This document shows positions 1 to 64,000 of a DNA stretch of 64,000 nucleotides, one piece after another. A program made the position numbers and the translations under genes. Source of the DNA: an uncultured Verrucomicrobiota bacterium (GTDB taxonomy: Bacteria > Verrucomicrobiota > Verrucomicrobiia > Opitutales > Intestinicryptomonadaceae); contig CASDUP010000008.1 of the NCBI GenBank assembly GCA_949283955.1, forward strand, positions 62,001 through 126,000. The letters run 5' to 3'. Position 1 is the first letter of the stretch. Each line of letters starts with the position of its first letter. The notes beneath the pieces are model-generated. The model did no database searches. It was given only the letters and a program-made list of their open reading frames with translations, and had not been told where the DNA came from.

Positions 1-248
1 TTTACAATCCGGCTGACCTTCATTTTCACCGGCTGCTTAAAACTTTCCAGCTTTCCGGAGGAGAGCAGTTCGTCGACGAGGGAGGAAGCGGCGTTGTTCC
101 AGTCGGCCATATTTATTTTTCTTGTGGAAATCACAGAGCGGGAACCTCCCGTATCCACATAGCGCGCGTTGCCGCTCGAGCAACCCGCAAGAAGCGCCGC
201 AACCGCGGCAGGAAAAATCGTCCAAATTGCAATTTTTTTCGCGTTCAT
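1..248 (-). CDS. LpoB-like lipoprotein, penicillin-binding protein activator family (3' end cut by window)
   Basis: The visible N-terminal 82 residues start with a type II signal peptide ending in a lipobox LLAGC (Cys23), so it should be a membrane-anchored periplasmic lipoprotein. After a short linker comes Y-V-D-T-G-G followed by MADWNNAASSLVDELLSSGKL, which resembles the start of the LpoB/PBP-activator domain. In enterobacteria LpoB stimulates the peptidoglycan synthase PBP1B. A GAGGAAGAG ribosome site precedes the ATG. It is the last visible gene of the minus-strand envelope cluster and directly follows a YcfL-like gene, the pairing known from Enterobacteria, which supports the call. The C-terminal domain lies outside the window. 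Confidence 0.72.
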   Translation of the reverse strand, partial: MNAKKIAIWTIFPAAVAALLAGCSSGNARYVDTGGSRSVISTRKINMADWNNAASSLVDELLSSGKLESFKQPVKMKVSRIV

Positions 249-277
249 AACTCTTCCTCTATTTCTTTATCCGGGCG

Positions 278-688
278 TCAGTCGCGCACGTCCGGCATGA
301 TTTTCAACAAAAAATCCTTCGCTTTGGGGCTAGCGGCAACCGCCGACACGTACTTCGACTCTCCGCCCTCGAGCGTGACCGTTTTCCATGGAGACGAAGG
401 AATTTCCATTCCGTTTTCGTCTATCCAAACAAACTTGTAGTTGACGCTCCTGAATCCTGTGGTCGAATTTACTAGCTTCGCCTGGATTTTCAGAAGCCCT
501 CCGACATTGCCTTCGTTTACTTCGGCAACGTACGCGTACTTGTTCAGCGAGTTGTCGGTTATTACTCGCTTGTCGTTTACCATTTTCGGCGAGCTTTGGG
601 GAGTTTCCCTCTCCACGGTATTCACGGTGTCGCAGGATACCGCAAATATCGCCAGCAACAGTCCAAAACATATCAGAATCTTTTTCAT
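278..688 (-). CDS. YcfL-like (DUF1425) lipoprotein
   Basis: A 136-residue lipoprotein with signal sequence and lipobox AVSC (Cys19), then a beta-rich domain (WIDENGMEIPSSPWKTVTLE, GGESKYVSAVAASP) resembling YcfL/DUF1425. The function of this family is not established; it usually neighbours lpoB. I chose the ATG at 688 because an AAGGAGGCGG ribosome site lies just upstream; an upstream in-frame ATG would add 13 polar residues before the signal peptide. The residue after the lipid-bearing Cys is Asp, which in E. coli retains lipoproteins in the inner membrane. It lies 11 bases after the TPR-type lipoprotein gene. Confidence 0.7.
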   Translation of the reverse strand: MKKILICFGLLLAIFAVSCDTVNTVERETPQSSPKMVNDKRVITDNSLNKYAYVAEVNEGNVGGLLKIQAKLVNSTTGFRSVNYKFVWIDENGMEIPSSPWKTVTLEGGESKYVSAVAASPKAKDFLLKIMPDVRD

Positions 689-698
689 TTCCGCCTCC

Positions 699-2270
699 TT
701 ATTCTGTTTCTTTTTTGTCGAAGTCAAACCTTCTAATTTCCCCGAATTTTCCGAACACGCTCTTTAGCAGAACTACGTTCACGGCTCCAGGCTTTAAGTA
801 TATTTCCCTTTGGTTTATAAAAATTTTTCCGTCGGGAGGCGTTGAAAATCGGGCTATTTTTATTCGCTTGGGAAGGGTGCTCCACGACCTGAGGTCGGCG
901 TCGTTAGTCATGATTTGATAGACCGATCCGGCTATGATGACTGCAAGGCTCTCCCAGCCTCCTCCCGCCGCGCTTGCAAGCGCCGCTTGGGTTCCCGCCT
1001 TTACTGCCGACGAAATTAAAGTTTTCGTTATAATCGAGGGGAGTTCGTTTCTAAAATCCTCCGATATTATGGAGTCCATGTTCGCGACGATATAGAAGCG
1101 TGGGAAGTTTTTTCCCACCTTTACCGAGGGATCCGGAGTTTTCGAGAGCAGGGGCCTCAGGTACGGGAAATTCATCGACACGTGCGGAATGCTTTCGTTT
1201 ATCAGGTAAAGGGGAAGATCCAGCTTGAATTGGTCTCTTGCCGGAGCGATGTCCTCCTCGTACACTACGTAGCTTACGGGAGCCGGCGAACCCCCGTTGG
1301 CAGCCTCTTCGGCGCGCTTGAAATCCTCTTTGAAGATTGGAATGTCGACCATTTCCGACCCGAGCCTGAAAAAGTCCGATGCTTTTTGCCTGTCGGAATT
1401 GTCGTAGGCTGCATTCAAATAATACAGCCCCGCAAGCCAGTAAGCAAATGGGTTTACGTAGAGTCCGCGAGTCTTCTGAACAGGAGACAAAAATCCCTTC
1501 CCGTAAAATTTTTCGAATTTTTCAACGGAGTTCAAAATGGTTTTTTCGGTATCGCAATTAGCGTTTTTGTTTTCTTTTTTCGCCTGTTTTATCGCGGCGT
1601 TCGAATCTCTTATTTTCTCCTCGTTTTCCCGCTCCGCGTCGGCCTGCTTGTTCTCCATTCTGCGCAGCCAGACGGCGGCGGACTCGAAATTTTTAAGCTC
1701 CATTTCGTTTAGGGCCTGGTAGGCGCAAAGCATTATTTTTTCGTACGGCCTTCCTTTGTACGAAATGAAACTTTGGTTCGTCAAAATGGCGGCAGTTTCC
1801 TCGGATATGCTAATTTCGGAGGTGTATTGCTCGGAGTTTTCATACGCTTTTTCGAAGGCTTCGAGGCTCTTTTTCAGGTCGCCGGCAGCCCGCGCCGAAG
1901 CTCCCTCCTCAAGCCTCCAAACAAGCGCGTCTCCCGTGTCCGAGTTTTCCTCCGCAAGCTTGGAAAACAAAGCCGAAGCCTCTCCGAATTTTCCAGCGTT
2001 CCACTTTTCGCGTGCATTTCTTGTCTCGTCGACGTACGTGGCGCAACCGGACAACGCCGCGCATGCGAACAACACGAACAATGTTCTAAACAGGGCGGTT
2101 TGCGGGCGAAAAAATTTTGTAGGCGCTTCGCTGCAACTTTCTGTTGGCATTTTTCGAATCGGGCAGTTTTTTTTTCTAGCCGAAAAAAACGCTAGAAACT
2201 TTTGGAGGAAGTTGGAAAAACGACAAACCACCGGGCTGGAGATTCCCGCTTTGGCAGTTCTTTCGGGCAT
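699..2270 (-). CDS. Large TPR-like lipoprotein (COG3014-type), function unknown
   Basis: A lipobox LSGC lies at residue 76 of the long form, followed by an alpha-helical, Ala/Glu/Lys-rich region (NARE-KWNAGKFGEASALFSKL, then LKKSLEAFEKAYENSEQY) typical of tetratricopeptide-like repeats, and a C-terminal region with helix-rich glycine segments. It resembles COG3014-type lipoproteins, which recur beside LpoB/CsgG-like genes; no biochemical role is known to me. The ATG at 2270 has a GGAG site 8 bases upstream and begins 4 bases after the CsgG-like gene, but it leaves an unusually long leader before the lipobox. An internal ATG at 2150 or a closer alternative start is possible. Confidence 0.62.
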   Translation of the reverse strand: MPERTAKAGISSPVVCRFSNFLQKFLAFFSARKKNCPIRKMPTESCSEAPTKFFRPQTALFRTLFVLFACAALSGCATYVDETRNAREKWNAGKFGEASALFSKLAEENSDTGDALVWRLEEGASARAAGDLKKSLEAFEKAYENSEQYTSEISISEETAAILTNQSFISYKGRPYEKIMLCAYQALNEMELKNFESAAVWLRRMENKQADAERENEEKIRDSNAAIKQAKKENKNANCDTEKTILNSVEKFEKFYGKGFLSPVQKTRGLYVNPFAYWLAGLYYLNAAYDNSDRQKASDFFRLGSEMVDIPIFKEDFKRAEEAANGGSPAPVSYVVYEEDIAPARDQFKLDLPLYLINESIPHVSMNFPYLRPLLSKTPDPSVKVGKNFPRFYIVANMDSIISEDFRNELPSIITKTLISSAVKAGTQAALASAAGGGWESLAVIIAGSVYQIMTNDADLRSWSTLPKRIKIARFSTPPDGKIFINQREIYLKPGAVNVVLLKSVFGKFGEIRRFDFDKKETE

Positions 2271-2274
2271 TTGC

Positions 2275-3192
2275 CTATTCTCCGGAGGAATTGTCCGACC
2301 TCTTCCTTGCTATCTGGCCGAGTTCGACCCCGTCGTTTACTATCAGCTTGCCCGTAGAAAATTTTGGGGCAACGAGCGTTATGCGAAGCTTTCCCGTGCT
2401 TGCCTCCATGGCCCCAAGCTTTTCTCCCGTGTCGGGATCTATCATATCCCTGCCTTGGGCGAATATCTCGTAGGCGTCTCCGACTTTTATTCCGGTTCCC
2501 TCGCCGCGGTTTATCGAGGCGGTGCTGCCCATTATTCCCACTATTCTGGCAGGAAACACGGCGTCGGAGATTTTTTGGACGATCTCGTCGGATAGTTTGC
2601 GGGCCATTTCGGATATTAGGGAGTCGTTCAAATTTCCGTCGGAGGATATGGAGGACGACTTGTCAGAGATGTCGTTGTCGGAAACGGACACGTCGGCGAT
2701 TTCCAAAATTGAACCGGTTGATGAGTCTATGATTTTTGCTACGGCTCCAAGCCTTATAACCCTCTTTTCGACGCTCTTGTTCAAAGACGCGAACTTTGCC
2801 CGTTCGAAGTAGTCTTGAAAATCGTTGATCGAAACGGTCAAGATATATTTCGCGCCTTTCAACGAATTCGATTTTGCCGCGTTTTCGTCGAGGGAATCTA
2901 CGTTGCCGGACTCGGAGAGAGCCGATTCTTTCGAGAGCGCGTCGAGATCGGAGCGAGTCACTATCTCGAACTTTCTCGTGCGCTGAATGGAGGAGGCAAT
3001 GTGGCTAGCAAGCGATTCGACTATTCTCTGAAGGGAATTTCCGTCGGAGCGGATACCCTTTGAAACCCCGGAGTTTACCGTTATCTTTGTGATGGCTAAA
3101 GTAGCCTTTTCTGCGGCGAAGGATTCCGCCGCGAACCCTGCCGAAAGAAGAGCTAATATTGCCGCGAAAATTTTTATGCGAATATTTCTCAT
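2275..3192 (-). CDS. CsgG-like exported protein
   Basis: 305 residues with a cleavable signal peptide (Ser-Phe-Ala before Ala-Glu-Lys) and no lipobox. The mature part fits a CsgG/LpoB-type alpha-beta fold: an early strand (TLAITKITV), a helix (IVESLASHIASSIQRTRKF), then FEIVTRSDLDAL, the arrangement seen where CsgG-family proteins report on or bind envelope partners. The C-terminal half (GDAYEIFAQGRDMIDPDTGE, KLRITLVAPKFSTGKLIV) looks like a small beta domain found in CsgG-like proteins with FlgT-type tails. True CsgG is an acylated curli pore; with no lipobox and no csg genes here, I would not infer curli secretion. Second gene of the envelope cluster. Confidence 0.62.
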   Translation of the reverse strand: MRNIRIKIFAAILALLSAGFAAESFAAEKATLAITKITVNSGVSKGIRSDGNSLQRIVESLASHIASSIQRTRKFEIVTRSDLDALSKESALSESGNVDSLDENAAKSNSLKGAKYILTVSINDFQDYFERAKFASLNKSVEKRVIRLGAVAKIIDSSTGSILEIADVSVSDNDISDKSSSISSDGNLNDSLISEMARKLSDEIVQKISDAVFPARIVGIMGSTASINRGEGTGIKVGDAYEIFAQGRDMIDPDTGEKLGAMEASTGKLRITLVAPKFSTGKLIVNDGVELGQIARKRSDNSSGE

Positions 3193-3207
3193 ACAAATAC
3201 CTTTTAG

Positions 3208-4377
3208 TTATTGTCCAAATATGCTCTGAGTTTTTTGAATGTTCGGAAGGTTTTTCGCGTCCACCTTGAATCCCGATTGCCTAAATGTCGTGGCTATTCC
3301 GCGAATCATTTCGGCTTCGGCTTCCGTCAAAATTCTTTTGTCGCTCGAAGCTCTTGCCTCGGCTTTCATCTTTTCGAGGAAAGCCATGTTTTCTTTCAGC
3401 TCGAGCCTGGCTTTCTCCGACAGCCTCAGTGAAAATTCAATTTTTTGGTCTCCTTTGCCGGTCGCAAAAATGGTCCGCTCCACGGGTTCTATTCCGGATT
3501 GCTCTATCTTTACCGTGTGGATTCCGCGCGGAAGAGGGATTTTTTCCCCGGCGGTGTGGGCAATGCCGTCTATCTCGACGTTCACGCTAGAAATGGACGT
3601 GTCAAACACTGACTTCCCAAGAACATACTTTCCGTTCTCCACAGTTATTTCGGGAAATTCCAAACCCTCCACCTTGTACGAGAACAAAACTTCCCCCACG
3701 GGAACCTCTTTCAGGGCGGGCACGTCGGAGTTTTTTCTCTTTATGGAGTTGGCTATCTTCTCCGCAGCCTTCCCTACGAGCTCTTCGGGAATAAAATCGC
3801 TTGATATGGAAATGTCGGGTGTGTTCTTTACGGAGAAAGTAGCCTCTTCTACCCCTCCATCCACCCCCGCCGCATCTCTAGCCCCAGAGAGGGAATACGC
3901 GCATTTTAATTTGTACACTGCATTGTCGGTGCTTATTCCATAGCCCTCAAATTTCTTCTCCTCCATTCCGAATCCCGTGCACGATACCGCAAGTATGCAG
4001 TCAGCGCCTATTATCGCGGAAAGATTCGTCCCGGAGGAATTTTCAAAAATCTTCGCTCCCGCGGAAGTTTTTCCCTCAAGTTCGTCCTTTAGCTTTTGCG
4101 CCAAACTCTTGTATTTCGCGTTCGGATTTCCGAGATAATCGTTTAGATTTCTCAGAACAAGATCGTAGTCTATCACGGAATATCCCATGTTCCCCAAGTG
4201 CGCGGCAATCTCAAATTCAAGAGCTTTCATTTTAGAGTCGAGCGCGGATTTTCCGGAATCGTTCCTAGCAAAAACGACAATCTTTTTCGAATCTCCGTTT
4301 TGGTTTTCCGCCGCGACTGAGTATGCGCACGATGCCAACAAGGCCAAAGTTAAAAAAAACTTTTTCATAATCCACAT
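3208..4377 (-). CDS. Exported protein with C-terminal PEGA-like domain
   Basis: First gene of the minus-strand envelope cluster. A signal peptide ends near Ser-Val-Ala/Ala-Glu-Asn. The first ~200 residues contain ALEFEIAAHLGNMGYSVIDY and later DISISSDFIPEELVGKAAEK, suggesting a CsgG/TolB-N-like alpha-beta domain. Roughly residues 240-320 look like a PEGA domain (NVEIDGIAHTAGEKIPLPRG, IHTVKIEQSG), a surface-layer or envelope-associated beta fold. The C-terminus is helical. Start is either the ATG at 4377 or the ATG at 4368 (MKKFF); neither has a strong ribosome site. Function unknown; context suggests it works with the four genes downstream. Confidence 0.55.
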   Translation of the reverse strand: MWIMKKFFLTLALLASCAYSVAAENQNGDSKKIVVFARNDSGKSALDSKMKALEFEIAAHLGNMGYSVIDYDLVLRNLNDYLGNPNAKYKSLAQKLKDELEGKTSAGAKIFENSSGTNLSAIIGADCILAVSCTGFGMEEKKFEGYGISTDNAVYKLKCAYSLSGARDAAGVDGGVEEATFSVKNTPDISISSDFIPEELVGKAAEKIANSIKRKNSDVPALKEVPVGEVLFSYKVEGLEFPEITVENGKYVLGKSVFDTSISSVNVEIDGIAHTAGEKIPLPRGIHTVKIEQSGIEPVERTIFATGKGDQKIEFSLRLSEKARLELKENMAFLEKMKAEARASSDKRILTEAEAEMIRGIATTFRQSGFKVDAKNLPNIQKTQSIFGQ

Positions 4378-4637
4378 TCAGTTTTCAAAATTTTCCGCTA
4401 CAAAGCGTATTCTTTAATTATCATTCGCTTAATCAATAAAAAAACCTTTCAAGAATTGTTAAGAAAGAGAATTTCGAGACTTGTTGTTTTTTGGAATAAG
4501 CGATTGAATGTTGGTAATTCGAAATTGGAGAATTTTGGTGAAGCGCAAAAATATACTGCGAATTGCTTTAAAACCCTGAAAAAGGCAGAAGGTTGTTCTT
4601 CTGCGAAAAATCCAGCTTGTAGCGCGAAAAAACGGAA

Positions 4638-4711
4638 TGGTGCGGGCAGACAGAATCGAACTGACATCATCTGCTTGGAAGACAGAGGTTTTACCACTAA
4701 ACTATGCCCGC
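4638..4711 (-). tRNA. tRNA-Gly (UCC)
   Basis: Cloverleaf on the minus strand: acceptor GCGGGCA pairs with TGCCCGC, the anticodon loop CTTCCAA gives UCC, and the T arm holds GTTCGATTC. A 3' CCA is encoded at 4638-4640. Confidence 0.96.
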
Positions 4712-4800
4712 GATAAAACTCAAAGTTTGGCATCATTTCATCTTTGGCGTTTTCGTCAAGAATTTTTTTGCTTATTTTAATTAAAGGTCGGAGAAATAAA

Positions 4801-4836
4801 AAATCGCCGCAAAGTGTTTTTCCTTTGCGGCGATTT
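4801..4836 (-). terminator. Intrinsic terminator of the XRE regulator gene
   Basis: A 14-bp perfect inverted repeat (AAATCGCCGCAAAG and its complement, 8-base loop) lies just past the stop at 4853 and is followed on the minus strand by a T-rich tract. Confidence 0.9.
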
Positions 4837-4852
4837 CTCCAATGTTAGCCAG

Positions 4853-5407
4853 TTATTGTTCGTTTTGTACGGGAGCTACTTCGGGAGCCTTTTCCTCGGG
4901 GGCTACTTCGGGAGCCTTTTCCTCAGGGGAAACTTCGGGAACGACCTTTTCCTTCGGTTTCCTTCCCCTCTTGGACTTCTCTATATTTTTTTCGCCCATG
5001 ATCTTTGCTAGCTCGCGTTTTCCCATCGATCTAAAAGCTGCCATTTTACGTTTAAATTCAGCTCTCGGAACGGTTTTTTCAAGTTCCCAATGGCTGACGG
5101 ACAACAAACTCGCTCCTATAAGCTTAGCAAATTGGCTTTGAGACAATCCCAGCTTCACTCGAATCTTCTTTATTCCACTCGCGTTTATTCTTACGTCCTT
5201 ATTTTCCGAAACTTCCTTGACTGCCGGTTGATTTGGTTCGAATTTTGGGGAAGAAGAACCTTTTAATTCCTTTATGATTTTTGCCTGTTCAAGAACTATT
5301 TTTTTCAAGTTAGAGATTTTCAATGCCAGCGGAGCAAGTTCCGCTTTTATCTCTTTCCTTGCGATCCTATGGATCTCTCCATTTAACAATTTTCTTATAT
5401 CTGCCAC
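4853..5407 (-). CDS. XRE-family DNA-binding regulator with N-terminal coiled coil and basic tail
   Basis: 184 residues, starting with GTG at 5407 behind an AAGGGAAAG site. Residues 1-50 form a heptad-like helix (LALKISNLKKIVLEQAKIIK) likely to dimerise. Residues 78-125 are a helix-turn-helix of the XRE/Cro type (KKIRVKLGLSQSQFAKLIG, VSHWELEKTVPRAEF). Residues 146-154 (KRGRKPKEK) resemble an AT-hook. The tail is a 9-residue repeat (PEV-S/A-PEEKA) encoded by a short tandem DNA repeat. The gene is monocistronic, with its own terminator and a candidate operator upstream, so autoregulation is plausible. Its targets are unknown. Confidence 0.85.
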   Translation of the reverse strand: MADIRKLLNGEIHRIARKEIKAELAPLALKISNLKKIVLEQAKIIKELKGSSSPKFEPNQPAVKEVSENKDVRINASGIKKIRVKLGLSQSQFAKLIGASLLSVSHWELEKTVPRAEFKRKMAAFRSMGKRELAKIMGEKNIEKSKRGRKPKEKVVPEVSPEEKAPEVAPEEKAPEVAPVQNEQ

Positions 5408-5452
5408 AGACTTTCCCTTTCTATTTGATCGGATATGATTAACACGTTGTCG

Positions 5453-5488
5453 AAAATATCAATACTAAAATATCAATATATTTTGATA
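5453..5488. promoter_or_regulatory. Candidate operator upstream of the XRE regulator
   Basis: Two direct copies of AAAATATCAATA at 5453-5464 and 5467-5478 (14-bp period), the second merging into an inverted repeat TATCAA-N6-TTGATA at 5471-5488. It sits about 45-80 bases upstream of the GTG start of the regulator, in the 275-base gap before the plus-strand phosphatase gene, so it could control either side. Binding is inferred only. Confidence 0.4.
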
Positions 5489-5682
5489 AGTTTGGAAATC
5501 TTTGCCCATATTTCAAGTCTTATTTCGCTATTTTGAGAATATTTGGCTTTTTTGGAAAGTACTTTTTTGTACATTTTTCAGCATTTTCACTCCAAATTTT
5601 TATTTGAATAAATTCTTTTTATTTTCTAAATCCGCTTGGCTTAAGAAACGGGGAATGGGGAGTTTTTTATCTTGCGTGCAGC

Positions 5683-6480
5683 ATGTCCGAAAGAGTATAT
5701 AAGCCAGCTATGGAGAAAGGTTTGGACGTATCAAAGATGCTCGAAATAGCCTCTTCCACAGCGAAGCGTGCCGGAGACAGGCTTACCTTGATAGGGGCCC
5801 GCAGCGTAAATAACGACGACGGGCACGACGTGAAACTTCAGGAGGATGTGGACAGCGAGGTATTTATTCGCGAAATATTGGAGCATACCGGAATACCGGT
5901 TTTTGGTGAAGAGAAAGGCGGGGATTGCTCCCTTGTGGAAAAGGGCGGGCTTTACTGGATTGTGGATCCGATAGACGGGACATACAACTATCTCAGGGGA
6001 ATGCCCGGAGTGTGTGTGAGCGTGGCTTTGATGCGTGGGTGGAACCCGATTGTGGGGTCTGTCTATGATTTCACTCGAGGAGAGTTGTTTTGCGGAGGGG
6101 AGGGTTTGCCTCTTACCCTGAACGGGAGGGAAATAAAGCCAAAATGGGAAAAGCGCAGAGAACAGGCTACCATAGTGACGGGATTTCCTAGCGAGATGAT
6201 TTATTCGGAGGATAACATGCGAAAATTTTTTGAAGATGTTCGCAAGTTCAAAAAGGTTAGAATGTACGGTTCGGCGGCGCTTGCGATGGCGTATGTGGCG
6301 TGCGGAAGGTGCGATTGCTACACGGAAAGTAGGATAAAGCTGTGGGACATAGCGGGAGGTTTGGCTCTTGTGAAGTCGGCTGGGGGAGTTTGCAGGGTCA
6401 AACCGGTGAAGCTGGACGGAATCGCTCTCGGAGTGAATATAGATGCTGCTGCTTGCGAGGAGTTTCTCGTTAGAAAATAG
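5683..6480 (+). CDS. Inositol monophosphatase-family phosphatase (SuhB/CysQ type)
   Basis: 265 residues carrying the Mg2+-dependent phosphatase signatures: GEEKGGD (metal-binding Glu), WIVDPIDGTYNY (the DPIDGT motif) and LWDIAGG near the C-terminus. The family hydrolyses inositol monophosphate, PAP or fructose-1,6-bisphosphate; the sequence alone does not settle the substrate. Start could be 5683 or the ATG at 5710; neither has a clear ribosome site. It lies 9 bases before nadC and may be co-transcribed with nadC and proC. Confidence 0.88.
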   Translation: MSERVYKPAMEKGLDVSKMLEIASSTAKRAGDRLTLIGARSVNNDDGHDVKLQEDVDSEVFIREILEHTGIPVFGEEKGGDCSLVEKGGLYWIVDPIDGTYNYLRGMPGVCVSVALMRGWNPIVGSVYDFTRGELFCGGEGLPLTLNGREIKPKWEKRREQATIVTGFPSEMIYSEDNMRKFFEDVRKFKKVRMYGSAALAMAYVACGRCDCYTESRIKLWDIAGGLALVKSAGGVCRVKPVKLDGIALGVNIDAAACEEFLVRK

Positions 6481-6489
6481 GCGTTGTTC

Positions 6490-7431
6490 ATGGGAAAATC
6501 CGATAAATTCAAATCCCATCTTGTTAGGAGAATCGGGTGGGGCGATATAGACGAGGCGTATGTTCGCCACTTGATTGTTGCGGCGAGGGCTGAGGACATA
6601 GAAGGTGCGGGGCTTAAGAGCTTGCCTGCCCGCGCGATGGACGTGACCACCTTTTCGATTTCGACCGCCGCCAAGATGGACGCGGTGCTCGTTGCCAGGA
6701 GGGATTGCGTTGTAAGCGGAATGGCTTTGGCTCCAATGGTATTGGACGTATATTCATCTTTTTCCGACGGCAAGAAATGCTCCTGTTTGCCTCTTGTTTT
6801 GGACGGGGAAAAGATTTCCGCCGGAACAGTTCTTGCCGAGATAAAGGGCGACGCTGAGGTGGCTCTTCAGGCGGAGAGAATAATGCTGAATTTTTTGCAG
6901 AGGCTGTTTGGGGTGGCCACGGAAACTGCGAGATATGTTTCGGAAATGGGAGGGGGCAGCATGTTGCTTGACACCCGCAAGACCACTCCGGGCTTGAGAG
7001 TTTTGGAAAAGTACGCGTTTGCTTGCGGAGGCGGATACAATCACAGAATGGGGCTTTTCGACAGAGTGATGCTCAAAGACAATCATCTCGCGTGTTCCGG
7101 AGCGACAAAAGGGGAGCGCCTCGGTTTGGCTGTGAAAATGGCGAAGGCGAAAAATCCCGATTTGGCTGTGGAGGTGGAAGTGGATTCGCTGGATCAGATA
7201 GGGCCAGTGGTGGAAGCGGGTGCGGACGTGGTGATGTTGGACAATTTCGGAGCGGATCAGATAAAATCCGCTATTGATGCGATAGGCGGCGAGGCATGGG
7301 TGGAAGTTTCCGGAGGCGTAACGTTCGACAATATTCGCCGGATAGCGGATATTGGCCCGGATTTCATTTCTAGCGGGGCGCCGATTCATTCGTCCAAGTG
7401 GATCGACATAGGTTTGGACGAAGTGGAATAG
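6490..7431 (+). CDS. nadC: Nicotinate-nucleotide pyrophosphorylase (carboxylating)
   Basis: Catalyses quinolinate + PRPP to nicotinate mononucleotide in de novo NAD synthesis. Diagnostic segments are LDTRKTTPGLRVLEKYA, GGYNHRMGLFD, MLKDNH and the late GADVVMLDN and EVSGGV stretches that form the phosphate-binding barrel end. About 313 residues, slightly longer than the usual ~280-300 because of an N-terminal extension. I take ATG 6490 rather than the TTG two codons upstream. NadA, the preceding enzyme of the pathway, is encoded separately at 22883-23851 on the other strand. Confidence 0.96.
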   Translation: MGKSDKFKSHLVRRIGWGDIDEAYVRHLIVAARAEDIEGAGLKSLPARAMDVTTFSISTAAKMDAVLVARRDCVVSGMALAPMVLDVYSSFSDGKKCSCLPLVLDGEKISAGTVLAEIKGDAEVALQAERIMLNFLQRLFGVATETARYVSEMGGGSMLLDTRKTTPGLRVLEKYAFACGGGYNHRMGLFDRVMLKDNHLACSGATKGERLGLAVKMAKAKNPDLAVEVEVDSLDQIGPVVEAGADVVMLDNFGADQIKSAIDAIGGEAWVEVSGGVTFDNIRRIADIGPDFISSGAPIHSSKWIDIGLDEVE

Positions 7432-7459
7432 GAGTTTGATTTATTTAAAAGGGAATGAA

Positions 7460-8263
7460 ATGAAAAAATTTGGATTTATAGGAGCCGGGAAGATGGCCTC
7501 TGCGATAGTTGGCGGAATGTTGAATTCCGGAACGGTCGGGAAGTCAGAGGTGGGTTGCCTTGGAGGCGACGACGACACTGCGGAAGTTTTGTCCAGAAAT
7601 ACTGGCATTTCGATTTTTGGAGGCGCGAAGGAACTTTGCGAAAATTCCGAAGTGGTGGTTCTTGCGTGCAAGCCCCAACAGTTGTCGGAGGCTGCGAAGT
7701 CGGCGGGCGGGTGCGGAAAAAATCCGCTTTTGATTTCCATACTTGCGGGAACCACGCTCGAAAAACTCAGGGCTTCTTTTCCGTTTGCGGGCAACATAGT
7801 CAGGGTGATGCCTAACATGGCCGCCCAAATAGGAATGGGAATATCGTGCTATGCTTCGGAAAAGCCCTTGTCGGATTGGGAAAAAAACACGGTGGATACT
7901 GTGCTTGGAGCAATCGGGGAATTCATGGAAACCGAAGAGAGCAAGCTCGACGCGGTAACTGCTCTTTCGGGGAGCGGGCCGGGATACGTCTTTGAATTTG
8001 CTGCTGCTTTGATAGAGGGCGGCAAGAAGATAGGCTTTACCGAGCAGGAGGCGAAGAAATTGGTTTACTCTACTATAGCCGGTTCGGCGGCTTTGCTCGA
8101 AAGATCTCCATTAAGCGCCGACGAACTCAGAAATGCCGTTTCGAGCAAGGGCGGAACAACTCTCGCAGGTTTGGCCGAATTTGAAAAATCCAATTTTAGA
8201 AAGATGGTCGCGGACTGTCTCGAAGCGGCCAAGAACCGTTCTAGCCAGCTGGCCAAAATGTAA
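7460..8263 (+). CDS. proC: Pyrroline-5-carboxylate reductase
   Basis: Last step of proline synthesis, NAD(P)H-dependent. N-terminal Rossmann motif GFIGAGKMASAIVGG, then VVLACKPQQL, the mid-protein RVMPNMAAQIGMG and the C-terminal helix block ALSGSGPGYVFEF and SSKGGTTLAGL, all signatures of ProC. 267 residues, a normal length. Start at the ATG at 7460, preceded by an AAGGGA site. It begins 28 bases after nadC, probably in the same transcript. Confidence 0.97.
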   Translation: MKKFGFIGAGKMASAIVGGMLNSGTVGKSEVGCLGGDDDTAEVLSRNTGISIFGGAKELCENSEVVVLACKPQQLSEAAKSAGGCGKNPLLISILAGTTLEKLRASFPFAGNIVRVMPNMAAQIGMGISCYASEKPLSDWEKNTVDTVLGAIGEFMETEESKLDAVTALSGSGPGYVFEFAAALIEGGKKIGFTEQEAKKLVYSTIAGSAALLERSPLSADELRNAVSSKGGTTLAGLAEFEKSNFRKMVADCLEAAKNRSSQLAKM

Positions 8264-8381
8264 TGCTTGAAAGGAGAAAAAATGATTTTTTAAAAAAAGA
8301 ATCAAAAAGCTTGACCTTAAACGAAAAATACGCTTTTTTTGAGCTTACTAAAGAACCAAACGAATTTACACTATAAGCCAT

Positions 8382-8867
8382 ATGAAAAAAATACTGCTAT
8401 TTTCGACAGTTGCGGCCCTACTCGCCGGATGCGCTTCAGCTCCAGCGTTTGAAGAGGATGTCAAGATAACTTCCATGCCCGAGGGCGCGGACGTATTCCT
8501 CAATGGAGAGGCTGTCGGAAAAACCCCATTGATACTTCCCCTGGACAACAACGGGGTTTATGAGCTGAAATTCTCCAAGAAGGGATACAAGGACGACGTT
8601 GTGAATCTCGCCTCAAAGAGCAAAGATTCCTTCATAAAGTTCGGTCCTCTTGTGGATCTCGGATATTATAACGAGCTCGCTTCTGAGCCGGTTTGCGCGA
8701 AGCTCAAGCCCGACTTCCTTCCCGCCTATCCCGGGACGAATTCCTTTGGCGATATGACTGCCAACATTGAGAAGGCGGACGCCATGCGCAAGAGCGGGAA
8801 GATTACTCCCGAAGAGCACAGCTATTTGATCGAGCAGATTACGCTTTTCTACACGACGGCTAAGTAA
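8382..8867 (+). CDS. Lipoprotein with PEGA domain
   Basis: 161 residues. Signal peptide with lipobox LLAGC (Cys17), then a PEGA domain at about residues 25-70 (ITSMPEGADVFLNGEAVGKT, then YELKFSKKGYKDD), a fold common in surface-associated bacterial proteins. The C-terminal part (TANIEKADAMRKSGKITPEE) is a short helical tail resembling an SHOCT-like segment. No catalytic residues are seen. It is followed by its own intrinsic terminator. Role unknown, presumably envelope. Confidence 0.82.
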   Translation: MKKILLFSTVAALLAGCASAPAFEEDVKITSMPEGADVFLNGEAVGKTPLILPLDNNGVYELKFSKKGYKDDVVNLASKSKDSFIKFGPLVDLGYYNELASEPVCAKLKPDFLPAYPGTNSFGDMTANIEKADAMRKSGKITPEEHSYLIEQITLFYTTAK

Positions 8868-8886
8868 GGTCGGACGTGTTTTTGAA

Positions 8887-8930
8887 AAGACACCGCCAAG
8901 GTTGATGTAGTCTTGGCGGTGTCTTTTTTA
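8887..8930 (+). terminator. Intrinsic terminator after the PEGA lipoprotein
   Basis: 14-bp stem AAGACACCGCCAAG with its perfect complement, 11-base loop, then a T run. Confidence 0.93.
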
Positions 8931-8999
8931 TTTTTTATCTTAAAAAGCTTTCGGAGTTTTAGCGTTTTTTTACTTCTTTTTAATTTTTTTTAATAATGC

Positions 9000-9116
9000 G
9001 GCAAAGCGCTTGAGTTTTGTGCCATAAAAATTTTTTTAAAGAAATGCGGCAATAATAGCCAAGGGGGATTTTTTTGCAAGGAGAGGCAAAGCGCTTGTGC
9101 TTTGTGTCACAAAAAA
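9000..9116. repeat. Two imperfect direct repeats centred on AAGCGCTT
   Basis: Copies at 9000-9031 and 9085-9116 share GGCAAAGCGCTTG, then TTTGTG and CA-AAAAA with few mismatches. They fill most of the 362-base gene-free stretch between the terminator at 8930 and the stop of the carbonic anhydrase-like gene at 9230. I see no ORF or RNA fold there. The palindromic AAGCGCTT core is reminiscent of LacI-type operators, but no adjacent promoter or gene is oriented to use it. Confidence 0.5.
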
Positions 9117-9229
9117 ATTCCTAAGAGGAAAAACTCTTTAGTTTTTGCGCCTAAAAATTTTTACGTTCTAAAACACAAAATCCCGATGCGGGAAAATTGC
9201 GCGATTAAATTTTTGAAGCAGATTTTCGG

Positions 9230-9760
9230 CTACTTTTCCTCTTTGGACTTTGCGGCCTGGGCGAGTCGGGCATATTTCATGGCCCAATAAGTGATTCCGT
9301 TTCGTGTTTTTTCGTCCAAGTTTTTTACAACTCTTGCGGGCGAGCCGAGAACGAGGGAACCTTCCGGAACAATGGTGTCCTTTGTGACGAGCGCTCCGGC
9401 TCCGACAATGGATCCGTTTCCGATTACGGCCTTATCCATTACGGTAGCGCCCATTCCTATGAGGCAGCCGTCTCCTATCGTGCAGCCGTGGATTATGGCG
9501 CCGTGTCCTATGGTGGTATTTTTTCCTATCACTACTCCGGCGTCGTCGGCCAGGTGGATTACCGTGCCGTCCTGGACATTGGAACCCTCTCCGACTTCTA
9601 TGGAATTTATGTCGCCTCTAAGAACGCACATTGGCCACACGCTCGCTTTGGGGCCTATCTTAACGTCCCCGATCAAAACCGCATATTTGCTCACATACGC
9701 ATCGGGGGCGATTTCGGGATCTTTTGCCAGATGTTTTTCCAATCTTTCGTCGAGAGTCAT
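9230..9760 (-). CDS. Gamma-carbonic anhydrase-like hexapeptide protein (YrdA/PaaY/CaiE group)
   Basis: 176 residues of left-handed beta-helix hexapeptide repeats (VLIGDVKIG, VVIGKNTTIGHGAIIHGC, CLIGMGATVMDKAVIGNGSI). Histidines expected to bind the trimer-interface metal are present in TVIHLAD and GHGAIIHGC. The C-terminal helix begins after LGSPARVVKNL. Members range from true carbonic anhydrases to proteins of unknown activity, so enzymatic function is likely but not certain. Divergently transcribed from the saccharopine-dehydrogenase-family gene across a ~100-base shared promoter region. Confidence 0.9.
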   Translation of the reverse strand: MTLDERLEKHLAKDPEIAPDAYVSKYAVLIGDVKIGPKASVWPMCVLRGDINSIEVGEGSNVQDGTVIHLADDAGVVIGKNTTIGHGAIIHGCTIGDGCLIGMGATVMDKAVIGNGSIVGAGALVTKDTIVPEGSLVLGSPARVVKNLDEKTRNGITYWAMKYARLAQAAKSKEEK

Positions 9761-9860
9761 AAAGCATTTCGAGATTTTACTAAAATATGGCTTGAACTCG
9801 TCGGAAATTCAACGAAATTAAGAGAATATTTTTGTTTGTATTTAAACGGAAGGTGGAACG

Positions 9861-11069
9861 ATGTCCAAGATTCTCATAATAGGAGCGGGTGGAGTTGGAG
9901 GAGTGGCTACGCACAAATGCGCGCAGATGGCGGATGTTTTCGACGAAGTGTGGTTGGCGTCTCGCACGAAGGAAAAGTGCGATAAAATTGCCGGCCAGAT
10001 AGGCGGAGGCAGGGTAAAGACCGCCCGTTTGGACGCAGACAATCCGGACGAGACGGCGGATCTCGTCAAAAAAATCGGAGCAGATATTGTTTTAAATTTG
10101 GCTCTTCCCTACCAAGATTTGCATGTGATGGACGCCTGTTTAAAAGCGGGAGTTCCGTATATCGACACGGCCAATTACGAACCCCCTGAAGTGGCGCATT
10201 TTGAATATTCGTGGCAGTGGGCGTATCAGGACAAGTTCGCTGAATCCGGTCTGATGGCGGTTTTGGGAGCGGGATTCGATCCGGGTGTGACTAACATGTA
10301 CTGCGCTTACGCGCAGAAGCTTTTATTCGACGAGATCCACTACGTGGATATTCTCGACTGCAATGCAGGCGATCACGGGCTTCCGTTTGCAACAAACTTC
10401 AATCCCGAGATAAACATCAGGGAGATAACCGCTCGCGGTCGCTATTGGGAAGAGGGCAAATGGATAGAGACCGATCCGTTGTCCATTCGCACAGATTTCG
10501 ACTATCCGGAAGTCGGGGTCAAACCGTCGTATTTGCTCTATCACGAGGAGCTGGAGTCGCTCTGCAAGAATCTGAAAGGGTTGAAGAGGATACGTTTTTG
10601 GATGACGTTTGGGGATAAATATCTCACGCATTTGAACGTGCTTCAGAATGTCGGTATGACTTCGATAAAGCCGATAAAAATAAAGGGAGTCGAGATAGAG
10701 CCGATAGAATTTCTAAAGGCCGTCCTTCCGGATCCGGCGAGTTTAGGCCCTTTGACTAAAGGAAAGACTAACATTGGTTGTGTGATAGAGGGGCTGAAAG
10801 ACGGCCGCAGGCGGAAATATTACATATACAACGTGTGCGTCCACGAAGAGTGCTATGCAGAGGTAAAAAGCCAGGCAATTTCCTACACGACAGGCGTTCC
10901 TGCCGCGTGCGCCGCGCGAATGGTAGCAACTGGAATATGGAAGGGAAAAGGAGTTTTCAATATGGAGCAACTCGACCCTGAGCCCTTTCTCGATGCAGTT
11001 TCCAAATACGGCCTTCCGTTCAAAGTTGTCGAATTGGACACGGAAAAATCCTACAATTTGCCGAAATAG
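9861..11069 (+). CDS. Carboxynorspermidine synthase-like reductase (saccharopine dehydrogenase family)
   Basis: 402 residues with an N-terminal nucleotide-binding motif ILIIGAGGVGGVATHKCAQ and the segments DTANYEPPE, GAGFDPGVTNMYCAYA and ILDCNAGDHGLPFATNFNPE, which match the carboxynorspermidine/carboxyspermidine dehydrogenase branch rather than lysine-pathway enzymes. That enzyme condenses aspartate semialdehyde with a diamine in an alternative spermidine route; the usual partner decarboxylase NspC is not in this window. Start has a strong GGAAGGTGG site. A terminator hairpin follows. Confidence 0.88.
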   Translation: MSKILIIGAGGVGGVATHKCAQMADVFDEVWLASRTKEKCDKIAGQIGGGRVKTARLDADNPDETADLVKKIGADIVLNLALPYQDLHVMDACLKAGVPYIDTANYEPPEVAHFEYSWQWAYQDKFAESGLMAVLGAGFDPGVTNMYCAYAQKLLFDEIHYVDILDCNAGDHGLPFATNFNPEINIREITARGRYWEEGKWIETDPLSIRTDFDYPEVGVKPSYLLYHEELESLCKNLKGLKRIRFWMTFGDKYLTHLNVLQNVGMTSIKPIKIKGVEIEPIEFLKAVLPDPASLGPLTKGKTNIGCVIEGLKDGRRRKYYIYNVCVHEECYAEVKSQAISYTTGVPAACAARMVATGIWKGKGVFNMEQLDPEPFLDAVSKYGLPFKVVELDTEKSYNLPK

Positions 11070-11084
11070 TTTTTGTTTTTTTTA

Positions 11085-11117
11085 GAAAGAGCCCTTCTTT
11101 TTGGGGGGCTTTTTGCT
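11085..11117 (+). terminator. Intrinsic terminator after the carboxynorspermidine synthase-like gene
   Basis: AAAGAGCCC and GGGGGGCTTTTT form a GC stem with an A/T flank, loop of about 8 bases, ending in a T run. Confidence 0.75.
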
Positions 11118-11268
11118 ATATGGCAATGGTGTCGGATTTATCGAGGGATGATATTTGTACTTTTTAGGCAATATAAAAAATGTAATTTGATGTAATTTTT
11201 TGCGGAACTGCGACATAAAACTTTTTGGAAAGATGGTAATCATGCTGATTGTTGGGCAGTTTTTTTTA

Positions 11269-11276
11269 TGTAGACA
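11269..11276. promoter_or_regulatory. Candidate activator/repressor motif TGTAGACA, copy 1
   Basis: TGTAGACA lies 35 bases upstream of a TTGACA hexamer before the first PEP-CTERM gene. Its exact reverse complement occurs at 13319-13326 upstream of the second paralogue. Shared regulation is inferred only. Confidence 0.3.
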
Positions 11277-11310
11277 TTTTTAAACTGGATCAAAAACAAA
11301 ATAAAAAAGT

Positions 11311-11338
11311 TTGACAAATTTCGTAAATATTTTAATCT
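11311..11338 (+). promoter_or_regulatory. Candidate sigma70-type promoter of PEP-CTERM gene 1
   Basis: TTGACA at 11311-11316 and TAATCT at 11333-11338, 16-base spacing, about 80 bases before the chosen start codon. The 349-base gap it lies in otherwise holds only the upstream terminator and AT-rich DNA. Confidence 0.45.
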
Positions 11339-11418
11339 ACTCTCAAAATTTTGAACGTTGTATAGCTTTATTAACGTTTGTTTGTGTCTTGATAATATAT
11401 AAAGTATACTACAAAAAT

Positions 11419-13002
11419 ATGAAAAAACATAATCGAATCAAGGCGACGATGTCGCGCTATCGCGGGTTGGTCCTGCTATCGGCCCTGTTTTTTTCGATCA
11501 CCTCCGTCCAAGCTGCGCTTGAATTTAGAAGGGGAGAAGAAGGTCAATCCGCATATTACAGCAGATCGTTTGAAGATCCCAACAACTGGACGACAAACAG
11601 GGCAGGAGGTGCTTCAAACTATTCGACCGCAATAGTCGACAGCGGAAGCTGGATAGGAGACTATTATCACGGTTCGAGTACAACGACGAAAGAGACGGTT
11701 GCAAGCGTCGACTTAAGCGGTGTGATACTGCATGAAATTTACATAGGGCCGAATTCTGCCTACAATGGGAATGACGCCGTTGGAGAAAACGGCAACGACG
11801 GTTTCTGCGAACTAAATTCCGACATACAAACCTATAGATGGTTTGTTGGATATTATTCAGCAAAAACCCCCACTAACTATGTAAACACAGCGCTTGGAAT
11901 AAAAGGAACGGGGAAAATAACCATAGACAACTCTTACGGAATAGGAGCAACAGCTGTGGAAAAGCCATCGTTTCAGAATTTGTACGCGGGGAACGACTTT
12001 ACTGTCGACGTGGATTTGGAATTGATGTGCGTGAAGAACACGTCCGGAGAAGATGTCACAAACACGTTTGATTTAAATTCCACCTACAACACCTATTTCA
12101 AGCAGGGGCATACTATTACTCTAACAAAAAACAAGACTCCTTATGGGAGTGCCGCGGCCAGTACAATAACGAACCTCACGATACAAGTAGGTCTTAGTAC
12201 CGAAGAGGCAACAGGGAAAGTCTACCTTGGATCTCAGATTATAGGAGGGGAATACCTACATCTTCGCTCCACCGGAGCCTGGTCGACCAATCCCGCTGAA
12301 TATGGGGCAAAAATCCAGTTTTGCGGAAATGTTTCCAATGTGTACGAGAAACTTGGCTTGTGGAGAAGGATAAGAGTAGAGTTTAACATGCAAGACGGAG
12401 CTCTTGTTCTTCCCGAGGGTGGATCCATAACATTCGGATATTCCAATACTCTGGATATATTGGGAGAGAATCAAATAAGTAGAACAGAATTGAGATTTAA
12501 CAATGATGGAGATGCCAAACATACTCTCAACCTGAACGGCCATTCGATGGGCTTTTACGCCGATACATCTACTCTTCAAATTTCCAGATTAGTATTTTCA
12601 AAAGCCAATGCATCTGCAGTAGGAGGTTTAGCCGTGACTCTTGATTTTGGAGTTAATGACACGGATCAAGTTTTTGCTTTTGGAGGAATAGATACGAATA
12701 TACCGGAAGAGGCAGAGGTTTCGTTCGTTGTTAAAAACTTCAATGATGGGGATCGTTTCATATCGGAATTTCTTCTAGACAATAAATGGATAGGGAATTC
12801 TGAAGAAGATGGAGTTATAACGTTCGAAGGCTACACGCACGAAGACGGCTACTATATCGTAGCAAACCAGATAGACGATATGAGCGACGCCTATTACGGA
12901 ATGTACGAATACACTTTAAGCGCCATACCCGAACCTGCCTGCATAGCGGGTATATTCGGAGCGCTCGCTTTGGCGTTTGCCGCAAGAAGCAGGAAGCGTT
13001 AA
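11419..13002 (+). CDS. PEP-CTERM sorting-domain protein, paralogue 1
   Basis: About 527 residues from the ATG at 11419. A signal peptide ends at Val-Gln-Ala before ALEFRRGEE. The long central region is rich in beta strands, Gly, Asn and Thr, without recognisable catalytic motifs (HEIYIGPNSAYNGNDA, GTGKITIDNS). The C-terminus carries a PEP-CTERM tail: IPEPACIAGIFGALALAFAA then RSRKR, i.e. Pro-Glu-Pro, a hydrophobic helix and a basic end, processed by exosortase in other bacteria. No exosortase is in the window. Predicted secreted or surface-anchored adhesin or matrix protein; function unknown. An in-frame TTG at 11311 overlaps the -35 hexamer and is less likely to be the start. Confidence 0.85.
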   Translation: MKKHNRIKATMSRYRGLVLLSALFFSITSVQAALEFRRGEEGQSAYYSRSFEDPNNWTTNRAGGASNYSTAIVDSGSWIGDYYHGSSTTTKETVASVDLSGVILHEIYIGPNSAYNGNDAVGENGNDGFCELNSDIQTYRWFVGYYSAKTPTNYVNTALGIKGTGKITIDNSYGIGATAVEKPSFQNLYAGNDFTVDVDLELMCVKNTSGEDVTNTFDLNSTYNTYFKQGHTITLTKNKTPYGSAAASTITNLTIQVGLSTEEATGKVYLGSQIIGGEYLHLRSTGAWSTNPAEYGAKIQFCGNVSNVYEKLGLWRRIRVEFNMQDGALVLPEGGSITFGYSNTLDILGENQISRTELRFNNDGDAKHTLNLNGHSMGFYADTSTLQISRLVFSKANASAVGGLAVTLDFGVNDTDQVFAFGGIDTNIPEEAEVSFVVKNFNDGDRFISEFLLDNKWIGNSEEDGVITFEGYTHEDGYYIVANQIDDMSDAYYGMYEYTLSAIPEPACIAGIFGALALAFAARSRKR

Positions 13003-13020
13003 AAGCAGGACAAATTTTTG

Positions 13021-13048
13021 AAAGGCCGCTTCAAGCGGCCTTTTTTTT
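13021..13048 (+). terminator. Intrinsic terminator of PEP-CTERM gene 1
   Basis: GGCCGC-TTCAA-GCGGCC hairpin followed by eight T. The same hairpin recurs after paralogue 2. Confidence 0.94.
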
Positions 13049-13430
13049 GCTATGCCTTCTTGTCAAGAAAACGGAGAGACTATCTTTAGTATCTGGCCGA
13101 TTTGCGTTTCTATTTCATTACATTCACAGGTATAGGAGCAGACTCGATTTTGTTTTAAAAATAAATTTGATGGAAATGGTATTTTATATGTTTAAGCGCT
13201 TAGCTTGCTTTGTAGTATCATTTTGATAAGTAGTAGGTTTCATCTGAATAAGAATAACAGTGCAAATTGTTTTTTTTTTACGTGTGGGTAATTTTCTCTG
13301 TCATACTTATAAAAAATATGTCTACATAAAATATAAGCTTGACAAAATCTATCCCTCTTTCAAACTCTTTTCCCGATAACCCGCTTCGCAATGCGGAGCA
13401 TTTTTAGAGGCAGATGAGAGAAAGGACACA
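13049..13430. other. AT-rich intergenic region between the PEP-CTERM paralogues
   Basis: No ORF was recognised. It holds a TAAGCGCTTA palindrome at 13193-13202, the motif TGTCTACA at 13319-13326, and a TTGACA hexamer at 13339-13344 that may be the -35 of paralogue 2, though no good -10 follows at 16-18 bases. Confidence 0.5.
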
Positions 13431-15005
13431 ATGAAACACGACGGTCAAAGCTTTGCATTTAGATTTAGACATAGGGCGATAATTTTATTACCCGCCCTGT
13501 TTTTTCCGATTTTATGTTCACAAGCGGCGCTTGAATTTAGAAGGGGGGAAGAAGGGCAGTCCGCATATTACAGCAGATCGTTTGAAGATCCTAACAACTG
13601 GACTGCAAACAGGGCAGGAGGCGCTTCAAACTATTCTGAAGCAATAGTCGATAGCGGAAGCTGGATAGGAGACTACTATAGCGGTTCGAGCACAACGGCG
13701 AAGGAGACACTTGCAAGCGTCGACTTAAGCGGTGTGATACTGCATGAAATTTACATAGGGCCGAATTCCGCCTACAATGGAAATGATGCCGTTGGAGAAA
13801 ACGGCAACGACGGTTTTTGCGAATTAAATTCCGACATACAAACATATAGATGGTTTGTGGGATACTACGGTAAAACAAACCCCACCAACTATGTAAATAC
13901 GGCGCTTGGGATAAAGGGAACAGGAACGATAACCATAGACAATTCATACGCTACAGGAACACTCATTGAAAAGCCCGCGCTTCAGACAACGTATGCGGGG
14001 AACGACTTTACCGTCGACGTGGATTTGGAATTGATGTGCGTGAAGAACACGTCTGGAGAAGACATCACAAACACGTTCGATTTAAATTCCACCTACAACA
14101 CCTATTTCAAGCAGGGGAACACCATTACGCTTACGAACAGCAAGACTCCGAAAGGCAGCGCTGCTGCGAGTAAAATCACAGAGTTCACGATACAAGTAGC
14201 TATTAACAGCGAAGAGGCCACGGGAAAAGTTTATATAGGGTCTCAAATTATAGCCGGAGCCTACCTGCATCTTCGCTCTACCGGAGCTTGGTCGACCAAT
14301 CCTGCTGAATATGGGGCAAAAATCCAGTTATGTGGAAACGTCACAAATTTCTACCAAACGCTTGGGCTATGGAGAAAGATAAGAGTAGAATTTAACATGC
14401 AAGACGGAGCTCTTGTTCTTCCCGAGGGTGGAATAGTTCACTTTGGATATTCGAACACTTTGGATTTGTTGGGAGAGAATCAAGTAAGCAGGACCGAATT
14501 TAGATTTACAAACGACGGAACCGCTACTCACGCCATTAATCTAAACGGCCATTCAATGGGTGTTTACGCCGATACTCCCTCTCTTCAAATTTCCAGTATG
14601 AATTTTTTAAAGAATACGGCAACTACGACAGGAGGAATATCTCTGACAATAGATTTTGGAGATAACGCGACTGACCAAGTATTTGCCTTTGGTTCGGCGA
14701 GCTCAACTTTGGACGGTTCTGACGAACCTTCCATTCTCATAAAAAATTTCAAAGAGGGAGACCGCTTTATAACGGAATTTGCCCTCGGAGAGGAATGGAT
14801 AGGAAACGCCGAAGATAACGGATTTATAACATTTGAAGGGTACGAGGACGGGTTCTATATCGTGGCAAGCCAGATAGACGATATAAGCGATGTCTATTAC
14901 GGAATGTACGAATACACGCTAAGCCCTGTTCCCGAGCCGGCTTGCATAGCGGGAATATTCGGAGCGCTTGCTTTGGCGTTTGCCGCAAGAAGCAGGAAGC
15001 GTTAA
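13431..15005 (+). CDS. PEP-CTERM sorting-domain protein, paralogue 2
   Basis: 524 residues, starting at an ATG with a GAAAGGA site. It is collinear with paralogue 1 over the whole mature chain: same mature N-terminus after Ser-Gln-Ala, same blocks (NDGFCELNSDIQTYRWFVG, YSNTLD-LGENQ), same PEP-CTERM tail (VPEPACIAGIFGALALAFAA, RSRKR). The signal peptides and the stretch before the tail differ most. The pair is a tandem duplication that includes the terminator, later diverged. Likely exported and sorted by exosortase; role unknown. Confidence 0.86.
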   Translation: MKHDGQSFAFRFRHRAIILLPALFFPILCSQAALEFRRGEEGQSAYYSRSFEDPNNWTANRAGGASNYSEAIVDSGSWIGDYYSGSSTTAKETLASVDLSGVILHEIYIGPNSAYNGNDAVGENGNDGFCELNSDIQTYRWFVGYYGKTNPTNYVNTALGIKGTGTITIDNSYATGTLIEKPALQTTYAGNDFTVDVDLELMCVKNTSGEDITNTFDLNSTYNTYFKQGNTITLTNSKTPKGSAAASKITEFTIQVAINSEEATGKVYIGSQIIAGAYLHLRSTGAWSTNPAEYGAKIQLCGNVTNFYQTLGLWRKIRVEFNMQDGALVLPEGGIVHFGYSNTLDLLGENQVSRTEFRFTNDGTATHAINLNGHSMGVYADTPSLQISSMNFLKNTATTTGGISLTIDFGDNATDQVFAFGSASSTLDGSDEPSILIKNFKEGDRFITEFALGEEWIGNAEDNGFITFEGYEDGFYIVASQIDDISDVYYGMYEYTLSPVPEPACIAGIFGALALAFAARSRKR

Positions 15006-15018
15006 AATCAGGACAAAT

Positions 15019-15052
15019 TTTTGGAAGGCCGCTTCAAGCGGCTTTTTTTTTT
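15019..15052 (+). terminator. Intrinsic terminator of PEP-CTERM gene 2
   Basis: Same GGCCGC-TTCAA-GCGG hairpin as at 13021-13048 (with one stem base changed), followed by nine T. Confidence 0.92.
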
Positions 15053-15111
15053 CTTAAAGAGAATTCTGTTTGATTTACAGGAGCGAAGTTTTATACCATT
15101 AGAGAAATAGT

Positions 15112-15921
15112 ATGGTTAAAATACGCACATTTCTCTGTCTTTTATTGATGCTCTTTCTTGTATCGTGTTCGAGTTTGAATTTTAAGGAAAGAAAGATAGC
15201 CGCCACTTCCTATCCGTGGAATGGGAACACCGTTGCGAATATGTTGAGGGATTTAAACGATATCGGAATATCGGAAGTTGTGATGTTCAGCGGACAGAAG
15301 CTGGGAGAAGGAAAGTTTGCGGATGCGGAATTTTCTCCTGGCATGGGCGAAGAGGAGATGAAGGCGGCCAAAGAATTGTTTGAATCGTATGGAGTGCGTC
15401 CGATAGGATACGCGCACGCGAAAGCCGCGGAGGGAACGGGAATAAAAGAGATATTCTCTTTCGCAAAATTTTTCGGCATGGAAATTATGAGCGTGGAGCC
15501 GCCGGAGAGTTCGCTTCCGGAATACGACAAATACGCCGGCAAGACGGGAATAAAAGTCGGGCTCTACAACCACAAGGCAAGCAGAAATACTCCGTATTCC
15601 ACTCCGAGAAAAATGTTGTCGATTTTGCGTTCCTTGAAGAATGTAAAAACTTTCCCCGATTGCGGGCAATGGTACAGATCGGGATTGGAAGCGCCGGGGT
15701 GCGTAAGGCTTCTGAAGGATAAAATGATCGCAGTCTACCTTCAAGACAGGGATTCAAACGATGTTTGTGTTCCGCTCGGAGAAGGGAAAGCGGACGTTAA
15801 AGGGGTGTTGTCGGAGTTGGATTCCCAGAGGTTTGATGGAAAGTTTGTGATAATGCATAAAACAAAAAGCGACGCGCTCGAGGAGGTTCGCCGTTCGGCG
15901 GAATTTTTGAGAAACAATTAG
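15112..15921 (+). CDS. Lipoprotein with sugar-phosphate isomerase/epimerase-like TIM barrel
   Basis: 269 residues. Signal peptide with lipobox LVSC (Cys19). The mature part fits a xylose-isomerase-like TIM barrel: LRDLNDIGISEVVMF, the helix LFESYGVRPIGYAHAKA, GIKVGLYNHKA, the strand KTFPDCGQWYRSG and IAVYLQDRDS near the end. Family members act on sugars or sugar phosphates in a metal-dependent way, and secreted versions are common in Verrucomicrobiota and Bacteroidota. Substrate unknown. Degenerate copies of its 3' end follow it. Confidence 0.75.
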   Translation: MVKIRTFLCLLLMLFLVSCSSLNFKERKIAATSYPWNGNTVANMLRDLNDIGISEVVMFSGQKLGEGKFADAEFSPGMGEEEMKAAKELFESYGVRPIGYAHAKAAEGTGIKEIFSFAKFFGMEIMSVEPPESSLPEYDKYAGKTGIKVGLYNHKASRNTPYSTPRKMLSILRSLKNVKTFPDCGQWYRSGLEAPGCVRLLKDKMIAVYLQDRDSNDVCVPLGEGKADVKGVLSELDSQRFDGKFVIMHKTKSDALEEVRRSAEFLRNN

Positions 15922-15986
15922 CTTTTTTCGTTATAGGGTTCGTTTATAAAAAATGTTGCCGTGTGGGTTGTTGAAAGCTTCTAGAT

Positions 15987-16100
15987 ACGCATAAAACAAA
16001 AAGAGGTGCGCTTGAGGAAGTTTGCCGTTTGGAAAATTTTTTTAAAAGCAATTAGCTTTTTTGTTATAGATAAATAGGGTGCCGTGTGGAATGTTTAGAA
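15987..16100 (+). pseudogene. Decayed duplicate of the 3' end of the TIM-barrel lipoprotein gene
   Basis: The DNA from GCATAAAACAAAAAG (15989) to AATTAGCTTTTTTGTTATAG matches 15855-15940 (end of the preceding gene and its downstream flank) with scattered substitutions. The GTTGCCGTGTGG-like flank that follows the parent stop also recurs. It has no start and is not translatable as a protein. The unit length is about 135 bases. Confidence 0.75.
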
Positions 16101-16127
16101 TTTGGAGGAAGGAGCATTATGTGAAAG

Positions 16128-16175
16128 ATAAAACGGGAAGAACTTAGAATTTTTCTATAGCAGTTAGTTTTCAAT
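16128..16175 (+). repeat. Possible third, shorter relic of the same repeat
   Basis: GATAAAACGGGAAGAAC followed by GAATTTTTCTATAGCAGTTAG resembles the 3' end of the two preceding units, more diverged. The remaining bases up to the TM2 gene at 16353 show nothing else recognisable. Confidence 0.4.
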
Positions 16176-16352
16176 CCAACGTCCTATTAATTCCAAGGCA
16201 AAACGATTTGCGGGCTATTGCCGGTCGGGAGGGGAGATTTTCCCAATGGACGAGTTTGCGCGGCAATTCTTGAAGCGCGCATTTTGCAATAAAAAGGAGC
16301 CTATTTTTTATTTCGAATTTCGGGAAGGAGCGATTTGCTTTGCGAAACTCGT

Positions 16353-16598
16353 TTACAGGTGCATCGGTTCTCCGCTTCCGTTTGCCTTTACAGTGACGGC
16401 GTCTATTAGCGCCCATATCCACGCTATAAGCGAGGTTATTCCAAAGGTGAATAATCCGAGCGCCGTCAATATCAACTGAAGGAGCCCCTGCTTTATTCTG
16501 CCGACGTAAAAATTATGTATTCCGAGCGATCCGAAAAACAGCGCCAATAATATGTACGCTATGCGGTTGTTGGACAGAGAGGATTTTTCTTCAGCCAT
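16353..16598 (-). CDS. TM2-domain membrane protein
   Basis: 81 residues, start at an ATG with an AAAGGAGAT site. Two transmembrane helices (AYILLALFFGSLGIHNFYVG and IKQGLLQLILTALGLF through AWIWALIDAVTV) joined by the GIHNFYVGR turn typical of the TM2 domain (PF05154). The helix pair sits in the membrane; function is not known for the family. It precedes nothing obvious and may be independent of the flavodiiron gene, whose stop lies 18 bases upstream on the same strand. Confidence 0.9.
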   Translation of the reverse strand: MAEEKSSLSNNRIAYILLALFFGSLGIHNFYVGRIKQGLLQLILTALGLFTFGITSLIAWIWALIDAVTVKANGSGEPMHL

Positions 16599-16616
16599 AA
16601 TTTATCTCCTTTTTTT

Positions 16617-17777
16617 CTACTCTGAAAATTGTTCGGCGATTCTGTCAGCGAGTTCTCCGAGTTTTTTTCTATCCTCCCCAAGAAGCAGCCCCTTGACAGT
16701 AAGGCCCTCTATTTTTTTCGGTTTTGTAAGGGTGAAGCAGGCGTCTATTGCGGCGCTTAGGTTTCCTCCCCAACCGAACGATCCCATGACGGAGTAAAAT
16801 TTCAATTTCGGACGCAAGATGTTCGCAAGCTCCGCCACATAGACAGATTTCGGGTGCGGGGAGGCGAGAACCATCGGGGTTGAAAACACTATTCCGGCGG
16901 AATCGACAAGGGCTTTGGCTATGGAACATTCGTCCGTTTCTATTATGTCGGCAAGAACGGCTCTTATGTTTCTTGCTTCGAGAAGCTCGGCAAGCTCCTT
17001 TGCCATTGTTTCGCTGCTTCCGTACATCGAAACATAGGCTATTATTACCTTTCGGGCCACTGAGGGTGAAGTCCAATCCGAATAGAGGTTGCAGATGAAA
17101 CTCGGATCCTTGTATATCGGTCCGTGGCTCGGCAACACGAGCTTTGGAGACAATCTTTCGACCTTTTCAAGGTATTTTACGCAGAAGTTTCTAAAGGGCA
17201 TCATGATTTCTGCATAGTACCCCTTTGCGGCTTCAGCCAACTCCGTGGAGTTGTCGGCTATAATTCCCTTTGTCCAGTGGGCTCCGAAAAAGTCGCAAGT
17301 AAACAGGAAATTGTCTTCGCGAAGATGCGTGAACATCGTATCGGGCCAGTGTACCCACGGAGCGTGGATAAATTCGAGAGTGCGGCCTCCCAAATCCAAA
17401 GTTTGTCCGTCGGAAACCTCCTCGACTCGGTCGAGGGAAATTCCGAGAAAATTTCGCAGGTTTTCGGCGCATTTCTTAGTGCAATATACGCGCGCTTCCG
17501 GAAATTTTTCTAGGAGGGAGGGAATGGCTCCGCTGTGGTCGGGTTCGGCGTGGTTGGAGACTACGGCGTCTATTCTTATTCCGGAGGCGACTATGTCGTC
17601 CATGTAGGCGTCGACAAACTTCGCGTACATGGTGTCTATCAGCGCGTTTTTCTTTTCGCCCTTTACGATGTACGAATTGTACGTCGTTCCTTGTGGAATC
17701 GGCATAATTTGGTCGAAAAGCCGGCGCTCCTTATCGGCTCTTCCGCAGTAGAGCACGCCGTCGGAAATCTCCGTCAT
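16617..17777 (-). CDS. Flavodiiron protein (rubredoxin:oxygen/NO oxidoreductase, FprA type)
   Basis: 386 residues. N-terminal metallo-beta-lactamase domain with the diiron motif H76-x-E78-x-D80-H81 (HAEPDHSG), then HAPWVHWPD, CDFFGAHW and LPSHGPIY. C-terminal flavodoxin domain binding FMN (AYVSMYGSSETMAKELAE). It reduces O2 to water and/or NO to N2O in the cytoplasm, protecting anaerobic metabolism. The gene starts 6 bases after the rubredoxin stop on the minus strand, and rubredoxin is its electron donor, so the two form a functional unit. Confidence 0.95.
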   Translation of the reverse strand: MTEISDGVLYCGRADKERRLFDQIMPIPQGTTYNSYIVKGEKKNALIDTMYAKFVDAYMDDIVASGIRIDAVVSNHAEPDHSGAIPSLLEKFPEARVYCTKKCAENLRNFLGISLDRVEEVSDGQTLDLGGRTLEFIHAPWVHWPDTMFTHLREDNFLFTCDFFGAHWTKGIIADNSTELAEAAKGYYAEIMMPFRNFCVKYLEKVERLSPKLVLPSHGPIYKDPSFICNLYSDWTSPSVARKVIIAYVSMYGSSETMAKELAELLEARNIRAVLADIIETDECSIAKALVDSAGIVFSTPMVLASPHPKSVYVAELANILRPKLKFYSVMGSFGWGGNLSAAIDACFTLTKPKKIEGLTVKGLLLGEDRKKLGELADRIAEQFSE

Positions 17778-17783
17778 GGCAGA

Positions 17784-17948
17784 CTACTCCTCGACTTCGA
17801 CAAACTGGTCTTTGCCAACTCCGCATATCGGGCAAACCCAGTCGTCGGGAATATCCTCGAACTTCGTTCCGGCTGCTATTCCGCCGTCGGGATCTCCCAC
17901 TTCGGGATCGTACACATAGTTGCAAACTTCGCATTTAAATTTTTTCAT
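17784..17948 (-). CDS. Rubredoxin
   Basis: 54 residues, too short for a default ORF call. Two iron-binding pairs: [10 protein letters not shown] (Cys6, Cys9) and [13 protein letters not shown] (Cys39, Cys42), with the conserved [11 protein letters not shown] and [10 protein letters not shown] between them. It carries one electron on a single iron bound by four Cys, and is expected to feed the adjacent flavodiiron protein. Standard length. Confidence 0.97.
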
Positions 17949-18021
17949 GATAGCAAGACAAAGCCGGCGAGTAAAAGTGTCAATATTTATCCCCTATTTA
18001 AACCTTTTTTTTTGTAATATT

Positions 18022-18798
18022 TCACAATTCCACAACGAGGCCGTCGTAGGCGATTTCGCAGTTTTTGGGAAGGGTGGGGGAGACGACTCCGTAGTCTATT
18101 GCCGAGGTGGTGTGGGTTAGAAAGGTTCGGCGGGCGTTTATTTCCGCCGAGTACTTCAACGCCTCCGACAACGACAGGTGCGAAGGGTGAGGTTTGAATT
18201 TAAGGGCGTCTATGACGAGAATGTCAGCGCCTTTCGAAAGTTTGAGGGCTCTTTCGGATATCGACTTGCAATCGCTAAAATAGGCAACTTTTTTGCCTTC
18301 GCCCTCAAAAATAAGCCCCAAAGTATTCATGGGACCGTGCGGAAGCGGTTCTGAATAAATCTTCACTTCGTCCCACGGCTGAAATTCCCCGGGCATTTTA
18401 AACAGGTTGAAGCACGGATACCCGGGCTGCATGGGGGCTCCCTTCAGGGCGTAGGGAAACATGGACTTTATTCTGCCGAGTCCCTCGTCGCTAGAATACA
18501 CGTCGACCGTTTTTAGGGGAGACAGGTCGCAAAATCTCCGGAGGTCGTCCATTCCGGCTATGTGGTCGGCATGTCCGTGCGTTAGTATGAACATGTCGAG
18601 CTTGCGGATGTCGTTTTTTATGCATTGCAGGCGGAACTCCGGGGCGGCGTCTATTTGAATGTGCCTGCCGCATATTTCCAGATGGGCGCTCGTTCTGGTG
18701 CGCCAATTTTTTGGATTCGAAAGATCCAGAGTTTTGTTTTCCGAAGCTATGACCGGCACTCCTTGGGAGGTTCCGGTTCCCATGAAAATAATTTTCAT
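18022..18798 (-). CDS. Metallo-beta-lactamase-fold phosphodiesterase (PhnP-like)
   Basis: 258 residues from the ATG at 18798, which has a GAGGTG site 6 bases upstream (an ATG 3 codons earlier is less likely). Contains the metal-binding motif HGHADH (His74, His76, Asp78, His79) and FMGTGTSQGVPV, typical of PhnP-type phosphoribosyl 1,2-cyclic phosphate phosphodiesterases, plus YFSDCKS and LTHT near the end. PhnP acts in phosphonate breakdown, but no phn genes are near, so a general cyclic-phosphodiesterase role is safer. Confidence 0.85.
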   Translation of the reverse strand: MKIIFMGTGTSQGVPVIASENKTLDLSNPKNWRTRTSAHLEICGRHIQIDAAPEFRLQCIKNDIRKLDMFILTHGHADHIAGMDDLRRFCDLSPLKTVDVYSSDEGLGRIKSMFPYALKGAPMQPGYPCFNLFKMPGEFQPWDEVKIYSEPLPHGPMNTLGLIFEGEGKKVAYFSDCKSISERALKLSKGADILVIDALKFKPHPSHLSLSEALKYSAEINARRTFLTHTTSAIDYGVVSPTLPKNCEIAYDGLVVEL

Positions 18799-18888
18799 GC
18801 AATTCACCTCTTCATTTGTCTAGAAATTACAAGCCGGCATTGCCTTATTCCGGGGCAAAGCAAACTTGCGGAACTTGTGCCGGAGCGG

Positions 18889-19746
18889 CTATTCGGGGAG
18901 TTTTTGCTTCAAAACTTCTTGGGACATCTCGTAGGTTCCCACCGCCGTCACGGGACCCGTCATCGTGATGGAGAAGTCCTCCGCTATTTCTATAAGAAGC
19001 TTTCCTCCGGGCATGTGCACCGTTATTTTAGAGTCGCAAAGTCCGAGTTTGCGGGCGACCGAAGCGGCGGCGCTCGAACTGCTTCCCGACGCCAAAGTGT
19101 ATCCTGCGCCGCGCTCCCAAATCTCCACGCGGATATTGTTCCTGTCTATGACCTCCAAGAACTGCACGTTCGTTCTATTCGGGAACAGAGAGGTTTTGTT
19201 TTCTATAATTGGGCCGAGCTTCAGGGCGATATCCCTCGAAACTTTTTTCATCGGGAGAACGCAATGCGGATTTCCCACCGTGGCGCAGCAGTATTTGTAT
19301 TTTTTGCCGTCTAAGGGCAATTCGCGGTTGACCACTTCTCCCTTTTGACCCTTCACTGGAATGTCCGCCGCATCAAAGCTGACCTTTCCCATTTCAACCC
19401 TGACCATCGAACCCTTCTTCATGACGGTGCATTCTACGATTCCTCCAAGGGTTTCGACGCTGAAGGGGACATTTTCCTTTACCAATTTCTCGTCGAAAAG
19501 ATAGCGGGAGAAAATTCTGAGGCCGTTTCCGCTCTTTTCCGCTTCGGAGGCGTCGGGATTCAAAATCCTGAGCTTGAAATCGGCTTTTTTGCTCTTTTCC
19601 GGCCCGAATAAAATTCCGTCCGAACCGAGTCCGAAGTTGCGGTGGCAAATCTTTATCACTTTTTCCCCGGCGGGAATTTTAGGGCAATCTTTGGGCGACA
19701 AAACGAGATAATCGTTCCCGAGAGCGTGGTATTTCGAAAATTTCAT
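18889..19746 (-). CDS. dapF: Diaminopimelate epimerase homologue with both catalytic Cys replaced by Ser
   Basis: 285 residues, taking the ATG at 19746 (MKFSKYHALGNDYLVL aligns with the DapF N-terminus); the upstream open frame carries no domain. Family blocks are intact: NPDASEAE, GNGLR, VGNPHCV, ERGAG and TGPV. In DapF, two cysteines (Cys73 and Cys217 in E. coli numbering) act as the acid-base pair. Here both read Ser: Ser72 in EKSGNGLRIF (codon AGC) and Ser220 in YTLASGSSSS (codon TCG). The substitution is seen directly in the codons. Whether it still epimerises LL-DAP to meso-DAP for lysine and peptidoglycan, or does something else, cannot be told. The neighbouring tRNA genes are on the opposite strand. 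Confidence 0.9.
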   Translation of the reverse strand: MKFSKYHALGNDYLVLSPKDCPKIPAGEKVIKICHRNFGLGSDGILFGPEKSKKADFKLRILNPDASEAEKSGNGLRIFSRYLFDEKLVKENVPFSVETLGGIVECTVMKKGSMVRVEMGKVSFDAADIPVKGQKGEVVNRELPLDGKKYKYCCATVGNPHCVLPMKKVSRDIALKLGPIIENKTSLFPNRTNVQFLEVIDRNNIRVEIWERGAGYTLASGSSSSAAASVARKLGLCDSKITVHMPGGKLLIEIAEDFSITMTGPVTAVGTYEMSQEVLKQKLPE

Positions 19747-19834
19747 CTGGAAAGGATAAAAAAAAGGCCGGGAAGCTTTCAAGATTTTTGTTGACGAGAA
19801 ACCTTTTTTCGGCACTCTCAAGAAATCTTTTTAC

Positions 19835-19907
19835 GGGGATGTAGCTCAGTTGGAAGAGCACCACAATGGCATTGTGGGGGTCGCCGGTTCGAACCCGACC
19901 ATCTCCA
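19835..19907 (+). tRNA. tRNA-Ala (GGC)
   Basis: Acceptor GGGGATG/CATCTCC includes the G3-U70 wobble, the alanine identity element. Anticodon loop ATGGCAT gives GGC. T arm GGTTCGAACCC-like. No CCA encoded. A weak candidate promoter (TTGACG at 19791-19796) lies upstream. Confidence 0.95.
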
Positions 19908-19921
19908 TTTTTTTGTGCGCC

Positions 19922-19992
19922 TCCCCGATGGTGTAATGGTAGCACAGATGATTTTGGTTCATCTAGTTGGGGTTCAAATCCCTATCGGGGAA
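19922..19992 (+). tRNA. tRNA-Gln (UUG)
   Basis: Acceptor TCCCCGA/TCGGGGA, anticodon loop TTTTGGT reading UUG, T loop GGTTCAAATCC. It lies 14 bases after tRNA-Ala and is presumably co-transcribed. No CCA encoded. Confidence 0.94.
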
Positions 19993-20306
19993 CGCCTCTT
20001 TGCGATGTTTTTTCGAGTACTAACGAAGAGAAAAGGGCGAAGAAATAGCGGGAGTAAGTTTTTTTGCATGCCTTTTTTTGCGTGCTTCTTTAGCGCTTTC
20101 TTCTTGCCTTGCAACATTTGGAGAAGGTCGGTTGCTTTCAGCATGCCTTCGTGTGTTTTTGCCCCGCAATTCCCCCTAAAAATTAGGGTGTTCTCAGGCA
20201 GAAATCAGAAAGCTTTGCGGGAAAATATTTTTACTTCGAAAAAATATTTTCGGGATATAGAGCGTTTTTTATCGGCGGGAATTTTTCCGGCAAAAATCCA
20301 AAGGAC
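19993..20306. other. Gene-free AT-rich stretch after the tRNA pair
   Basis: No protein or RNA gene recognised. It contains an inverted repeat CCCTAAAAATTAGGG near 20174-20188 and a longer one, GAAAATATTTTT with its complement, at 20221-20251 (6-base spacer). Neither has a T run fitting a standard terminator. Confidence 0.5.
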
Positions 20307-20340
20307 AAAAAAACCTCCGCCGAATTTGCGGAGGTTTTTT
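20307..20340 (-). terminator. Intrinsic terminator of glycogen phosphorylase gene
   Basis: AACCTCCGC stem with 7-base loop and its complement, flanked by A and T runs on both sides, so it could act in both directions. It lies about 30 bases past the glgP stop on the minus strand. Confidence 0.88.
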
Positions 20341-20368
20341 GCCCTCAGACGGGAATGATTTTTTGCCC

Positions 20369-22870
20369 TCAGCCCTCGAGATGCCAAATGTCCCGGGCGT
20401 ATTCCCGAATGGTTCTGTCCGAAGAGAATTTTCCGGTTCGGGCGGTGTTCATTATCGCCATTTTTGCCCAGCGCCTCTTGTCGCGGAAGGCTTCGTCGAC
20501 TCTGTCCTGCGCGTCGCAATACGCCTGGTAGTCCGCGCAAACCATGAACGGATCCCCCCAGTCCAGAATGGAGCGACGAAGGGGAAGGAAAGCGTCGGGA
20601 TCGTTTGGCATGAAGTAGTCGGAGACGAGCCAATCGAGAACTTTTTTGAGGTTCTGGTTCTTCATGTAATAATCCCAGGGATTGTATCCCCTCGCTTTCA
20701 GTTCCTGGACTTCTTCTACGGTAAGTCCGAATATGAAAATGTTGTCGTCGCCGACTTCGTCCCTTATTTCTACGTTCGCTCCGTCGAGGGTTCCTATCGT
20801 TACGGCTCCGTTGAGGGCAAGCTTCATGTTTCCGGTTCCGGAAGCCTCTTTTCCGGCGGTGGAAATCTGTTCGGAAAGATCTGCCGCGGGAATTATTCTC
20901 ATGGCGCTCGAGACATTGTAGTTGGGAACAAACACCACTTTGAGCTTGCCGTTTATCCGCTCGTCGGAATTTATCTTCTCCCCGACCTTGTTGATGGCGT
21001 ATATGATATTTTTTGCTATGTCGTATCCGGGAGCGGCCTTTGCGCCGAACAGGAACACTCTGGGAGCTATGTCCAAATTCGGGTTGTGGAGCAGGCGCAT
21101 GTAGAGGGTGAGAATATGCAGAAGCTTGAGGTGTTGGCGCTTGTATTCGTGGAGGCGCTTTATTTGCACGTCAAACATCGCCTCGGGATTGATTTCTATT
21201 CCAAGACGTTTGCGGACTATTTCAGCCATGGACTTTTTATTTTCCAATTTCACGCGCATGAAAGCGTCCTGGAACGACGGATCGTCGGCTCGTCGCTCGA
21301 GACCGCGGAGCAAGTCGAGATCTTTCGGCCAGCATTTTCCTCCGATGGTTTTGTCGATAAGTTGGGAAAGAAGGGGATTGGCCGTGCACAGCCAGCGGCG
21401 CGGTGTGACTCCGTTCGTTTTGTTGTTGAATTTTTCGGGGGACATCTCCGCAAAATCCCTCAACACGCTCTGCTTTAAAAGCCGGGTGTGCAGTTCAGCC
21501 ACCCCGTTTACGCTGAAACTTCCCACCACCGCGAGGTAGGCCATTCGGATCATTTTCGGGGAACCTTCCTCTATTATGGAAAGGCTCTCTATTTTGTGGG
21601 GATTGTTCGGATATTTTTCCCTCACGAGATTCAGCCAGCGGGAATTGATTTCGTATATTATTTGAAGGTGTCTCGGCAGAACCGTTTCAAAGAATTTCAC
21701 GGGCCATTTTTCGAGAGCCTCCGGAAGAAGGGTATGGTTCGTGTAGGCGAAAACTTTCGACACTATTGACCACGCCTCGTCCCAACCCATTCCGTGGACG
21801 TCCATGAGCAGGCGCATCAATTCTGCCACGGCTATGGCAGGATGAGTGTCGTTGAGCTGGATCACGCATTTTTCCACGAATTTCGACCAGTCGCTATGTC
21901 CGTTTTTGTACCGGCGTATGATGTCTTGAAGCGAGCACGACACGAAGAAATATTGCTGCATAAGGCGCAGTATTTTTCCGTTTTCGGTTTTGTCGTTTGG
22001 ATAGAGCACCTTCGATATGGTTTCGCTTATGGCTTTTTCGTGGACGGCCTGGGCGTAGCCTCCCTCGTTGAATGCAGCCAGATCTAGCTCGTTGGAGGCT
22101 CTGGATTCCCACAACCTCAAGAAGTTCACAGTTTGCCCGCCGTATCCCACCACGGGAACGTCCCACGGAATTCCGATTATTTCCTTCGACGGAATCCATT
22201 TTGGGATCCAGTCTCCCTTGTCGTTTATAGAGCCTTCCACCTTTCCGCCGAGACTTACCTTCACGCTAAATTCGGGCCGGACGAATTCCCACGGGCAGCC
22301 GTATTTCACCCAGTTGTCTGGGGACTCGACCTGCCTGCCGTTTTCGAAACTTTGGGTGAACAGTCCGAATTCGTAGCGTATTCCGTATCCTACGGCTGGA
22401 TAGTTTAAAGTCGCGAGGGAATCGAGAAAGCAAGCGGCTAGCCTTCCGAGTCCTCCGTTCCCGAGGCCCATGTCGACCTCTTCTCCGAGTATTTTCGAGT
22501 AGTCCAACCCGAGCTCGCCAAGGGCTTTTTTCAGATTGTCCTTAAGTCCCGTGTTCACGAGCAAATCCTCCGTGAGCCTTCCCACCAGATATTCCAGCGA
22601 AAAGTAATAGACTCTGCGGACGTCGTTCGTGTGGTCTTTGCTCATGGTGTCTATGAAGCGGTCCATTATATAGTCCCTTATCGCGAGCGCTGCGGCAGTC
22701 CACCATGTTCTCTGGGTAGCAGTTTTTTCGGAGCGCGCCATGGAGCAGCGCAGATGCCAAAGTATTCCCTTTTTCAAGTCTTCGGAACTGGCTCCTATAA
22801 AAAACGGACAACTGTTGGAGTCGCGGTAGAGCGGCTTGGCAAAAGGATTTTCGTTCTTTTTGTCTTTCAT
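20369..22870 (-). CDS. glgP: Glycogen/maltodextrin phosphorylase
   Basis: 833 residues, normal for the family (GT35). Catalyses phosphorolysis of alpha-1,4-glucan to glucose-1-phosphate, PLP-dependent. Hallmarks: [59 protein letters not shown] and the PLP-lysine block [20 protein letters not shown] followed by LDGANVEI. Start is ATG 22870 behind AAAGGTG, rather than the GTG three codons upstream. It lies 12 bases downstream of the nadA stop on the same strand, so co-transcription is possible though the functions are unrelated. Confidence 0.97.
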
Positions 22871-22882
22871 AATATTCACCTT

Positions 22883-23851
22883 TTATTTCGACATTGTAAG
22901 CATTCTCTCTATGGGCGCCCGCGCGGCCTCTATGGTGGAGGCGTCGAGCTCTATTCTTGGGGACAAATTCTTAAGGCATTCCAAAAGCTTTTCCGGAGTG
23001 TTGAGAAGCATGTGGTCGCAGCGCTGAGAGGGCTGGTTTCCGGAGGGAACCGATACGAATGTCTTATCGGGAACCTCCTTGCGGAGTCTATGGACCATCT
23101 CCGATATTGTCGCTATCAGAAACGTGTCTGACGGGTTGGTTTTGCAGAAAGATATCATTTTTTCCGTGCTACACACGCAGTCGCAAACGTCGCGGACTTC
23201 TTTTGGGCATTCCGGATGCGCTATGGCCGGGGCGTTAGGGAACTCCTTTTTCAATTCGAGAATGTCATTGGGGGAATATTTTACGTGAGCCTTGCAGTAT
23301 CCGTTCCAGAGAATCATCTTTCGGTTCAACTTTTCCTCTATCCACGAACCCAGATTGCGGTCGGGGCAAAATATTATCTCCCTATCCGGGGAAATTTGGG
23401 AAACTATGTCGAGGGCGTTTCCGCTCGTGCATATTATATCGCTCAAAACCTTAACTTTGGCTCCGCAATTTATGTAGGATATAACGAGGGCGTCGGGATG
23501 TTCGGCCTTGAGGGAGGCAAGCTTTGAGGCTTCGCACAGCTCCTCTAGCGAGCAACCCGCATTGGAGTCGGGTATGACAACTATCTTTTCCGGATTTAAA
23601 ATTTTCGCGGTTTCTGCCATGAAATCGACTCCCGCGAAAGCTATGACTTTCGCGCCCGTCTTCTTAGCTTCCCTCGACAATCCCAGAGAGTCTCCCGTGA
23701 AATCCGCCACTTCCTGTATTTCGCGGCAGACGTAGTTGTGGGCAAGAATTACGGCTTCGCGTTCCTTCTTGATTTTCAATATCTCTCTTTGGATATTCGA
23801 GAGCTTTCTAGCGCCCTCACTTTCTAGCGGAGGATATATATCCCTTTTCAT
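22883..23851 (-). CDS. nadA: Quinolinate synthase (4Fe-4S)
   Basis: Condenses iminoaspartate with dihydroxyacetone phosphate to quinolinate, the step before NadC. Key segments: ILAHNYVCREIQEVADFTGD, the DSNAGCSLEELC cysteine, SYINCGAKVKVLSDIICTS, HPECPKEVRDVCD with another cluster cysteine, and SVPSGNQPSQRCDHML with a third. 322 residues, usual length. No nadB or dehydrogenase for aspartate oxidation is visible in the window; nadC lies at 6490. Confidence 0.97.
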   Translation of the reverse strand: MKRDIYPPLESEGARKLSNIQREILKIKKEREAVILAHNYVCREIQEVADFTGDSLGLSREAKKTGAKVIAFAGVDFMAETAKILNPEKIVVIPDSNAGCSLEELCEASKLASLKAEHPDALVISYINCGAKVKVLSDIICTSGNALDIVSQISPDREIIFCPDRNLGSWIEEKLNRKMILWNGYCKAHVKYSPNDILELKKEFPNAPAIAHPECPKEVRDVCDCVCSTEKMISFCKTNPSDTFLIATISEMVHRLRKEVPDKTFVSVPSGNQPSQRCDHMLLNTPEKLLECLKNLSPRIELDASTIEAARAPIERMLTMSK

Positions 23852-23946
23852 AATTAACGGCGGACAATAAAAATGCAGGGTTTGGGTTTCGTCAAGGAAT
23901 TCAGAAAAAACTTGAACGGAAATAAAAACGCTACAGATTTGGATTG

Positions 23947-25479
23947 ATGTTGGCGAAGGTAAAGTCTGGAGCGTTGATGGGAATCGACGCGAGCCCGGTT
24001 GAAGTAGAGGTGAATTCGGGCGAAGGGGGCGAACCCAGAATTTTTATGGTGGGGCTTCCCGATGCGGCGGTTAAGGAATCTGCCGACAGGGTTTCGGCGG
24101 CGCTTTCTAATAGCGGATTTTCAATGCCGATGACGAAAATGACCATAAATCTCGCTCCCGGAGACATTCGAAAGGAGGGCCCCATCTACGACTTGCCGAT
24201 TTCTCTCGGGATTCTCGCTTCGGTGGGGGTTTTGGATCCGTCGCTGTTCGAGGATTTTTTAATAGCGGGGGAGTTGTCGCTTTCAGGGGATCTCAGGCCC
24301 ATCAGGGGAGGTGTTTCGCTCGCTTTGAGGGCTCGGGAAGACGGAATAAAAAACGTGATTTTGCCTCCTGTTTCCGCTTCGGAGGCGGCCTTGGTGGAGG
24401 GAGTGGACGTTTTTGCCCCGCGGAGCCTGTCGGAGGTGGTTTCGTTCTTTAGGGGAAACTCCAAACTTGCTCCGATTGATTTCCCAAAGGAAAAATTTTC
24501 CGGAGGAGACTATTCGGGAGCGGATTTTTCCGAAGTAAAAGGGCAGCAACACGTCAAAAGGGCGATAGAAGTGGCGGTGGCAGGCGGGCACAATCTGCTT
24601 ATGATAGGCCCTCCGGGATCGGGCAAAAGCATGATGGCAAAAAGAATCCCGTCCATAATGCCTCCTCCGTCGCTTCGGGAATATCTCGAGATATTGGGCA
24701 TTTACTCCGCTTCCGGAATTCCGGCTCCGGAGTCGAACGGAACTTTTAGAAGGCCTTTTAGGTCTCCGCACCACACCATAAGCGACGTTGCCCTCACGGG
24801 AGGGGGTGCCTTCCCTAAACCGGGCGAAATATCCCTCGCCCACAACGGAGTGCTGTTTCTCGACGAACTTCCCGAATTTAGCAGAAAGTCCCTCGAGGTG
24901 ATGAGGCAGCCTCTCGAAGACGGAATCGTGGGGATTTCGAGATCGTCGGCCAAAGTAGAAATACCGTGCAGATTCATGCTTGTGGCGGCGATGAATCCGT
25001 GTCCGTGCGGATTTTTGGGCGATCCGCGGAGAAAATGCCATTGTTCTCCGTCCCAGATTCAGAAATACAGATCCAGAATTTCCGGTCCGCTTTTAGATAG
25101 GATAGATATCCACGTGGAAGCGTCGGCCCTTCCCCTTTCGGAACTGGGCAGGTCGGGATTGTCGGAGAGTTCCGGGCGCATAAGGGAGAGAGTGTGTTTG
25201 GCAAGGGAAATTCAAAGGAGGCGCTTCGAATCTTCGGAGATGGCCTCAAAGACGAATTCGGCGATGACTTCGAAGCAGGTTAGGGAGTTTTGCCCGCTTA
25301 CTTCCAAGCAGAGCGAAATTTTGTCGGTGGCGATGGACGAGCTTTGCCTGTCGGCCCGGGCTTGGGACAGGATAATAAAAGTTGCCCGAACCATAGCGGA
25401 TCTTGCGGGTTGCGAAAATATCGAGACCGACCACCTAATGGAGGCGATAAACTATAGGAATTTGGACAGGCGCCGATGA
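23947..25479 (+). CDS. comM: Magnesium-chelatase-like AAA+ helicase (YifB/ComM family)
   Basis: About 510 residues. N-terminal Lon-protease-like S5 domain ([20 protein letters not shown]), then AAA+ Walker A GPPGSGKS (residues 221-228), Walker [21 protein letters not shown], the sensor block [11 protein letters not shown] with clustered cysteines, and [13 protein letters not shown]. ComM is a branch-migration helicase for natural transformation. The comEC-like gene in this window is consistent with that role. Divergent from nadA across a ~95-base gap. Confidence 0.93.
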
Positions 25480-25586
25480 GTTTCCCAGCTTCGGAATTTT
25501 TTGCATGCTGGCATGTTTCGTGAAATTCGCAGAGGAATTGTCCGGAAGGGCTGGCCTTGTTTGCGATATGGGCGTTAAAAACTCCA

Positions 25587-25622
25587 AAACGCCCGGGCCG
25601 CTCAAGGCGGAAACGGGCGTTT
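25587..25622 (-). terminator. Intrinsic terminator downstream of eda
   Basis: AAACGCCCG with its complement, 18-base loop containing an inner GCCGC/GCGG pairing, and a T-rich tract on the minus strand. Lies between convergent comM and eda. Confidence 0.72.
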
Positions 25623-25647
25623 GTCGAAACCGCGTTGGAACTTTTCC

Positions 25648-26295
25648 TTAAAGAGCCAACTCCTTCAGCTTGGCAGAGGCTTCCATAGCGTTCTTTTCTA
25701 TAAGCTGCCAGTCTTCGGCCTCTATCGCTTTCGACGGGGCTATCCAGGAACCCCCTATCGCGCACACGAGAGGCGATGAAATGTACGTTCCCATGTTGTC
25801 CAAGTTTAAGCCTCCAAGCGGAAGGAATTCCACTCCGAGATGCTTGTATGGTGCTGCCATGCTTTCCAGATGTTTGATTCCTCCGCTGGATTGAGCCGGG
25901 AAGAATTTCATCATCAAACAACCGAGCTCTATCGAAACTTCCATCTCCGACGGAGTCATTATTCCCGGGGCAAAGAACAAACCGCAATCTTTTGCAGCCT
26001 CTATTATTTTAGGGTTGCAGCCAGGTGCAACTCCGAACATCGCCCCGGCATTTTTGGCAGATTCGACTTGCTTTGCAGTCAAGATTGTACCTACTCCAAG
26101 CTTCATTCCCTCGCATTCCGAAGCAACGGCCTTTGCGCATTCCGCCGCGCGGGGAGTTCTGAGAGTCAGTTCCATCGCGCTTATACCGCACCTAACGAGC
26201 AGATTTCCAAGCTTAACGGCTTTTTTTTCGTCGTTTACGCTTACTACCGCCACTATCTTGGCTTCCCTTATTGCCCTTTTTACCTCTTCGCTCAT
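25648..26295 (-). CDS. eda: 2-dehydro-3-deoxyphosphogluconate/4-hydroxy-2-oxoglutarate aldolase (KDPG/KHG aldolase)
   Basis: 215 residues, class I aldolase of the Entner-Doudoroff pathway or of uronate/hydroxyproline metabolism. The Schiff-base Lys130 lies in MMKFFPAQSSGG, the catalytic Glu42 in MELTLRTP, with LGVGTILT, FGVAPGCNPKII and LPLGGLNLDN matching the family. No kdgK or edd is near, so the pathway served is open. It lies divergently upstream of the nuo operon. Confidence 0.93.
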   Translation of the reverse strand: MSEEVKRAIREAKIVAVVSVNDEKKAVKLGNLLVRCGISAMELTLRTPRAAECAKAVASECEGMKLGVGTILTAKQVESAKNAGAMFGVAPGCNPKIIEAAKDCGLFFAPGIMTPSEMEVSIELGCLMMKFFPAQSSGGIKHLESMAAPYKHLGVEFLPLGGLNLDNMGTYISSPLVCAIGGSWIAPSKAIEAEDWQLIEKNAMEASAKLKELAL

Positions 26296-26339
26296 TTTTA
26301 TAGATTGCCTTTTGCTTTAGGGTCTCCCCTACAAAAAAA

Positions 26340-26451
26340 AATCTCAAGACTATTTTTTGTAGGCGTTTCTTTCGAAGTTTGAGATAGTTGAGGCAAATTT
26401 CTCAAAAATTTTTCCGTTCATTCTGGAAAGACGCGTTATTTGAGTCTCAAA
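26340..26451. promoter_or_regulatory. Cluster of TTGAG/CTCAA half-sites upstream of the nuo operon
   Basis: Half-sites at 26343-26347, 26379-26383, 26388-26392, 26401-26405 and a perfect palindrome TTTGAGTCTCAAA at 26439-26451. All lie in the 344-base AT-rich gap between divergent eda and nuoB. No canonical promoter pair could be fixed. Possibly binding sites of a regulator; inferred only. Confidence 0.35.
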
Positions 26452-26639
26452 ACATTCGGATTTTTCGAAAGTTCCGATTTAAAAAATAAAAAAAAATTTC
26501 CGTTTCTAAAAACCTAAAATCCGAATTTTTACATTTTGCTAAAAATTTCCCGAAACGGCCAATTTCGATTCCCCAATCTAAACGCTTTATTTTTGTTGTA
26601 AAGCGAACTCAACCGTACATAGTGGGAGGGATATTTCTT

Positions 26640-27152
26640 ATGAGCAATTCCATTCAGCAAGGGTTCGACTCGAAGAACGAGCAGGGTTTCGTATATACCT
26701 CGCTCGACGCGGCGATAAACTGGGTAAGAGCCAATTCAATATGGCCCCAACCGATGGGTCTGGCCTGTTGCGCCATAGAGCTTATGGCTGCGGGGGGGTC
26801 GCGGTTCGACATAGCGCGCTTTGGCTCGGAGGTGATGAGGTTTTCCCCGAGACAGAGCGACTGCATGATAGTGGCAGGAACCGTCACGTACAAGCAGGCC
26901 GGATACGTGAAGCGCATATACGACCAGATGGCAAACCCCAAATGGGTTATAGCGATGGGAGCTTGCGCGTGCACCGGGGGAATGTTCAGGACATATTCCA
27001 CACTTCAGGGAGTGGATAAAATTATTCCGGTCGACATATATCTGGCTGGTTGCCCGTCGCGCCCCGACGCTTTGCTCGACGCGCTTGTCAGCCTACAGAA
27101 CAAGATCAGGAAAACCCGCTCCACAAAGGAACTCTTTCAGAGGATGCAGTAA
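26640..27152 (+). CDS. nuoB: NADH-quinone oxidoreductase subunit B
   Basis: 170 residues; binds the terminal 4Fe-4S cluster N2 next to the quinone site. Cluster cysteines in [12 protein letters not shown] (adjacent pair), MGACACTGG and [15 protein letters not shown]. The start is the ATG at 26640, with a GGGAGGG site about 10 bases upstream. It is the first gene of the operon here; nuoA, which usually precedes nuoB, is absent from the upstream gap. Confidence 0.98.
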
Positions 27153-27748
27153 TGAATGTCGAAAAAATTATGGCGGCTTTGCCGCACCTCAAATTGAGGG
27201 ACTCTAAAAAGGACGGAATTCTTTCCTTCGACTGTCCTCCCGAGCGCCTTGTGGAAACGGCGAGGGTTTTGAGGGACGACTTTGAATGTTCGTCGTTGAA
27301 CGACATAGCAAGCGTCGATTTTGGCGAGAACTTGAAGGAGGGTCGCTTTGGGGCGGTGTACCATTTCTTTTCGCACTCAAAGAAGAAATATGTCAGGCTT
27401 GTGTGCGTATGCGAAAGCGCGGAAAATCCGGAGTTGCCGTCCATTTGCTCCGTGTATAAGGGGGCGGATTGGCACGAGCGCGAGGCGTACGACTTGATGG
27501 GGATAGTTTTTGAAGGGCACCCCAATTTGAGCCGTATTTTGATGTGGGACAGCTACGAGTGGCATCCATTGAGGAAGGATTTTCCGCTTGAAGGCAGGGA
27601 GGCCTCGCTGCCCGATTCCTTCGACGGCAACGAGGGAGTTGCCAAGGTTGTTCCCGCTCCGGAGGAGGGCGGTCCGTTCCACGCTCCGTCGGAGGGGGCG
27701 GAGTTTTCCACAGACAGGGAGCCGCGCAGCCTGAGCGGAAAAATTTGA
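27152..27748 (+). CDS. nuoC: NADH-quinone oxidoreductase subunit C
   Basis: 198 residues; peripheral 30-kDa-type subunit contacting NuoD. Family signature DWHEREAYDLMGIVFEGHPN and LMWDSYEWHPLRKDFPLEG. The start codon overlaps the nuoB stop (TAATG), so translation is coupled. A long acidic/Pro-rich C-terminal extension (EEGGPFHAPSEGAEF) goes beyond the usual end. Confidence 0.96.
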   Translation: MNVEKIMAALPHLKLRDSKKDGILSFDCPPERLVETARVLRDDFECSSLNDIASVDFGENLKEGRFGAVYHFFSHSKKKYVRLVCVCESAENPELPSICSVYKGADWHEREAYDLMGIVFEGHPNLSRILMWDSYEWHPLRKDFPLEGREASLPDSFDGNEGVAKVVPAPEEGGPFHAPSEGAEFSTDREPRSLSGKI

Positions 27749-27769
27749 TCGCAAGGAGCACAGAGAAAG

Positions 27770-28990
27770 ATGCCTACGAAAGAATTTACATATCCGGCGC
27801 CGAAGGGATTGTCCGAAAACCAAATCGGCGAGAAGATGATTTTAAACATAGGGCCCTCCCATCCGGCCACTCACGGGGTGTTGCGCTTGAAGGTGGAGCT
27901 GGACGGGGATATGATAACTCGCTGCAGCCCCATAGTCGGGCAGTTGCACAGGGGACAGGAGAAGCTTGCCGAAAACATGACTTACAACCAGTTTGTCCCG
28001 TTTACGGACAGGCTGGACTATCTTGCTCCGATGTGCAACAACATGGCGTTCGTTCAGTGCGTGGAGAAGATAGCGGAAATAGACGTCACTCCGCGCTGCA
28101 AGGCAATAAGGGTTATTTGTTGCGAGCTGGCAAGGATTGCCAGCCATCTGGTAGGTCTGGCGGCGTACGCCATGGACGCTGGGGCAACGACGGTATTCAT
28201 GTACTGTTTTACCCAGCGCGAAAAGCTCATGACTCTTTTCGAACAGCTCACGGGAGCGAGGCTGACCAATTCGTACGCTCGCGTGGGAGGTTTGAGGAGG
28301 GATATTCCCGACGGATGGCTCGGGAACGTGAACAACTTTTTGAACCAGTTTCCCGCCGCCGTTGACGAGATAGACTCTCTGATAACCAGAAATAAAATAT
28401 TCATAGAGCGCACGGAGGGGATAGGAATTGTAAGCGCCAATTCGGCGCTTGAGTGGGGCCTTACCGGAGCCAATCTCCGCGCGAGCGGCGTGGCGACGGA
28501 TCTTCGCAAGGACACTCCGTACTTGGGATACGAGGACTACGAGTTCGACGTTCCGATAGGGGTCCACGGAGACGCCTACGACAGGTGGCTTGTAAGAGTG
28601 GAGGAGCTCAGGCAGAGCGCGAGGATAGTGAAGCAAGCCATAGAGAAGATGCCCGACGGGCCCGTGAATATATCCGATCCGCGTGTGGCGTATCCCCAGA
28701 AGGACAGGGTGCTGCGCGACATGGAGTCTCTCATAAACAACTTTCAGGTGATAACCCAGGGTCCCTACATTCCCAAGGGAGAGGCGTACTTTGAATCGGA
28801 GAATCCGAAGGGAGCCTTAGGATTTTTCATAATTTCCAAGGGCGGAGGAGTTCCGTATCGTCTGAAGATACGCTCGCCTTCGTTCGTATCCTTAAGCGCG
28901 ATGCAGGAGATTCTACCCGGGCACCATTTTAGCGACATTCCCGTTATACTAGGAAGTTTCGACTTCGTTTTGGGGGATTGCGATAGATAG
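27770..28990 (+). CDS. nuoD: NADH-quinone oxidoreductase subunit D
   Basis: 406 residues; the 49-kDa-type subunit lining the quinone-binding cavity. Signature blocks: NIGPSHPATHGVLRL, YLAPMCNNMAF, ICCELARIASHL and the C-terminal LSAMQEILPGHHFSDIPVI, ending with the conserved DFVLGDCDR tail. Normal length, standalone (not fused to NuoC). Confidence 0.97.
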   Translation: MPTKEFTYPAPKGLSENQIGEKMILNIGPSHPATHGVLRLKVELDGDMITRCSPIVGQLHRGQEKLAENMTYNQFVPFTDRLDYLAPMCNNMAFVQCVEKIAEIDVTPRCKAIRVICCELARIASHLVGLAAYAMDAGATTVFMYCFTQREKLMTLFEQLTGARLTNSYARVGGLRRDIPDGWLGNVNNFLNQFPAAVDEIDSLITRNKIFIERTEGIGIVSANSALEWGLTGANLRASGVATDLRKDTPYLGYEDYEFDVPIGVHGDAYDRWLVRVEELRQSARIVKQAIEKMPDGPVNISDPRVAYPQKDRVLRDMESLINNFQVITQGPYIPKGEAYFESENPKGALGFFIISKGGGVPYRLKIRSPSFVSLSAMQEILPGHHFSDIPVILGSFDFVLGDCDR

Positions 28991-29009
28991 GAAAATTTTT
29001 AGGCAGGTC

Positions 29010-29558
29010 ATGGAAATTACTCAGGAACTCGAAAAAAAGTGCGACGAAATAATTGCCCAGTACCCGAAGAAAAAGTCGGCGGCGATGATGACTATGCACC
29101 TAATTCAGGAGGAATTCGGATATTTCGACGATTCGGCGATCCAGTTTGTGGCTCGCAAGTTGGAGATGTCTCCGATAGAGGTTTACGGAATGCTGTCGTT
29201 TTATCCGATGTTTTCGGACAAGCCGAGGGGCAGGATTCACATAAAAGTTTGCAGGACCTTGTCGTGCGCAATGGCCGGAAGCGTGAAGCTAGCCCACGAG
29301 CTTGAGAGGAAGCTTCGCTGTCCGATAGGCAAGACTTCGGGAATTTACACACTGGAGTTTGTGGAGTGCCTCGGCAACTGCGTCGAGGGTCCCAACGTCC
29401 AGGTAAACGACAAACTCTTCTCTAAAGTGGCTCCCGAGGACGCCGACAAGTTTGTCGAAACCATAACCAAGCTCGACGGGGAGGGCAAGCTCGCTCCCGC
29501 TCCCGAATTCGGGGAACCGTCGGGGGAAAAGTTCGATTCCCCCGAGTACAAAGGATAG
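29010..29558 (+). CDS. nuoE: NADH-quinone oxidoreductase subunit E
   Basis: 182 residues; holds 2Fe-2S cluster N1a with cysteines in CRTLSCAMAG and VECLGNCVEGPN. N-terminal helical domain includes MTMHLIQEEFGYFDDSAIQ. Forms the NADH-input module with NuoF and NuoG. The C-terminal tail is Pro/Glu-rich. Spacing to nuoD is 19 bases. Confidence 0.96.
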   Translation: MEITQELEKKCDEIIAQYPKKKSAAMMTMHLIQEEFGYFDDSAIQFVARKLEMSPIEVYGMLSFYPMFSDKPRGRIHIKVCRTLSCAMAGSVKLAHELERKLRCPIGKTSGIYTLEFVECLGNCVEGPNVQVNDKLFSKVAPEDADKFVETITKLDGEGKLAPAPEFGEPSGEKFDSPEYKG

Positions 29559-29573
29559 GCGAAAGGCGGATTT

Positions 29574-30938
29574 ATGGCTGTCGAACAGAACAGAATCATA
29601 TACGAGCACATTGGATTGGAGGGCTGGAACGCCTCGATTTCCAAATATGTCGGGTCGGGGGGATACGAAATACTTCGCCGGACCGTCTCGCGCGACAGGG
29701 CCGAACTTTGTTCGGAGATGGAAAAGTCGAAGCTTCGCGGAAGGGGCGGAGCGGGGTTTCCGATAGGAATGAAGTGGAAATTTTTGGACCGCAAGAGCGG
29801 CAAGCCCATCTATCTGATATGCAACGCCGACGAGTCCGAGCCGGGAACCTGCAAGGATAGAATGATAATCTATCAAGATCCGCACAAGCTGATAGAGGGG
29901 ATAATGTGCGCGGCATACGCGATAGACGCGAAGCAGGCTTTCATATACATACGCGGAGAGTACATAAACGGATACAGGATTTTGCAGAAGGCCATATCCG
30001 AGGCGCGGGCGAGCGGATTTGTCGGCTCCAATATTTGCGGGGGATCGTACTCCTGCGATATTACCGTGTGCAGGGGAGGCGGCTGCTACGTATGCGGAGA
30101 GGAAACCGGATTGATATCGTCTTTGGCTGGGGGAAGGGGCTATCCTAAGATAAAGCCCCCGTATTTTCCGGCGGTTCTCGGATTGTATGATTGTCCGACG
30201 GTGGTCAACAACGTGGAGAGTCTCTGCTGGGTTCCCGTGGTTTTCGACAAGGGTGGGGAGGCGGTTTCGAAGATTGGTTCTCCCATGGATCCCGGAACGC
30301 ATGTTTGGGGAGTAAGCGGGCTCGTCCAGCGCCCCGGCAGGTACGAGATAACAACCGGATCGTGCACTCTGGGCGAGATGCTCTACGATTTGTGCGGGGG
30401 CCCTCTTCCCGGGCGCAGATTTAAAGCGATAATACCGGGGGGATCGTCCATGAAGATACTTCGGTGGGACGAAAAATTCTCTATTAAGGACGCGGACGGG
30501 AATATTGTCGAAAGGCGGGTGGAGGACATTCCTCTGGACGCCCAATCCTTCATGGCGTGCGGCACGGCGATAGGATCCTGCGGAATGATAGTTATGGACA
30601 ACACCGTAGATATGGTGGAGGCGCTAGCCAACTTAAATGCCTTTTATGCCCACGAGAGTTGCGGGCAGTGCACTCCCTGCCGGGAGGGTTCGCTTTGGAT
30701 ATCCAGGATAACCCGCCGAATTTGCGACGGCTGGGGAAGGGAGGAGGACGTCGAGCTTTTAACGAGCATAGCCGACAACATTTGCGGGCGCACGATATGC
30801 GCCCATGGTGAATCGGTGGCGTGGCCCGTTCAGAGCAACGTCGGAAAGTTTAAAGAGGAGTATTACGAGAAAATCCAACGCCAAAAATCGCAGGGCGGAA
30901 TGGCTCGTCTCGACAACAACGCATACAGGCTCATCTAA
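29574..30938 (+). CDS. nuoF: NADH-quinone oxidoreductase subunit F
   Basis: 454 residues; binds NADH and FMN (GRGGAGFPIGMKWKFL, CNADESEPGTCKDR, YIRGEY) and the 4Fe-4S cluster N3 (ESCGQCTPCREG, later TICAHGES). Standard length. Its stop overlaps the nuoG start (TAATG). Confidence 0.97.
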   Translation: MAVEQNRIIYEHIGLEGWNASISKYVGSGGYEILRRTVSRDRAELCSEMEKSKLRGRGGAGFPIGMKWKFLDRKSGKPIYLICNADESEPGTCKDRMIIYQDPHKLIEGIMCAAYAIDAKQAFIYIRGEYINGYRILQKAISEARASGFVGSNICGGSYSCDITVCRGGGCYVCGEETGLISSLAGGRGYPKIKPPYFPAVLGLYDCPTVVNNVESLCWVPVVFDKGGEAVSKIGSPMDPGTHVWGVSGLVQRPGRYEITTGSCTLGEMLYDLCGGPLPGRRFKAIIPGGSSMKILRWDEKFSIKDADGNIVERRVEDIPLDAQSFMACGTAIGSCGMIVMDNTVDMVEALANLNAFYAHESCGQCTPCREGSLWISRITRRICDGWGREEDVELLTSIADNICGRTICAHGESVAWPVQSNVGKFKEEYYEKIQRQKSQGGMARLDNNAYRLI

Positions 30939-32593
30939 TGGAAAAAAATTTCGTCAACGTAAACATAGACGGAACGGAGTACAAAGTCGAAGCGGGCTTG
31001 AACGTTCTGGAGGCTTGCCGCAGCGTGGGGGTGGAGATTCCGTTTTTCTGCTACCACCCGAATCTCAAGGTTGCGGGTTCATGCAGAATGTGCCTCGTGG
31101 TGACCGGAATGCCCGCCAGGGACAGGGCGACAGGTAAGCCGGTTCTCAATCCCGACGGCTCTCCCGTCATAGCGTTTTCCCCGAAGCCGACCATTTCCTG
31201 CGGCACGAAAGTGGCGGAGGGAATGCACGTTATAACCGACAGCGCCCTGGTGAGGAGTTGCCGGGAGGGTGTTTTGGAGTTTCTTCTTTTGAACCACCCC
31301 CTCGACTGTCCCATTTGCGACAAGGCCGGGGAGTGCAAACTTCAGGAGTACGCCCACACTTTCGGTAAGGCCGACTCCAGGTACGTCGAGGCAAAGAACG
31401 TGAAGCCGAAGAAGGTGGAGTTTGCGGGAAAAATTTTTATAGATGCGGAAAGGTGCATTCTCTGTTCGAGATGCATACGCTTTGCAAAAGAGGTGGTTGG
31501 CCGGGATATATTCGGTTTTATCAAGCGCGGATCCAAAACGGAAATAGCGGTCTATTCGGACACCGACACGAACTACCTCATAAATGCGGCTGATATTTGT
31601 CCTGTTGGGGCAATAACTGAAAAGGCGTTCAGGTTCAAGATGAGGACTTGGTTCCTAAAGGTGACCAAGGGAATTTCGTCGGAAAGCAGCGCCGGAGTGA
31701 ACACCCGTGTGTGGTCGAGAAACGGGGTGATTTATAGGATAACCCCGAGGGAAAATCCCGAGGTGAACGGTCCGTGGATGAGCGACACAGGCAGATACGA
31801 ATATGTGGAAAGCGGAGAGAAGATAGCGTGCGCCCAAATAGATTCCTCTCCGTGCGATTCGTCCTACGCGGCCGACAGGTGCGTGGAGATAATGAAGCTC
31901 GGAGGAGTTGCGGTGGTGGCGAACGGCTCTCAGACGCTCGAGGAAATGTTCATGTTAAAGAAGCTTTCCGACGCCTGCGCGGCGAAGGTTTACATGGCTT
32001 CGCATACCGGTTCCGACGACGGATTCCTCGTTTCAGCCGACAGGAAGCCCAACACGCGCGGAGCGTTCGTGACCGGATTGATTTCGGAATATCCCAAGGC
32101 GGATCTGTCAGATTTGCTCGGGGAGGTAAACTCCGGAGCCGTAAAGACGATAATTTGCTTCGGGGAGGATTTGGCAAAGCTCGGTTTTGATTCCGCTGCC
32201 TTGAAAAAGGCGAACGTTGTGTACGTGGGCAGGGAGGCATGCGAGACCTCGAGGGAGGCGAAAATTTGCGTTCCGGTGAGCGGTGTTTTCGAAAAGAGCG
32301 GAATGTGGATAAACCGCCAGTTCAGGCTTCAGAAATTTGAGGCGGCAGTTTCCGCTCCGAGCGGAATGATGTTCGAGTCGGAATTTATTTCCTTAATATT
32401 GAGATCGCTTACTGGAGGCTCGTTCCAGACTCCGTCGATAGGCGAAATACGTGCCCGAATGGAGGCCGAAATACCCTGCTTGGCGGGCTGCTCAAAAGTT
32501 GGCGACGGCGGAATGCCGATAGACGGCTCGAAGTATTCGGGCGAACCGTTCCCCGAAAAGCCGGCTTTCATGTTCGGAAAGGAGGAAAAGTAA
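30938..32593 (+). CDS. nuoG: NADH-quinone oxidoreductase subunit G (short form)
   Basis: 551 residues, shorter than most NuoG (often 680-900). The N-terminal 2Fe-2S domain is present (EIPFFCYHP, GSCRMCLV), then the His/Cys 4Fe-4S ligand set HPLDCPICDKAGECKLQ, and another 4Fe-4S set CILCSRCIRFAKEV with CPVGAIT. The remaining C-terminal molybdopterin-oxidoreductase-like domain is truncated and has no Mo-cofactor motifs I recognise. Carries electrons from FMN toward NuoI/NuoB. Confidence 0.94.
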   Translation: MEKNFVNVNIDGTEYKVEAGLNVLEACRSVGVEIPFFCYHPNLKVAGSCRMCLVVTGMPARDRATGKPVLNPDGSPVIAFSPKPTISCGTKVAEGMHVITDSALVRSCREGVLEFLLLNHPLDCPICDKAGECKLQEYAHTFGKADSRYVEAKNVKPKKVEFAGKIFIDAERCILCSRCIRFAKEVVGRDIFGFIKRGSKTEIAVYSDTDTNYLINAADICPVGAITEKAFRFKMRTWFLKVTKGISSESSAGVNTRVWSRNGVIYRITPRENPEVNGPWMSDTGRYEYVESGEKIACAQIDSSPCDSSYAADRCVEIMKLGGVAVVANGSQTLEEMFMLKKLSDACAAKVYMASHTGSDDGFLVSADRKPNTRGAFVTGLISEYPKADLSDLLGEVNSGAVKTIICFGEDLAKLGFDSAALKKANVVYVGREACETSREAKICVPVSGVFEKSGMWINRQFRLQKFEAAVSAPSGMMFESEFISLILRSLTGGSFQTPSIGEIRARMEAEIPCLAGCSKVGDGGMPIDGSKYSGEPFPEKPAFMFGKEEK

Positions 32594-32594
32594 A

Positions 32595-33719
32595 ATGTCT
32601 TCGATCTCTTTTTGCCTGTTGGCGTTTTCGTGGGATTCCGTTTTGGGAGTGCTGCTTTGGATAGTGGCGGCGATAGTGGTCTTGGCTTTGGTTATGACAT
32701 TCGCTGCATTAAGCGTGGTGGCAGAGAGAAAAGTCTGCGCCTTCATTCAGGGAAGGTACGGCCCGAATAGAACGGCAATACCCCTTGTGGCGGCCATACC
32801 CATGGTCGGAAATTTCCTGAAGAGAAACGGCTTGATGCAGCTCGTGGCGGACGGTGCGAAATTCCTTCTTAAAGAGGATCCGCTCCCGGAACACGTCAAC
32901 AAGTTTTGGTACATGCTAGCTCCGGTAATGTCGCTTTCTCCGGTTTTGATAGCAGCCTGCGTGATTCCTCTCGGAGTTTATTGGTCTGGAGGGGAGGCGT
33001 TTCCCCTGTCGGCGGCGAATTTGGACGTCAGCCTGGTATTCGCCCTGGCGGTGAGTTCCCTCGGAGTTTACGGCGCGATAATGGCGGGTTGGTCGTCCAA
33101 CAGCAAGTTTTCCTACCACGGCGCGATAAGGGCCTCCGCCCAGACAGTCAGCTACGAGCTTTCCATGTGGCTGGCGGTTTTGCCCGTGGTGATGTTTACC
33201 GCTTTGGATTCGGACAATCCTCTCAATCTGTTCGAAATAGCCAACGCGCAGTCGGGATCCGCGTGGTTCGTGCTGAGCCAGCCCGTTTCGGCGCTGGTGT
33301 TTTTGGTCGCTCTTTTTGCGGAGACAAACAGGCTCCCATTCGACATGGCAGAGAGCGAAACGGATTTGGTGAGCGGATACCACACGGAGTACGGAAGCTT
33401 CAAATTCGGATTGTTTTTTGTCGGGGAATACGGGCACGTGGCCGTGGGAAGCGCGATATTTGCCACTCTCTTTCTCGGGGCTTGGAATCCGCTCCCGTGG
33501 ACAGAATGGCCGGAGGCTTGGGGTTGGATTTCGTCGGTTTTGGCGTGCCTGACGTTTCTCTTAAAAATAGCGGCGATGATATTCTTCTTCATTTGGGTCA
33601 GATGGAGCGTGCCTCGCTTTAGGTACGACCAGGTAATGTCGCTCGGTTGGAAGGGCCTAGTGCCTCTCGGAATGTTGAATCTCGTGGCTTACATGGCGGT
33701 ATCGGCTCTTGCTTATTGA
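32595..33719 (+). CDS. nuoH: NADH-quinone oxidoreductase subunit H
   Basis: 374 residues, multi-pass membrane subunit at the quinone site. Signatures: VVAERKVCAFIQGRYGPNR, GLMQLVADGAKFLLKE, and ETNRLPFDMAESETDLVSGY. At least eight hydrophobic helices can be followed. GGAGG lies just before the start. Confidence 0.97.
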   Translation: MSSISFCLLAFSWDSVLGVLLWIVAAIVVLALVMTFAALSVVAERKVCAFIQGRYGPNRTAIPLVAAIPMVGNFLKRNGLMQLVADGAKFLLKEDPLPEHVNKFWYMLAPVMSLSPVLIAACVIPLGVYWSGGEAFPLSAANLDVSLVFALAVSSLGVYGAIMAGWSSNSKFSYHGAIRASAQTVSYELSMWLAVLPVVMFTALDSDNPLNLFEIANAQSGSAWFVLSQPVSALVFLVALFAETNRLPFDMAESETDLVSGYHTEYGSFKFGLFFVGEYGHVAVGSAIFATLFLGAWNPLPWTEWPEAWGWISSVLACLTFLLKIAAMIFFFIWVRWSVPRFRYDQVMSLGWKGLVPLGMLNLVAYMAVSALAY

Positions 33720-33732
33720 ATAAAGGTTTACT

Positions 33733-34269
33733 ATGGCGATTGTGGTTGAGAGAAAAAAGCTTACCTTGTGGGAGAAGACCTACATTCCCCAGACGATAGG
33801 CGGGCTTTGGATTACAATTAAAAATTTCTTTAGGCCGGCGGTCACCCTAGAGTATCCCGACCAGTATCCGGTAATTCCGGACGGATACAGGGGAAGCCCG
33901 GCTTTGGTGAAGGATTCTGAGGGCAGGGAGAAGTGCGTCTCGTGCCAGCTGTGCGAGTTCGTCTGCCCGTCGAAGGCAATAAGGGTGGTTCCGGGAGCCA
34001 TAGATCCGTCGAGTCCATACTCGCACATAGAGAAGGCTCCGAAAGAATTTTACATAAACATGTTTCGTTGCATTTACTGCGGAATGTGCGAGGAGGCGTG
34101 TCCGGAGAAGGCCATAGTTCTCCAAAAGGAGTTCTCCCTAAACGTGGATTCCCGAGATAAAATGGTGAGGGACAAAAAAGCCCTCTACGAGCTCGGGGGA
34201 GTGGAGCCGGACAAGATAATGAAATGGAAGCGGGTCAAGGACGCCGCCGAATTGGAGGAATCGAAATGA
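33733..34269 (+). CDS. nuoI: NADH-quinone oxidoreductase subunit I
   Basis: 178 residues; two 4Fe-4S motifs (N6a and N6b): CVSCQLCEFVCP and CIYCGMCEEACP, preceded by an amphipathic N-terminal helix region with TLEYPDQYP. Passes electrons to NuoB cluster N2. Its stop overlaps the nuoJ start (ATGA). Confidence 0.97.
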   Translation: MAIVVERKKLTLWEKTYIPQTIGGLWITIKNFFRPAVTLEYPDQYPVIPDGYRGSPALVKDSEGREKCVSCQLCEFVCPSKAIRVVPGAIDPSSPYSHIEKAPKEFYINMFRCIYCGMCEEACPEKAIVLQKEFSLNVDSRDKMVRDKKALYELGGVEPDKIMKWKRVKDAAELEESK

Positions 34270-34784
34270 CGGAAACTGTGGTATATTACATATTTTGCGC
34301 CATGTGCCTGGGAGGCGCGTTGGGAGTGCTGCTAATGCCAAACTGCGTGAATGCGGCAATGAGCATGCTCGTTTCGATGCTGGGAATAGCGGGTCTGATG
34401 CTGTTGATGGAGGCGTATTTCTTGGCGTTTATAATGATAACCATATACGCGGGCGCGGTTCTTGTCCTGTTTGTGTTTACGATGATGCTCGTGGGCGATG
34501 CGGGAGACGGCGAGTCTGCTTGGAGAAAGGCGGGACTTGTTGCGATGTGGTTGGCCCTCGGAATGCTGGTGGCGTATTTTGCCCCGAGGGTGTCGGCGTT
34601 TTCCGACGGTGCGGTTCGAGCGGAAGGCGCCCTGTCTTTGGCGAAAAATTACGGAGAGGTGATGTTCAAAGACTTCATGCTCTGCTTTCAAATAATCGGC
34701 GCGCTTTTGCTTGCGGCGATGATAGGAGTGATAGTGGTTGCAAAGCCGAAGAAAATGGGCGGGCGCCCCCGCGAGATGGTTTAA
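34266..34784 (+). CDS. nuoJ: NADH-quinone oxidoreductase subunit J
   Basis: 172 residues with five hydrophobic segments; the conserved IMITIYAGAVLVLFVFTMML matches NuoJ/ND6 helix 3. The ATG at 34266 overlaps the nuoI stop by 4 bases, a clear coupling that decides the start. Confidence 0.95.
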   Translation: MTETVVYYIFCAMCLGGALGVLLMPNCVNAAMSMLVSMLGIAGLMLLMEAYFLAFIMITIYAGAVLVLFVFTMMLVGDAGDGESAWRKAGLVAMWLALGMLVAYFAPRVSAFSDGAVRAEGALSLAKNYGEVMFKDFMLCFQIIGALLLAAMIGVIVVAKPKKMGGRPREMV

Positions 34785-34802
34785 CTTTTTAGGAGATTTG
34801 AC

Positions 34803-35108
34803 ATGACGGAATACGCAACGCAATTTCTGGCTCCGGCACTGGTTCTTTTTGCGACCGGATTTTTGGGAGCGGTATTTAAGAAAAATCTCATAGTGGTTTT
34901 TATGTGCGTGGAGCTGATGCTCTGCGGGGCAATGCTGGCGATGCTGTCGTTTTCGGCGGTGTACGGCGATTTGGAGGGGGCGGTGTTTTCCCTCTTCGTT
35001 TTGGCGATAGCGGCGGCGGAAGTGGCCCTGGGGCTTGCGATAATAGTGAAGCTCTTCAGAACGGAGGGAACCGTTTCAACTTCAGGCATGAATTCTCTCG
35101 GAGACTAA
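34803..35108 (+). CDS. nuoK: NADH-quinone oxidoreductase subunit K
   Basis: 101 residues, three helices, with the conserved KKNLIVVFMCVELMLCGAM (Glu of the proton channel) and a second conserved Glu in AAAEVALGLAI. AGGAG precedes the start. Typical length. Confidence 0.96.
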   Translation: MTEYATQFLAPALVLFATGFLGAVFKKNLIVVFMCVELMLCGAMLAMLSFSAVYGDLEGAVFSLFVLAIAAAEVALGLAIIVKLFRTEGTVSTSGMNSLGD

Positions 35109-35112
35109 TCCA

Positions 35113-37014
35113 ATGAATCTCGAACTTTATTCAATTCTCCTTTTGCCCCTGTTCGCTTCGGCGGTGGTGGCCCTGTTCTTCCGCACAAGCGGAAGGGTGG
35201 GATCGATATTTTCGGCGGGAGCTTCGGCGGTGGCTTTGGCTCTTCTTTTAAAATTCGTCTTGTCGGACTCTTTCGGAATTTACAAGGATTCGCTCATTTT
35301 GTACTCGCTCGGGGGATTTTCCCTGAACATGGGAATATTGTTCGATTCGCTGACGGCAAACATGTTGTTTGTGGTGTGCTTTGTGGGCTTCCTGATAATA
35401 GTTTACAGCGCGGGATACATGAAGGGCGACGAGGGAGTAGGTAGATTTTTCGCCGGAATATCGTTCTTCATGTTTTCGATGACGGGAATAGTGATGTCGT
35501 CGAACCTGTTTATGATGTTCGTTTTTTGGGAGCTGGTGGGATTTAGTTCGTACGCTCTCATAGCGCATTACGCCTCCACCGAGGCGGCAAGGAGCGCCTC
35601 GAAGAAGGCGTTTATAGTAAACAGGGTTGGAGATTTTGGATTTCTTCTCGGTATAGTGTGGTGCCAGGCGAAGTTCGGAACCACGGATTTTTCTGTTCTA
35701 GCCGAGATATTTAAGGCTTCCCCCGGGGACGCCGTCACGGGAATGGGATTGCTCGTTATGTGCGGATTTCTAGGAAAGAGCGCCCAGCTTCCCCTCCACG
35801 TCTGGCTTCCCGATGCCATGGCAGGCCCCACTCCGGTTTCGGCGCTGATTCACGCTGCGACAATGGTGGCTGCCGGAATATACATGATGGTTAGATTGTC
35901 GGTAGTTGGCTTCCTGACACCGGAGGTCTTGGATACGGTTCTGATACTGTCCGCCCTGATGGCTTTCCTGGGAGGGGTGTGGGCCCTTGCGCAAAGCGAC
36001 ATAAAAAAGATATTGGCATATTCCACTCTTGCTCATCTGGGACTTATGGGAGTGGGAATAGGTGCCGGTTCGGAGCTTGCGATGTTCCACTTGACCACGC
36101 ATGCGTTCTTTAAGGCAACTTTGTTCCTCGTCGCAGGAGCCGTGATAATAGCGTGCCACCACGAGCAGGATATTTTCAAAATGGGAGGTCTGGCTAAGAA
36201 AATGCCCGTGACGTTTGTCGTGTCGGCAGTGGCGGTGTGCGCCATAATGGCCATACCGTTCTTTTCGGGATACTACAGCAAGGAGGCAGTTTTGGCAGCC
36301 GTGTTCGCCAAGGCTTCCGACGGAGTCCTGGTGCACTCCGCGGCCTTCTGGATTACTCTGTTTGCGGCCTTCTTGACCCCGATTTACACGCTGAGATTCT
36401 TCCTGTTGGTATTTTTCGGAGCCCCGAGGTCCGAATCGGCCTCAAAGGCGCGCGAGGTTTCTTTCCTAATGACTGTCCCCATGGCGATACTGGCTGTTTA
36501 CTCGCTGTGCGCGGGTTGGAGCTACGTTTACGACTTCCAGTGGATGAATGGAAAATTCAACTTCCTGATTCCTACGGCGGCATCCGAGTTCGTCGGGAAG
36601 GGAATCGCCTCCAGGCACGCCGAGGCATTCTTAAACTCGGGCTTGGAGACGTTTGAAATCGTGGCTGTGGCAATGACGTTTGCGGCCGTTGTGGTGGCGA
36701 TTCTTATTTATAGAAGCGGGAAAGACAGGATTAAGGAATCGCTTCCCCTCGCGTACGGAGAAATCGCAAGATGCGGAAGGTTCGACGAAATCTACAATTA
36801 CTACGTTGCCAAAGTTCAGCAGAGATTTGCGGATCTGCTCGCGACGTTTGTCGATCTGTTCCTGATTGAAATATTGTCTGTGAGGGGAATAGGGGCTTTC
36901 TGCGCGGTTTTGGGTTGCGGGGTAAAGAAGCTTCACTCCTCGAGATGCGGGGCGCAGGTTGCCTGGCTTGGAGCGGGATTGGCGTTTGTTTTCTTTTTGG
37001 TTTTCGCGGCGTAA
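35113..37014 (+). CDS. nuoL: NADH-quinone oxidoreductase subunit L
   Basis: 633 residues; antiporter-like proton-pumping subunit. Recognisable blocks: WELVGFSSYALIAHY (channel Glu), LPDAMAGPTPVSALIHAATM, AQSDIKKILAYSTLAHLGLM and HAFFKATLFLVAGAVI. The C-terminal lateral helix region is present. Four bases after nuoK. Confidence 0.97.
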   Translation: MNLELYSILLLPLFASAVVALFFRTSGRVGSIFSAGASAVALALLLKFVLSDSFGIYKDSLILYSLGGFSLNMGILFDSLTANMLFVVCFVGFLIIVYSAGYMKGDEGVGRFFAGISFFMFSMTGIVMSSNLFMMFVFWELVGFSSYALIAHYASTEAARSASKKAFIVNRVGDFGFLLGIVWCQAKFGTTDFSVLAEIFKASPGDAVTGMGLLVMCGFLGKSAQLPLHVWLPDAMAGPTPVSALIHAATMVAAGIYMMVRLSVVGFLTPEVLDTVLILSALMAFLGGVWALAQSDIKKILAYSTLAHLGLMGVGIGAGSELAMFHLTTHAFFKATLFLVAGAVIIACHHEQDIFKMGGLAKKMPVTFVVSAVAVCAIMAIPFFSGYYSKEAVLAAVFAKASDGVLVHSAAFWITLFAAFLTPIYTLRFFLLVFFGAPRSESASKAREVSFLMTVPMAILAVYSLCAGWSYVYDFQWMNGKFNFLIPTAASEFVGKGIASRHAEAFLNSGLETFEIVAVAMTFAAVVVAILIYRSGKDRIKESLPLAYGEIARCGRFDEIYNYYVAKVQQRFADLLATFVDLFLIEILSVRGIGAFCAVLGCGVKKLHSSRCGAQVAWLGAGLAFVFFLVFAA

Positions 37015-37026
37015 AGGAGAGTTTTT

Positions 37027-38544
37027 ATGGAAGACTTCACATCTACAATGTTGAACCTCGGGGTCTATGCGCCGATTATCGGGGCGATATTCCTGGCGGC
37101 GTTTTATCCCGTGTCGAACGGAGGAACAGCGAAGGGAATAGGAATTTTGTCTTCAGCGGTGTCCCTTGCGGCGGTGGTGTTTCTATGGATAGGTTTCGGC
37201 TGGTGGCAAAAGGACGCCCTGCTCGGATTCGAGTTCGCGCAGAGATTCGAACTAATGGGAGTTTCGCTTCCTCTATTTGCATTGAACGGAATCTCGCTGC
37301 CGATGTATTCGCTGGCGGGTATAGTGGGCTTTGCGGCGACTCTCTGGGCTGTTAGAAGCGAGATTGAGGGAGTTAAGCTCTACATGATTCTTCTCCTTGT
37401 GATGCAGGGTGGATTGATGGGAGCGTTCGCCTCTACGAATGTTCTTTGGATGTACGCCTTCCACGAGTTTGCCCTCATTCCAACCTTTGTGGCAATGTTG
37501 CTTTGGGGAGGTGCGGGAAGGAAAAACGCTGCAATAGAGATGGCTATTTACCTGACGTTGGGAGCGTTGGTTTCGCTGTTGGGGATAGTGGCTTTGTACC
37601 TGCTTTGCGGAAACACGTTCGAGATAGTTGAGATGAGGGTTGCGGCCGCGATGGGAGCCATTCCCCAAGGTTGGCAGAAGGCGGTGTTCGGACTTTTGCT
37701 CTTCGGACTCGGAACTCTCGTTTCGCTGTTCCCATTTTATTCGTGGGCTCCGAGAGCCTATTCGGCGGCCCCGACTTCGTTTGCGATGCTCCATGCGGGC
37801 GTTTTGAAAAAATTCGGTCTTTACGTTTTGATACAGGTAGCCCTGCCTCTACTTCCGTCGGGAGCCAAGGATTGGGCGTTCGTGCTGGCGTGTTTGGCCC
37901 TTTTCAACGTCATCTATATAGGGCTGGTGACGATGGCTCAAAAGGATTTGAAACTGATGGTTTCCTACTCGAGCGTGTCGCATATGGGAATGTGCTTTTT
38001 GGGCGTGGCGGCCCTCGAGGTTCTCGGCGCCGGAAGCGCGCTGATGCTGATGTTTGGGCACGGGCTGAGCGTGGCGCTGTTGTTTATGCTCTCGAATGCG
38101 GTTGTCAACCGCACCGGGCAGTGGGAAATGGCGAAAATGGGGGGGCTGTACAAAAAGACTCCAATTTTGGCAGCCTTCTTTTTGGCAGGGGCGTTCGCTT
38201 CGGCCGGATTGCCCTGCTTTGCAAACTTCTGGGGAGAGCTCGGAATATTCGTGGCGCTTTGGAAATTCTCCCCTTATGTTTGCGCCTTGGCAGCACTCGG
38301 AATAATAATATCGGCGATTTACGCCCTGAGGGCGTTTGCTTCGGTGTTCATGGGATCCAGCTCTAAGGAGATAGAAAGCATCGAGGAGTCGGAGGGATCC
38401 ATATCGGATCTTTCCATCGCAGAAAGATTGCCTGCTGCCGTGCTTCTGGCGGCGCTTGTGTTCGTGGGATTCTTCCCGATGGCCCTGACGGATTTTATGA
38501 ACGCAGACCTGAACTCTTTTGCGGTCTTAATTCAACCAAAGTAG
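37027..38544 (+). CDS. nuoM: NADH-quinone oxidoreductase subunit M
   Basis: 505 residues; antiporter-like subunit. Blocks: FHEFALIPTFVAMLLWGG, FYSWAPRAYSAAPTSFAMLH, AQKDLKLMVSYSSVSHMGMC and HGLSVALLFMLSNAVVNRTG. GGAG precedes the ATG. Normal length. Confidence 0.96.
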   Translation: MEDFTSTMLNLGVYAPIIGAIFLAAFYPVSNGGTAKGIGILSSAVSLAAVVFLWIGFGWWQKDALLGFEFAQRFELMGVSLPLFALNGISLPMYSLAGIVGFAATLWAVRSEIEGVKLYMILLLVMQGGLMGAFASTNVLWMYAFHEFALIPTFVAMLLWGGAGRKNAAIEMAIYLTLGALVSLLGIVALYLLCGNTFEIVEMRVAAAMGAIPQGWQKAVFGLLLFGLGTLVSLFPFYSWAPRAYSAAPTSFAMLHAGVLKKFGLYVLIQVALPLLPSGAKDWAFVLACLALFNVIYIGLVTMAQKDLKLMVSYSSVSHMGMCFLGVAALEVLGAGSALMLMFGHGLSVALLFMLSNAVVNRTGQWEMAKMGGLYKKTPILAAFFLAGAFASAGLPCFANFWGELGIFVALWKFSPYVCALAALGIIISAIYALRAFASVFMGSSSKEIESIEESEGSISDLSIAERLPAAVLLAALVFVGFFPMALTDFMNADLNSFAVLIQPK

Positions 38545-38556
38545 AATTTATCGGAT

Positions 38557-40026
38557 ATGGGAAACGTAATAAATTATGAATGGCTTTCCGTTTTGCCCGA
38601 GGGATTTCTCGTGGCAGGCTCGGCCGTTTTGATAGCGGTGGCGGCGTTTGCCCGCTCCAAGCGGATTCAAAAAATAGCCGCATGGTCGGGAGTTTTTCTT
38701 ATAGCAGTGGCGCTTTTTATCGGAGTGCCGCTCTTGGCCGGAAGCTCCCTTCTTCCGGAATCTGCCGGATCGTATTTCGGAGGAACCTTGGGCGAGGCCG
38801 GGGGTTTTTCGGCGTTTGTGTTTTCCTGCGCCCTCCTTTCGGCTGTGATGGCGGCGGGATACTACGGAAAGGACGACGGTTATGCCGCGGAATTTGTGGC
38901 AACTCTAATGATATGTTCGGCGGCTCTTTCCCTGTTTGTCAGATCGAACAATCTCATGCTGTCATTCGTCTCCCTCGAGGCGGCTACGATCTGCCTTTAT
39001 GCGATGGTGGCGTGGAACAAAAACAGGTCTGATTCGCTTGAAGCGGCCGTAAAATACCTAGTTGTGGGGGGTGCAAGCGGGGCGATATTCCTGCTTGGAG
39101 TGGCCTTCATTTACGGAGCGGGCCTTTCCTCAAAGGCGAATTTATTGAATATGGAATTTTTCGCGGCGGGTCTTAAAAATTGGCTTTTTATAGCCGGGCT
39201 TTGCTTGGTGTCGGCGGGGGCGTTTTTTAAGATAGCGGCTTTTCCCTTCCAGTTCTGGGCACCGGACGTCTATCAGGGAGCTCCGGCCCCGGCTTCGGCG
39301 TTTTTGTCTGTCGCTTCTAAGGGGGCAGGGATAGCGTTTTTGATGAAGCTTTTTACGTCGCTCGGATTGGATTACAGTTCGGATTATGCTCTTTCGCAAA
39401 CGGCAGTAGTGGCGATATCGGCTATTGCAATAGGAACGATTTTGGTCGGAAATCTGGGCGGATTGACCCAAGTAAACGTGAAAAGGCTCATAGCTTTTTC
39501 GGGAATTTCTAATGCAGGATACATGCTGATCTTGGTGGCGGCGGCGGTTAAGTCCTCAGATTTGGTCCAGATGGCGGAAAGCTCGCTGTACTTTTATTTG
39601 GCCGCTTACATGTTCGCTAATTACGGACTGTTCTTCGTAATAAACCAGTTTCCTGGAGACGCGGATTCGCTTCAGACGTTTTCCGATTACAGGGGAATGT
39701 TGAAGGGGAACAAGACTTTGTCGAGCACTGCGGTAGTCGGATTGGCGTCCCTGGCGGGAATACCTCCGACGGCGGGTTTTCTCGGAAAGGTTTTGATATT
39801 CGTGGCGGCGGTTTACGCGCAGCTGTATTGGCTCGTCGGCTTGCTGATTGTGGGTTCGACAATATCCATATACTACTACTTCGGATGGATTCGGGCCATT
39901 TGCGACGACTACAACCCGAACGAATCCTGTTCGGCTCGTCCGGCGGGAAGATTGGCTCCGCTGATGTTTGGCCTTTCGGTGGCGAGCGTATTTTTCGGGG
40001 CGATATTTTTGTGCAAGGTTTTTTAA
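38557..40026 (+). CDS. nuoN: NADH-quinone oxidoreductase subunit N
   Basis: 489 residues; third antiporter-like subunit. Blocks: SFVSLEAATICLYAMVA, KYLVVGGASGAIFLLGVAFI, FPFQFWAPDVYQGAPAPASA, QVNVKRLIAFSGISNAGYM and GLASLAGIPPTAGFLGK. Last nuo gene of the operon. Confidence 0.97.
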   Translation: MGNVINYEWLSVLPEGFLVAGSAVLIAVAAFARSKRIQKIAAWSGVFLIAVALFIGVPLLAGSSLLPESAGSYFGGTLGEAGGFSAFVFSCALLSAVMAAGYYGKDDGYAAEFVATLMICSAALSLFVRSNNLMLSFVSLEAATICLYAMVAWNKNRSDSLEAAVKYLVVGGASGAIFLLGVAFIYGAGLSSKANLLNMEFFAAGLKNWLFIAGLCLVSAGAFFKIAAFPFQFWAPDVYQGAPAPASAFLSVASKGAGIAFLMKLFTSLGLDYSSDYALSQTAVVAISAIAIGTILVGNLGGLTQVNVKRLIAFSGISNAGYMLILVAAAVKSSDLVQMAESSLYFYLAAYMFANYGLFFVINQFPGDADSLQTFSDYRGMLKGNKTLSSTAVVGLASLAGIPPTAGFLGKVLIFVAAVYAQLYWLVGLLIVGSTISIYYYFGWIRAICDDYNPNESCSARPAGRLAPLMFGLSVASVFFGAIFLCKVF

Positions 40027-40045
40027 GGTAATATAAGGTTTGAGT

Positions 40046-40429
40046 ATGAAGAGAGGACAGATTTTTACGTGGTTGGCGGCCTCCGTTTTGTTGGCAGGTT
40101 GCGAGACTTCCGAAAAGGAGATATATTCGCGCAACATTGCCATAGAGAGCGTTCCCTCCGGCGCCCAGATAATAATAGACGGGCTGAAGATGGGCAAGAC
40201 TCCGATAGGGGTTGGAGTGGAGACCACGGAGGACGGATACTTTGTCCGCAGGACCTCGATTACTGCCGTTCCCGAAGGGGAGAAGCTCAACACCCAAGTT
40301 GTGACGTTTCCCGCCCACAATCCCAACAACTCAGACAAATCCTGGGTTCCCGCAAAAATCATTTTCAACATGGATAAAGCTCCGGGATCCGAGGGCAGCG
40401 TAGTTTTGGAGGAGGAGTCGGCGTTTTAG
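40046..40429 (+). CDS. Small PEGA-like lipoprotein after the nuo operon
   Basis: 127 residues from the ATG at 40046. Signal peptide with lipobox LLAGC (Cys19). A short PEGA-type beta repeat follows (IAIESVPSGAQIIIDGLKMG, then KTPIGVGVETTEDG). Starts 19 bases after nuoN and may be co-transcribed with it. Function unknown. Confidence 0.8.
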   Translation: MKRGQIFTWLAASVLLAGCETSEKEIYSRNIAIESVPSGAQIIIDGLKMGKTPIGVGVETTEDGYFVRRTSITAVPEGEKLNTQVVTFPAHNPNNSDKSWVPAKIIFNMDKAPGSEGSVVLEEESAF

Positions 40430-40459
40430 TTTTTTAAATTCGAAAGAAACGGAAAGAAG

Positions 40460-41824
40460 ATGTCAGAGAGAGTAAAGTACATATTGGACGAGGAGAAGAT
40501 ACCGAAATACTGGTACAATATAGAGTCGGATTTAAAGGAGCACACTCCCGAGGCGTTAGATCCCGAAACTTTGAAGCCGGCAGAAATTTCAAAGTTGGAA
40601 ATGATTTTTGCGAAGGGCTGCGTGGAGCAGGAAATTTCTCGCGAGCGCTACATAGAAATTCCCGAACCCGTGCGCGAGGCGTACAGGTTGTGGAGGCCGT
40701 CGCCGCTTTACAGGGCGGTTCATCTTGAGAAGGCTCTCGATACTCCGGCCAAGATATATTTCAAATACGAGGGTGTGAGCCCGTCAGGATCGCACAAGAC
40801 AAATAGCGCTATAGCCCAGGTGTTTGAGAACAAGAGGTGCGGGATAAAGAAAGTGGCCACTGAAACGGGAGCGGGGCAGTGGGGAACTGCTCTTGCCCAA
40901 GCCTGCAAGATGTTCGGATTGGAAAGCCGGGTATACATGGTCAGGTGCTCCTACGAGCAGAAGCCGTACAGGCGGGCTATGATAGAGCTCTTCGGAGGTA
41001 CGGTTATAGCGTCTCCCAGCACGATGACAAAAGCGGGGCTTGCTATTCTGGAGAAGGATCCGTATTGCCGAGGATCGCTTGGGATAGCGATTTCGGAGGC
41101 AGTGGAGGACGTTATAAGGTACAACGAGGATACGAGGTACTGCCTCGGTTCGGTTTTGAACCACGTTTTGCTGCACCAGAGCATCATAGGCCAGGAGGCG
41201 ATGGCTCAAATGGAGATGGCGGGAGACTATCCCGACATTGTGATAGGCGCATGCGGAGGAGGTTCGAATTTTGCCGGGATAGCCTTCCCGTTCCTTGGAG
41301 AGATGCTCAGGGGTGGCCGCAAAGTCGATCTGCTCGGAGCGGAGCCGGCGGCTTGCCCGACTCTCACGGCAGGAAAGTACGCCTACGACTACGGAGATGT
41401 AGCAAAGATGACTCCTTTGATGAAGATGTACACTCTCGGAAGTTCGTTTATTCCTCCGGCAGTCCACGCGGGAGGGCTTCGCTATCACGGAATGGCTCCC
41501 CAGATAAGCAACGTGATGCGCCAGGGATTGATGAGGGCCCGAACGGTGGAGCAGTTGGACGTGTTCAAATCGGCGATAACTTTCGCCAGGTCCGAGGGAA
41601 TAATACCCGCTCCCGAATCCTCGCATGCAATAGCTGCTGCCATAGACGAAGCATTGGAGTGCAAAAAGCGCGGGGAGAAGAAAACTATTCTCTTCAATCT
41701 TTCCGGGCACGGGCATGTGGATATGTCCGCCTACATAGAGTACTTTGCGGGCAATCTCGCAAATTACGACTACTCCAAAGAAGAAGTGGCGATGGCTCTC
41801 TCTTGCCTTCCGATAAAAGATTGA
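40460..41824 (+). CDS. Tryptophan synthase beta chain, TrpB2 type
   Basis: 454 residues. PLP-lysine motif in SPSGSHKTNSAIAQ, phosphate-binding GACGGGSNFAGIAFP, and ETGAGQWGTALAQA; the N-terminal WRPSPLYRAVHLEKAL block and overall length fit the TrpB2 subfamily rather than the standard TrpB1 (~400 residues). TrpB2 makes tryptophan from indole and serine, possibly without a TrpA partner. No trpA or other trp genes are in the window. A stable hairpin follows. Confidence 0.93.
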   Translation: MSERVKYILDEEKIPKYWYNIESDLKEHTPEALDPETLKPAEISKLEMIFAKGCVEQEISRERYIEIPEPVREAYRLWRPSPLYRAVHLEKALDTPAKIYFKYEGVSPSGSHKTNSAIAQVFENKRCGIKKVATETGAGQWGTALAQACKMFGLESRVYMVRCSYEQKPYRRAMIELFGGTVIASPSTMTKAGLAILEKDPYCRGSLGIAISEAVEDVIRYNEDTRYCLGSVLNHVLLHQSIIGQEAMAQMEMAGDYPDIVIGACGGGSNFAGIAFPFLGEMLRGGRKVDLLGAEPAACPTLTAGKYAYDYGDVAKMTPLMKMYTLGSSFIPPAVHAGGLRYHGMAPQISNVMRQGLMRARTVEQLDVFKSAITFARSEGIIPAPESSHAIAAAIDEALECKKRGEKKTILFNLSGHGHVDMSAYIEYFAGNLANYDYSKEEVAMALSCLPIKD

Positions 41825-41830
41825 TTTCGA

Positions 41831-41858
41831 AAGGGGCGCAAAAAAGCTTGCGCCCCTT
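41831..41858 (+). terminator. Hairpin after trpB2, weak terminator
   Basis: 11-bp perfect stem AAGGGGCGCAA with its complement and a 6-base loop, 7 bases past the stop. No U tract follows on the plus strand, so strength is uncertain. Confidence 0.55.
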
Positions 41859-41974
41859 GAAAAAAATGCCTCAATGAACTCTTTATGAAATCGCGCGGTG
41901 CGGTTTCGACATAAAATCAAACTCAAAAAAAGAAAGTTATCCCAGGTTCGCGAAAGCGGATACGGAGCATCATA

Positions 41975-42760
41975 ATGAATATAACAGTAAAAGACCTGTT
42001 GGACGCGGGAGCCCATTTCGGGCATCAGACCCGCCGTTGGAACCCAAAGTCTAAGCCCTACGTTTACGACCACCGTTCGGGCGTTTCCATAATAGACCTC
42101 GAAAAGACCTTCGCCCAGCTTGAGAAGTCGGCGGAATTTTTGGAGAATGTGGTCGCCGAGGGCAGGGACGTGATATTTATCGGAACCAAGAGGCAGGCCC
42201 AGGAAATATTGCGCGAAGCCGCGAATACAGTAGGAATGCCTTTCTGTGTTAATCGCTGGCTGGGCGGGACGCTCACCAATTTTGAAACCATCACTTCCAG
42301 CCTCAAGAAGTACAAGAGATTCCTCAAAATGGAAAGCGACGGGGAGCTCGACAAGCTCTACGCCAAAGAAGCCGCCGCAATCCGCCGCGAGATGGATAGA
42401 ATGGCCCGCAACTTTGAAGGAATCAAAGATCTTACCAAGCTTCCCGGAGCTGCTTTTGTGGTCGACATCAAGAACGAGGAAATAGCGGTTTCTGAATGCA
42501 AGAAGCTCGGAATTCCGGTTGTAGCGATAGTCGATACCAATTCCGACCCGACTCAGGTTGCCTATCCGATACCCGCCAACGACGATGCGGTAAAAAGCAT
42601 TCGCCTTATAACGGAAGTTCTTCTCGAAGCCATTCAGAATGGTTTGAGCAGGAGGGTTGCGCAGGTAAAAACTCCCGTTGGACGCGCCGAGAGCGTCGAG
42701 GCGGCTCCCGCGGAACCGGCTTCTTCCGAAGCGGATGTCGAGGACGGAGAAACCAAGTAA
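41975..42760 (+). CDS. rpsB: 30S ribosomal protein S2
   Basis: 261 residues. Conserved blocks: KDLLDAGAHFGHQTRRWNPK, RDVIFIGTKRQAQEILREAA, CVNRWLGGTLTNFETI and VAIVDTNSDPTQVAYPIPAN. The acidic Ala/Glu-rich C-terminus is an extension. First gene of the rpsB-tsf pair. The 150 bases upstream hold no clear promoter pair. Confidence 0.99.
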   Translation: MNITVKDLLDAGAHFGHQTRRWNPKSKPYVYDHRSGVSIIDLEKTFAQLEKSAEFLENVVAEGRDVIFIGTKRQAQEILREAANTVGMPFCVNRWLGGTLTNFETITSSLKKYKRFLKMESDGELDKLYAKEAAAIRREMDRMARNFEGIKDLTKLPGAAFVVDIKNEEIAVSECKKLGIPVVAIVDTNSDPTQVAYPIPANDDAVKSIRLITEVLLEAIQNGLSRRVAQVKTPVGRAESVEAAPAEPASSEADVEDGETK

Positions 42761-42784
42761 TTTAAACTTTTTACGGACAAATCA

Positions 42785-43378
42785 ATGGAAATTACCTCTA
42801 AAATGGTGACGGATCTCCGCGCCCGCACGAGCGCCGGAATGATGGATTGCAAGAAGGCTCTCATCGAGGCGAATGGCGACGAGGAGAGGGCAGTGGAAAT
42901 CCTCCGCAAGAAGGGGGTTGCGAGCGCCTCCAAGAAGGCGGCCCGCACGGCGGCCCAGGGTCTTGTTGCATCTTATATCCACTCCAACGGAAAAGTGGGA
43001 GTGCTTTTGGAAGTGGCGTGCGAGTCTGATTTCGTGGCCAAGAATTCCGATTTTCAGGCTTTTGTGCACGATATTTGCATGCACATAGCCGCGTCGTCTC
43101 CCGTTTGCATATCGCGCGACCAGGTTCCAGCCGAGATGGTGGAAAAGGAGCGTGCCTTTGCGATGGAGCAGTTGGCGGAGGACAAGAAGCCCGAGGCTAT
43201 AAAGGAAAAGATAGTTCAGGGGAAATTGGACAAATACATATCGACTCTCTGCCTTCTCGAGCAGCCCTTTGTAAAGGACGACAAGCGCACGGTTGGGGAG
43301 CTTCTTACCGAGAAGATAGCCACGATAGGAGAGAAGATAGAGTTCAAGCGTTTCGCGCGCTTCCAAGTGGGACTATAA
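42785..43378 (+). CDS. tsf: Elongation factor Ts (short form)
   Basis: 197 residues, comparable with the compact Thermus-type EF-Ts and shorter than the ~280 of E. coli. N-terminal signature VTDLRARTSAGMMDCKKALI and the core CESDFVAKNSDFQAFVHDI. Guanine-nucleotide exchange factor for EF-Tu. Followed by an intrinsic terminator. Confidence 0.98.
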   Translation: MEITSKMVTDLRARTSAGMMDCKKALIEANGDEERAVEILRKKGVASASKKAARTAAQGLVASYIHSNGKVGVLLEVACESDFVAKNSDFQAFVHDICMHIAASSPVCISRDQVPAEMVEKERAFAMEQLAEDKKPEAIKEKIVQGKLDKYISTLCLLEQPFVKDDKRTVGELLTEKIATIGEKIEFKRFARFQVGL

Positions 43379-43394
43379 AAGGTTTTGTTGTTTC

Positions 43395-43427
43395 GGGCGC
43401 GCGGAGAATTCCGCGCGCTTTTTTTTG
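43395..43427 (+). terminator. Intrinsic terminator of rpsB-tsf
   Basis: GCGCGCGG with its perfect complement, 6-base loop, then eight T. Confidence 0.94.
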
Positions 43428-43495
43428 TTAAAGGGAATGGAATCTGGAAAAAACGGTTGCCAAGTTTTTGGCTTGCGGGTAAGTTTTTAGGGGAA

Positions 43496-44572
43496 ATGAG
43501 AAGATTGAGGCTATTCGTTTTTGCCGCGGCGCTGGGATTTCTTTCTTCATGCGCAGCACCGAAGAATTTGCCGAATGACGAATTCTTAATGGGGGTAATG
43601 CTGCCCGTTTCGGGAGTAAACGGGGAGGCGGCGTCGGAGATTATACGTGGTATGATGGTAGCCCGAGACGAGATAAATTCGAATGGAGGAGTTGGAGGAA
43701 AGAAGATAAGGCTTTTGATAAGCGATTCGTCCGCCGAAGATTTTTCCATGCTTGGAGCGGTGGAAAAAATGAAGGGCTTGGGAGTTAAATTTTTCCACAT
43801 AGGCTTTACCCAGGAATTGGCTTTTCCGCTCAAAACTCTCTCTAAAGACGAAGAGATTTTTATAAATTGCGTTTGCGAATATCCTCCGGCAACCATATCC
43901 GGCAAGAATTCCGTGAGAATATTTTTGAACGGGGCGCAAGTGGGAGAGGAGATATCGAAGTTTATAAACCGCCCTACAGGCGAGGAAGTAAAGTTTGTCG
44001 GAATGAACGTCGACGATTTGTTCGGAAAGTCGTGCGGAGACTATCTGGCTTTTAACGTGAAGTTGGAGAGGACGAAATATTTTTCCGACGTGTTCACGTG
44101 CGGAGAGGAGAATTTCGACATCTTCGCCGACCAGATACTCAGAATTTCTCCGCTTTACGTATTCTACACCGGATACGGCGGGGAGCTGTCGTCTTTTAGC
44201 GAGGCTCTCCGCAAAAAGGGATATACGGGAACGATAGTGGCCAATACTCCGCCGTCGAAGAAGGCGCGCTCCTTCTCGAAAGGTTCGCTATATGCGGTGA
44301 AGACGCTGTTCGAAGCGGGAAAGCTCAACGGGGTAGAAACGTCCAAATTTAAGGAACTTTACAGGAAGCGCAACGAAAGCGAGGGGTCATGGCTTTCGGC
44401 GTACGGATACGACGGAATTTGCCTTGTAGCAAAGGCTGCGGAAGCTTCCAATTTCGATCCTCTTTCGGCTAGAAAATATTTCGAGGGAAAAACTTTCGAT
44501 GGAGCCGTCGGGAAGCTGACGTTTGACTCTTCTGGCGACAGCGTGTCGGAGATAGGCATTTTTAAGGAGTAA
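43496..44572 (+). CDS. Periplasmic-binding-type lipoprotein (ABC branched-chain amino-acid substrate-binding family)
   Basis: 358 residues from the ATG at 43496, preceded by an AGGGG site. Signal peptide with lipobox LSSC (Cys19). Then a type I periplasmic-binding fold: LMGVMLPVSGVNGEAASEII, RGMMVARDEINSNGGVGGKK, YVFYTGYGGE and SAYGYDGICLVAKAAE. It resembles Leu/Ile/Val-binding proteins. No permease or ATPase genes are adjacent, so it may be an orphan receptor or serve a distant transporter. Confidence 0.82.
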   Translation: MRRLRLFVFAAALGFLSSCAAPKNLPNDEFLMGVMLPVSGVNGEAASEIIRGMMVARDEINSNGGVGGKKIRLLISDSSAEDFSMLGAVEKMKGLGVKFFHIGFTQELAFPLKTLSKDEEIFINCVCEYPPATISGKNSVRIFLNGAQVGEEISKFINRPTGEEVKFVGMNVDDLFGKSCGDYLAFNVKLERTKYFSDVFTCGEENFDIFADQILRISPLYVFYTGYGGELSSFSEALRKKGYTGTIVANTPPSKKARSFSKGSLYAVKTLFEAGKLNGVETSKFKELYRKRNESEGSWLSAYGYDGICLVAKAAEASNFDPLSARKYFEGKTFDGAVGKLTFDSSGDSVSEIGIFKE

Positions 44573-44584
44573 TTCGCCTTTGTG

Positions 44585-46330
44585 ATGGGATCCGATTTTT
44601 CAAGCGAGTTTTTCGACAGGGAGAAGGAGAGGAAGCCCGAATTTTTTATTCCCATGCTTCCTGTTTTGGCGGCGCTTGCCCTGTCTTACGGAATTGCTTC
44701 TTCGGCGGAGTTCCTGAGGAATTTTAAGGAGGCCTTCGCATGCTTGGGGGCGGCATTTTTGACGGTTTCGTTTTGGCTGAGGTTTTCGTTTCCAAAATGG
44801 AGGTTTTTCGGTCCAGCGGAAAACTACCGTGAATATTCCGCAATTGTCAGATACTCTCAGATTGTTCTACCTTCGCTTGCGGTGTTTTTTGCGGGAATTT
44901 GGTATTGGTTTTTGAGATCGAACGAAAATCCCCTTCCAAACGCAGCCCCAACCGACGCAAATATCAGGCTGAGAATTCTCGACGTGTCGCGAGGGGAAAA
45001 CGGATTGTACGGGCTGGGAATAATCGAAAAAATTTCGCCGGAGATTTTGAAACCCTGCGAAGGTGCCAAGGCATGGTATTCGCTTCGCTCGAACGTGGAG
45101 TTGGTGGCTTCCCAGCTAGTTGAAATGTCCGGTTTTATTTATCCGTCGGATTTTTACTTCGAATTTCCGCTTCCAAAAGATCCTGAAAAACGCGCGAACA
45201 GGTTGAAGGAGAGGGAAAAAAACAGGCTTTTTGCAAGGCATCTTTCCGCAATAGGAGCTGACTTTAAAGTTTCCGCTTCCGAGTTTAAGGTTATTGAGAG
45301 GGAAACGCGGCTAGAAAGTTTTTTTTCTGGGGCAAGGAAGTACATGCAAGAATCGCTTTCCGCGTTTCCGGTTGATGGTTTTGGCGAAACTCTTGCGGCG
45401 AAGACCTACAGGGGAATGATTCTCGGTGATAAGGGAGAGCTTACGAGGGAGCAGAAGGAGGATTTTATCGAGACAGGAACGATGCATGTGTTTGCGATAA
45501 GCGGAATGCATGTCGGATTTGCCGCGGCAGCCCTGGCTTTGGTACCTCTTGCTTTAGGTTTTGGCAGATTGGGAAGCGCGGCGGTAGTTCTTCCGGTTTT
45601 GCTCGTCTATGTTTGCGCGTGCGGAGCAAGGCCGTCTGCTATGAGGGCGTTTTTGATGATAGCGTTCGTGTGGTTGGCTCCGATTGTATTTAGAAAGACG
45701 GGAACGTACGCGGCTTTGGTTTTGTCGGCTGTAATAGCTCTCGTTTGGAATCCGTCTCTTTTGATGGATTCGGGATTTGTGCTGTCTTACGGAGTGGTTT
45801 TGGCAATCATTATATACGGAGTGCCGCTCTCGTTTGAAATTCTTTCGAGAATTTCCTATCTGGCATACGTTCCGAAAAAAATAAGAACTCCATTCGAGAA
45901 ATTTTCTCTTGTCGTTTTGACGTTTCTTGTGGTGTCTGTTTGCATGGGATTTTCGGCGGCGGTGGCGGGGGCACCGCTTACGGCGCACTTTTTCGCCTAC
46001 GCCACTCCGCTCTCGGCGATATATTCCCCTCTTTTTACTCTCGGGGCGGAGATAGCGGTCGTATGCGGATTTGCTGGGTTCGCGCTTCCGGACGCCTTGT
46101 CTGGATTCTTAAATCTGATTGGCTCAGGGGCGGTGTGGCTGATGTCGGAAAGCGCCAAATTCGGAGTGGGTCTTTCCATTCCAAATGAATTGGAAATATT
46201 CAGCGGTTGGCTTGCCGCGGGGGCATATTTGGCTTTTATAGCATCGGCGGCGTTGCTGCGGAAGGGGAGATTTTTGCTGCCTCCGATTATTGGAATTGGA
46301 GCGACGGCATTATTGGCATGGATAAATTGA
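44585..46330 (+). CDS. ComEC/Rec2-family DNA-uptake channel protein (no metallo-hydrolase domain)
   Basis: 581 residues. N-terminal helices, then a DUF4131-like OB region (LRILDVSRGENGLYGLGIIE), then the competence domain with GTMHVFAISGMHVGFAAAAL and VCACGARPSAMRAFLMIAF. ComEC forms the inner-membrane channel for single-stranded DNA in natural transformation. The C-terminal metallo-beta-lactamase domain of many ComEC proteins is missing; the protein stops after the last helix. Its stop overlaps the tilS start. Confidence 0.87.
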   Translation: MGSDFSSEFFDREKERKPEFFIPMLPVLAALALSYGIASSAEFLRNFKEAFACLGAAFLTVSFWLRFSFPKWRFFGPAENYREYSAIVRYSQIVLPSLAVFFAGIWYWFLRSNENPLPNAAPTDANIRLRILDVSRGENGLYGLGIIEKISPEILKPCEGAKAWYSLRSNVELVASQLVEMSGFIYPSDFYFEFPLPKDPEKRANRLKEREKNRLFARHLSAIGADFKVSASEFKVIERETRLESFFSGARKYMQESLSAFPVDGFGETLAAKTYRGMILGDKGELTREQKEDFIETGTMHVFAISGMHVGFAAAALALVPLALGFGRLGSAAVVLPVLLVYVCACGARPSAMRAFLMIAFVWLAPIVFRKTGTYAALVLSAVIALVWNPSLLMDSGFVLSYGVVLAIIIYGVPLSFEILSRISYLAYVPKKIRTPFEKFSLVVLTFLVVSVCMGFSAAVAGAPLTAHFFAYATPLSAIYSPLFTLGAEIAVVCGFAGFALPDALSGFLNLIGSGAVWLMSESAKFGVGLSIPNELEIFSGWLAAGAYLAFIASAALLRKGRFLLPPIIGIGATALLAWIN

Positions 46331-47760
46331 TTATGTCGGCAAAACAAAAAATGTTGGAATTTTCAAATAGGTTGAAGAATTTTTCCGTGAACTTTTCGGA
46401 GACTGGGAGGCTTTTGTCCGAGGGGAAAAAGCTTGGGATAGCATGTTCTGGGGGGGCCGATTCCATGTTCCTGCTTTGTTCAGTTCTGGCGAAGTTTTGC
46501 AATAGAAAGGATCAATTTTTGGTTTTGCATTTTAACCATCGTGTGAGGTCGGACTCCGACTTGGACGAATTGCACGTGAAAAATTTTTGCTTGGAAGAGG
46601 GTGTGAAATTCGTTTCCGGAAGGCCCGACAAAGCCATTCGAAAAAAGAGCGAAGAAGAGTTTCGAAAAATGCGCGGAAAGTTTTTCAAAAAATGCTTCAG
46701 GGAGGAAAAATTGTCCGCAATATTGCAGGGGCACCATGCTGGCGATGCCCGGGAAACTTTTTTGATGAGGGCCATGAGGGGTTCCGGACTGGAAGGTTTG
46801 AGGGCTCCACGGGAGGACGGAGAGCTGGACGGAGTGAGGTTTTTGCGCCCTCTTTTGGGAGTGGAAAAGTCGGACATGAAGGAGGCCCTTTTAAAAAGCG
46901 GAATTTCATGGAGGGAGGATTCATCTAATTCCGAAGCAGAGTTTTTCAGAAACAGAGTCAGGAACATTTTGATTCCAGAGATGGAAAAAATTTCGCCTCT
47001 GCCCTTGAAAAAGTGCATGGCGCGAACCAGAAAACTTTTAATAGAGGATTCCGATTTTATTCTGAAAGTTCTTTCCTGCGAGACGAAGCAAGACGGAAGG
47101 GGAATAGTCGCAAGCCGGAAGGTTCTGGAAAATGCGGCTCTTTTGAGAAGGGCGGTGGCGGGCGTTTTGTCGGGCAAAGTTTCAAATTTCGGATTCTCGG
47201 ATTGGTTCGTGGAAAAAATTCTTGGAAATCCAAACTCTATGCTCAAAGCAAGCGCGGGAGCGGGATTTGCAGTTTACGAACCGCTTCGTGGAAAGAAATC
47301 TGGTAGAATATCCTTCGAGCAGGCCGCTTCAAAGACCCCTTCGGATAATTCGAATATTGTCAGGCTTGCGGAGGGAAGAAACAAGTTGCCGGACGGCTCG
47401 GAAATAACCGTTCGCAAAAAGGCTCTTTCGGGGCGCCTGAGAGGGAAAATTTTTAGGGGAGAAGTCGACGACTCGTCGAGGGTGTACCTTTCGGAGTCGG
47501 CGGGGGAAAAAGGATTTTTTGCGCGTTTTGCCCGAGTGGGGGATTCTTACGTTCCTCTTCGCGGAAAGTCGGAGAGGGGAGTTTCAAAAATGTTGGCTGC
47601 AAAAAAAATCTCCTCTTTAAAACGAAATAAGATTCCGAGGGTCTTAATAGGAGAAGGCAAAATAGCATGGGTTCCAAATCTTCCTCCGGCGGATTTTGCG
47701 GCGGTGGAGGAAGGGGATTCCTTCGCATTTGAATTGACCTTTACTCCAACTATTTCCTAA
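46318..47760 (+). CDS. tilS: tRNA(Ile)-lysidine synthase
   Basis: 480 residues. Converts C34 of the CAU-anticodon tRNA-Ile to lysidine. PP-loop motif SGGADSMFLL, then LHFNHRVRSDSDLDE, GHHAGDARETFLMRAMRGSG and LRPLLGVEKSDMKE. The C-terminal half is poorly conserved, ending in a TilS-C-like SKMLAAKKISSLKRNKIPRV. Start at ATG 46318 overlaps the comEC stop by 13 bases; ATG 46333 is an alternative. Confidence 0.94.
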   Translation: MDKLIMSAKQKMLEFSNRLKNFSVNFSETGRLLSEGKKLGIACSGGADSMFLLCSVLAKFCNRKDQFLVLHFNHRVRSDSDLDELHVKNFCLEEGVKFVSGRPDKAIRKKSEEEFRKMRGKFFKKCFREEKLSAILQGHHAGDARETFLMRAMRGSGLEGLRAPREDGELDGVRFLRPLLGVEKSDMKEALLKSGISWREDSSNSEAEFFRNRVRNILIPEMEKISPLPLKKCMARTRKLLIEDSDFILKVLSCETKQDGRGIVASRKVLENAALLRRAVAGVLSGKVSNFGFSDWFVEKILGNPNSMLKASAGAGFAVYEPLRGKKSGRISFEQAASKTPSDNSNIVRLAEGRNKLPDGSEITVRKKALSGRLRGKIFRGEVDDSSRVYLSESAGEKGFFARFARVGDSYVPLRGKSERGVSKMLAAKKISSLKRNKIPRVLIGEGKIAWVPNLPPADFAAVEEGDSFAFELTFTPTIS

Positions 47761-47776
47761 ATTTCCGCTTTTGCAA

Positions 47777-49762
47777 ATGAACGATAAAAAGTTGAACAAA
47801 TTCGCGACAAGGCCACTGTTTGTATGGATAGCGATAATAGCGGCGATAGTGTTGCTGATGAATTTTAACGGCAATGCGTCCTCGAAAATCCAACAGATAG
47901 ACGTTAGGCAGTTGCAGAATCTCGCTTCGTCCGGCAGTCTGGTGGAAATATCTGTAAAGAACGTTCCCGAATCCGGCAAGGATTGGTATGTAATAGACGG
48001 GAAGATGAGAAATCCCCTCGCCGGAAGCGAAGGTGCACCCGCGGAAACTCCCAAGACTTTGGATTTTCGGTTCGACGGTAGAATTACCGACGACATCTAC
48101 AAGCAGCTGGTCGATCCAAAATCTACATGGAAGATAAAAGAGATTCCTTCGGGTTCCATTTTCGGAAATATTCTGATGAACGTGGTTCCGATGCTGTTGA
48201 TATTCGGGCTGCTGTACTTTTTGTTTGTACGCCAGATGCGTTCTGCGGGCAGGGGAGCCATGGACTTTGGGAAGAGCAGGGCTCGGCTCTTGTCTCCCCA
48301 GGGGGACAAAGTGACGTTTAAAGATGTTGCAGGCTGCGAGGAGTCCAAAGAAGAAGTGGCGGAGATAGTCGAATTTTTAAAGAATCCGAAAAGGTTTCAG
48401 GATATTGGGGCGAGAATTCCCAAAGGAGTTTTGATGGTCGGTCCTCCCGGAACGGGAAAGACTCTTTTGGCGAGAGCGGTAGCCGGAGAGGCCGATGTTC
48501 CATTCTTTTCGATTAGCGGTTCGGATTTTGTAGAGATGTTTGTGGGAGTAGGTTCGGCGAGGGTCCGGGACATGTTCGACCAGGCGAGAAAGAGCGCGCC
48601 GTGCCTTGTTTTCATAGACGAAATAGACGCCGTGGGCCGCCAGAGGGGTGCCGGAATGGGCAATGGAAACGACGAGAGGGAGCAGACTTTAAATTCGCTT
48701 CTTGTGGAGATGGACGGCTTCGACAACAAGACGGGAGTCATTGTGATAGCCGCCACGAACCGTCCCGACGTTTTGGATAGCGCGCTACTTAGGGCGGGGC
48801 GTTTCGACAGGCAGGTTGTCATAGATCTTCCCGACGTGAAGGGAAGGGAGGAAATACTGAAGGTCCATGCCAAGAAAGTAAAATTAGACGAAAGCGTGGA
48901 TTTGTCGAGGGTGGCGAGAATGACTGCGGGCTGCTCCGGAGCGGACTTGGCGAATCTTCTAAACGAGGGAGCAATAATAGCAGCCCGTCGCAAGGAGAGC
49001 AAAGTAAGTGCCAAAGATCTGGACGAGGCAAGGGACAAGGCGTTCTTCGGAAGGGAGAGGAAAAAGATAATGGACGCGAAGGAGCGCCGGCTTACCGCGT
49101 ACCACGAAGCCGGTCACGCCCTCGTTCAGGCCGTTATAGACGACGGAAAATTGCCAATCCACAAAGTCACCATTATTCCGAGAGGGCAGAGTTTGGGCTC
49201 GACGATGTTTATTCCGTCGAAGGATATTCTGATGGAGTCGAAAAAATCCCTGCTGGACAATATATGCACGAGCCTTGGCGGGCGCGCGGCCGAGGAGGTC
49301 GAGTTTGGAGAAATTACCAACGGTGCGGCAGGGGACATACAGCAGGCCACGAAGATAGCGCGCAAGATGGTTTGCGATTGGGGCATGAGTTCGCTCGGTC
49401 CCGTAGCCTACGGGGGGAACCAAGAGCATATTTTCCTCGGACGCGAAATAGCCCGGGACAAGCGCTTCAGCGACGAAACTGCCCGTCTGATAGACAGGGA
49501 GATTTCGTTCATCGTGGAGGGTGAATTGGAGAGGGCCCGCAAAATCGTCTCTGAGAACAAGGACAAGCTCGACGCGATTGTGGAGGAGCTGCTCAAGAAC
49601 GAGACGATAGACGGATCCGTCGTGTACAAGATTGTTCTTGGCAGGGAGATAGAGGATGGAGCCAATTCTTTCGCCTCGTCAAAAACCGCTGAGGCGTCAA
49701 AAGGGGAAAATCCGCAAGAAGGCGTCGATCCTTTCCCGGCTGAAACAAGCGGAGAAGAGTAG
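47777..49762 (+). CDS. ftsH: ATP-dependent zinc metalloprotease FtsH
   Basis: 661 residues. Two N-terminal transmembrane helices ([15 protein letters not shown] and [19 protein letters not shown]) around a periplasmic domain, then AAA+ domain with Walker A GPPGTGKT, pore motif, Walker [17 protein letters not shown], the second region of homology, and the zinc site HEAGH. Membrane protein quality control. The tilS-ftsH order is conserved in many bacteria. Confidence 0.98.
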
Positions 49763-49764
49763 AA

Positions 49765-49799
49765 AAAAGGCGCGCCGGTTTTTGGCGCGCCTTTTTTTT
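49765..49799 (+). terminator. Intrinsic terminator of ftsH
   Basis: GGCGCGCC palindromic stem pair separated by GGTTTTT, with A and T flanks. Confidence 0.93.
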
Positions 49800-49913
49800 G
49801 CGGATAAAAGAGCTGCTGTTTGCCGAAATAATTTTTGGAGAATCTTTTTCTGGATTGAAAAACAGATGTATGCGTTTTTCTTTTTGCAGCTAAGTTTTTT
49901 GCGGGTTAAAAAA

Positions 49914-52376
49914 CTAAGCGTTTTTGCGCTTCTTTGTGAAATCGAATTTTATTTCCCCTCTTTCGTCGAACATCAATGAGGCGGAAAATTTCTTTCCGGT
50001 TCTCTTCGAGATGAAATTCGATATTATCGGGGTGCGGCCCTCCTTCGAGAGAGCTTCGAGTTCGGCCTTTGTCACCACGTGGGAAAGCATCACCTTGCCG
50101 AGCCTAAACGAGCAGTTCTTTTCGGGTTTCGAAGGGCTTGAGCACACGTAGGCGTTTGAAGTCTCGTAAAGCATTCCGTCCTTGCAGGAGCACAGTCCGA
50201 GCACAGATTTCGGGCACGGTCCCACGGGAGTTGCCTTCGACAAATCGTCCTCTTGCGGCTCGTTGGGATCGCTGTTGAATTGGAACTTTACCGCGTAGTT
50301 TTCGTCGAGCTTCAGGGAGGCGGCGTAGGGCTTGCCCTTCTTGCTCCTAAATCCCTCTAGAGGTCCAACCCTGCCGTTTTTGACAAGTTCGCGGACCTCG
50401 TCGGCGGTTATCTTCCGGTTCCCTATCGTTTTGTAAATCGTGAATTTTCCGTCGCGCGATTTGTACGCCCTGTATGTTTCGAGCAGATTCTGGCCGTCGG
50501 TGGGGCTAGGAATGTCCGTTTCGTGCGTTTCGACGTCGTCTTCGGTAAAGTTTTTCGCCTTATCGACTATGCGCGCGGTAAGATCTTCTATTCCCCTCAT
50601 GAATTCGTTTCGGGTGAGCTTGCCGTGCTCTATCTGCCTGAGCTTGTACTCCCATTCCCCCGTCATCGCCGGGCTTGTGAGGGCGTCTATTCCCACTATA
50701 TCAAGAAATTTTATTATGCTCTCCGCGCGCGGAGTTGGAAGAAGTTCCCTGCGGTCGCGTTCGACGAACTTGTGCAATATGAGAGTCTCTATTATTTGGG
50801 CGCGCGTTGCGGGAGTTCCGAGGCCTTTTTCCTTCATCGCCTCCGCAAGCTCCTCGTCGTCGAGCAGCTTTCCAGCGCCCTCCATAGCCGACAATAGCGT
50901 GGCTTCGGTGTAGCGTGCGGGCGGGCGTGTGGATTCCTCTTTCATTCCGGCTGAAATTAGGTCCGCCTTGTTTTCCCCGCTCTTTAGAGCTGGCATCGAC
51001 GAGCTTTCCGCGGCGGTTTTCTCGTAAACTTCCATCCAGCCCGCCGAACGCATGACCTTGCCTTCCGTCTTGAAGGTGTTTTCTCCCACTTCGGACATTC
51101 TTACCGTTACGTCGAAAGTGGCTTCGGGATAGAATGCGGCTATAAATCTGCGGGCTATCATGTCGTAGATTTTTCTCTCGTCCTCCTGCAATTTTTTGGG
51201 GGACAGATCCGTGGGTATTATCGCGAAGTGGTCGCTCACCTGGGACGAGTCGAATATCCGCTTTCCCGCTTTGGAAACCAACTTTTCGTCCAAGACTTTT
51301 TTAGCGAATTTGGAATAGTCTTCCCCCAGAGACGAAAGAGTCCTTTCAACCGTTTCGCGGTAGTCGTTGGGAAGGGCCCGCGAATCCGTTCTCGGATAGG
51401 TTATAAGCTTGTGCTTTTCGTAGAGGGATTGAGCTATTCCCAAGGTCCTGTTTGCCGAAAACGAAAAACGATTGTTCGCCTCCCTTTGGAGGGTGGTCAA
51501 ATCGTACAGCCTGGGTGCGCTCTGCTTGCTTAAGGTTTTCTTTTCGCTAACTTTGGCTATCCCTATCTCGCGAGTTTGGCGCAATATCCTTTCGGCATCG
51601 TCATGGAGCCAAATTCTGTCGGCCTTGTCGTCGGGATTTTTTTCAGAAGCCTTGAAATCTCCCTTCACGTACACGCCTTCGTACTCTCCGTTTTCCACTC
51701 TGAACTTGGCGCATATCTTCCAATACGTTCTCGGCTTGAAATTTTGTATCTCGCGCTCCCTTGCCACTATCATTGCGAGAGTGGGAGTCTGAACCCTTCC
51801 TATGCTAGCGAGATTTTTCCCCTTCGAGCCGTACATTCTCGAAGTCACGGCCCTCGTGCCGTTAATTCCAAGAAGCCAATCGGATTCGCTTCTGCATCTT
51901 GCGGCGTCCTGAAGGGGGAGCATTTCGTCGGAACTCTTCAAGTTTGCGAAGGCCTCGCGAATGGAGTCGGGAGTCATGGACGAAACCCACAGGCGCTTGT
52001 AGGGAAGCTTGCACTTTAGCGCTTCGTAAATGTAAACGAATATCAATTCTCCCTCGCGGCCGGCGTCGCAGGCATTTATCAGCCCGTCGATGTCGCTTCT
52101 GGAAACCAGTTTTTTTAGGGAGGAAAGCTTTGCCTTAGTCTTTTCTATCGGCTTTAGCTTGAACTTGGGCGGAATTATCGGAAGGTTGGCGAGCGACCAG
52201 CGGGCATATTTTTTGTCTATGTCAGCAGGCATGTTCAACTCCACGAGGTGACCGAGCGCGGAAGTTATTACGAAGTCGCCGTTCTCATAGTACTCTTCGT
52301 GTTTCTTCGCGTTTCCGAGAACTTTCGCTATGTCGGCGGCAACCGACGGCTTTTCTGCTATGATAAGTTTTTTCAT
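49914..52376 (-). CDS. topB: DNA topoisomerase III (type IA)
   Basis: 820 residues from the ATG at 52376 (MKKLIIAEKPSVA is the canonical start; the longer open frame upstream has no domain). TOPRIM domain with ITSALGHLVEL and NACDAGREGELIF, active-site Tyr in KLITYPRTDSRALP, SIGRVQTPTLAMI, and KGLGTPATRAQIIETL. The C-terminus has a topo C-terminal repeat (KRTGKKFSASLMFDERGE) and a Cys-bearing segment (CPKSVLGLCSCKDG). Relaxes or decatenates DNA. Confidence 0.96.
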   Translation of the reverse strand: MKKLIIAEKPSVAADIAKVLGNAKKHEEYYENGDFVITSALGHLVELNMPADIDKKYARWSLANLPIIPPKFKLKPIEKTKAKLSSLKKLVSRSDIDGLINACDAGREGELIFVYIYEALKCKLPYKRLWVSSMTPDSIREAFANLKSSDEMLPLQDAARCRSESDWLLGINGTRAVTSRMYGSKGKNLASIGRVQTPTLAMIVAREREIQNFKPRTYWKICAKFRVENGEYEGVYVKGDFKASEKNPDDKADRIWLHDDAERILRQTREIGIAKVSEKKTLSKQSAPRLYDLTTLQREANNRFSFSANRTLGIAQSLYEKHKLITYPRTDSRALPNDYRETVERTLSSLGEDYSKFAKKVLDEKLVSKAGKRIFDSSQVSDHFAIIPTDLSPKKLQEDERKIYDMIARRFIAAFYPEATFDVTVRMSEVGENTFKTEGKVMRSAGWMEVYEKTAAESSSMPALKSGENKADLISAGMKEESTRPPARYTEATLLSAMEGAGKLLDDEELAEAMKEKGLGTPATRAQIIETLILHKFVERDRRELLPTPRAESIIKFLDIVGIDALTSPAMTGEWEYKLRQIEHGKLTRNEFMRGIEDLTARIVDKAKNFTEDDVETHETDIPSPTDGQNLLETYRAYKSRDGKFTIYKTIGNRKITADEVRELVKNGRVGPLEGFRSKKGKPYAASLKLDENYAVKFQFNSDPNEPQEDDLSKATPVGPCPKSVLGLCSCKDGMLYETSNAYVCSSPSKPEKNCSFRLGKVMLSHVVTKAELEALSKEGRTPIISNFISKRTGKKFSASLMFDERGEIKFDFTKKRKNA

Positions 52377-52458
52377 CTGATCGAGGTGTGAGAACATCGC
52401 GCGGCCGTCCGCTCGGCGCGCGAAAAACGCTCCTTTTTTTATCGCCACTTTGCGCAAA

Positions 52459-52484
52459 CGCCTCCCTCTTAAAAAAGGGAGGCG
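52459..52484 (-). terminator. Terminator-like hairpin between the aminotransferase and topB genes
   Basis: CGCCTCCCT with its complement, loop of T/A, 22 bases past the aminotransferase stop on the minus strand. The following T run is short (TTT), so termination may be partial. Confidence 0.6.
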
Positions 52485-52505
52485 CCCCGCGGAAAACATT
52501 CGCCC

Positions 52506-53594
52506 CTACGCCATCTTTCCAATGTATTTAGGAAGAATGGCGTCTATGTTGTCGGTAAGCTCCTTCATAGTTTCGGGAGTTTCGTCTCCCATGTTAGAAA
52601 TGCGGAACGTCTTGCCTTTGAGCTTTCCGTATCCGCCGTTGAAAACCATGTTATAGTTGTCCTTCAAGTCTTTCAAGAGCGCCGGCACGTCGACCTTCAG
52701 GGTGTTGTCGAAGCAGTTGAGAGTTACGGATCCGTACTTTTCCTCGGGGAAGAGTTTGAATCCCTTTTCGAATCCCCACTCGCGAACCTGCTTGTTAGTG
52801 GCCGCGTGGCGGGCATAGCGGTTCTCGAGTCCCTCCTCGAAAATTTCGTCGATTTTGCTCTTGAGGGCGTAGATTAAGGAAATTACCGGAGTAGAGGGAG
52901 TCTGGAACTTCTGCATGTTTTTCTCAAACTCGAGAAAATCGAAATAATATCCCCTTCCTTCAACCTTGGAGGCCCTATCCAAAGCCCGCTTTGAAACGCT
53001 CACAAAAGACAGTCCGGGCGGAATTGCCAAAGCCTTTTGGCAACCGGTTATCATGACGTCTATTCCAAGCTCGTCCTTCTTTATAGGAAGTGCGGAGAAG
53101 GAGCTGACAGTGTCGACTATAGAAATCACGTCGGGATACTTTTTCAAAACCTCCGATATGGCTTGTATGTCGCTCATGGTACCGGTGGAGGTTTCGTTGT
53201 GGATTATCGTGACCGAGTCGTATTTGCCCGTGGACAATTCCTTGTCCAAAGCCTCCGGATCGACCGGCTTTCCCCATTCAAACGACAAAAATCCGGCGTT
53301 CTTTCCGCATCTTTTCGAAACGTCGTACCACTTGTCCGAAAAGGAGCCGTTCCCGCAGTTGAGCACTCCTTTTTCGCACACGTTGCGAATGGCCCCCTCC
53401 ATCACTCCCCACGAGGAGCTCGTGCTCAAATATACGGGATCTTTCGTGTAAAACAGCTCGCGAAGCTTGGGTTCCACGTATTCCACGATAGCCGTGAAAT
53501 CCTTGCTCCTGTGTCCCACTATGGGTTCTGCCATAGCCTTGTAGGTTCTGTCGGAGACCTGTACGGGACCCGGAATAAACAATTTGTATGCCAT
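52506..53594 (-). CDS. Class V PLP-dependent aminotransferase (alanine/serine-glyoxylate type)
   Basis: 362 residues. N-terminal LFIPGPVQVSDRTYKAMAEP and GHRSKDF are signatures of the alanine-glyoxylate/serine-pyruvate/phosphonate aminotransferase group; the PLP-lysine is in MITGCQKALAIPPGLSF. The C-terminal GKLKGKTFRISNMGDETPE binds substrate carboxylate. Could be serine-glyoxylate, a SerC-like or a 2-aminoethylphosphonate enzyme; the sequence alone does not decide. Follows panD on the same strand. Confidence 0.88.
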   Translation of the reverse strand: MAYKLFIPGPVQVSDRTYKAMAEPIVGHRSKDFTAIVEYVEPKLRELFYTKDPVYLSTSSSWGVMEGAIRNVCEKGVLNCGNGSFSDKWYDVSKRCGKNAGFLSFEWGKPVDPEALDKELSTGKYDSVTIIHNETSTGTMSDIQAISEVLKKYPDVISIVDTVSSFSALPIKKDELGIDVMITGCQKALAIPPGLSFVSVSKRALDRASKVEGRGYYFDFLEFEKNMQKFQTPSTPVISLIYALKSKIDEIFEEGLENRYARHAATNKQVREWGFEKGFKLFPEEKYGSVTLNCFDNTLKVDVPALLKDLKDNYNMVFNGGYGKLKGKTFRISNMGDETPETMKELTDNIDAILPKYIGKMA

Positions 53595-53634
53595 ATTCTT
53601 TCGTATTGATGTTGTTGTCTGGAAAACGTGACAG

Positions 53635-53652
53635 CCCGCGAGATTTCGCGGG
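53635..53652 (-). terminator. Hairpin between panD and the aminotransferase gene
   Basis: CCCGCGA with TCGCGGG, 4-base loop, 10 bases past the panD stop. T run is modest on the minus strand, so it may be a weak terminator or attenuator. Confidence 0.5.
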
Positions 53653-53661
53653 AGCCGAGTT

Positions 53662-54039
53662 TTATTTTTTTGAAATGGGATTTAACGCCTTTACTATTTT
53701 CGAATTTCTTTCCGAAAGCGTTATGGTGCGCGGTTTGTGGCTTGCCGCGTCCTTTTCGTCGACCTGCGCAAACGACATAATCACTAGCAGATCTCCGTTT
53801 TTTCCCATGTGGGCGGCCGCCCCCCTCAGGGAAATAGTTTTGCTTCCGCGCTCGGCGGGTATGGCGTAGGTCTCGAACCTGTTTCCGTTCGATATGTTCC
53901 CCACGAGAATTTTTTCGTAGGGAAGCATTCCCACGGCATCCATAAGATCCAAATCTATGCCGAGAGAGCCCTCGTAATCGACCCGCGTTTCGGTGACGCA
54001 GGCACGCAGAAGTTTGGACTTTAATAAAGTGATAAGCAT
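53662..54039 (-). CDS. panD: Aspartate 1-decarboxylase
   Basis: 125 residues. Makes beta-alanine for pantothenate. The protein is self-cleaved between Gly24 and Ser25 (YEGSLGID), and Ser25 becomes the pyruvoyl group, exactly at the canonical position. NISNGNRFETYAI and GAAAHMGKNGDLLVIMSFA match the family. Standard length. Confidence 0.97.
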   Translation of the reverse strand: MLITLLKSKLLRACVTETRVDYEGSLGIDLDLMDAVGMLPYEKILVGNISNGNRFETYAIPAERGSKTISLRGAAAHMGKNGDLLVIMSFAQVDEKDAASHKPRTITLSERNSKIVKALNPISKK

Positions 54040-54120
54040 TGTCGAGATGTGCCCCTCCGTCTTGATTTTGTGTAATTCGTCAGAGATATTACGCCGAAAA
54101 AACCTGTCAACATAATAAAT

Positions 54121-54621
54121 TTACGCTTCAGATTTTTTGCCGCTACTTGCTATATTGCCGAAAGATCCAAAAATTTTTTCATTTAGCCTCAGGAATTCTT
54201 CCCCGAAGGGATATTTCTCCAAAACCGAAAAATCTGGAATTCCCATAAAGAACAGCGCCGCAAAAAGCGCCTCCGCCGAAGCGAGGCCTCCCTCCGGATC
54301 CTTGAATAGTTTGGAAGTTCTCGGATATGCGGTTTTCAGGGAGTTGGGAAGTCCCCTCGGAACGGGATTGCCGAATATTTTTCCCTTTATTTTAGGCAGA
54401 AGTCTCCATGTTCCGTCGAGTATCAAAAGGGGTCGGGAGGCGTCGGAGGGGGATATCTCCGGGGCTCCGAGCTCAAGCGACGTGAATCCGGTGGCGTCGA
54501 ACGAAAAACCGTCAACTGCCTTGAAAAATTCGAAATTTTTTCTTCCCCTCAATCCCCTCATGGAACATTTTTTTGCGCGTTCCCTGGGATGGGTTATTAC
54601 GGTTATTTTTATTTCTTCCAT
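54121..54621 (-). CDS. DTW/Tsr3-like aminocarboxypropyltransferase family protein
   Basis: 166 residues. Two features point to the DTW/Tsr3 SPOUT-related family, whose members add aminocarboxypropyl groups to RNA bases: the D-G-T-W motif in LLILDGTWRLLPKI and the end block LPNSLKTAYPRTSKLF, GGLASAEALFAALFFMG. The N-terminal HPRERAKKCSMRGL resembles a Cys-containing start seen in Tsr3-like proteins. Whether the target is rRNA (Tsr3) or tRNA (DTW/TapT) is not resolved. Divergent from lysS. Confidence 0.72.
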   Translation of the reverse strand: MEEIKITVITHPRERAKKCSMRGLRGRKNFEFFKAVDGFSFDATGFTSLELGAPEISPSDASRPLLILDGTWRLLPKIKGKIFGNPVPRGLPNSLKTAYPRTSKLFKDPEGGLASAEALFAALFFMGIPDFSVLEKYPFGEEFLRLNEKIFGSFGNIASSGKKSEA

Positions 54622-54767
54622 TGTTTTTGGAATTTTCGCCGTTTGTACAAAACTTTAGGAGATTTTTGGAGACTTTTTTCGAGCAGGTTAAAAAAGAATT
54701 GAGATTTATGCGAGATTTCGCAGTATCAATCGGTTTTTTAAGCTATCACTTTATAGGGATACTCAAA

Positions 54768-56297
54768 ATGAGCGAAGAAATCGAAAACTCCATACGCGAC
54801 AATTCTCACGACCTGTTTGCCGTCAGGAAGGCAAAGCTTGAAGCCATGCGCAAAAACGGGTTTGACCCGTACAGGGCGGAGTGGACGAGAACCCAGACGA
54901 GCAAAGAGGCGAAGGAACTCTACGACGATTCCATCGAAGTGGGGGAAGACGGAGCCGAGGTGTCGGTTGCCGGAAGGGTAGTGGTGTTCAGGCTGATGGG
55001 GAAGGCCAGCTTCATAAAAATATTGGACAGGGACGGAGTGATTCAGTTATACGTGGCAAGGGACAGGCTGCCCGAAGGGGTGTATAACGAAGACTTCAAA
55101 AAGTTCGTCGATTTGGGCGACATAATAGGGGCCAAAGGCCGCCTTTTTAAAACGAAAACCGGCGAGATAACCGTTCGTGTTTCGGAGTTTAAAATGCTTT
55201 CGAAGGCTCTTCGCCCTCTTCCCGAGAAGTGGCACGGGCTTACTGACAGCGAGCAGATATACCGCCAGCGCTATCTCGATTTGATAGTAAACGGGGAGTC
55301 CCGCAAAAGGCTGATGTTGAGAAGCGCAATAGTGCGCGAGATCCGCGAATTTTTGTGGGAGAGGGGATACATAGAGGTTGAAACACCCACATTCAACGCA
55401 GTGGCGGGGGGGGCGGCCGCAAGGCCCTTTACAACGCATTTTAACGCGCTGGATTGCGATTTTTATCTCAGGATAGCTCTCGAGCTTTATCTAAAGAGGC
55501 TTCTTGTGGGAGGGTTCGACAAGGTATTTGAAATAGGAAAAGTGTTTCGCAACGAAGGCATAGACCGCAGGCACAATCCGGAGTTTACCATGCTCGAACT
55601 CTACGAGGCCTATTCCGACTACAAGGGAATGATGGAGACAATAAAGAGCCTCATTCAGCGGATTTGCAAGAATGTGATAGGGAGCACTATGATTCCGAGG
55701 GCGGACGGAGGCGAGATAGATCTCGGAGGGGATTGGAGAGTGGCGGATTATCGCGATTTGATAGTGGAGGCTACCAAGGATCCCGAATGGTTTTCGCGAA
55801 GCAGGGAGGAGAAGCTAGAGGCGTGTTCCAAGTTTGGGATAGAGGTCGACGGCACTCTCGAGGACTTTCAAATCACGAACAACGTTTACGAGAAGATGGT
55901 CGAGTGCAATCTGATTCAGCCGACCTTTGTCACCCATATTCCGAGGGAGCTTTGTCCCCTTGCGAAACTGAATCTGAAAGATCCCACGGTTCTGGATGTG
56001 TTCGAGCTTTGCATAAATGGGCAGGAAATAGCTCCGGCGTATTCGGAACAGAACGATCCGATGATCCAGAGGGAGATGTTCGAGGCGCAGGTGGGAGAGG
56101 ACAAGCAGAATTTGGACGAGGATTTCCTCACGGCGCTGGAATTCGGAATGCCTCCGGCAGGTGGAATGGGAGTCGGAATAGACAGGCTCGTGATACTGCT
56201 TACTTCGGCGTCGAACATAAGGGACACGATTTTGTTCCCGACCTTGCGCCCGTATTCGAGGAAGTCGGAGCCGCAAAACGAGGAAATCCGCGGTTGA
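54768..56297 (+). CDS. lysS: Lysyl-tRNA synthetase, class II
   Basis: 509 residues from the ATG at 54768; the open frame upstream has no domain. N-terminal OB-fold anticodon-binding part (VSVAGRVVVFRLMGKASFIK), class II motif 2 EIGKVFRNEGIDRRHNPEFTML and motif 3 GGMGVGIDRLVILLT. Charges tRNA-Lys. Start preceded by a weak GGGAT site. Confidence 0.98.
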   Translation: MSEEIENSIRDNSHDLFAVRKAKLEAMRKNGFDPYRAEWTRTQTSKEAKELYDDSIEVGEDGAEVSVAGRVVVFRLMGKASFIKILDRDGVIQLYVARDRLPEGVYNEDFKKFVDLGDIIGAKGRLFKTKTGEITVRVSEFKMLSKALRPLPEKWHGLTDSEQIYRQRYLDLIVNGESRKRLMLRSAIVREIREFLWERGYIEVETPTFNAVAGGAAARPFTTHFNALDCDFYLRIALELYLKRLLVGGFDKVFEIGKVFRNEGIDRRHNPEFTMLELYEAYSDYKGMMETIKSLIQRICKNVIGSTMIPRADGGEIDLGGDWRVADYRDLIVEATKDPEWFSRSREEKLEACSKFGIEVDGTLEDFQITNNVYEKMVECNLIQPTFVTHIPRELCPLAKLNLKDPTVLDVFELCINGQEIAPAYSEQNDPMIQREMFEAQVGEDKQNLDEDFLTALEFGMPPAGGMGVGIDRLVILLTSASNIRDTILFPTLRPYSRKSEPQNEEIRG

Positions 56298-56309
56298 TTT
56301 TCAATTCAG

Positions 56310-57539
56310 ATGAAGTGGTGGCTTTACATAGCTTTCAAGCAGCTGTTTCCGACAGGAAAGATAATGTCGTTCTTTGCCGGTGTTTCGGTTTTGGGGGTGG
56401 CGTTGGGTGTGCTCGGCCTGTACGGAACCCAGAGCGTGATGAACGGATTTCACGAGCAGATCGGAATTAAGCTGAGGGACACTTCCGGGGACGTGATTAT
56501 CCGAAATGGAGGAAGGGCCATAAGGGGAGGGAAGGAGATTGTGGAAAAGCTCAAGGCCATGCCGGGCGTAGACAAGGTAGAGGAGTGCGGCAAGGGCCCC
56601 GTGATGATGCTATTTGAAAACGTGCCTTCTTTCCCGATGCTGAGGTCGTACGACACCGTGTCGGACGAGTGCGCCATTCCCATAAAAGAAAAGGGTTTTG
56701 TAAAAATGGGAGACATAGACTCGCTCGACGACTCCTCAATAATACTCGGAATGCGCTTTGCGGGGGCGCGCGGAATAGGGGTTGGAGATTTTGTTGAGAT
56801 ATATTCTCCGACTCTGCTCGACAAAATTAGGGCGGACGAGGTTCCGATGCCGGTAAGGTTGGAGGTTGTGGGGCTGTTAAATACGGACTTTAGCGACGTT
56901 GACTCGAATGTTGCTTTGGTGTCGCTTCGCAGATTTAGAGAGCTCTACAATCTTGGGGACATGTCGCACGAGATAGTGGTGAGGTTGAAGAACGGTGACG
57001 GCGCGTCGGCTTTTGCCAACTTTCTAAACGGTGATTTTTTGAAGGGGAGAATGGGTGCGTACACATGGCTTTCGAGCAACGAGAACTTTTTGCGCGTGAT
57101 AAAAACGGAAAAGGTGATGATGTCTCTCATTATACTTTTAATAATAATAGTGGCGTCGTTTTCGATATGCGTTTCGCTCTACACTTCCGTTTTGAGAAAG
57201 ACCAGGGAAATAGGTCTTGTGGCGGCGATGGGAGGCAGAGGCTGGCAGATAGCCATGACCTATTGCGTCCAGGGATTTTTAATAGGGGTGTGCGGCTCGG
57301 CTTTGGGACTTGTCCTTACGCGCCTCATACTCGATTTTAGGGACTCTATAGTGGATTTCATTCTAGGCAGGGAAACTTTGACGGAGTTCTACTTCTTTAC
57401 CAGGCTGCCTGTTAAATACGATCTGTACGACGCGGTTTCGGCGTGCGTTTTTGCCACGGTGCTATGCACCTTGGCGGGGCTATTTCCGGCTTGGAGGGCG
57501 TCGAGACTAAAAGCTTCGGAGGCTATGAGAAATGAATGA
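56310..57539 (+). CDS. Lipoprotein-releasing system permease (LolC/LolE type)
   Basis: 409 residues. An N-terminal helix (SFFAGVSVLGVALGVLGLYG), a large periplasmic domain and three C-terminal helices (LIILLIIIVASFSICVSLYT to CVFATVLCTLAGLFP) give the FtsX/MacB topology. With the LolD-like ATPase next to it, it would extract lipoproteins from the inner membrane and hand them to LolA. A second permease gene is not in the window, so it may act as a homodimer (LolF-like). Confidence 0.93.
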   Translation: MKWWLYIAFKQLFPTGKIMSFFAGVSVLGVALGVLGLYGTQSVMNGFHEQIGIKLRDTSGDVIIRNGGRAIRGGKEIVEKLKAMPGVDKVEECGKGPVMMLFENVPSFPMLRSYDTVSDECAIPIKEKGFVKMGDIDSLDDSSIILGMRFAGARGIGVGDFVEIYSPTLLDKIRADEVPMPVRLEVVGLLNTDFSDVDSNVALVSLRRFRELYNLGDMSHEIVVRLKNGDGASAFANFLNGDFLKGRMGAYTWLSSNENFLRVIKTEKVMMSLIILLIIIVASFSICVSLYTSVLRKTREIGLVAAMGGRGWQIAMTYCVQGFLIGVCGSALGLVLTRLILDFRDSIVDFILGRETLTEFYFFTRLPVKYDLYDAVSACVFATVLCTLAGLFPAWRASRLKASEAMRNE

Positions 57540-58215
57540 GGTGGTTCTCGAGGCAAGGCTTGTAAAAAAGTCGTTCCGCTCTCCGGACGGATCGGAGATA
57601 GGGGTTTTGCGCGGGGCGAACTTGTCGATGAAGAAAGGTTCGAGCGTAAGTTTGACCGGAGAGAGCGGAGCTGGGAAAACTACCTTCCTGAACATACTAG
57701 CGGGAATGGAAAGCGCGACCTCGGGCGAAGTTTTATGGAACGGGAAAAGCATAACCGGGTTGTCCAACTCGGCACAGGCTAAGCTTCGCGGAAAATTCAT
57801 GGGGTTCGTGTTTCAAAATTATTGCCTCATTCCAGAGCTTAATGCGGTTCAAAACGTGGAGCTGGCTTCGAGAATAGCGGGGAAGTTCGATTCCGAAGCG
57901 ATGAAAAGGGCGAGGGAACTACTGTCGAGCGTTGGTCTGAAAAATAGAATGGGGCATCTTCCGAGCCAATTGTCGGGGGGGGAAAAGCAGAGAGTTGCTA
58001 TCGCGAGGGCTCTCGTAAACCTTCCGAGCGTTGTCCTTGCCGACGAGCCCACGGGGAATCTCGACGAAAACACCGCCAGGGGAGTTATGGACATGCTTTT
58101 AAGGCTTTGCTCCGACACCGGGGCTTCGCTTCTCCTAATCACCCACAATCCCGACTTTGCGGCAAGAACCGATGTCAAAGTCCGCCTTTCGAACGGGTTG
58201 GCCGAGGAAATCTAA
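57532..58215 (+). CDS. lolD: Lipoprotein-releasing system ATP-binding protein
   Basis: 227 residues. Walker A GESGAGKT (residues 43-50), signature LSGGEKQRVAIARAL, Walker B VVLADEPTG. Start overlaps the permease stop by 8 bases. The stop overlaps the mscS stop by 4 bases (convergent), with no terminator between them. Confidence 0.94.
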   Translation: MNEVVLEARLVKKSFRSPDGSEIGVLRGANLSMKKGSSVSLTGESGAGKTTFLNILAGMESATSGEVLWNGKSITGLSNSAQAKLRGKFMGFVFQNYCLIPELNAVQNVELASRIAGKFDSEAMKRARELLSSVGLKNRMGHLPSQLSGGEKQRVAIARALVNLPSVVLADEPTGNLDENTARGVMDMLLRLCSDTGASLLLITHNPDFAARTDVKVRLSNGLAEEI

Positions 58216-59642
58216 TCGTCCTTTTCCCGGGCTATTTTAACGGGAGTTTCGAGGTACACGGAGCTCGACGGGAATGCGAAAGACAATCCGCGCTTTTCCA
58301 CGGCTTCCATTATTTCGAGGTTAACAGCTTGTCTTGTGGCATTGTAGTTTTTTGCGTCTATCCGTTTGCAATAATAGATTACGGTGATGTCGAGGCTAGA
58401 AGGTCCGAAGTCGGTGAAGTTTACTATGAAAGTTCCGCTGTCGACTTCCTTGTTTTCAGAAAGTATCTTTTCGATGTCTTTGACAATTCCGAGCATTTGG
58501 TCGGTGGAGGAGGAATAGGTAAGCCCTATCGTCATCTTGACTCTCCTCAAATTCATCTTCGACCAGTTGTCTATGGGAATATTGGCAAGCAGCGAATTGG
58601 GTATTGTCACGAGAGTTTTCGGGAATGTTCTTATTTTTGTGGAGCGTATTCCTATTCCCTCCACTATTCCCTCTATCGAGTCCGTGACGATCCAGTCTCC
58701 AACCGAAAACGGCCTGTCCGCCACGAGAGAAATGGATCCGAAGAAATTGGCGATAGTGTCTTTCGACGCGAACGCCAGAGCCGCTCCTCCTATTCCCAAG
58801 GAGGCGACAATCGCCCCAATGTTTGCCCCGCACATATCCAGCGCCACGAGCACTCCGAAGAATATCATGGCGCTTTTTGTCACCCTCCTTCCGAGGTCTA
58901 TCAGATTAAGGGCGGTTTTGTGTTTGTCCGCCAGGCGGTCCGTTATCACGTTGAAGGTAAAGTCGCAGACTCTCCAAATAGCCCAGAATCCGATGGCGTT
59001 TGCAACTCCCCAAAAAATTCTTCCCTCAACAACTACCTTCGCCGGATCCTCTATCACAAGCATCAGGCCGAAGTTGATTCCCAGAAGCATTATGAAGGCG
59101 CGGGTGGGGTCCGACAGCTTGGAGAAAAATTCTTTAAGGGAATTCGCATTGGCTTTGTCGAAGGCCCTGGCAAGCAGTTTAAATATGGTATCGGCGATAT
59201 ATCTTTGGAAGATCCAAGTAAAAGCCATTACCAAAGCAGCCCCTATGAGTCCTCCTGTCCACACTCCGAATATTCTGCTCTTGAAGAGATCCCTCAGAAA
59301 CGGGAATTTGTTTTCTATACTTTTTAAAAACTTAAAGAGCTTTACTTTCAGGTCGAACGCTTCTTCGCGCTGCTTGGAATCTATTTCCCTGACTCCCAGA
59401 ACTTCCTCGGCTCCGTGGGCCTCGGTAGTCATCTTCTTTTTTACTTCTTCGAACTTTTTCCTTATCTCAGCCTTCTTTTCGGGAGAGAGCTTTTTAGGTC
59501 CGGAAACCTCGGGAGTATTTTCCGAATTCGACTCTTGAGCTGCCGGAGAATTTTCCGCCGGAGCGATTTGGTCGGCGGACGCGAAAACCGACGCCATGCA
59601 CGCCAGGAAAAGAATCGAAAACTTTCTCATAATGTTTATCAT
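58212..59642 (-). CDS. Small-conductance mechanosensitive channel family protein (MscS)
   Basis: 476 residues. A signal peptide and a Pro/Glu-rich periplasmic stretch (AQESNSENTPEVSGPKKLSP) precede several membrane helices. The MscS core is LGIGGAALAFASKDTIANFF, then RPFSVGDWIVTDSIEG and RTFPKTLVTIPNSLL. Opens on membrane tension to release osmolytes. Start overlaps the stop of the O-antigen ligase gene (ATGA), so the two are coupled. Confidence 0.95.
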   Translation of the reverse strand: MINIMRKFSILFLACMASVFASADQIAPAENSPAAQESNSENTPEVSGPKKLSPEKKAEIRKKFEEVKKKMTTEAHGAEEVLGVREIDSKQREEAFDLKVKLFKFLKSIENKFPFLRDLFKSRIFGVWTGGLIGAALVMAFTWIFQRYIADTIFKLLARAFDKANANSLKEFFSKLSDPTRAFIMLLGINFGLMLVIEDPAKVVVEGRIFWGVANAIGFWAIWRVCDFTFNVITDRLADKHKTALNLIDLGRRVTKSAMIFFGVLVALDMCGANIGAIVASLGIGGAALAFASKDTIANFFGSISLVADRPFSVGDWIVTDSIEGIVEGIGIRSTKIRTFPKTLVTIPNSLLANIPIDNWSKMNLRRVKMTIGLTYSSSTDQMLGIVKDIEKILSENKEVDSGTFIVNFTDFGPSSLDITVIYYCKRIDAKNYNATRQAVNLEIMEAVEKRGLSFAFPSSSVYLETPVKIAREKDD

Positions 59643-61081
59643 TTAACTTTGGCGTTGTCCCATCTGAATGCGCACATCATGACTATCCAGAATGAAAGGT
59701 CGACGCTGAGGCATCTGAATGGGTTGTCGATAAATCCTAGCAGCAAAACGGAAAGTATCGACAGAAGCATTAGGAATCCGGAGGGGCTAAAAGATCTTCT
59801 TGCAAGCCACGCCAGAAAGAACGCAAGAGGGGTAATTGAGGCTATAGCAAGCCCCGCGATTCCGTTTTCCGCTATTTTTTGAACGAAGTCGCTAAACGGG
59901 GAAATCCACGAATCCACTCCCAGATCCGCACCTTGCTTGAAGGCGAACACGTCCCTGAAGGAGGCGGTTCCCCAGCCGAATATCGGCCTTTCGGCTATCA
60001 TGTCTTTGGAGTCGGAAATTACCTTCAATTTTTCGTCGAGACGCACCGTGTTGGGATTCGAGGAATCGACTAGCAGAGTCTCGGAGGGATCTTTATACGC
60101 CGCATGAGCCGCCATTAACGTTATCGAAGCAAATATTGCCGCCGCGAAGATGTAGCACATGCAAGGTATCACACCTCCCAACAATCTGTGTTTTGGCATT
60201 TTCGAGTAGCGGCCCTGCCAATGTCTTCTCAAGTTTTCTTTGGTCGGGATTGTATCCACAAAAAACACCACGCACGCTATTGAAGAAATTGCATTTGCCA
60301 AAATTTTTTCCGAGGGCGTTCCGGAATACATAATTGATGCAAAGAGTACCGTTGCGCAGGCGAGGCAAGCGAAGCGGGCGGATTTTACAAAGTTGTCTAT
60401 TCTGTATTTTTGGGAGGCGTATAGGGCTGTTGCGAAAGATGCTCCAAGCCAAATGAGAGCGAAGGCTGCCCAGTGTGAGGAACAGGGGAATGTCGAGAAA
60501 GAGTCGAGCCCTATGGTGGGTATGGCCTCGGTAGTTTTTATCGTCTGCATGAACGAATAGACGAGCCCAAACACTGCAAACACGGCGGCGATTACGCAGC
60601 AGAAGAAGAGTATTTTCCGCAGAACGTACCTGGAGTCTGTTATGAAATAAAGAGACAGTGCGCATGCTACGCACGCTATGGTGTCGAGCTCGCCGATTAT
60701 GGGCCTTACGGCGCTTATGCTTCCGGAAACTATCGGCGAGCTATTGGGCTCAAATACGAAATATTCCCTGTTTGCCACGGTTTGTTGCACAACCACGGGA
60801 TTGGTCAATCCGAATATGGTGATGCCCATAGCGGCGAAATACGGGAGGAGAGCCAGCAGATATTTCCACAGCACCTTTGGGTCGGAGTCCGGCCAGTTTC
60901 GCCTGTACGCATAGACATTTATAGGGGCTATTATTCCGAGCCCCAAAAATATTCCGGAGGCCAAGTCCGAACTTCCTCCCATCATTAGGGCGGTAATTCC
61001 GACAAGCAAAAGAACGTTTGCAAACAGCAGCTTTTCGTTGCCGTTTCTTTCGGTTTTAAGTACTACTTCTTCGTCGAGCAT
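59639..61081 (-). CDS. O-antigen ligase/polymerase family membrane protein (WaaL/Wzy type)
   Basis: 480 residues, about a dozen hydrophobic helices. The long periplasmic-loop motif ERPIFGWGTASFRDVFAF matches the WzyC signature (x-P-x-x-G-x-G). LPS or exopolysaccharide ligase vs polymerase cannot be separated from sequence. In a Gram-negative it would act at the inner membrane periplasmic face. Translated together with the MscS gene. Confidence 0.85.
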   Translation of the reverse strand: MLDEEVVLKTERNGNEKLLFANVLLLVGITALMMGGSSDLASGIFLGLGIIAPINVYAYRRNWPDSDPKVLWKYLLALLPYFAAMGITIFGLTNPVVVQQTVANREYFVFEPNSSPIVSGSISAVRPIIGELDTIACVACALSLYFITDSRYVLRKILFFCCVIAAVFAVFGLVYSFMQTIKTTEAIPTIGLDSFSTFPCSSHWAAFALIWLGASFATALYASQKYRIDNFVKSARFACLACATVLFASIMYSGTPSEKILANAISSIACVVFFVDTIPTKENLRRHWQGRYSKMPKHRLLGGVIPCMCYIFAAAIFASITLMAAHAAYKDPSETLLVDSSNPNTVRLDEKLKVISDSKDMIAERPIFGWGTASFRDVFAFKQGADLGVDSWISPFSDFVQKIAENGIAGLAIASITPLAFFLAWLARRSFSPSGFLMLLSILSVLLLGFIDNPFRCLSVDLSFWIVMMCAFRWDNAKVK

Positions 61082-61090
61082 TGTTAAAAA

Positions 61091-61648
61091 TTATCTGAAA
61101 AAATGTACGGAAATTGCAATCTCTTTCGCCGTTTTGTTTCCGAAGAGCAGATCTGCCAAAACGAGGGAAAATTCCATGGCAGTACCGGCTCCCTGCGAGG
61201 TTATTAGGGTATTTTCGGCCGACGAGTCGACGACTACCCTTTCGCTTTCGCATGTTCCGAGCCTGTCTCGAACCGAAGAGTGGGAGGTTATTTTTCTGCC
61301 GTTTGTAAGCCCGCAGTTTTTCAATACTATAGGAGCCGCGCAAATGGCGGCTATAAACTTTCCTCCCAGCGCAAATTTTTTTACGATATTTAGGACTCTC
61401 TCATCGTCAGCTATTTTGAAAACCCCTCCTCCTCCGGGAATTACGAGCATTTCGTATTCCGAAAAATCGGACTCGAAGTCGAGCCTGCCGTCGGGAACTA
61501 TTTTTATTCCGCTTCTTCCAGAAACCGAACCTTCCCGCTCAACCGACATGATATCCACTTTCGCTCCGGCCCTTCTCAAAATGTCGGCCGGACAGAGGGC
61601 CTCGACCTCCTCGAATCCGTCAAAAATAATCAACAGAACTTTTTTCAT
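61091..61648 (-). CDS. DJ-1/PfpI-family protein (YajL/ThiJ-like)
   Basis: 185 residues. Nucleophile elbow Cys103 in AAICAAPIVL, acidic partner in FDGFEEVEAL, and GGGGVFKIADD. Family members include glyoxalases, chaperones and deglycase-like enzymes; specific activity cannot be assigned. Its start overlaps the end of the alpha/beta hydrolase gene by 29 bases. Confidence 0.92.
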   Translation of the reverse strand: MKKVLLIIFDGFEEVEALCPADILRRAGAKVDIMSVEREGSVSGRSGIKIVPDGRLDFESDFSEYEMLVIPGGGGVFKIADDERVLNIVKKFALGGKFIAAICAAPIVLKNCGLTNGRKITSHSSVRDRLGTCESERVVVDSSAENTLITSQGAGTAMEFSLVLADLLFGNKTAKEIAISVHFFR

Positions 61649-62429
61649 GTTTTTCGTCTTTTAAAAATTTTTCTATTTCACCCCAGTAAATTTCCGGAAA
61701 TTTTTCAAAAATTTTCAAGTGGCCGCAGTTTCTTATAAAGACCGCCCGCTTTGGCCCCCGCGCGGACTCGAAGACCGAATGTGCGTTCCAGACGGGAACT
61801 ATCGCGTCCGAAGTTCCGTGCAGCAGCAACAGCGGAAGATTTATAGACTTCCATTTTTCCTCGTTGTTCAGAATATCCCACGGAATCGGATTGAACGGGA
61901 ATATAGTCATGGCTCCCTTTGCGACTCCTCCGATTATAATCGCTCCGCGGACGTTTTGGTGTTTCAGAGCCAGATGCGCGGCTCCCGCGCTTCCGAGCGA
62001 ATAGCCCACGAGAACTATTTTTTCGGGCTTTGCGCCCTTCTTTTCTGTTAGAAATTTCCACGCTCCGTCCGAGGCCTCATACAGATTTTCCTCGGTAGGA
62101 GTTCCGGAGCTCAAGCCGTATCCGCAATAGTCAAAAGACATTACCTCCGCATTCAATCTCTTTCTGTACTCGTCCAGAAGCGGAGCAACCATTCCCAAAT
62201 CCTCCCCGTTTCCGTGGCAGTACAGAATGAAATATTCAGCGTCTTTGTTTTCCAAATACGACACCGCTATTTTTTCCCCGGAAGGAATTTTGAAAAAGTC
62301 GTCGCATTCGAAATATGTCGGCTCCGGAGGCGCGAACATAAAGCGGTTTGCAAACAGCCTGGCGAACAGGAGCAGAAGCAGATATGCCGCTGTCAACAGG
62401 ACGGCTATGGTCGCGACGGTGCGAATCAT
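61620..62429 (-). CDS. Membrane-anchored alpha/beta hydrolase
   Basis: 269 residues. N-terminal transmembrane helix (TVATIAVLLTAAYLLLLLF), then an alpha/beta-hydrolase with nucleophile Ser144 in VGYSLGSAG, oxyanion block YCHGNGEDLG, acid in LHGTSDAIVP and catalytic His in NCGHLKIF. BEM46-like serine hydrolase family; substrate unknown. Start overlaps the rsmA stop (ATGA). Confidence 0.9.
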   Translation of the reverse strand: MIRTVATIAVLLTAAYLLLLLFARLFANRFMFAPPEPTYFECDDFFKIPSGEKIAVSYLENKDAEYFILYCHGNGEDLGMVAPLLDEYRKRLNAEVMSFDYCGYGLSSGTPTEENLYEASDGAWKFLTEKKGAKPEKIVLVGYSLGSAGAAHLALKHQNVRGAIIIGGVAKGAMTIFPFNPIPWDILNNEEKWKSINLPLLLLHGTSDAIVPVWNAHSVFESARGPKRAVFIRNCGHLKIFEKFPEIYWGEIEKFLKDEKHEKSSVDYF

Positions 62430-63289
62430 TGTAGATGCCTTTCAACGGTTGAGTTTAGTGCTCTCCAAAGGTCCGGCGGAACCGTTTCCGGGCGTGCGGA
62501 GGGTGAGAGGGAGGGATTTTTTCCGAGCCATTCCTCGAGTATTTCTCTTTCTGCCGGCAGGCTTTTGGCGATGCTTCCCAGCTGTTTGCGCCTTTTGGAA
62601 AACACGCTGCGAATCAGAGCTTTCGTTTTTGGGAGGAACGCAAAGGCGTTCGGTTTTTTCTCTAGCGAAACGAGGACTGAATCCACCGCCGGGCGCGGGT
62701 GAAAGCATGAGGCGGAGACTTTGTGGAAAGCCCTTTCGCAGTACGCCTCTCCTAGAAATATGGAAATGGGGGAGTAGTCCTTGGAGCCCTCTTTTGCCAC
62801 AAACCTCGAGGCGGCCTCTTTTTGCAGCATGAGCGTCATGGATTTTGGAATGTTTTCTCCGGACAAGACCGCGTCGAGCCAGGGCGTGCTTATGGAATAG
62901 GGAAGATTGGCCACCACTTTAAATTCCGGAAATTTTTTTACGTCCAAGTTTCCCGTGGGATTTTTTACCGCGTCGGCGTTTAAGAGATTCAAATTTTCGT
63001 TTTCCGAGAACTCTTTCGATAGGTATTCGTAGAGGTTAGGATCTATCTCCACTGCGAAAACTTTGGCGCCCCTTTCAAGCAGCGCCCCGGTCAGGGTTCC
63101 GAGCCCCGGGCCGACTTCCACCACGAGGTCTCCCTCTTCCACGTTTGCCAACTCTAAGGACTTCCTGACAATGTTTGAGTCAACCAGAAAGTTCTGCCCT
63201 AGCTTTTTGTTGGGGAGGTGGTTCAATTCCCTCAAAATCCGACTTGTTTGGCTCGGCGTAAGTTGTCCGTTTTCTCCCATTGCCTGCAT
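62426..63289 (-). CDS. rsmA: 16S rRNA (adenine(1518)-N6/(1519)-N6)-dimethyltransferase
   Basis: About 287 residues. Dimethylates two adjacent adenosines in helix 45 of 16S rRNA. SAM motifs: KKLGQNFLVDSNIV, VVEVGPGLGTLTGALLERGA, NADAVKNP and the catalytic NLPYSIS. C-terminal domain KVSASCFHPRPAVDSV and RSVFSKRRKQLGSIA. The open frame extends upstream with no similarity; the ATG at 63289 or 63280 is the likely start. First gene of a minus-strand operon. Confidence 0.96.
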   Translation of the reverse strand: MQAMGENGQLTPSQTSRILRELNHLPNKKLGQNFLVDSNIVRKSLELANVEEGDLVVEVGPGLGTLTGALLERGAKVFAVEIDPNLYEYLSKEFSENENLNLLNADAVKNPTGNLDVKKFPEFKVVANLPYSISTPWLDAVLSGENIPKSMTLMLQKEAASRFVAKEGSKDYSPISIFLGEAYCERAFHKVSASCFHPRPAVDSVLVSLEKKPNAFAFLPKTKALIRSVFSKRRKQLGSIAKSLPAEREILEEWLGKNPSLSPSARPETVPPDLWRALNSTVERHLQ

Positions 63290-63455
63290 TGTTTTTTTTG
63301 CTTTTGTTTCGGGCAAGCTAATTCTAAAAGATGGGGAATATTTTCCGAGTTTTTTCGCGGAAAAAGGATCGATTTCGGATTTGGGAGGCGGTTTTTGCTT
63401 TTCCCGGTTCCGTTCGGATATTAGGAATAGGCTTTTTAAAAGGGAGATTGAAACT

Positions 63456-64000
63456 ATGAAAGCGATGGACAACCTTGTCGATATAGTGGTGAGGCTTCGG
63501 GAGGGATGCCCCTGGGATAGGGAGCAGACGCACAAGTCGGTGCGCGGACATCTGGTGGAGGAGTGTGCGGAATTGTTGGAGGCCATAGATTCGGACGATT
63601 CTGCGGGAATGCGCGAGGAGCTTGGAGATATTTTGATGCACCTTGTCCTGCACGCGAGAATAGCGGAGGAGCAGGGGAGATTCACATTTGAGGACGTTGT
63701 TTCGGAGCTTTGCGAGAAGTTGGTCAGGCGCCATCCGCACGTATTCGGAGATGAGTCGGCAAAAAATAGCGACGAAGTTCTCAAAATTTGGAACAAGGTG
63801 AAGATAGCGGAAAACAAACCTCGAGCAAAAGGAGGTCTGTTCGACGGAATTCCCCCTGCGCTGTCGGCTTTGAGGCTTGCTAGGGACGTGGCGAAAAAAG
63901 CTGAAAAATCGCTGCTCGATAGGGCCGAAAAAGAGGCGGACGGTTCGCTAGAAATGGGAAAGATTCTGTTTGAGGCCGTCAGAAAATGCGTCGAGAAGGG
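63456..64000 (+). CDS. mazG: Nucleoside triphosphate pyrophosphohydrolase MazG (3' end cut by window)
   Basis: The visible 181 residues start MKAMDNLVDIV and carry the MazG signatures: CPWDREQTH, the EExxE-type metal-binding helix LVEECAELLEAID, and EELGDILMHLVLHARIAEE, followed by RRHPHVFG and KPRAKGGLFDGIP. Hydrolyses dNTP/NTPs to the monophosphate and PPi. The start has an AGGGAG site 10 bases before ATG 63456. Divergent from rsmA. Confidence 0.95.
   Translation, partial: MKAMDNLVDIVVRLREGCPWDREQTHKSVRGHLVEECAELLEAIDSDDSAGMREELGDILMHLVLHARIAEEQGRFTFEDVVSELCEKLVRRHPHVFGDESAKNSDEVLKIWNKVKIAENKPRAKGGLFDGIPPALSALRLARDVAKKAEKSLLDRAEKEADGSLEMGKILFEAVRKCVEK

Follow-up and report, generated by a model that had tools for sequence, protein, structure and literature searches.

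The window examined here, a 64,000-nucleotide stretch of contig CASDUP010000008.1 from a verrucomicrobial genome, carries a homologue of DAP epimerase (DapF) with serine codons at both positions of the catalytic cysteines (Table 1). These replacements, Ser72 and Ser220, formed the core of the original prediction and are borne out by the codons read from the window. The thiol/thiolate pair of DapF, with one Cys per domain, is absent from the protein, its places being taken by the two serines. Its score on the TIGR00652 DapF profile is nevertheless 235.9 bits, above the cut-off of 114.65, and among solved structures the DAP epimerases of Arabidopsis and Anabaena are closest to it in sequence. 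The Cys-to-Ser mutants of DapF had been assigned to the Escherichia coli enzyme, an attribution that does not hold: the published mutants with structures, PDB entries 2q9h (C73S) and 2q9j (C217S), are those of Haemophilus influenzae DapF.

Table 1. Coordinates in the window of the DapF-like gene and of codons at or near its catalytic positions.
Feature	Position	Strand	Details
Ser/Ser DapF-like gene, 285 aa, intact ORF	18889-19746	minus	ATG at 19746, TAG at 18889
Codon 72, AGC = Ser, first catalytic Cys position (EKSGNG)	19531-19533	minus	read directly from the window
Codon 220, TCG = Ser, second catalytic Cys position (ASGSS)	19087-19089	minus	read directly from the window
Codon 71, Lys, adjoins Ser72	19534-19536	minus	from group comparison; putative catalytic role
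Codon 13, Tyr, near Asn11	19708-19710	minus	from group comparison; putative role
Codon 216, Tyr, four residues before Ser220	19099-19101	minus	from group comparison; putative role
Codon 223, Ser	19078-19080	minus	from group comparison; putative role

Close upstream of dapF, the opposite strand carries two tRNA genes, tRNA-Ala(GGC) at 19835-19907 and tRNA-Gln(TTG) at 19922-19993. Positions 13431-15005 of the window encode a 524-aa predicted exported protein with a C-terminal PEP-CTERM-like tail (VPEPACIAGIFGALALAFAARSRKR).

The AlphaFold2 model of the protein reaches a mean pLDDT of 95.3 and displays the two-domain fold of the family, with DAP epimerases as the best structural matches, mostly at TM-scores of 0.8-0.9. 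In this model, Ser72 directly precedes helix 73-85 and Ser220 directly precedes helix 221-233, so that both catalytic positions occupy the N-termini of helices, as in DapF.

The Ser/Ser state extends far beyond a single genome. The motifs EKSGNGLRIF ... WERGAGYTLASGSSSS, each with its serine, are found in nearly all DapF proteins of 54 relatives from the window's order. The state, whose spread the original prediction had proposed to check by alignment across the phylum, occurs throughout this verrucomicrobial order and further in Desulfobacterota, Planctomycetota, Armatimonadota, BRC1 and Cyanobacteria. Fourteen aligned Ser/Ser sequences (A1) served as the query against genome contigs, with a search pattern that asks for AEKSGNG or IWERG-GY and is thus biased to the Ser/Ser form; at least 584 places encode relatives, and the best 80 of these are all Ser/Ser, coming from Verrucomicrobiota, Planctomycetota, Desulfobacterota, other groups labelled deltaproteobacteria, BRC1, Armatimonadota and Cyanobacteria. 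A sample enriched for the Ser/Ser form yielded 155 distinct DapF sequences, comprising 131 Ser/Ser, 23 Cys/Cys, one Ser/Cys and no Cys/Ser. The single mixed case (L048, 244-1011) is a DapF homologue of strongly diverged sequence that combines Ser at the first catalytic position with Cys at the second; it comes from a 1.0 Mb genome of the window's order (G051).

Residue 72 is encoded by AGY in 102 and by TCN in 29 of the 131 Ser/Ser sequences, while residue 220 is encoded by TCN in 118 and by AGY in 13; the use of both codon classes at each position points to long-term selection for serine itself. In a tree of 160 sequences, a quick reconstruction with midpoint rooting only and several long branches (L048, L046), one branch (support 91) sets off the Ser/Ser rows and another (97) the Cys/Cys rows, with no mixing. 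The order-wide state, the single tree group and the invariant substrate site described below agree with the earlier proposal of a selected change, and comparison of the sequences strongly supports the view that the Ser/Ser state represents neither decay nor the oddity of one genome.

Anabaena DapF binds its substrate through Asn13, Asn66, Asn77, Asn164, Asn197, Glu215, Arg216 and Thr226, together with the backbone amides at Gly76 and Gly225 (PMC12039745), and in Corynebacterium glutamicum DapF the exchange of the corresponding Asn, Glu, Arg and Thr for alanine almost abolishes activity (PMC5296763). The Ser/Ser group keeps the DAP-binding residues N11, N63, G73, N74, N159, N193, E211, R212, G221 and S222; across the 131 sequences these contacts are invariant except at position 222, which is Ser (97%) or Thr. 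Ser72 and Ser220 are serine in every member of the group.

A further set of residues separates the two forms. Position 71 is Lys in 98% of the Ser/Ser group, with Ile in about 2%, whereas it is Met in 100% of Cys/Cys sequences; position 13 is Tyr in 100% against Phe in 91%; position 216 is Tyr in 99%, with Asn in one member, against Glu, Ile or Val; and position 223 is Ser in 99% against Gly in 100%. Tyr6 (Met in the Cys/Cys form), Ile78, Ile209 and Gln195 also distinguish the group. Judging from their positions in the alignment, the group-specific residues that adjoin the catalytic positions could help to ionise a serine or relay protons to it. The same residues allow a different account, in which the protein is a true DAP epimerase but Lys71 and Tyr13 on one face and Tyr216 on the other move the proton, the serines only lining the site. 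The specificity of Lys71, Tyr13, Tyr216 and Ser223 to the group favours this account; however, both serines are invariant, stand at the helix N-termini where the thiols sit and are kept across AGY and TCN codons, and two of the proposed bases are themselves replaced in some members, as the exceptions at positions 71 and 216 indicate. We consider it unlikely, and transfer by the serine pair remains the preferred reading.

The genome that harbours the window contains the pathway on either side of the epimerase. It encodes an LL-DAP aminotransferase that scores 642 bits on NF004937 (cut-off 585) and a DAP-type MurE that bears the DNPR motif and scores 529 bits on NF001126 (cut-off 373), in answer to the search that the original prediction had suggested for a DapL aminotransferase and a MurE adding meso-DAP. 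TIGR03542 alone is misleading for DapL, as most genomes of the order fall below its cut-off, and NF004937 is the right model. Family searches of the assembly (1.65 Mb, 91% complete) detected neither Ddh nor a second DapF, and hence no Cys/Cys copy of the kind that might have explained the DAP supply. With the aminotransferase and the DAP-type MurE present and no Ddh or second DapF found, LL-DAP is made, and a need for meso-DAP, and hence for an epimerase, is to be expected. In two related genomes (L089, L092), the gene immediately upstream of the Ser/Ser dapF encodes an aminotransferase, whose family was confirmed by model for L089; across Ser/Ser loci, no conserved operon was found beyond this pairing. 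A LysA-like protein of the window's genome (L242:261-1511, C28) scores 261 bits, below the TIGR01048 cut-off of 297.9; the LysA-like decarboxylase of the order, a divergent LysA, scores 245-285 bits in nearly all members and exceeds that cut-off in 3 of 54.

Relatives in which the gene is lost or replaced amount to a natural experiment. In an evenly drawn sample of the phylum, 61 of the 70 genomes of the order bear the Ser/Ser signature. The nine others comprise five with Ddh (G003, G334, G335, G338, G340), three with Cys/Cys DapF (G268, G269, and G272 by its first motif only) and one, G143, in which neither DapF form nor Ddh was detected. Cys/Cys DapF stands in place of the Ser/Ser form in some lineages of the order, namely f8, f24 and several genera of f14. 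Outside the order sample, 22 of 30 genomes have one DapF only, of the Ser/Ser form; two of these 22 are complete chromosomes (Adhaeretor mobilis, CP070652). In none of the 30 does Ddh exceed its cut-off.

Ddh makes meso-DAP directly, in one step, so that the aminotransferase and the epimerase are no longer needed where it is present. At a completeness of 90% or more, the order is represented by 332 genomes, of which 27 yielded no DapF and 21 yielded Ddh above its cut-off; Ddh occurs in 11 of the 27 DapF-less genomes against 10 of the 305 with DapF (Fisher p=2.5e-8, uncorrected for relatedness). A one-contig genome of the window's genus, G010, gave no candidates for any family searched and was excluded as unsearchable. 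The DapF-less genomes with Ddh (G003, G009, G015, G191, G331, G334-G338, G340) fall in five genera (g1, g3, g66, g97, g99), for which the genus-level p is 0.002, and the pattern of DapF loss is partly due to shared ancestry. In four of these genera the DapF-bearing congeners have the Ser/Ser form or its signature (G002, G008; G017, G018; G192; G330), while in g99 the single DapF-bearing member, G333, has the Cys/Cys form and no Ddh. Within the window's family, dapL and dapF disappear together: all 11 DapF-bearing genomes have the aminotransferase, whereas the three without DapF lack it and all carry Ddh. Sixteen of the 332 genomes are without both DapF and Ddh, and incompleteness of metagenome-assembled genomes adds noise to such counts. 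Three f27 genomes of 0.9-1.0 Mb (G118, G119, G120) yielded no DapF, Ddh or NF004937 aminotransferase, their relatives G046 and G121 in f27 keep DapF, and dependence on a host or partner for DAP is possible in these three.

Both forms of DapF occur together in three cyanobacteria, one Armatimonadota, one Sedimentisphaerales and two deltaproteobacterial genomes, and the Ser/Ser protein may therefore have another role there. The cyanobacteria (L111, L122 and L126, from Fortiea, Aphanothece and Dulcicalothrix) possess the Ser/Ser gene and a canonical Cys/Cys dapF; Dulcicalothrix has a second, divergent Ser/Ser copy (L203), and the flanking genes are not conserved among the cyanobacterial loci.

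Such co-occurrence fits the idea that the Ser/Ser protein binds DAP but catalyses some other reaction, meso-DAP being supplied by an unrecognised enzyme. The loss of both thiols points in the same direction, as do the single Cys-to-Ser mutants of the Cys/Cys racemase HisR, which lose most of their activity (PMC11602996). Against this, the gene is lost in the presence of Ddh, and within the order Cys/Cys DapF takes its place in some lineages. We know of no other DAP epimerase for the DapL route, which likewise weakens the idea, and altogether we regard it as improbable. A different substrate, one of the three options first put forward, is unlikely for a related reason: all DAP contacts are invariant, and relatives replace the gene by Cys/Cys DapF or Ddh. 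The option that another enzyme supplies meso-DAP finds no support in the window's genome, given the search results above, and holds for relatives that gained Ddh, which are those that tend to lose dapF. The remaining option, a Ser-Ser or serine-based mechanism acting on DAP, is the best supported of the three. Overall, the first interpretation is supported in part, and neither of the refuting conditions set out with it, a sequencing error at both codons or a second Cys/Cys dapF, was borne out.

Still less probable is a cell wall built with LL-DAP, in which the Ser/Ser protein would persist as a residual or regulatory pseudoenzyme. In Opitutaceae, DAP was detected by GC/MS without resolution of isomers and TLC saw no DL-DAP (PMC5303756), and the LysA-like protein of the window's genome falls below its cut-off and may differ in specificity. 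These observations would suit an LL-DAP wall, but Ddh, which yields meso-DAP, stands in for the pathway in relatives, the MurE family is named for DAP ligation, although the name does not prove the isomer, and the invariant active site argues for catalysis. A sequencing error or a pseudogene has practically no chance of explaining the serines, because 131 distinct sequences, drawn from independent genomes, share the pair; the ORF is intact, the fold is confident and nothing speaks in its favour.

Ser/Ser DapF, Cys/Cys DapF and Ddh fill one metabolic slot, as expected if Ser/Ser DapF is a working epimerase and hard to explain by a pseudoenzyme or another substrate. Sequence and comparative genomics establish the Ser/Ser state, the invariant DAP site, the pathway context, the dispensability of the gene beside Ddh and its exchange with the Cys/Cys form. 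Ser/Ser DapF very probably has DAP epimerase function, which is well supported by genomics and from which we infer the activity itself. The best explanation, which we hold to be likely, is a working DAP epimerase that uses the serine pair, probably helped by Lys71, Tyr13, Tyr216 and Ser223. That the serines are the actual proton-transfer pair is a somewhat less secure part of this explanation. The poor match of an unassisted serine hydroxyl to the known thiolate mechanism counts against it, as does the loss of activity in the HisR mutants; the DAP detected in Opitutaceae, its isomers unresolved, falls short of proof that these walls contain meso-DAP.

In the proposed scheme, LL-DAP aminotransferase would make LL-DAP, Ser/Ser DapF would invert one alpha carbon to give meso-DAP, and MurE would build meso-DAP into the cell wall. 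Ser72 and Ser220, each at a helix N-terminus, would replace the thiol/thiolate pair on the two faces of the active site; the alpha proton would most likely be abstracted by one serine and replaced from the opposite face by the other, with Lys71, Tyr13, Tyr216 and Ser223 tuning the pair or relaying protons. On balance, we lean towards the broader view that a Ser/Ser pair runs two-base proton transfer in a large natural family of cofactor-independent amino-acid epimerases, which had a single origin and took over from the thiol enzyme the part of sole DAP epimerase in a verrucomicrobial order and in members of several other phyla.

The usual account of how cofactor-independent racemases and epimerases work invokes a thiol/thiolate pair whose pKa values are tuned, and DapF is both a model case and an antibiotic target. 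This accepted mechanism does not predict a working Ser/Ser enzyme. A widespread thiol-free DapF, if true, would mean that sulphur is dispensable for the chemistry, would provide a natural set of compensating residues, and would be predicted to be insensitive to thiol reagents and thiol-directed probes such as aziridino-DAP. Annotation pipelines label Ser/Ser proteins as DapF and leave the difference unflagged. No published Ser/Ser DapF, epimerase with Ser on both faces or enzyme assay of a Ser/Ser member was found in the open-access literature.

Among the closest known systems is canonical DapF (TIGR00652). The window protein shares its fold, with TM-scores of 0.82-0.89 to the enzymes of Arabidopsis (3ejx), Anabaena (9mro), E. 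coli (4ijz) and H. influenzae (1bwz), as well as its profile, DAP-contacting residues, helix-capping catalytic positions and pathway context; it differs in having Ser for both Cys, in the group-specific residues Lys71, Tyr6, Tyr13, Tyr216, Ser223, Ile78, Ile209 and Gln195, and in its separate tree group. The O-ureidoserine and histidine racemases DcsC, CntK and HisR have the same fold (7vdy, TM-score 0.87) but are thiol-based and act on other substrates. The bifunctional DapF/glutamate racemase of Chlamydia (NF038284) is likewise a DapF homologue from a PVC bacterium, yet the window protein scores only 64.1 bits on its profile against a cut-off of 350. The proline racemase superfamily includes a Ser/Cys 4-hydroxyproline 2-epimerase and a Ser/Thr trans-3-hydroxyproline dehydratase, with a DapF-like fold and a catalytic Ser on one face (PMC4113996). 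Both set a precedent for serine catalysis on one face of the fold but act on other substrates; the former keeps one Cys, and the latter is a dehydratase; the window protein lies outside this superfamily by sequence, its best matches being DapF, and matches the solved members by fold only, at about 14-15% identity. As a DapF by profile and fold that lacks the thiol pair, the protein is best filed in a separate Ser/Ser group beside canonical DapF, a group that most likely works like DapF.
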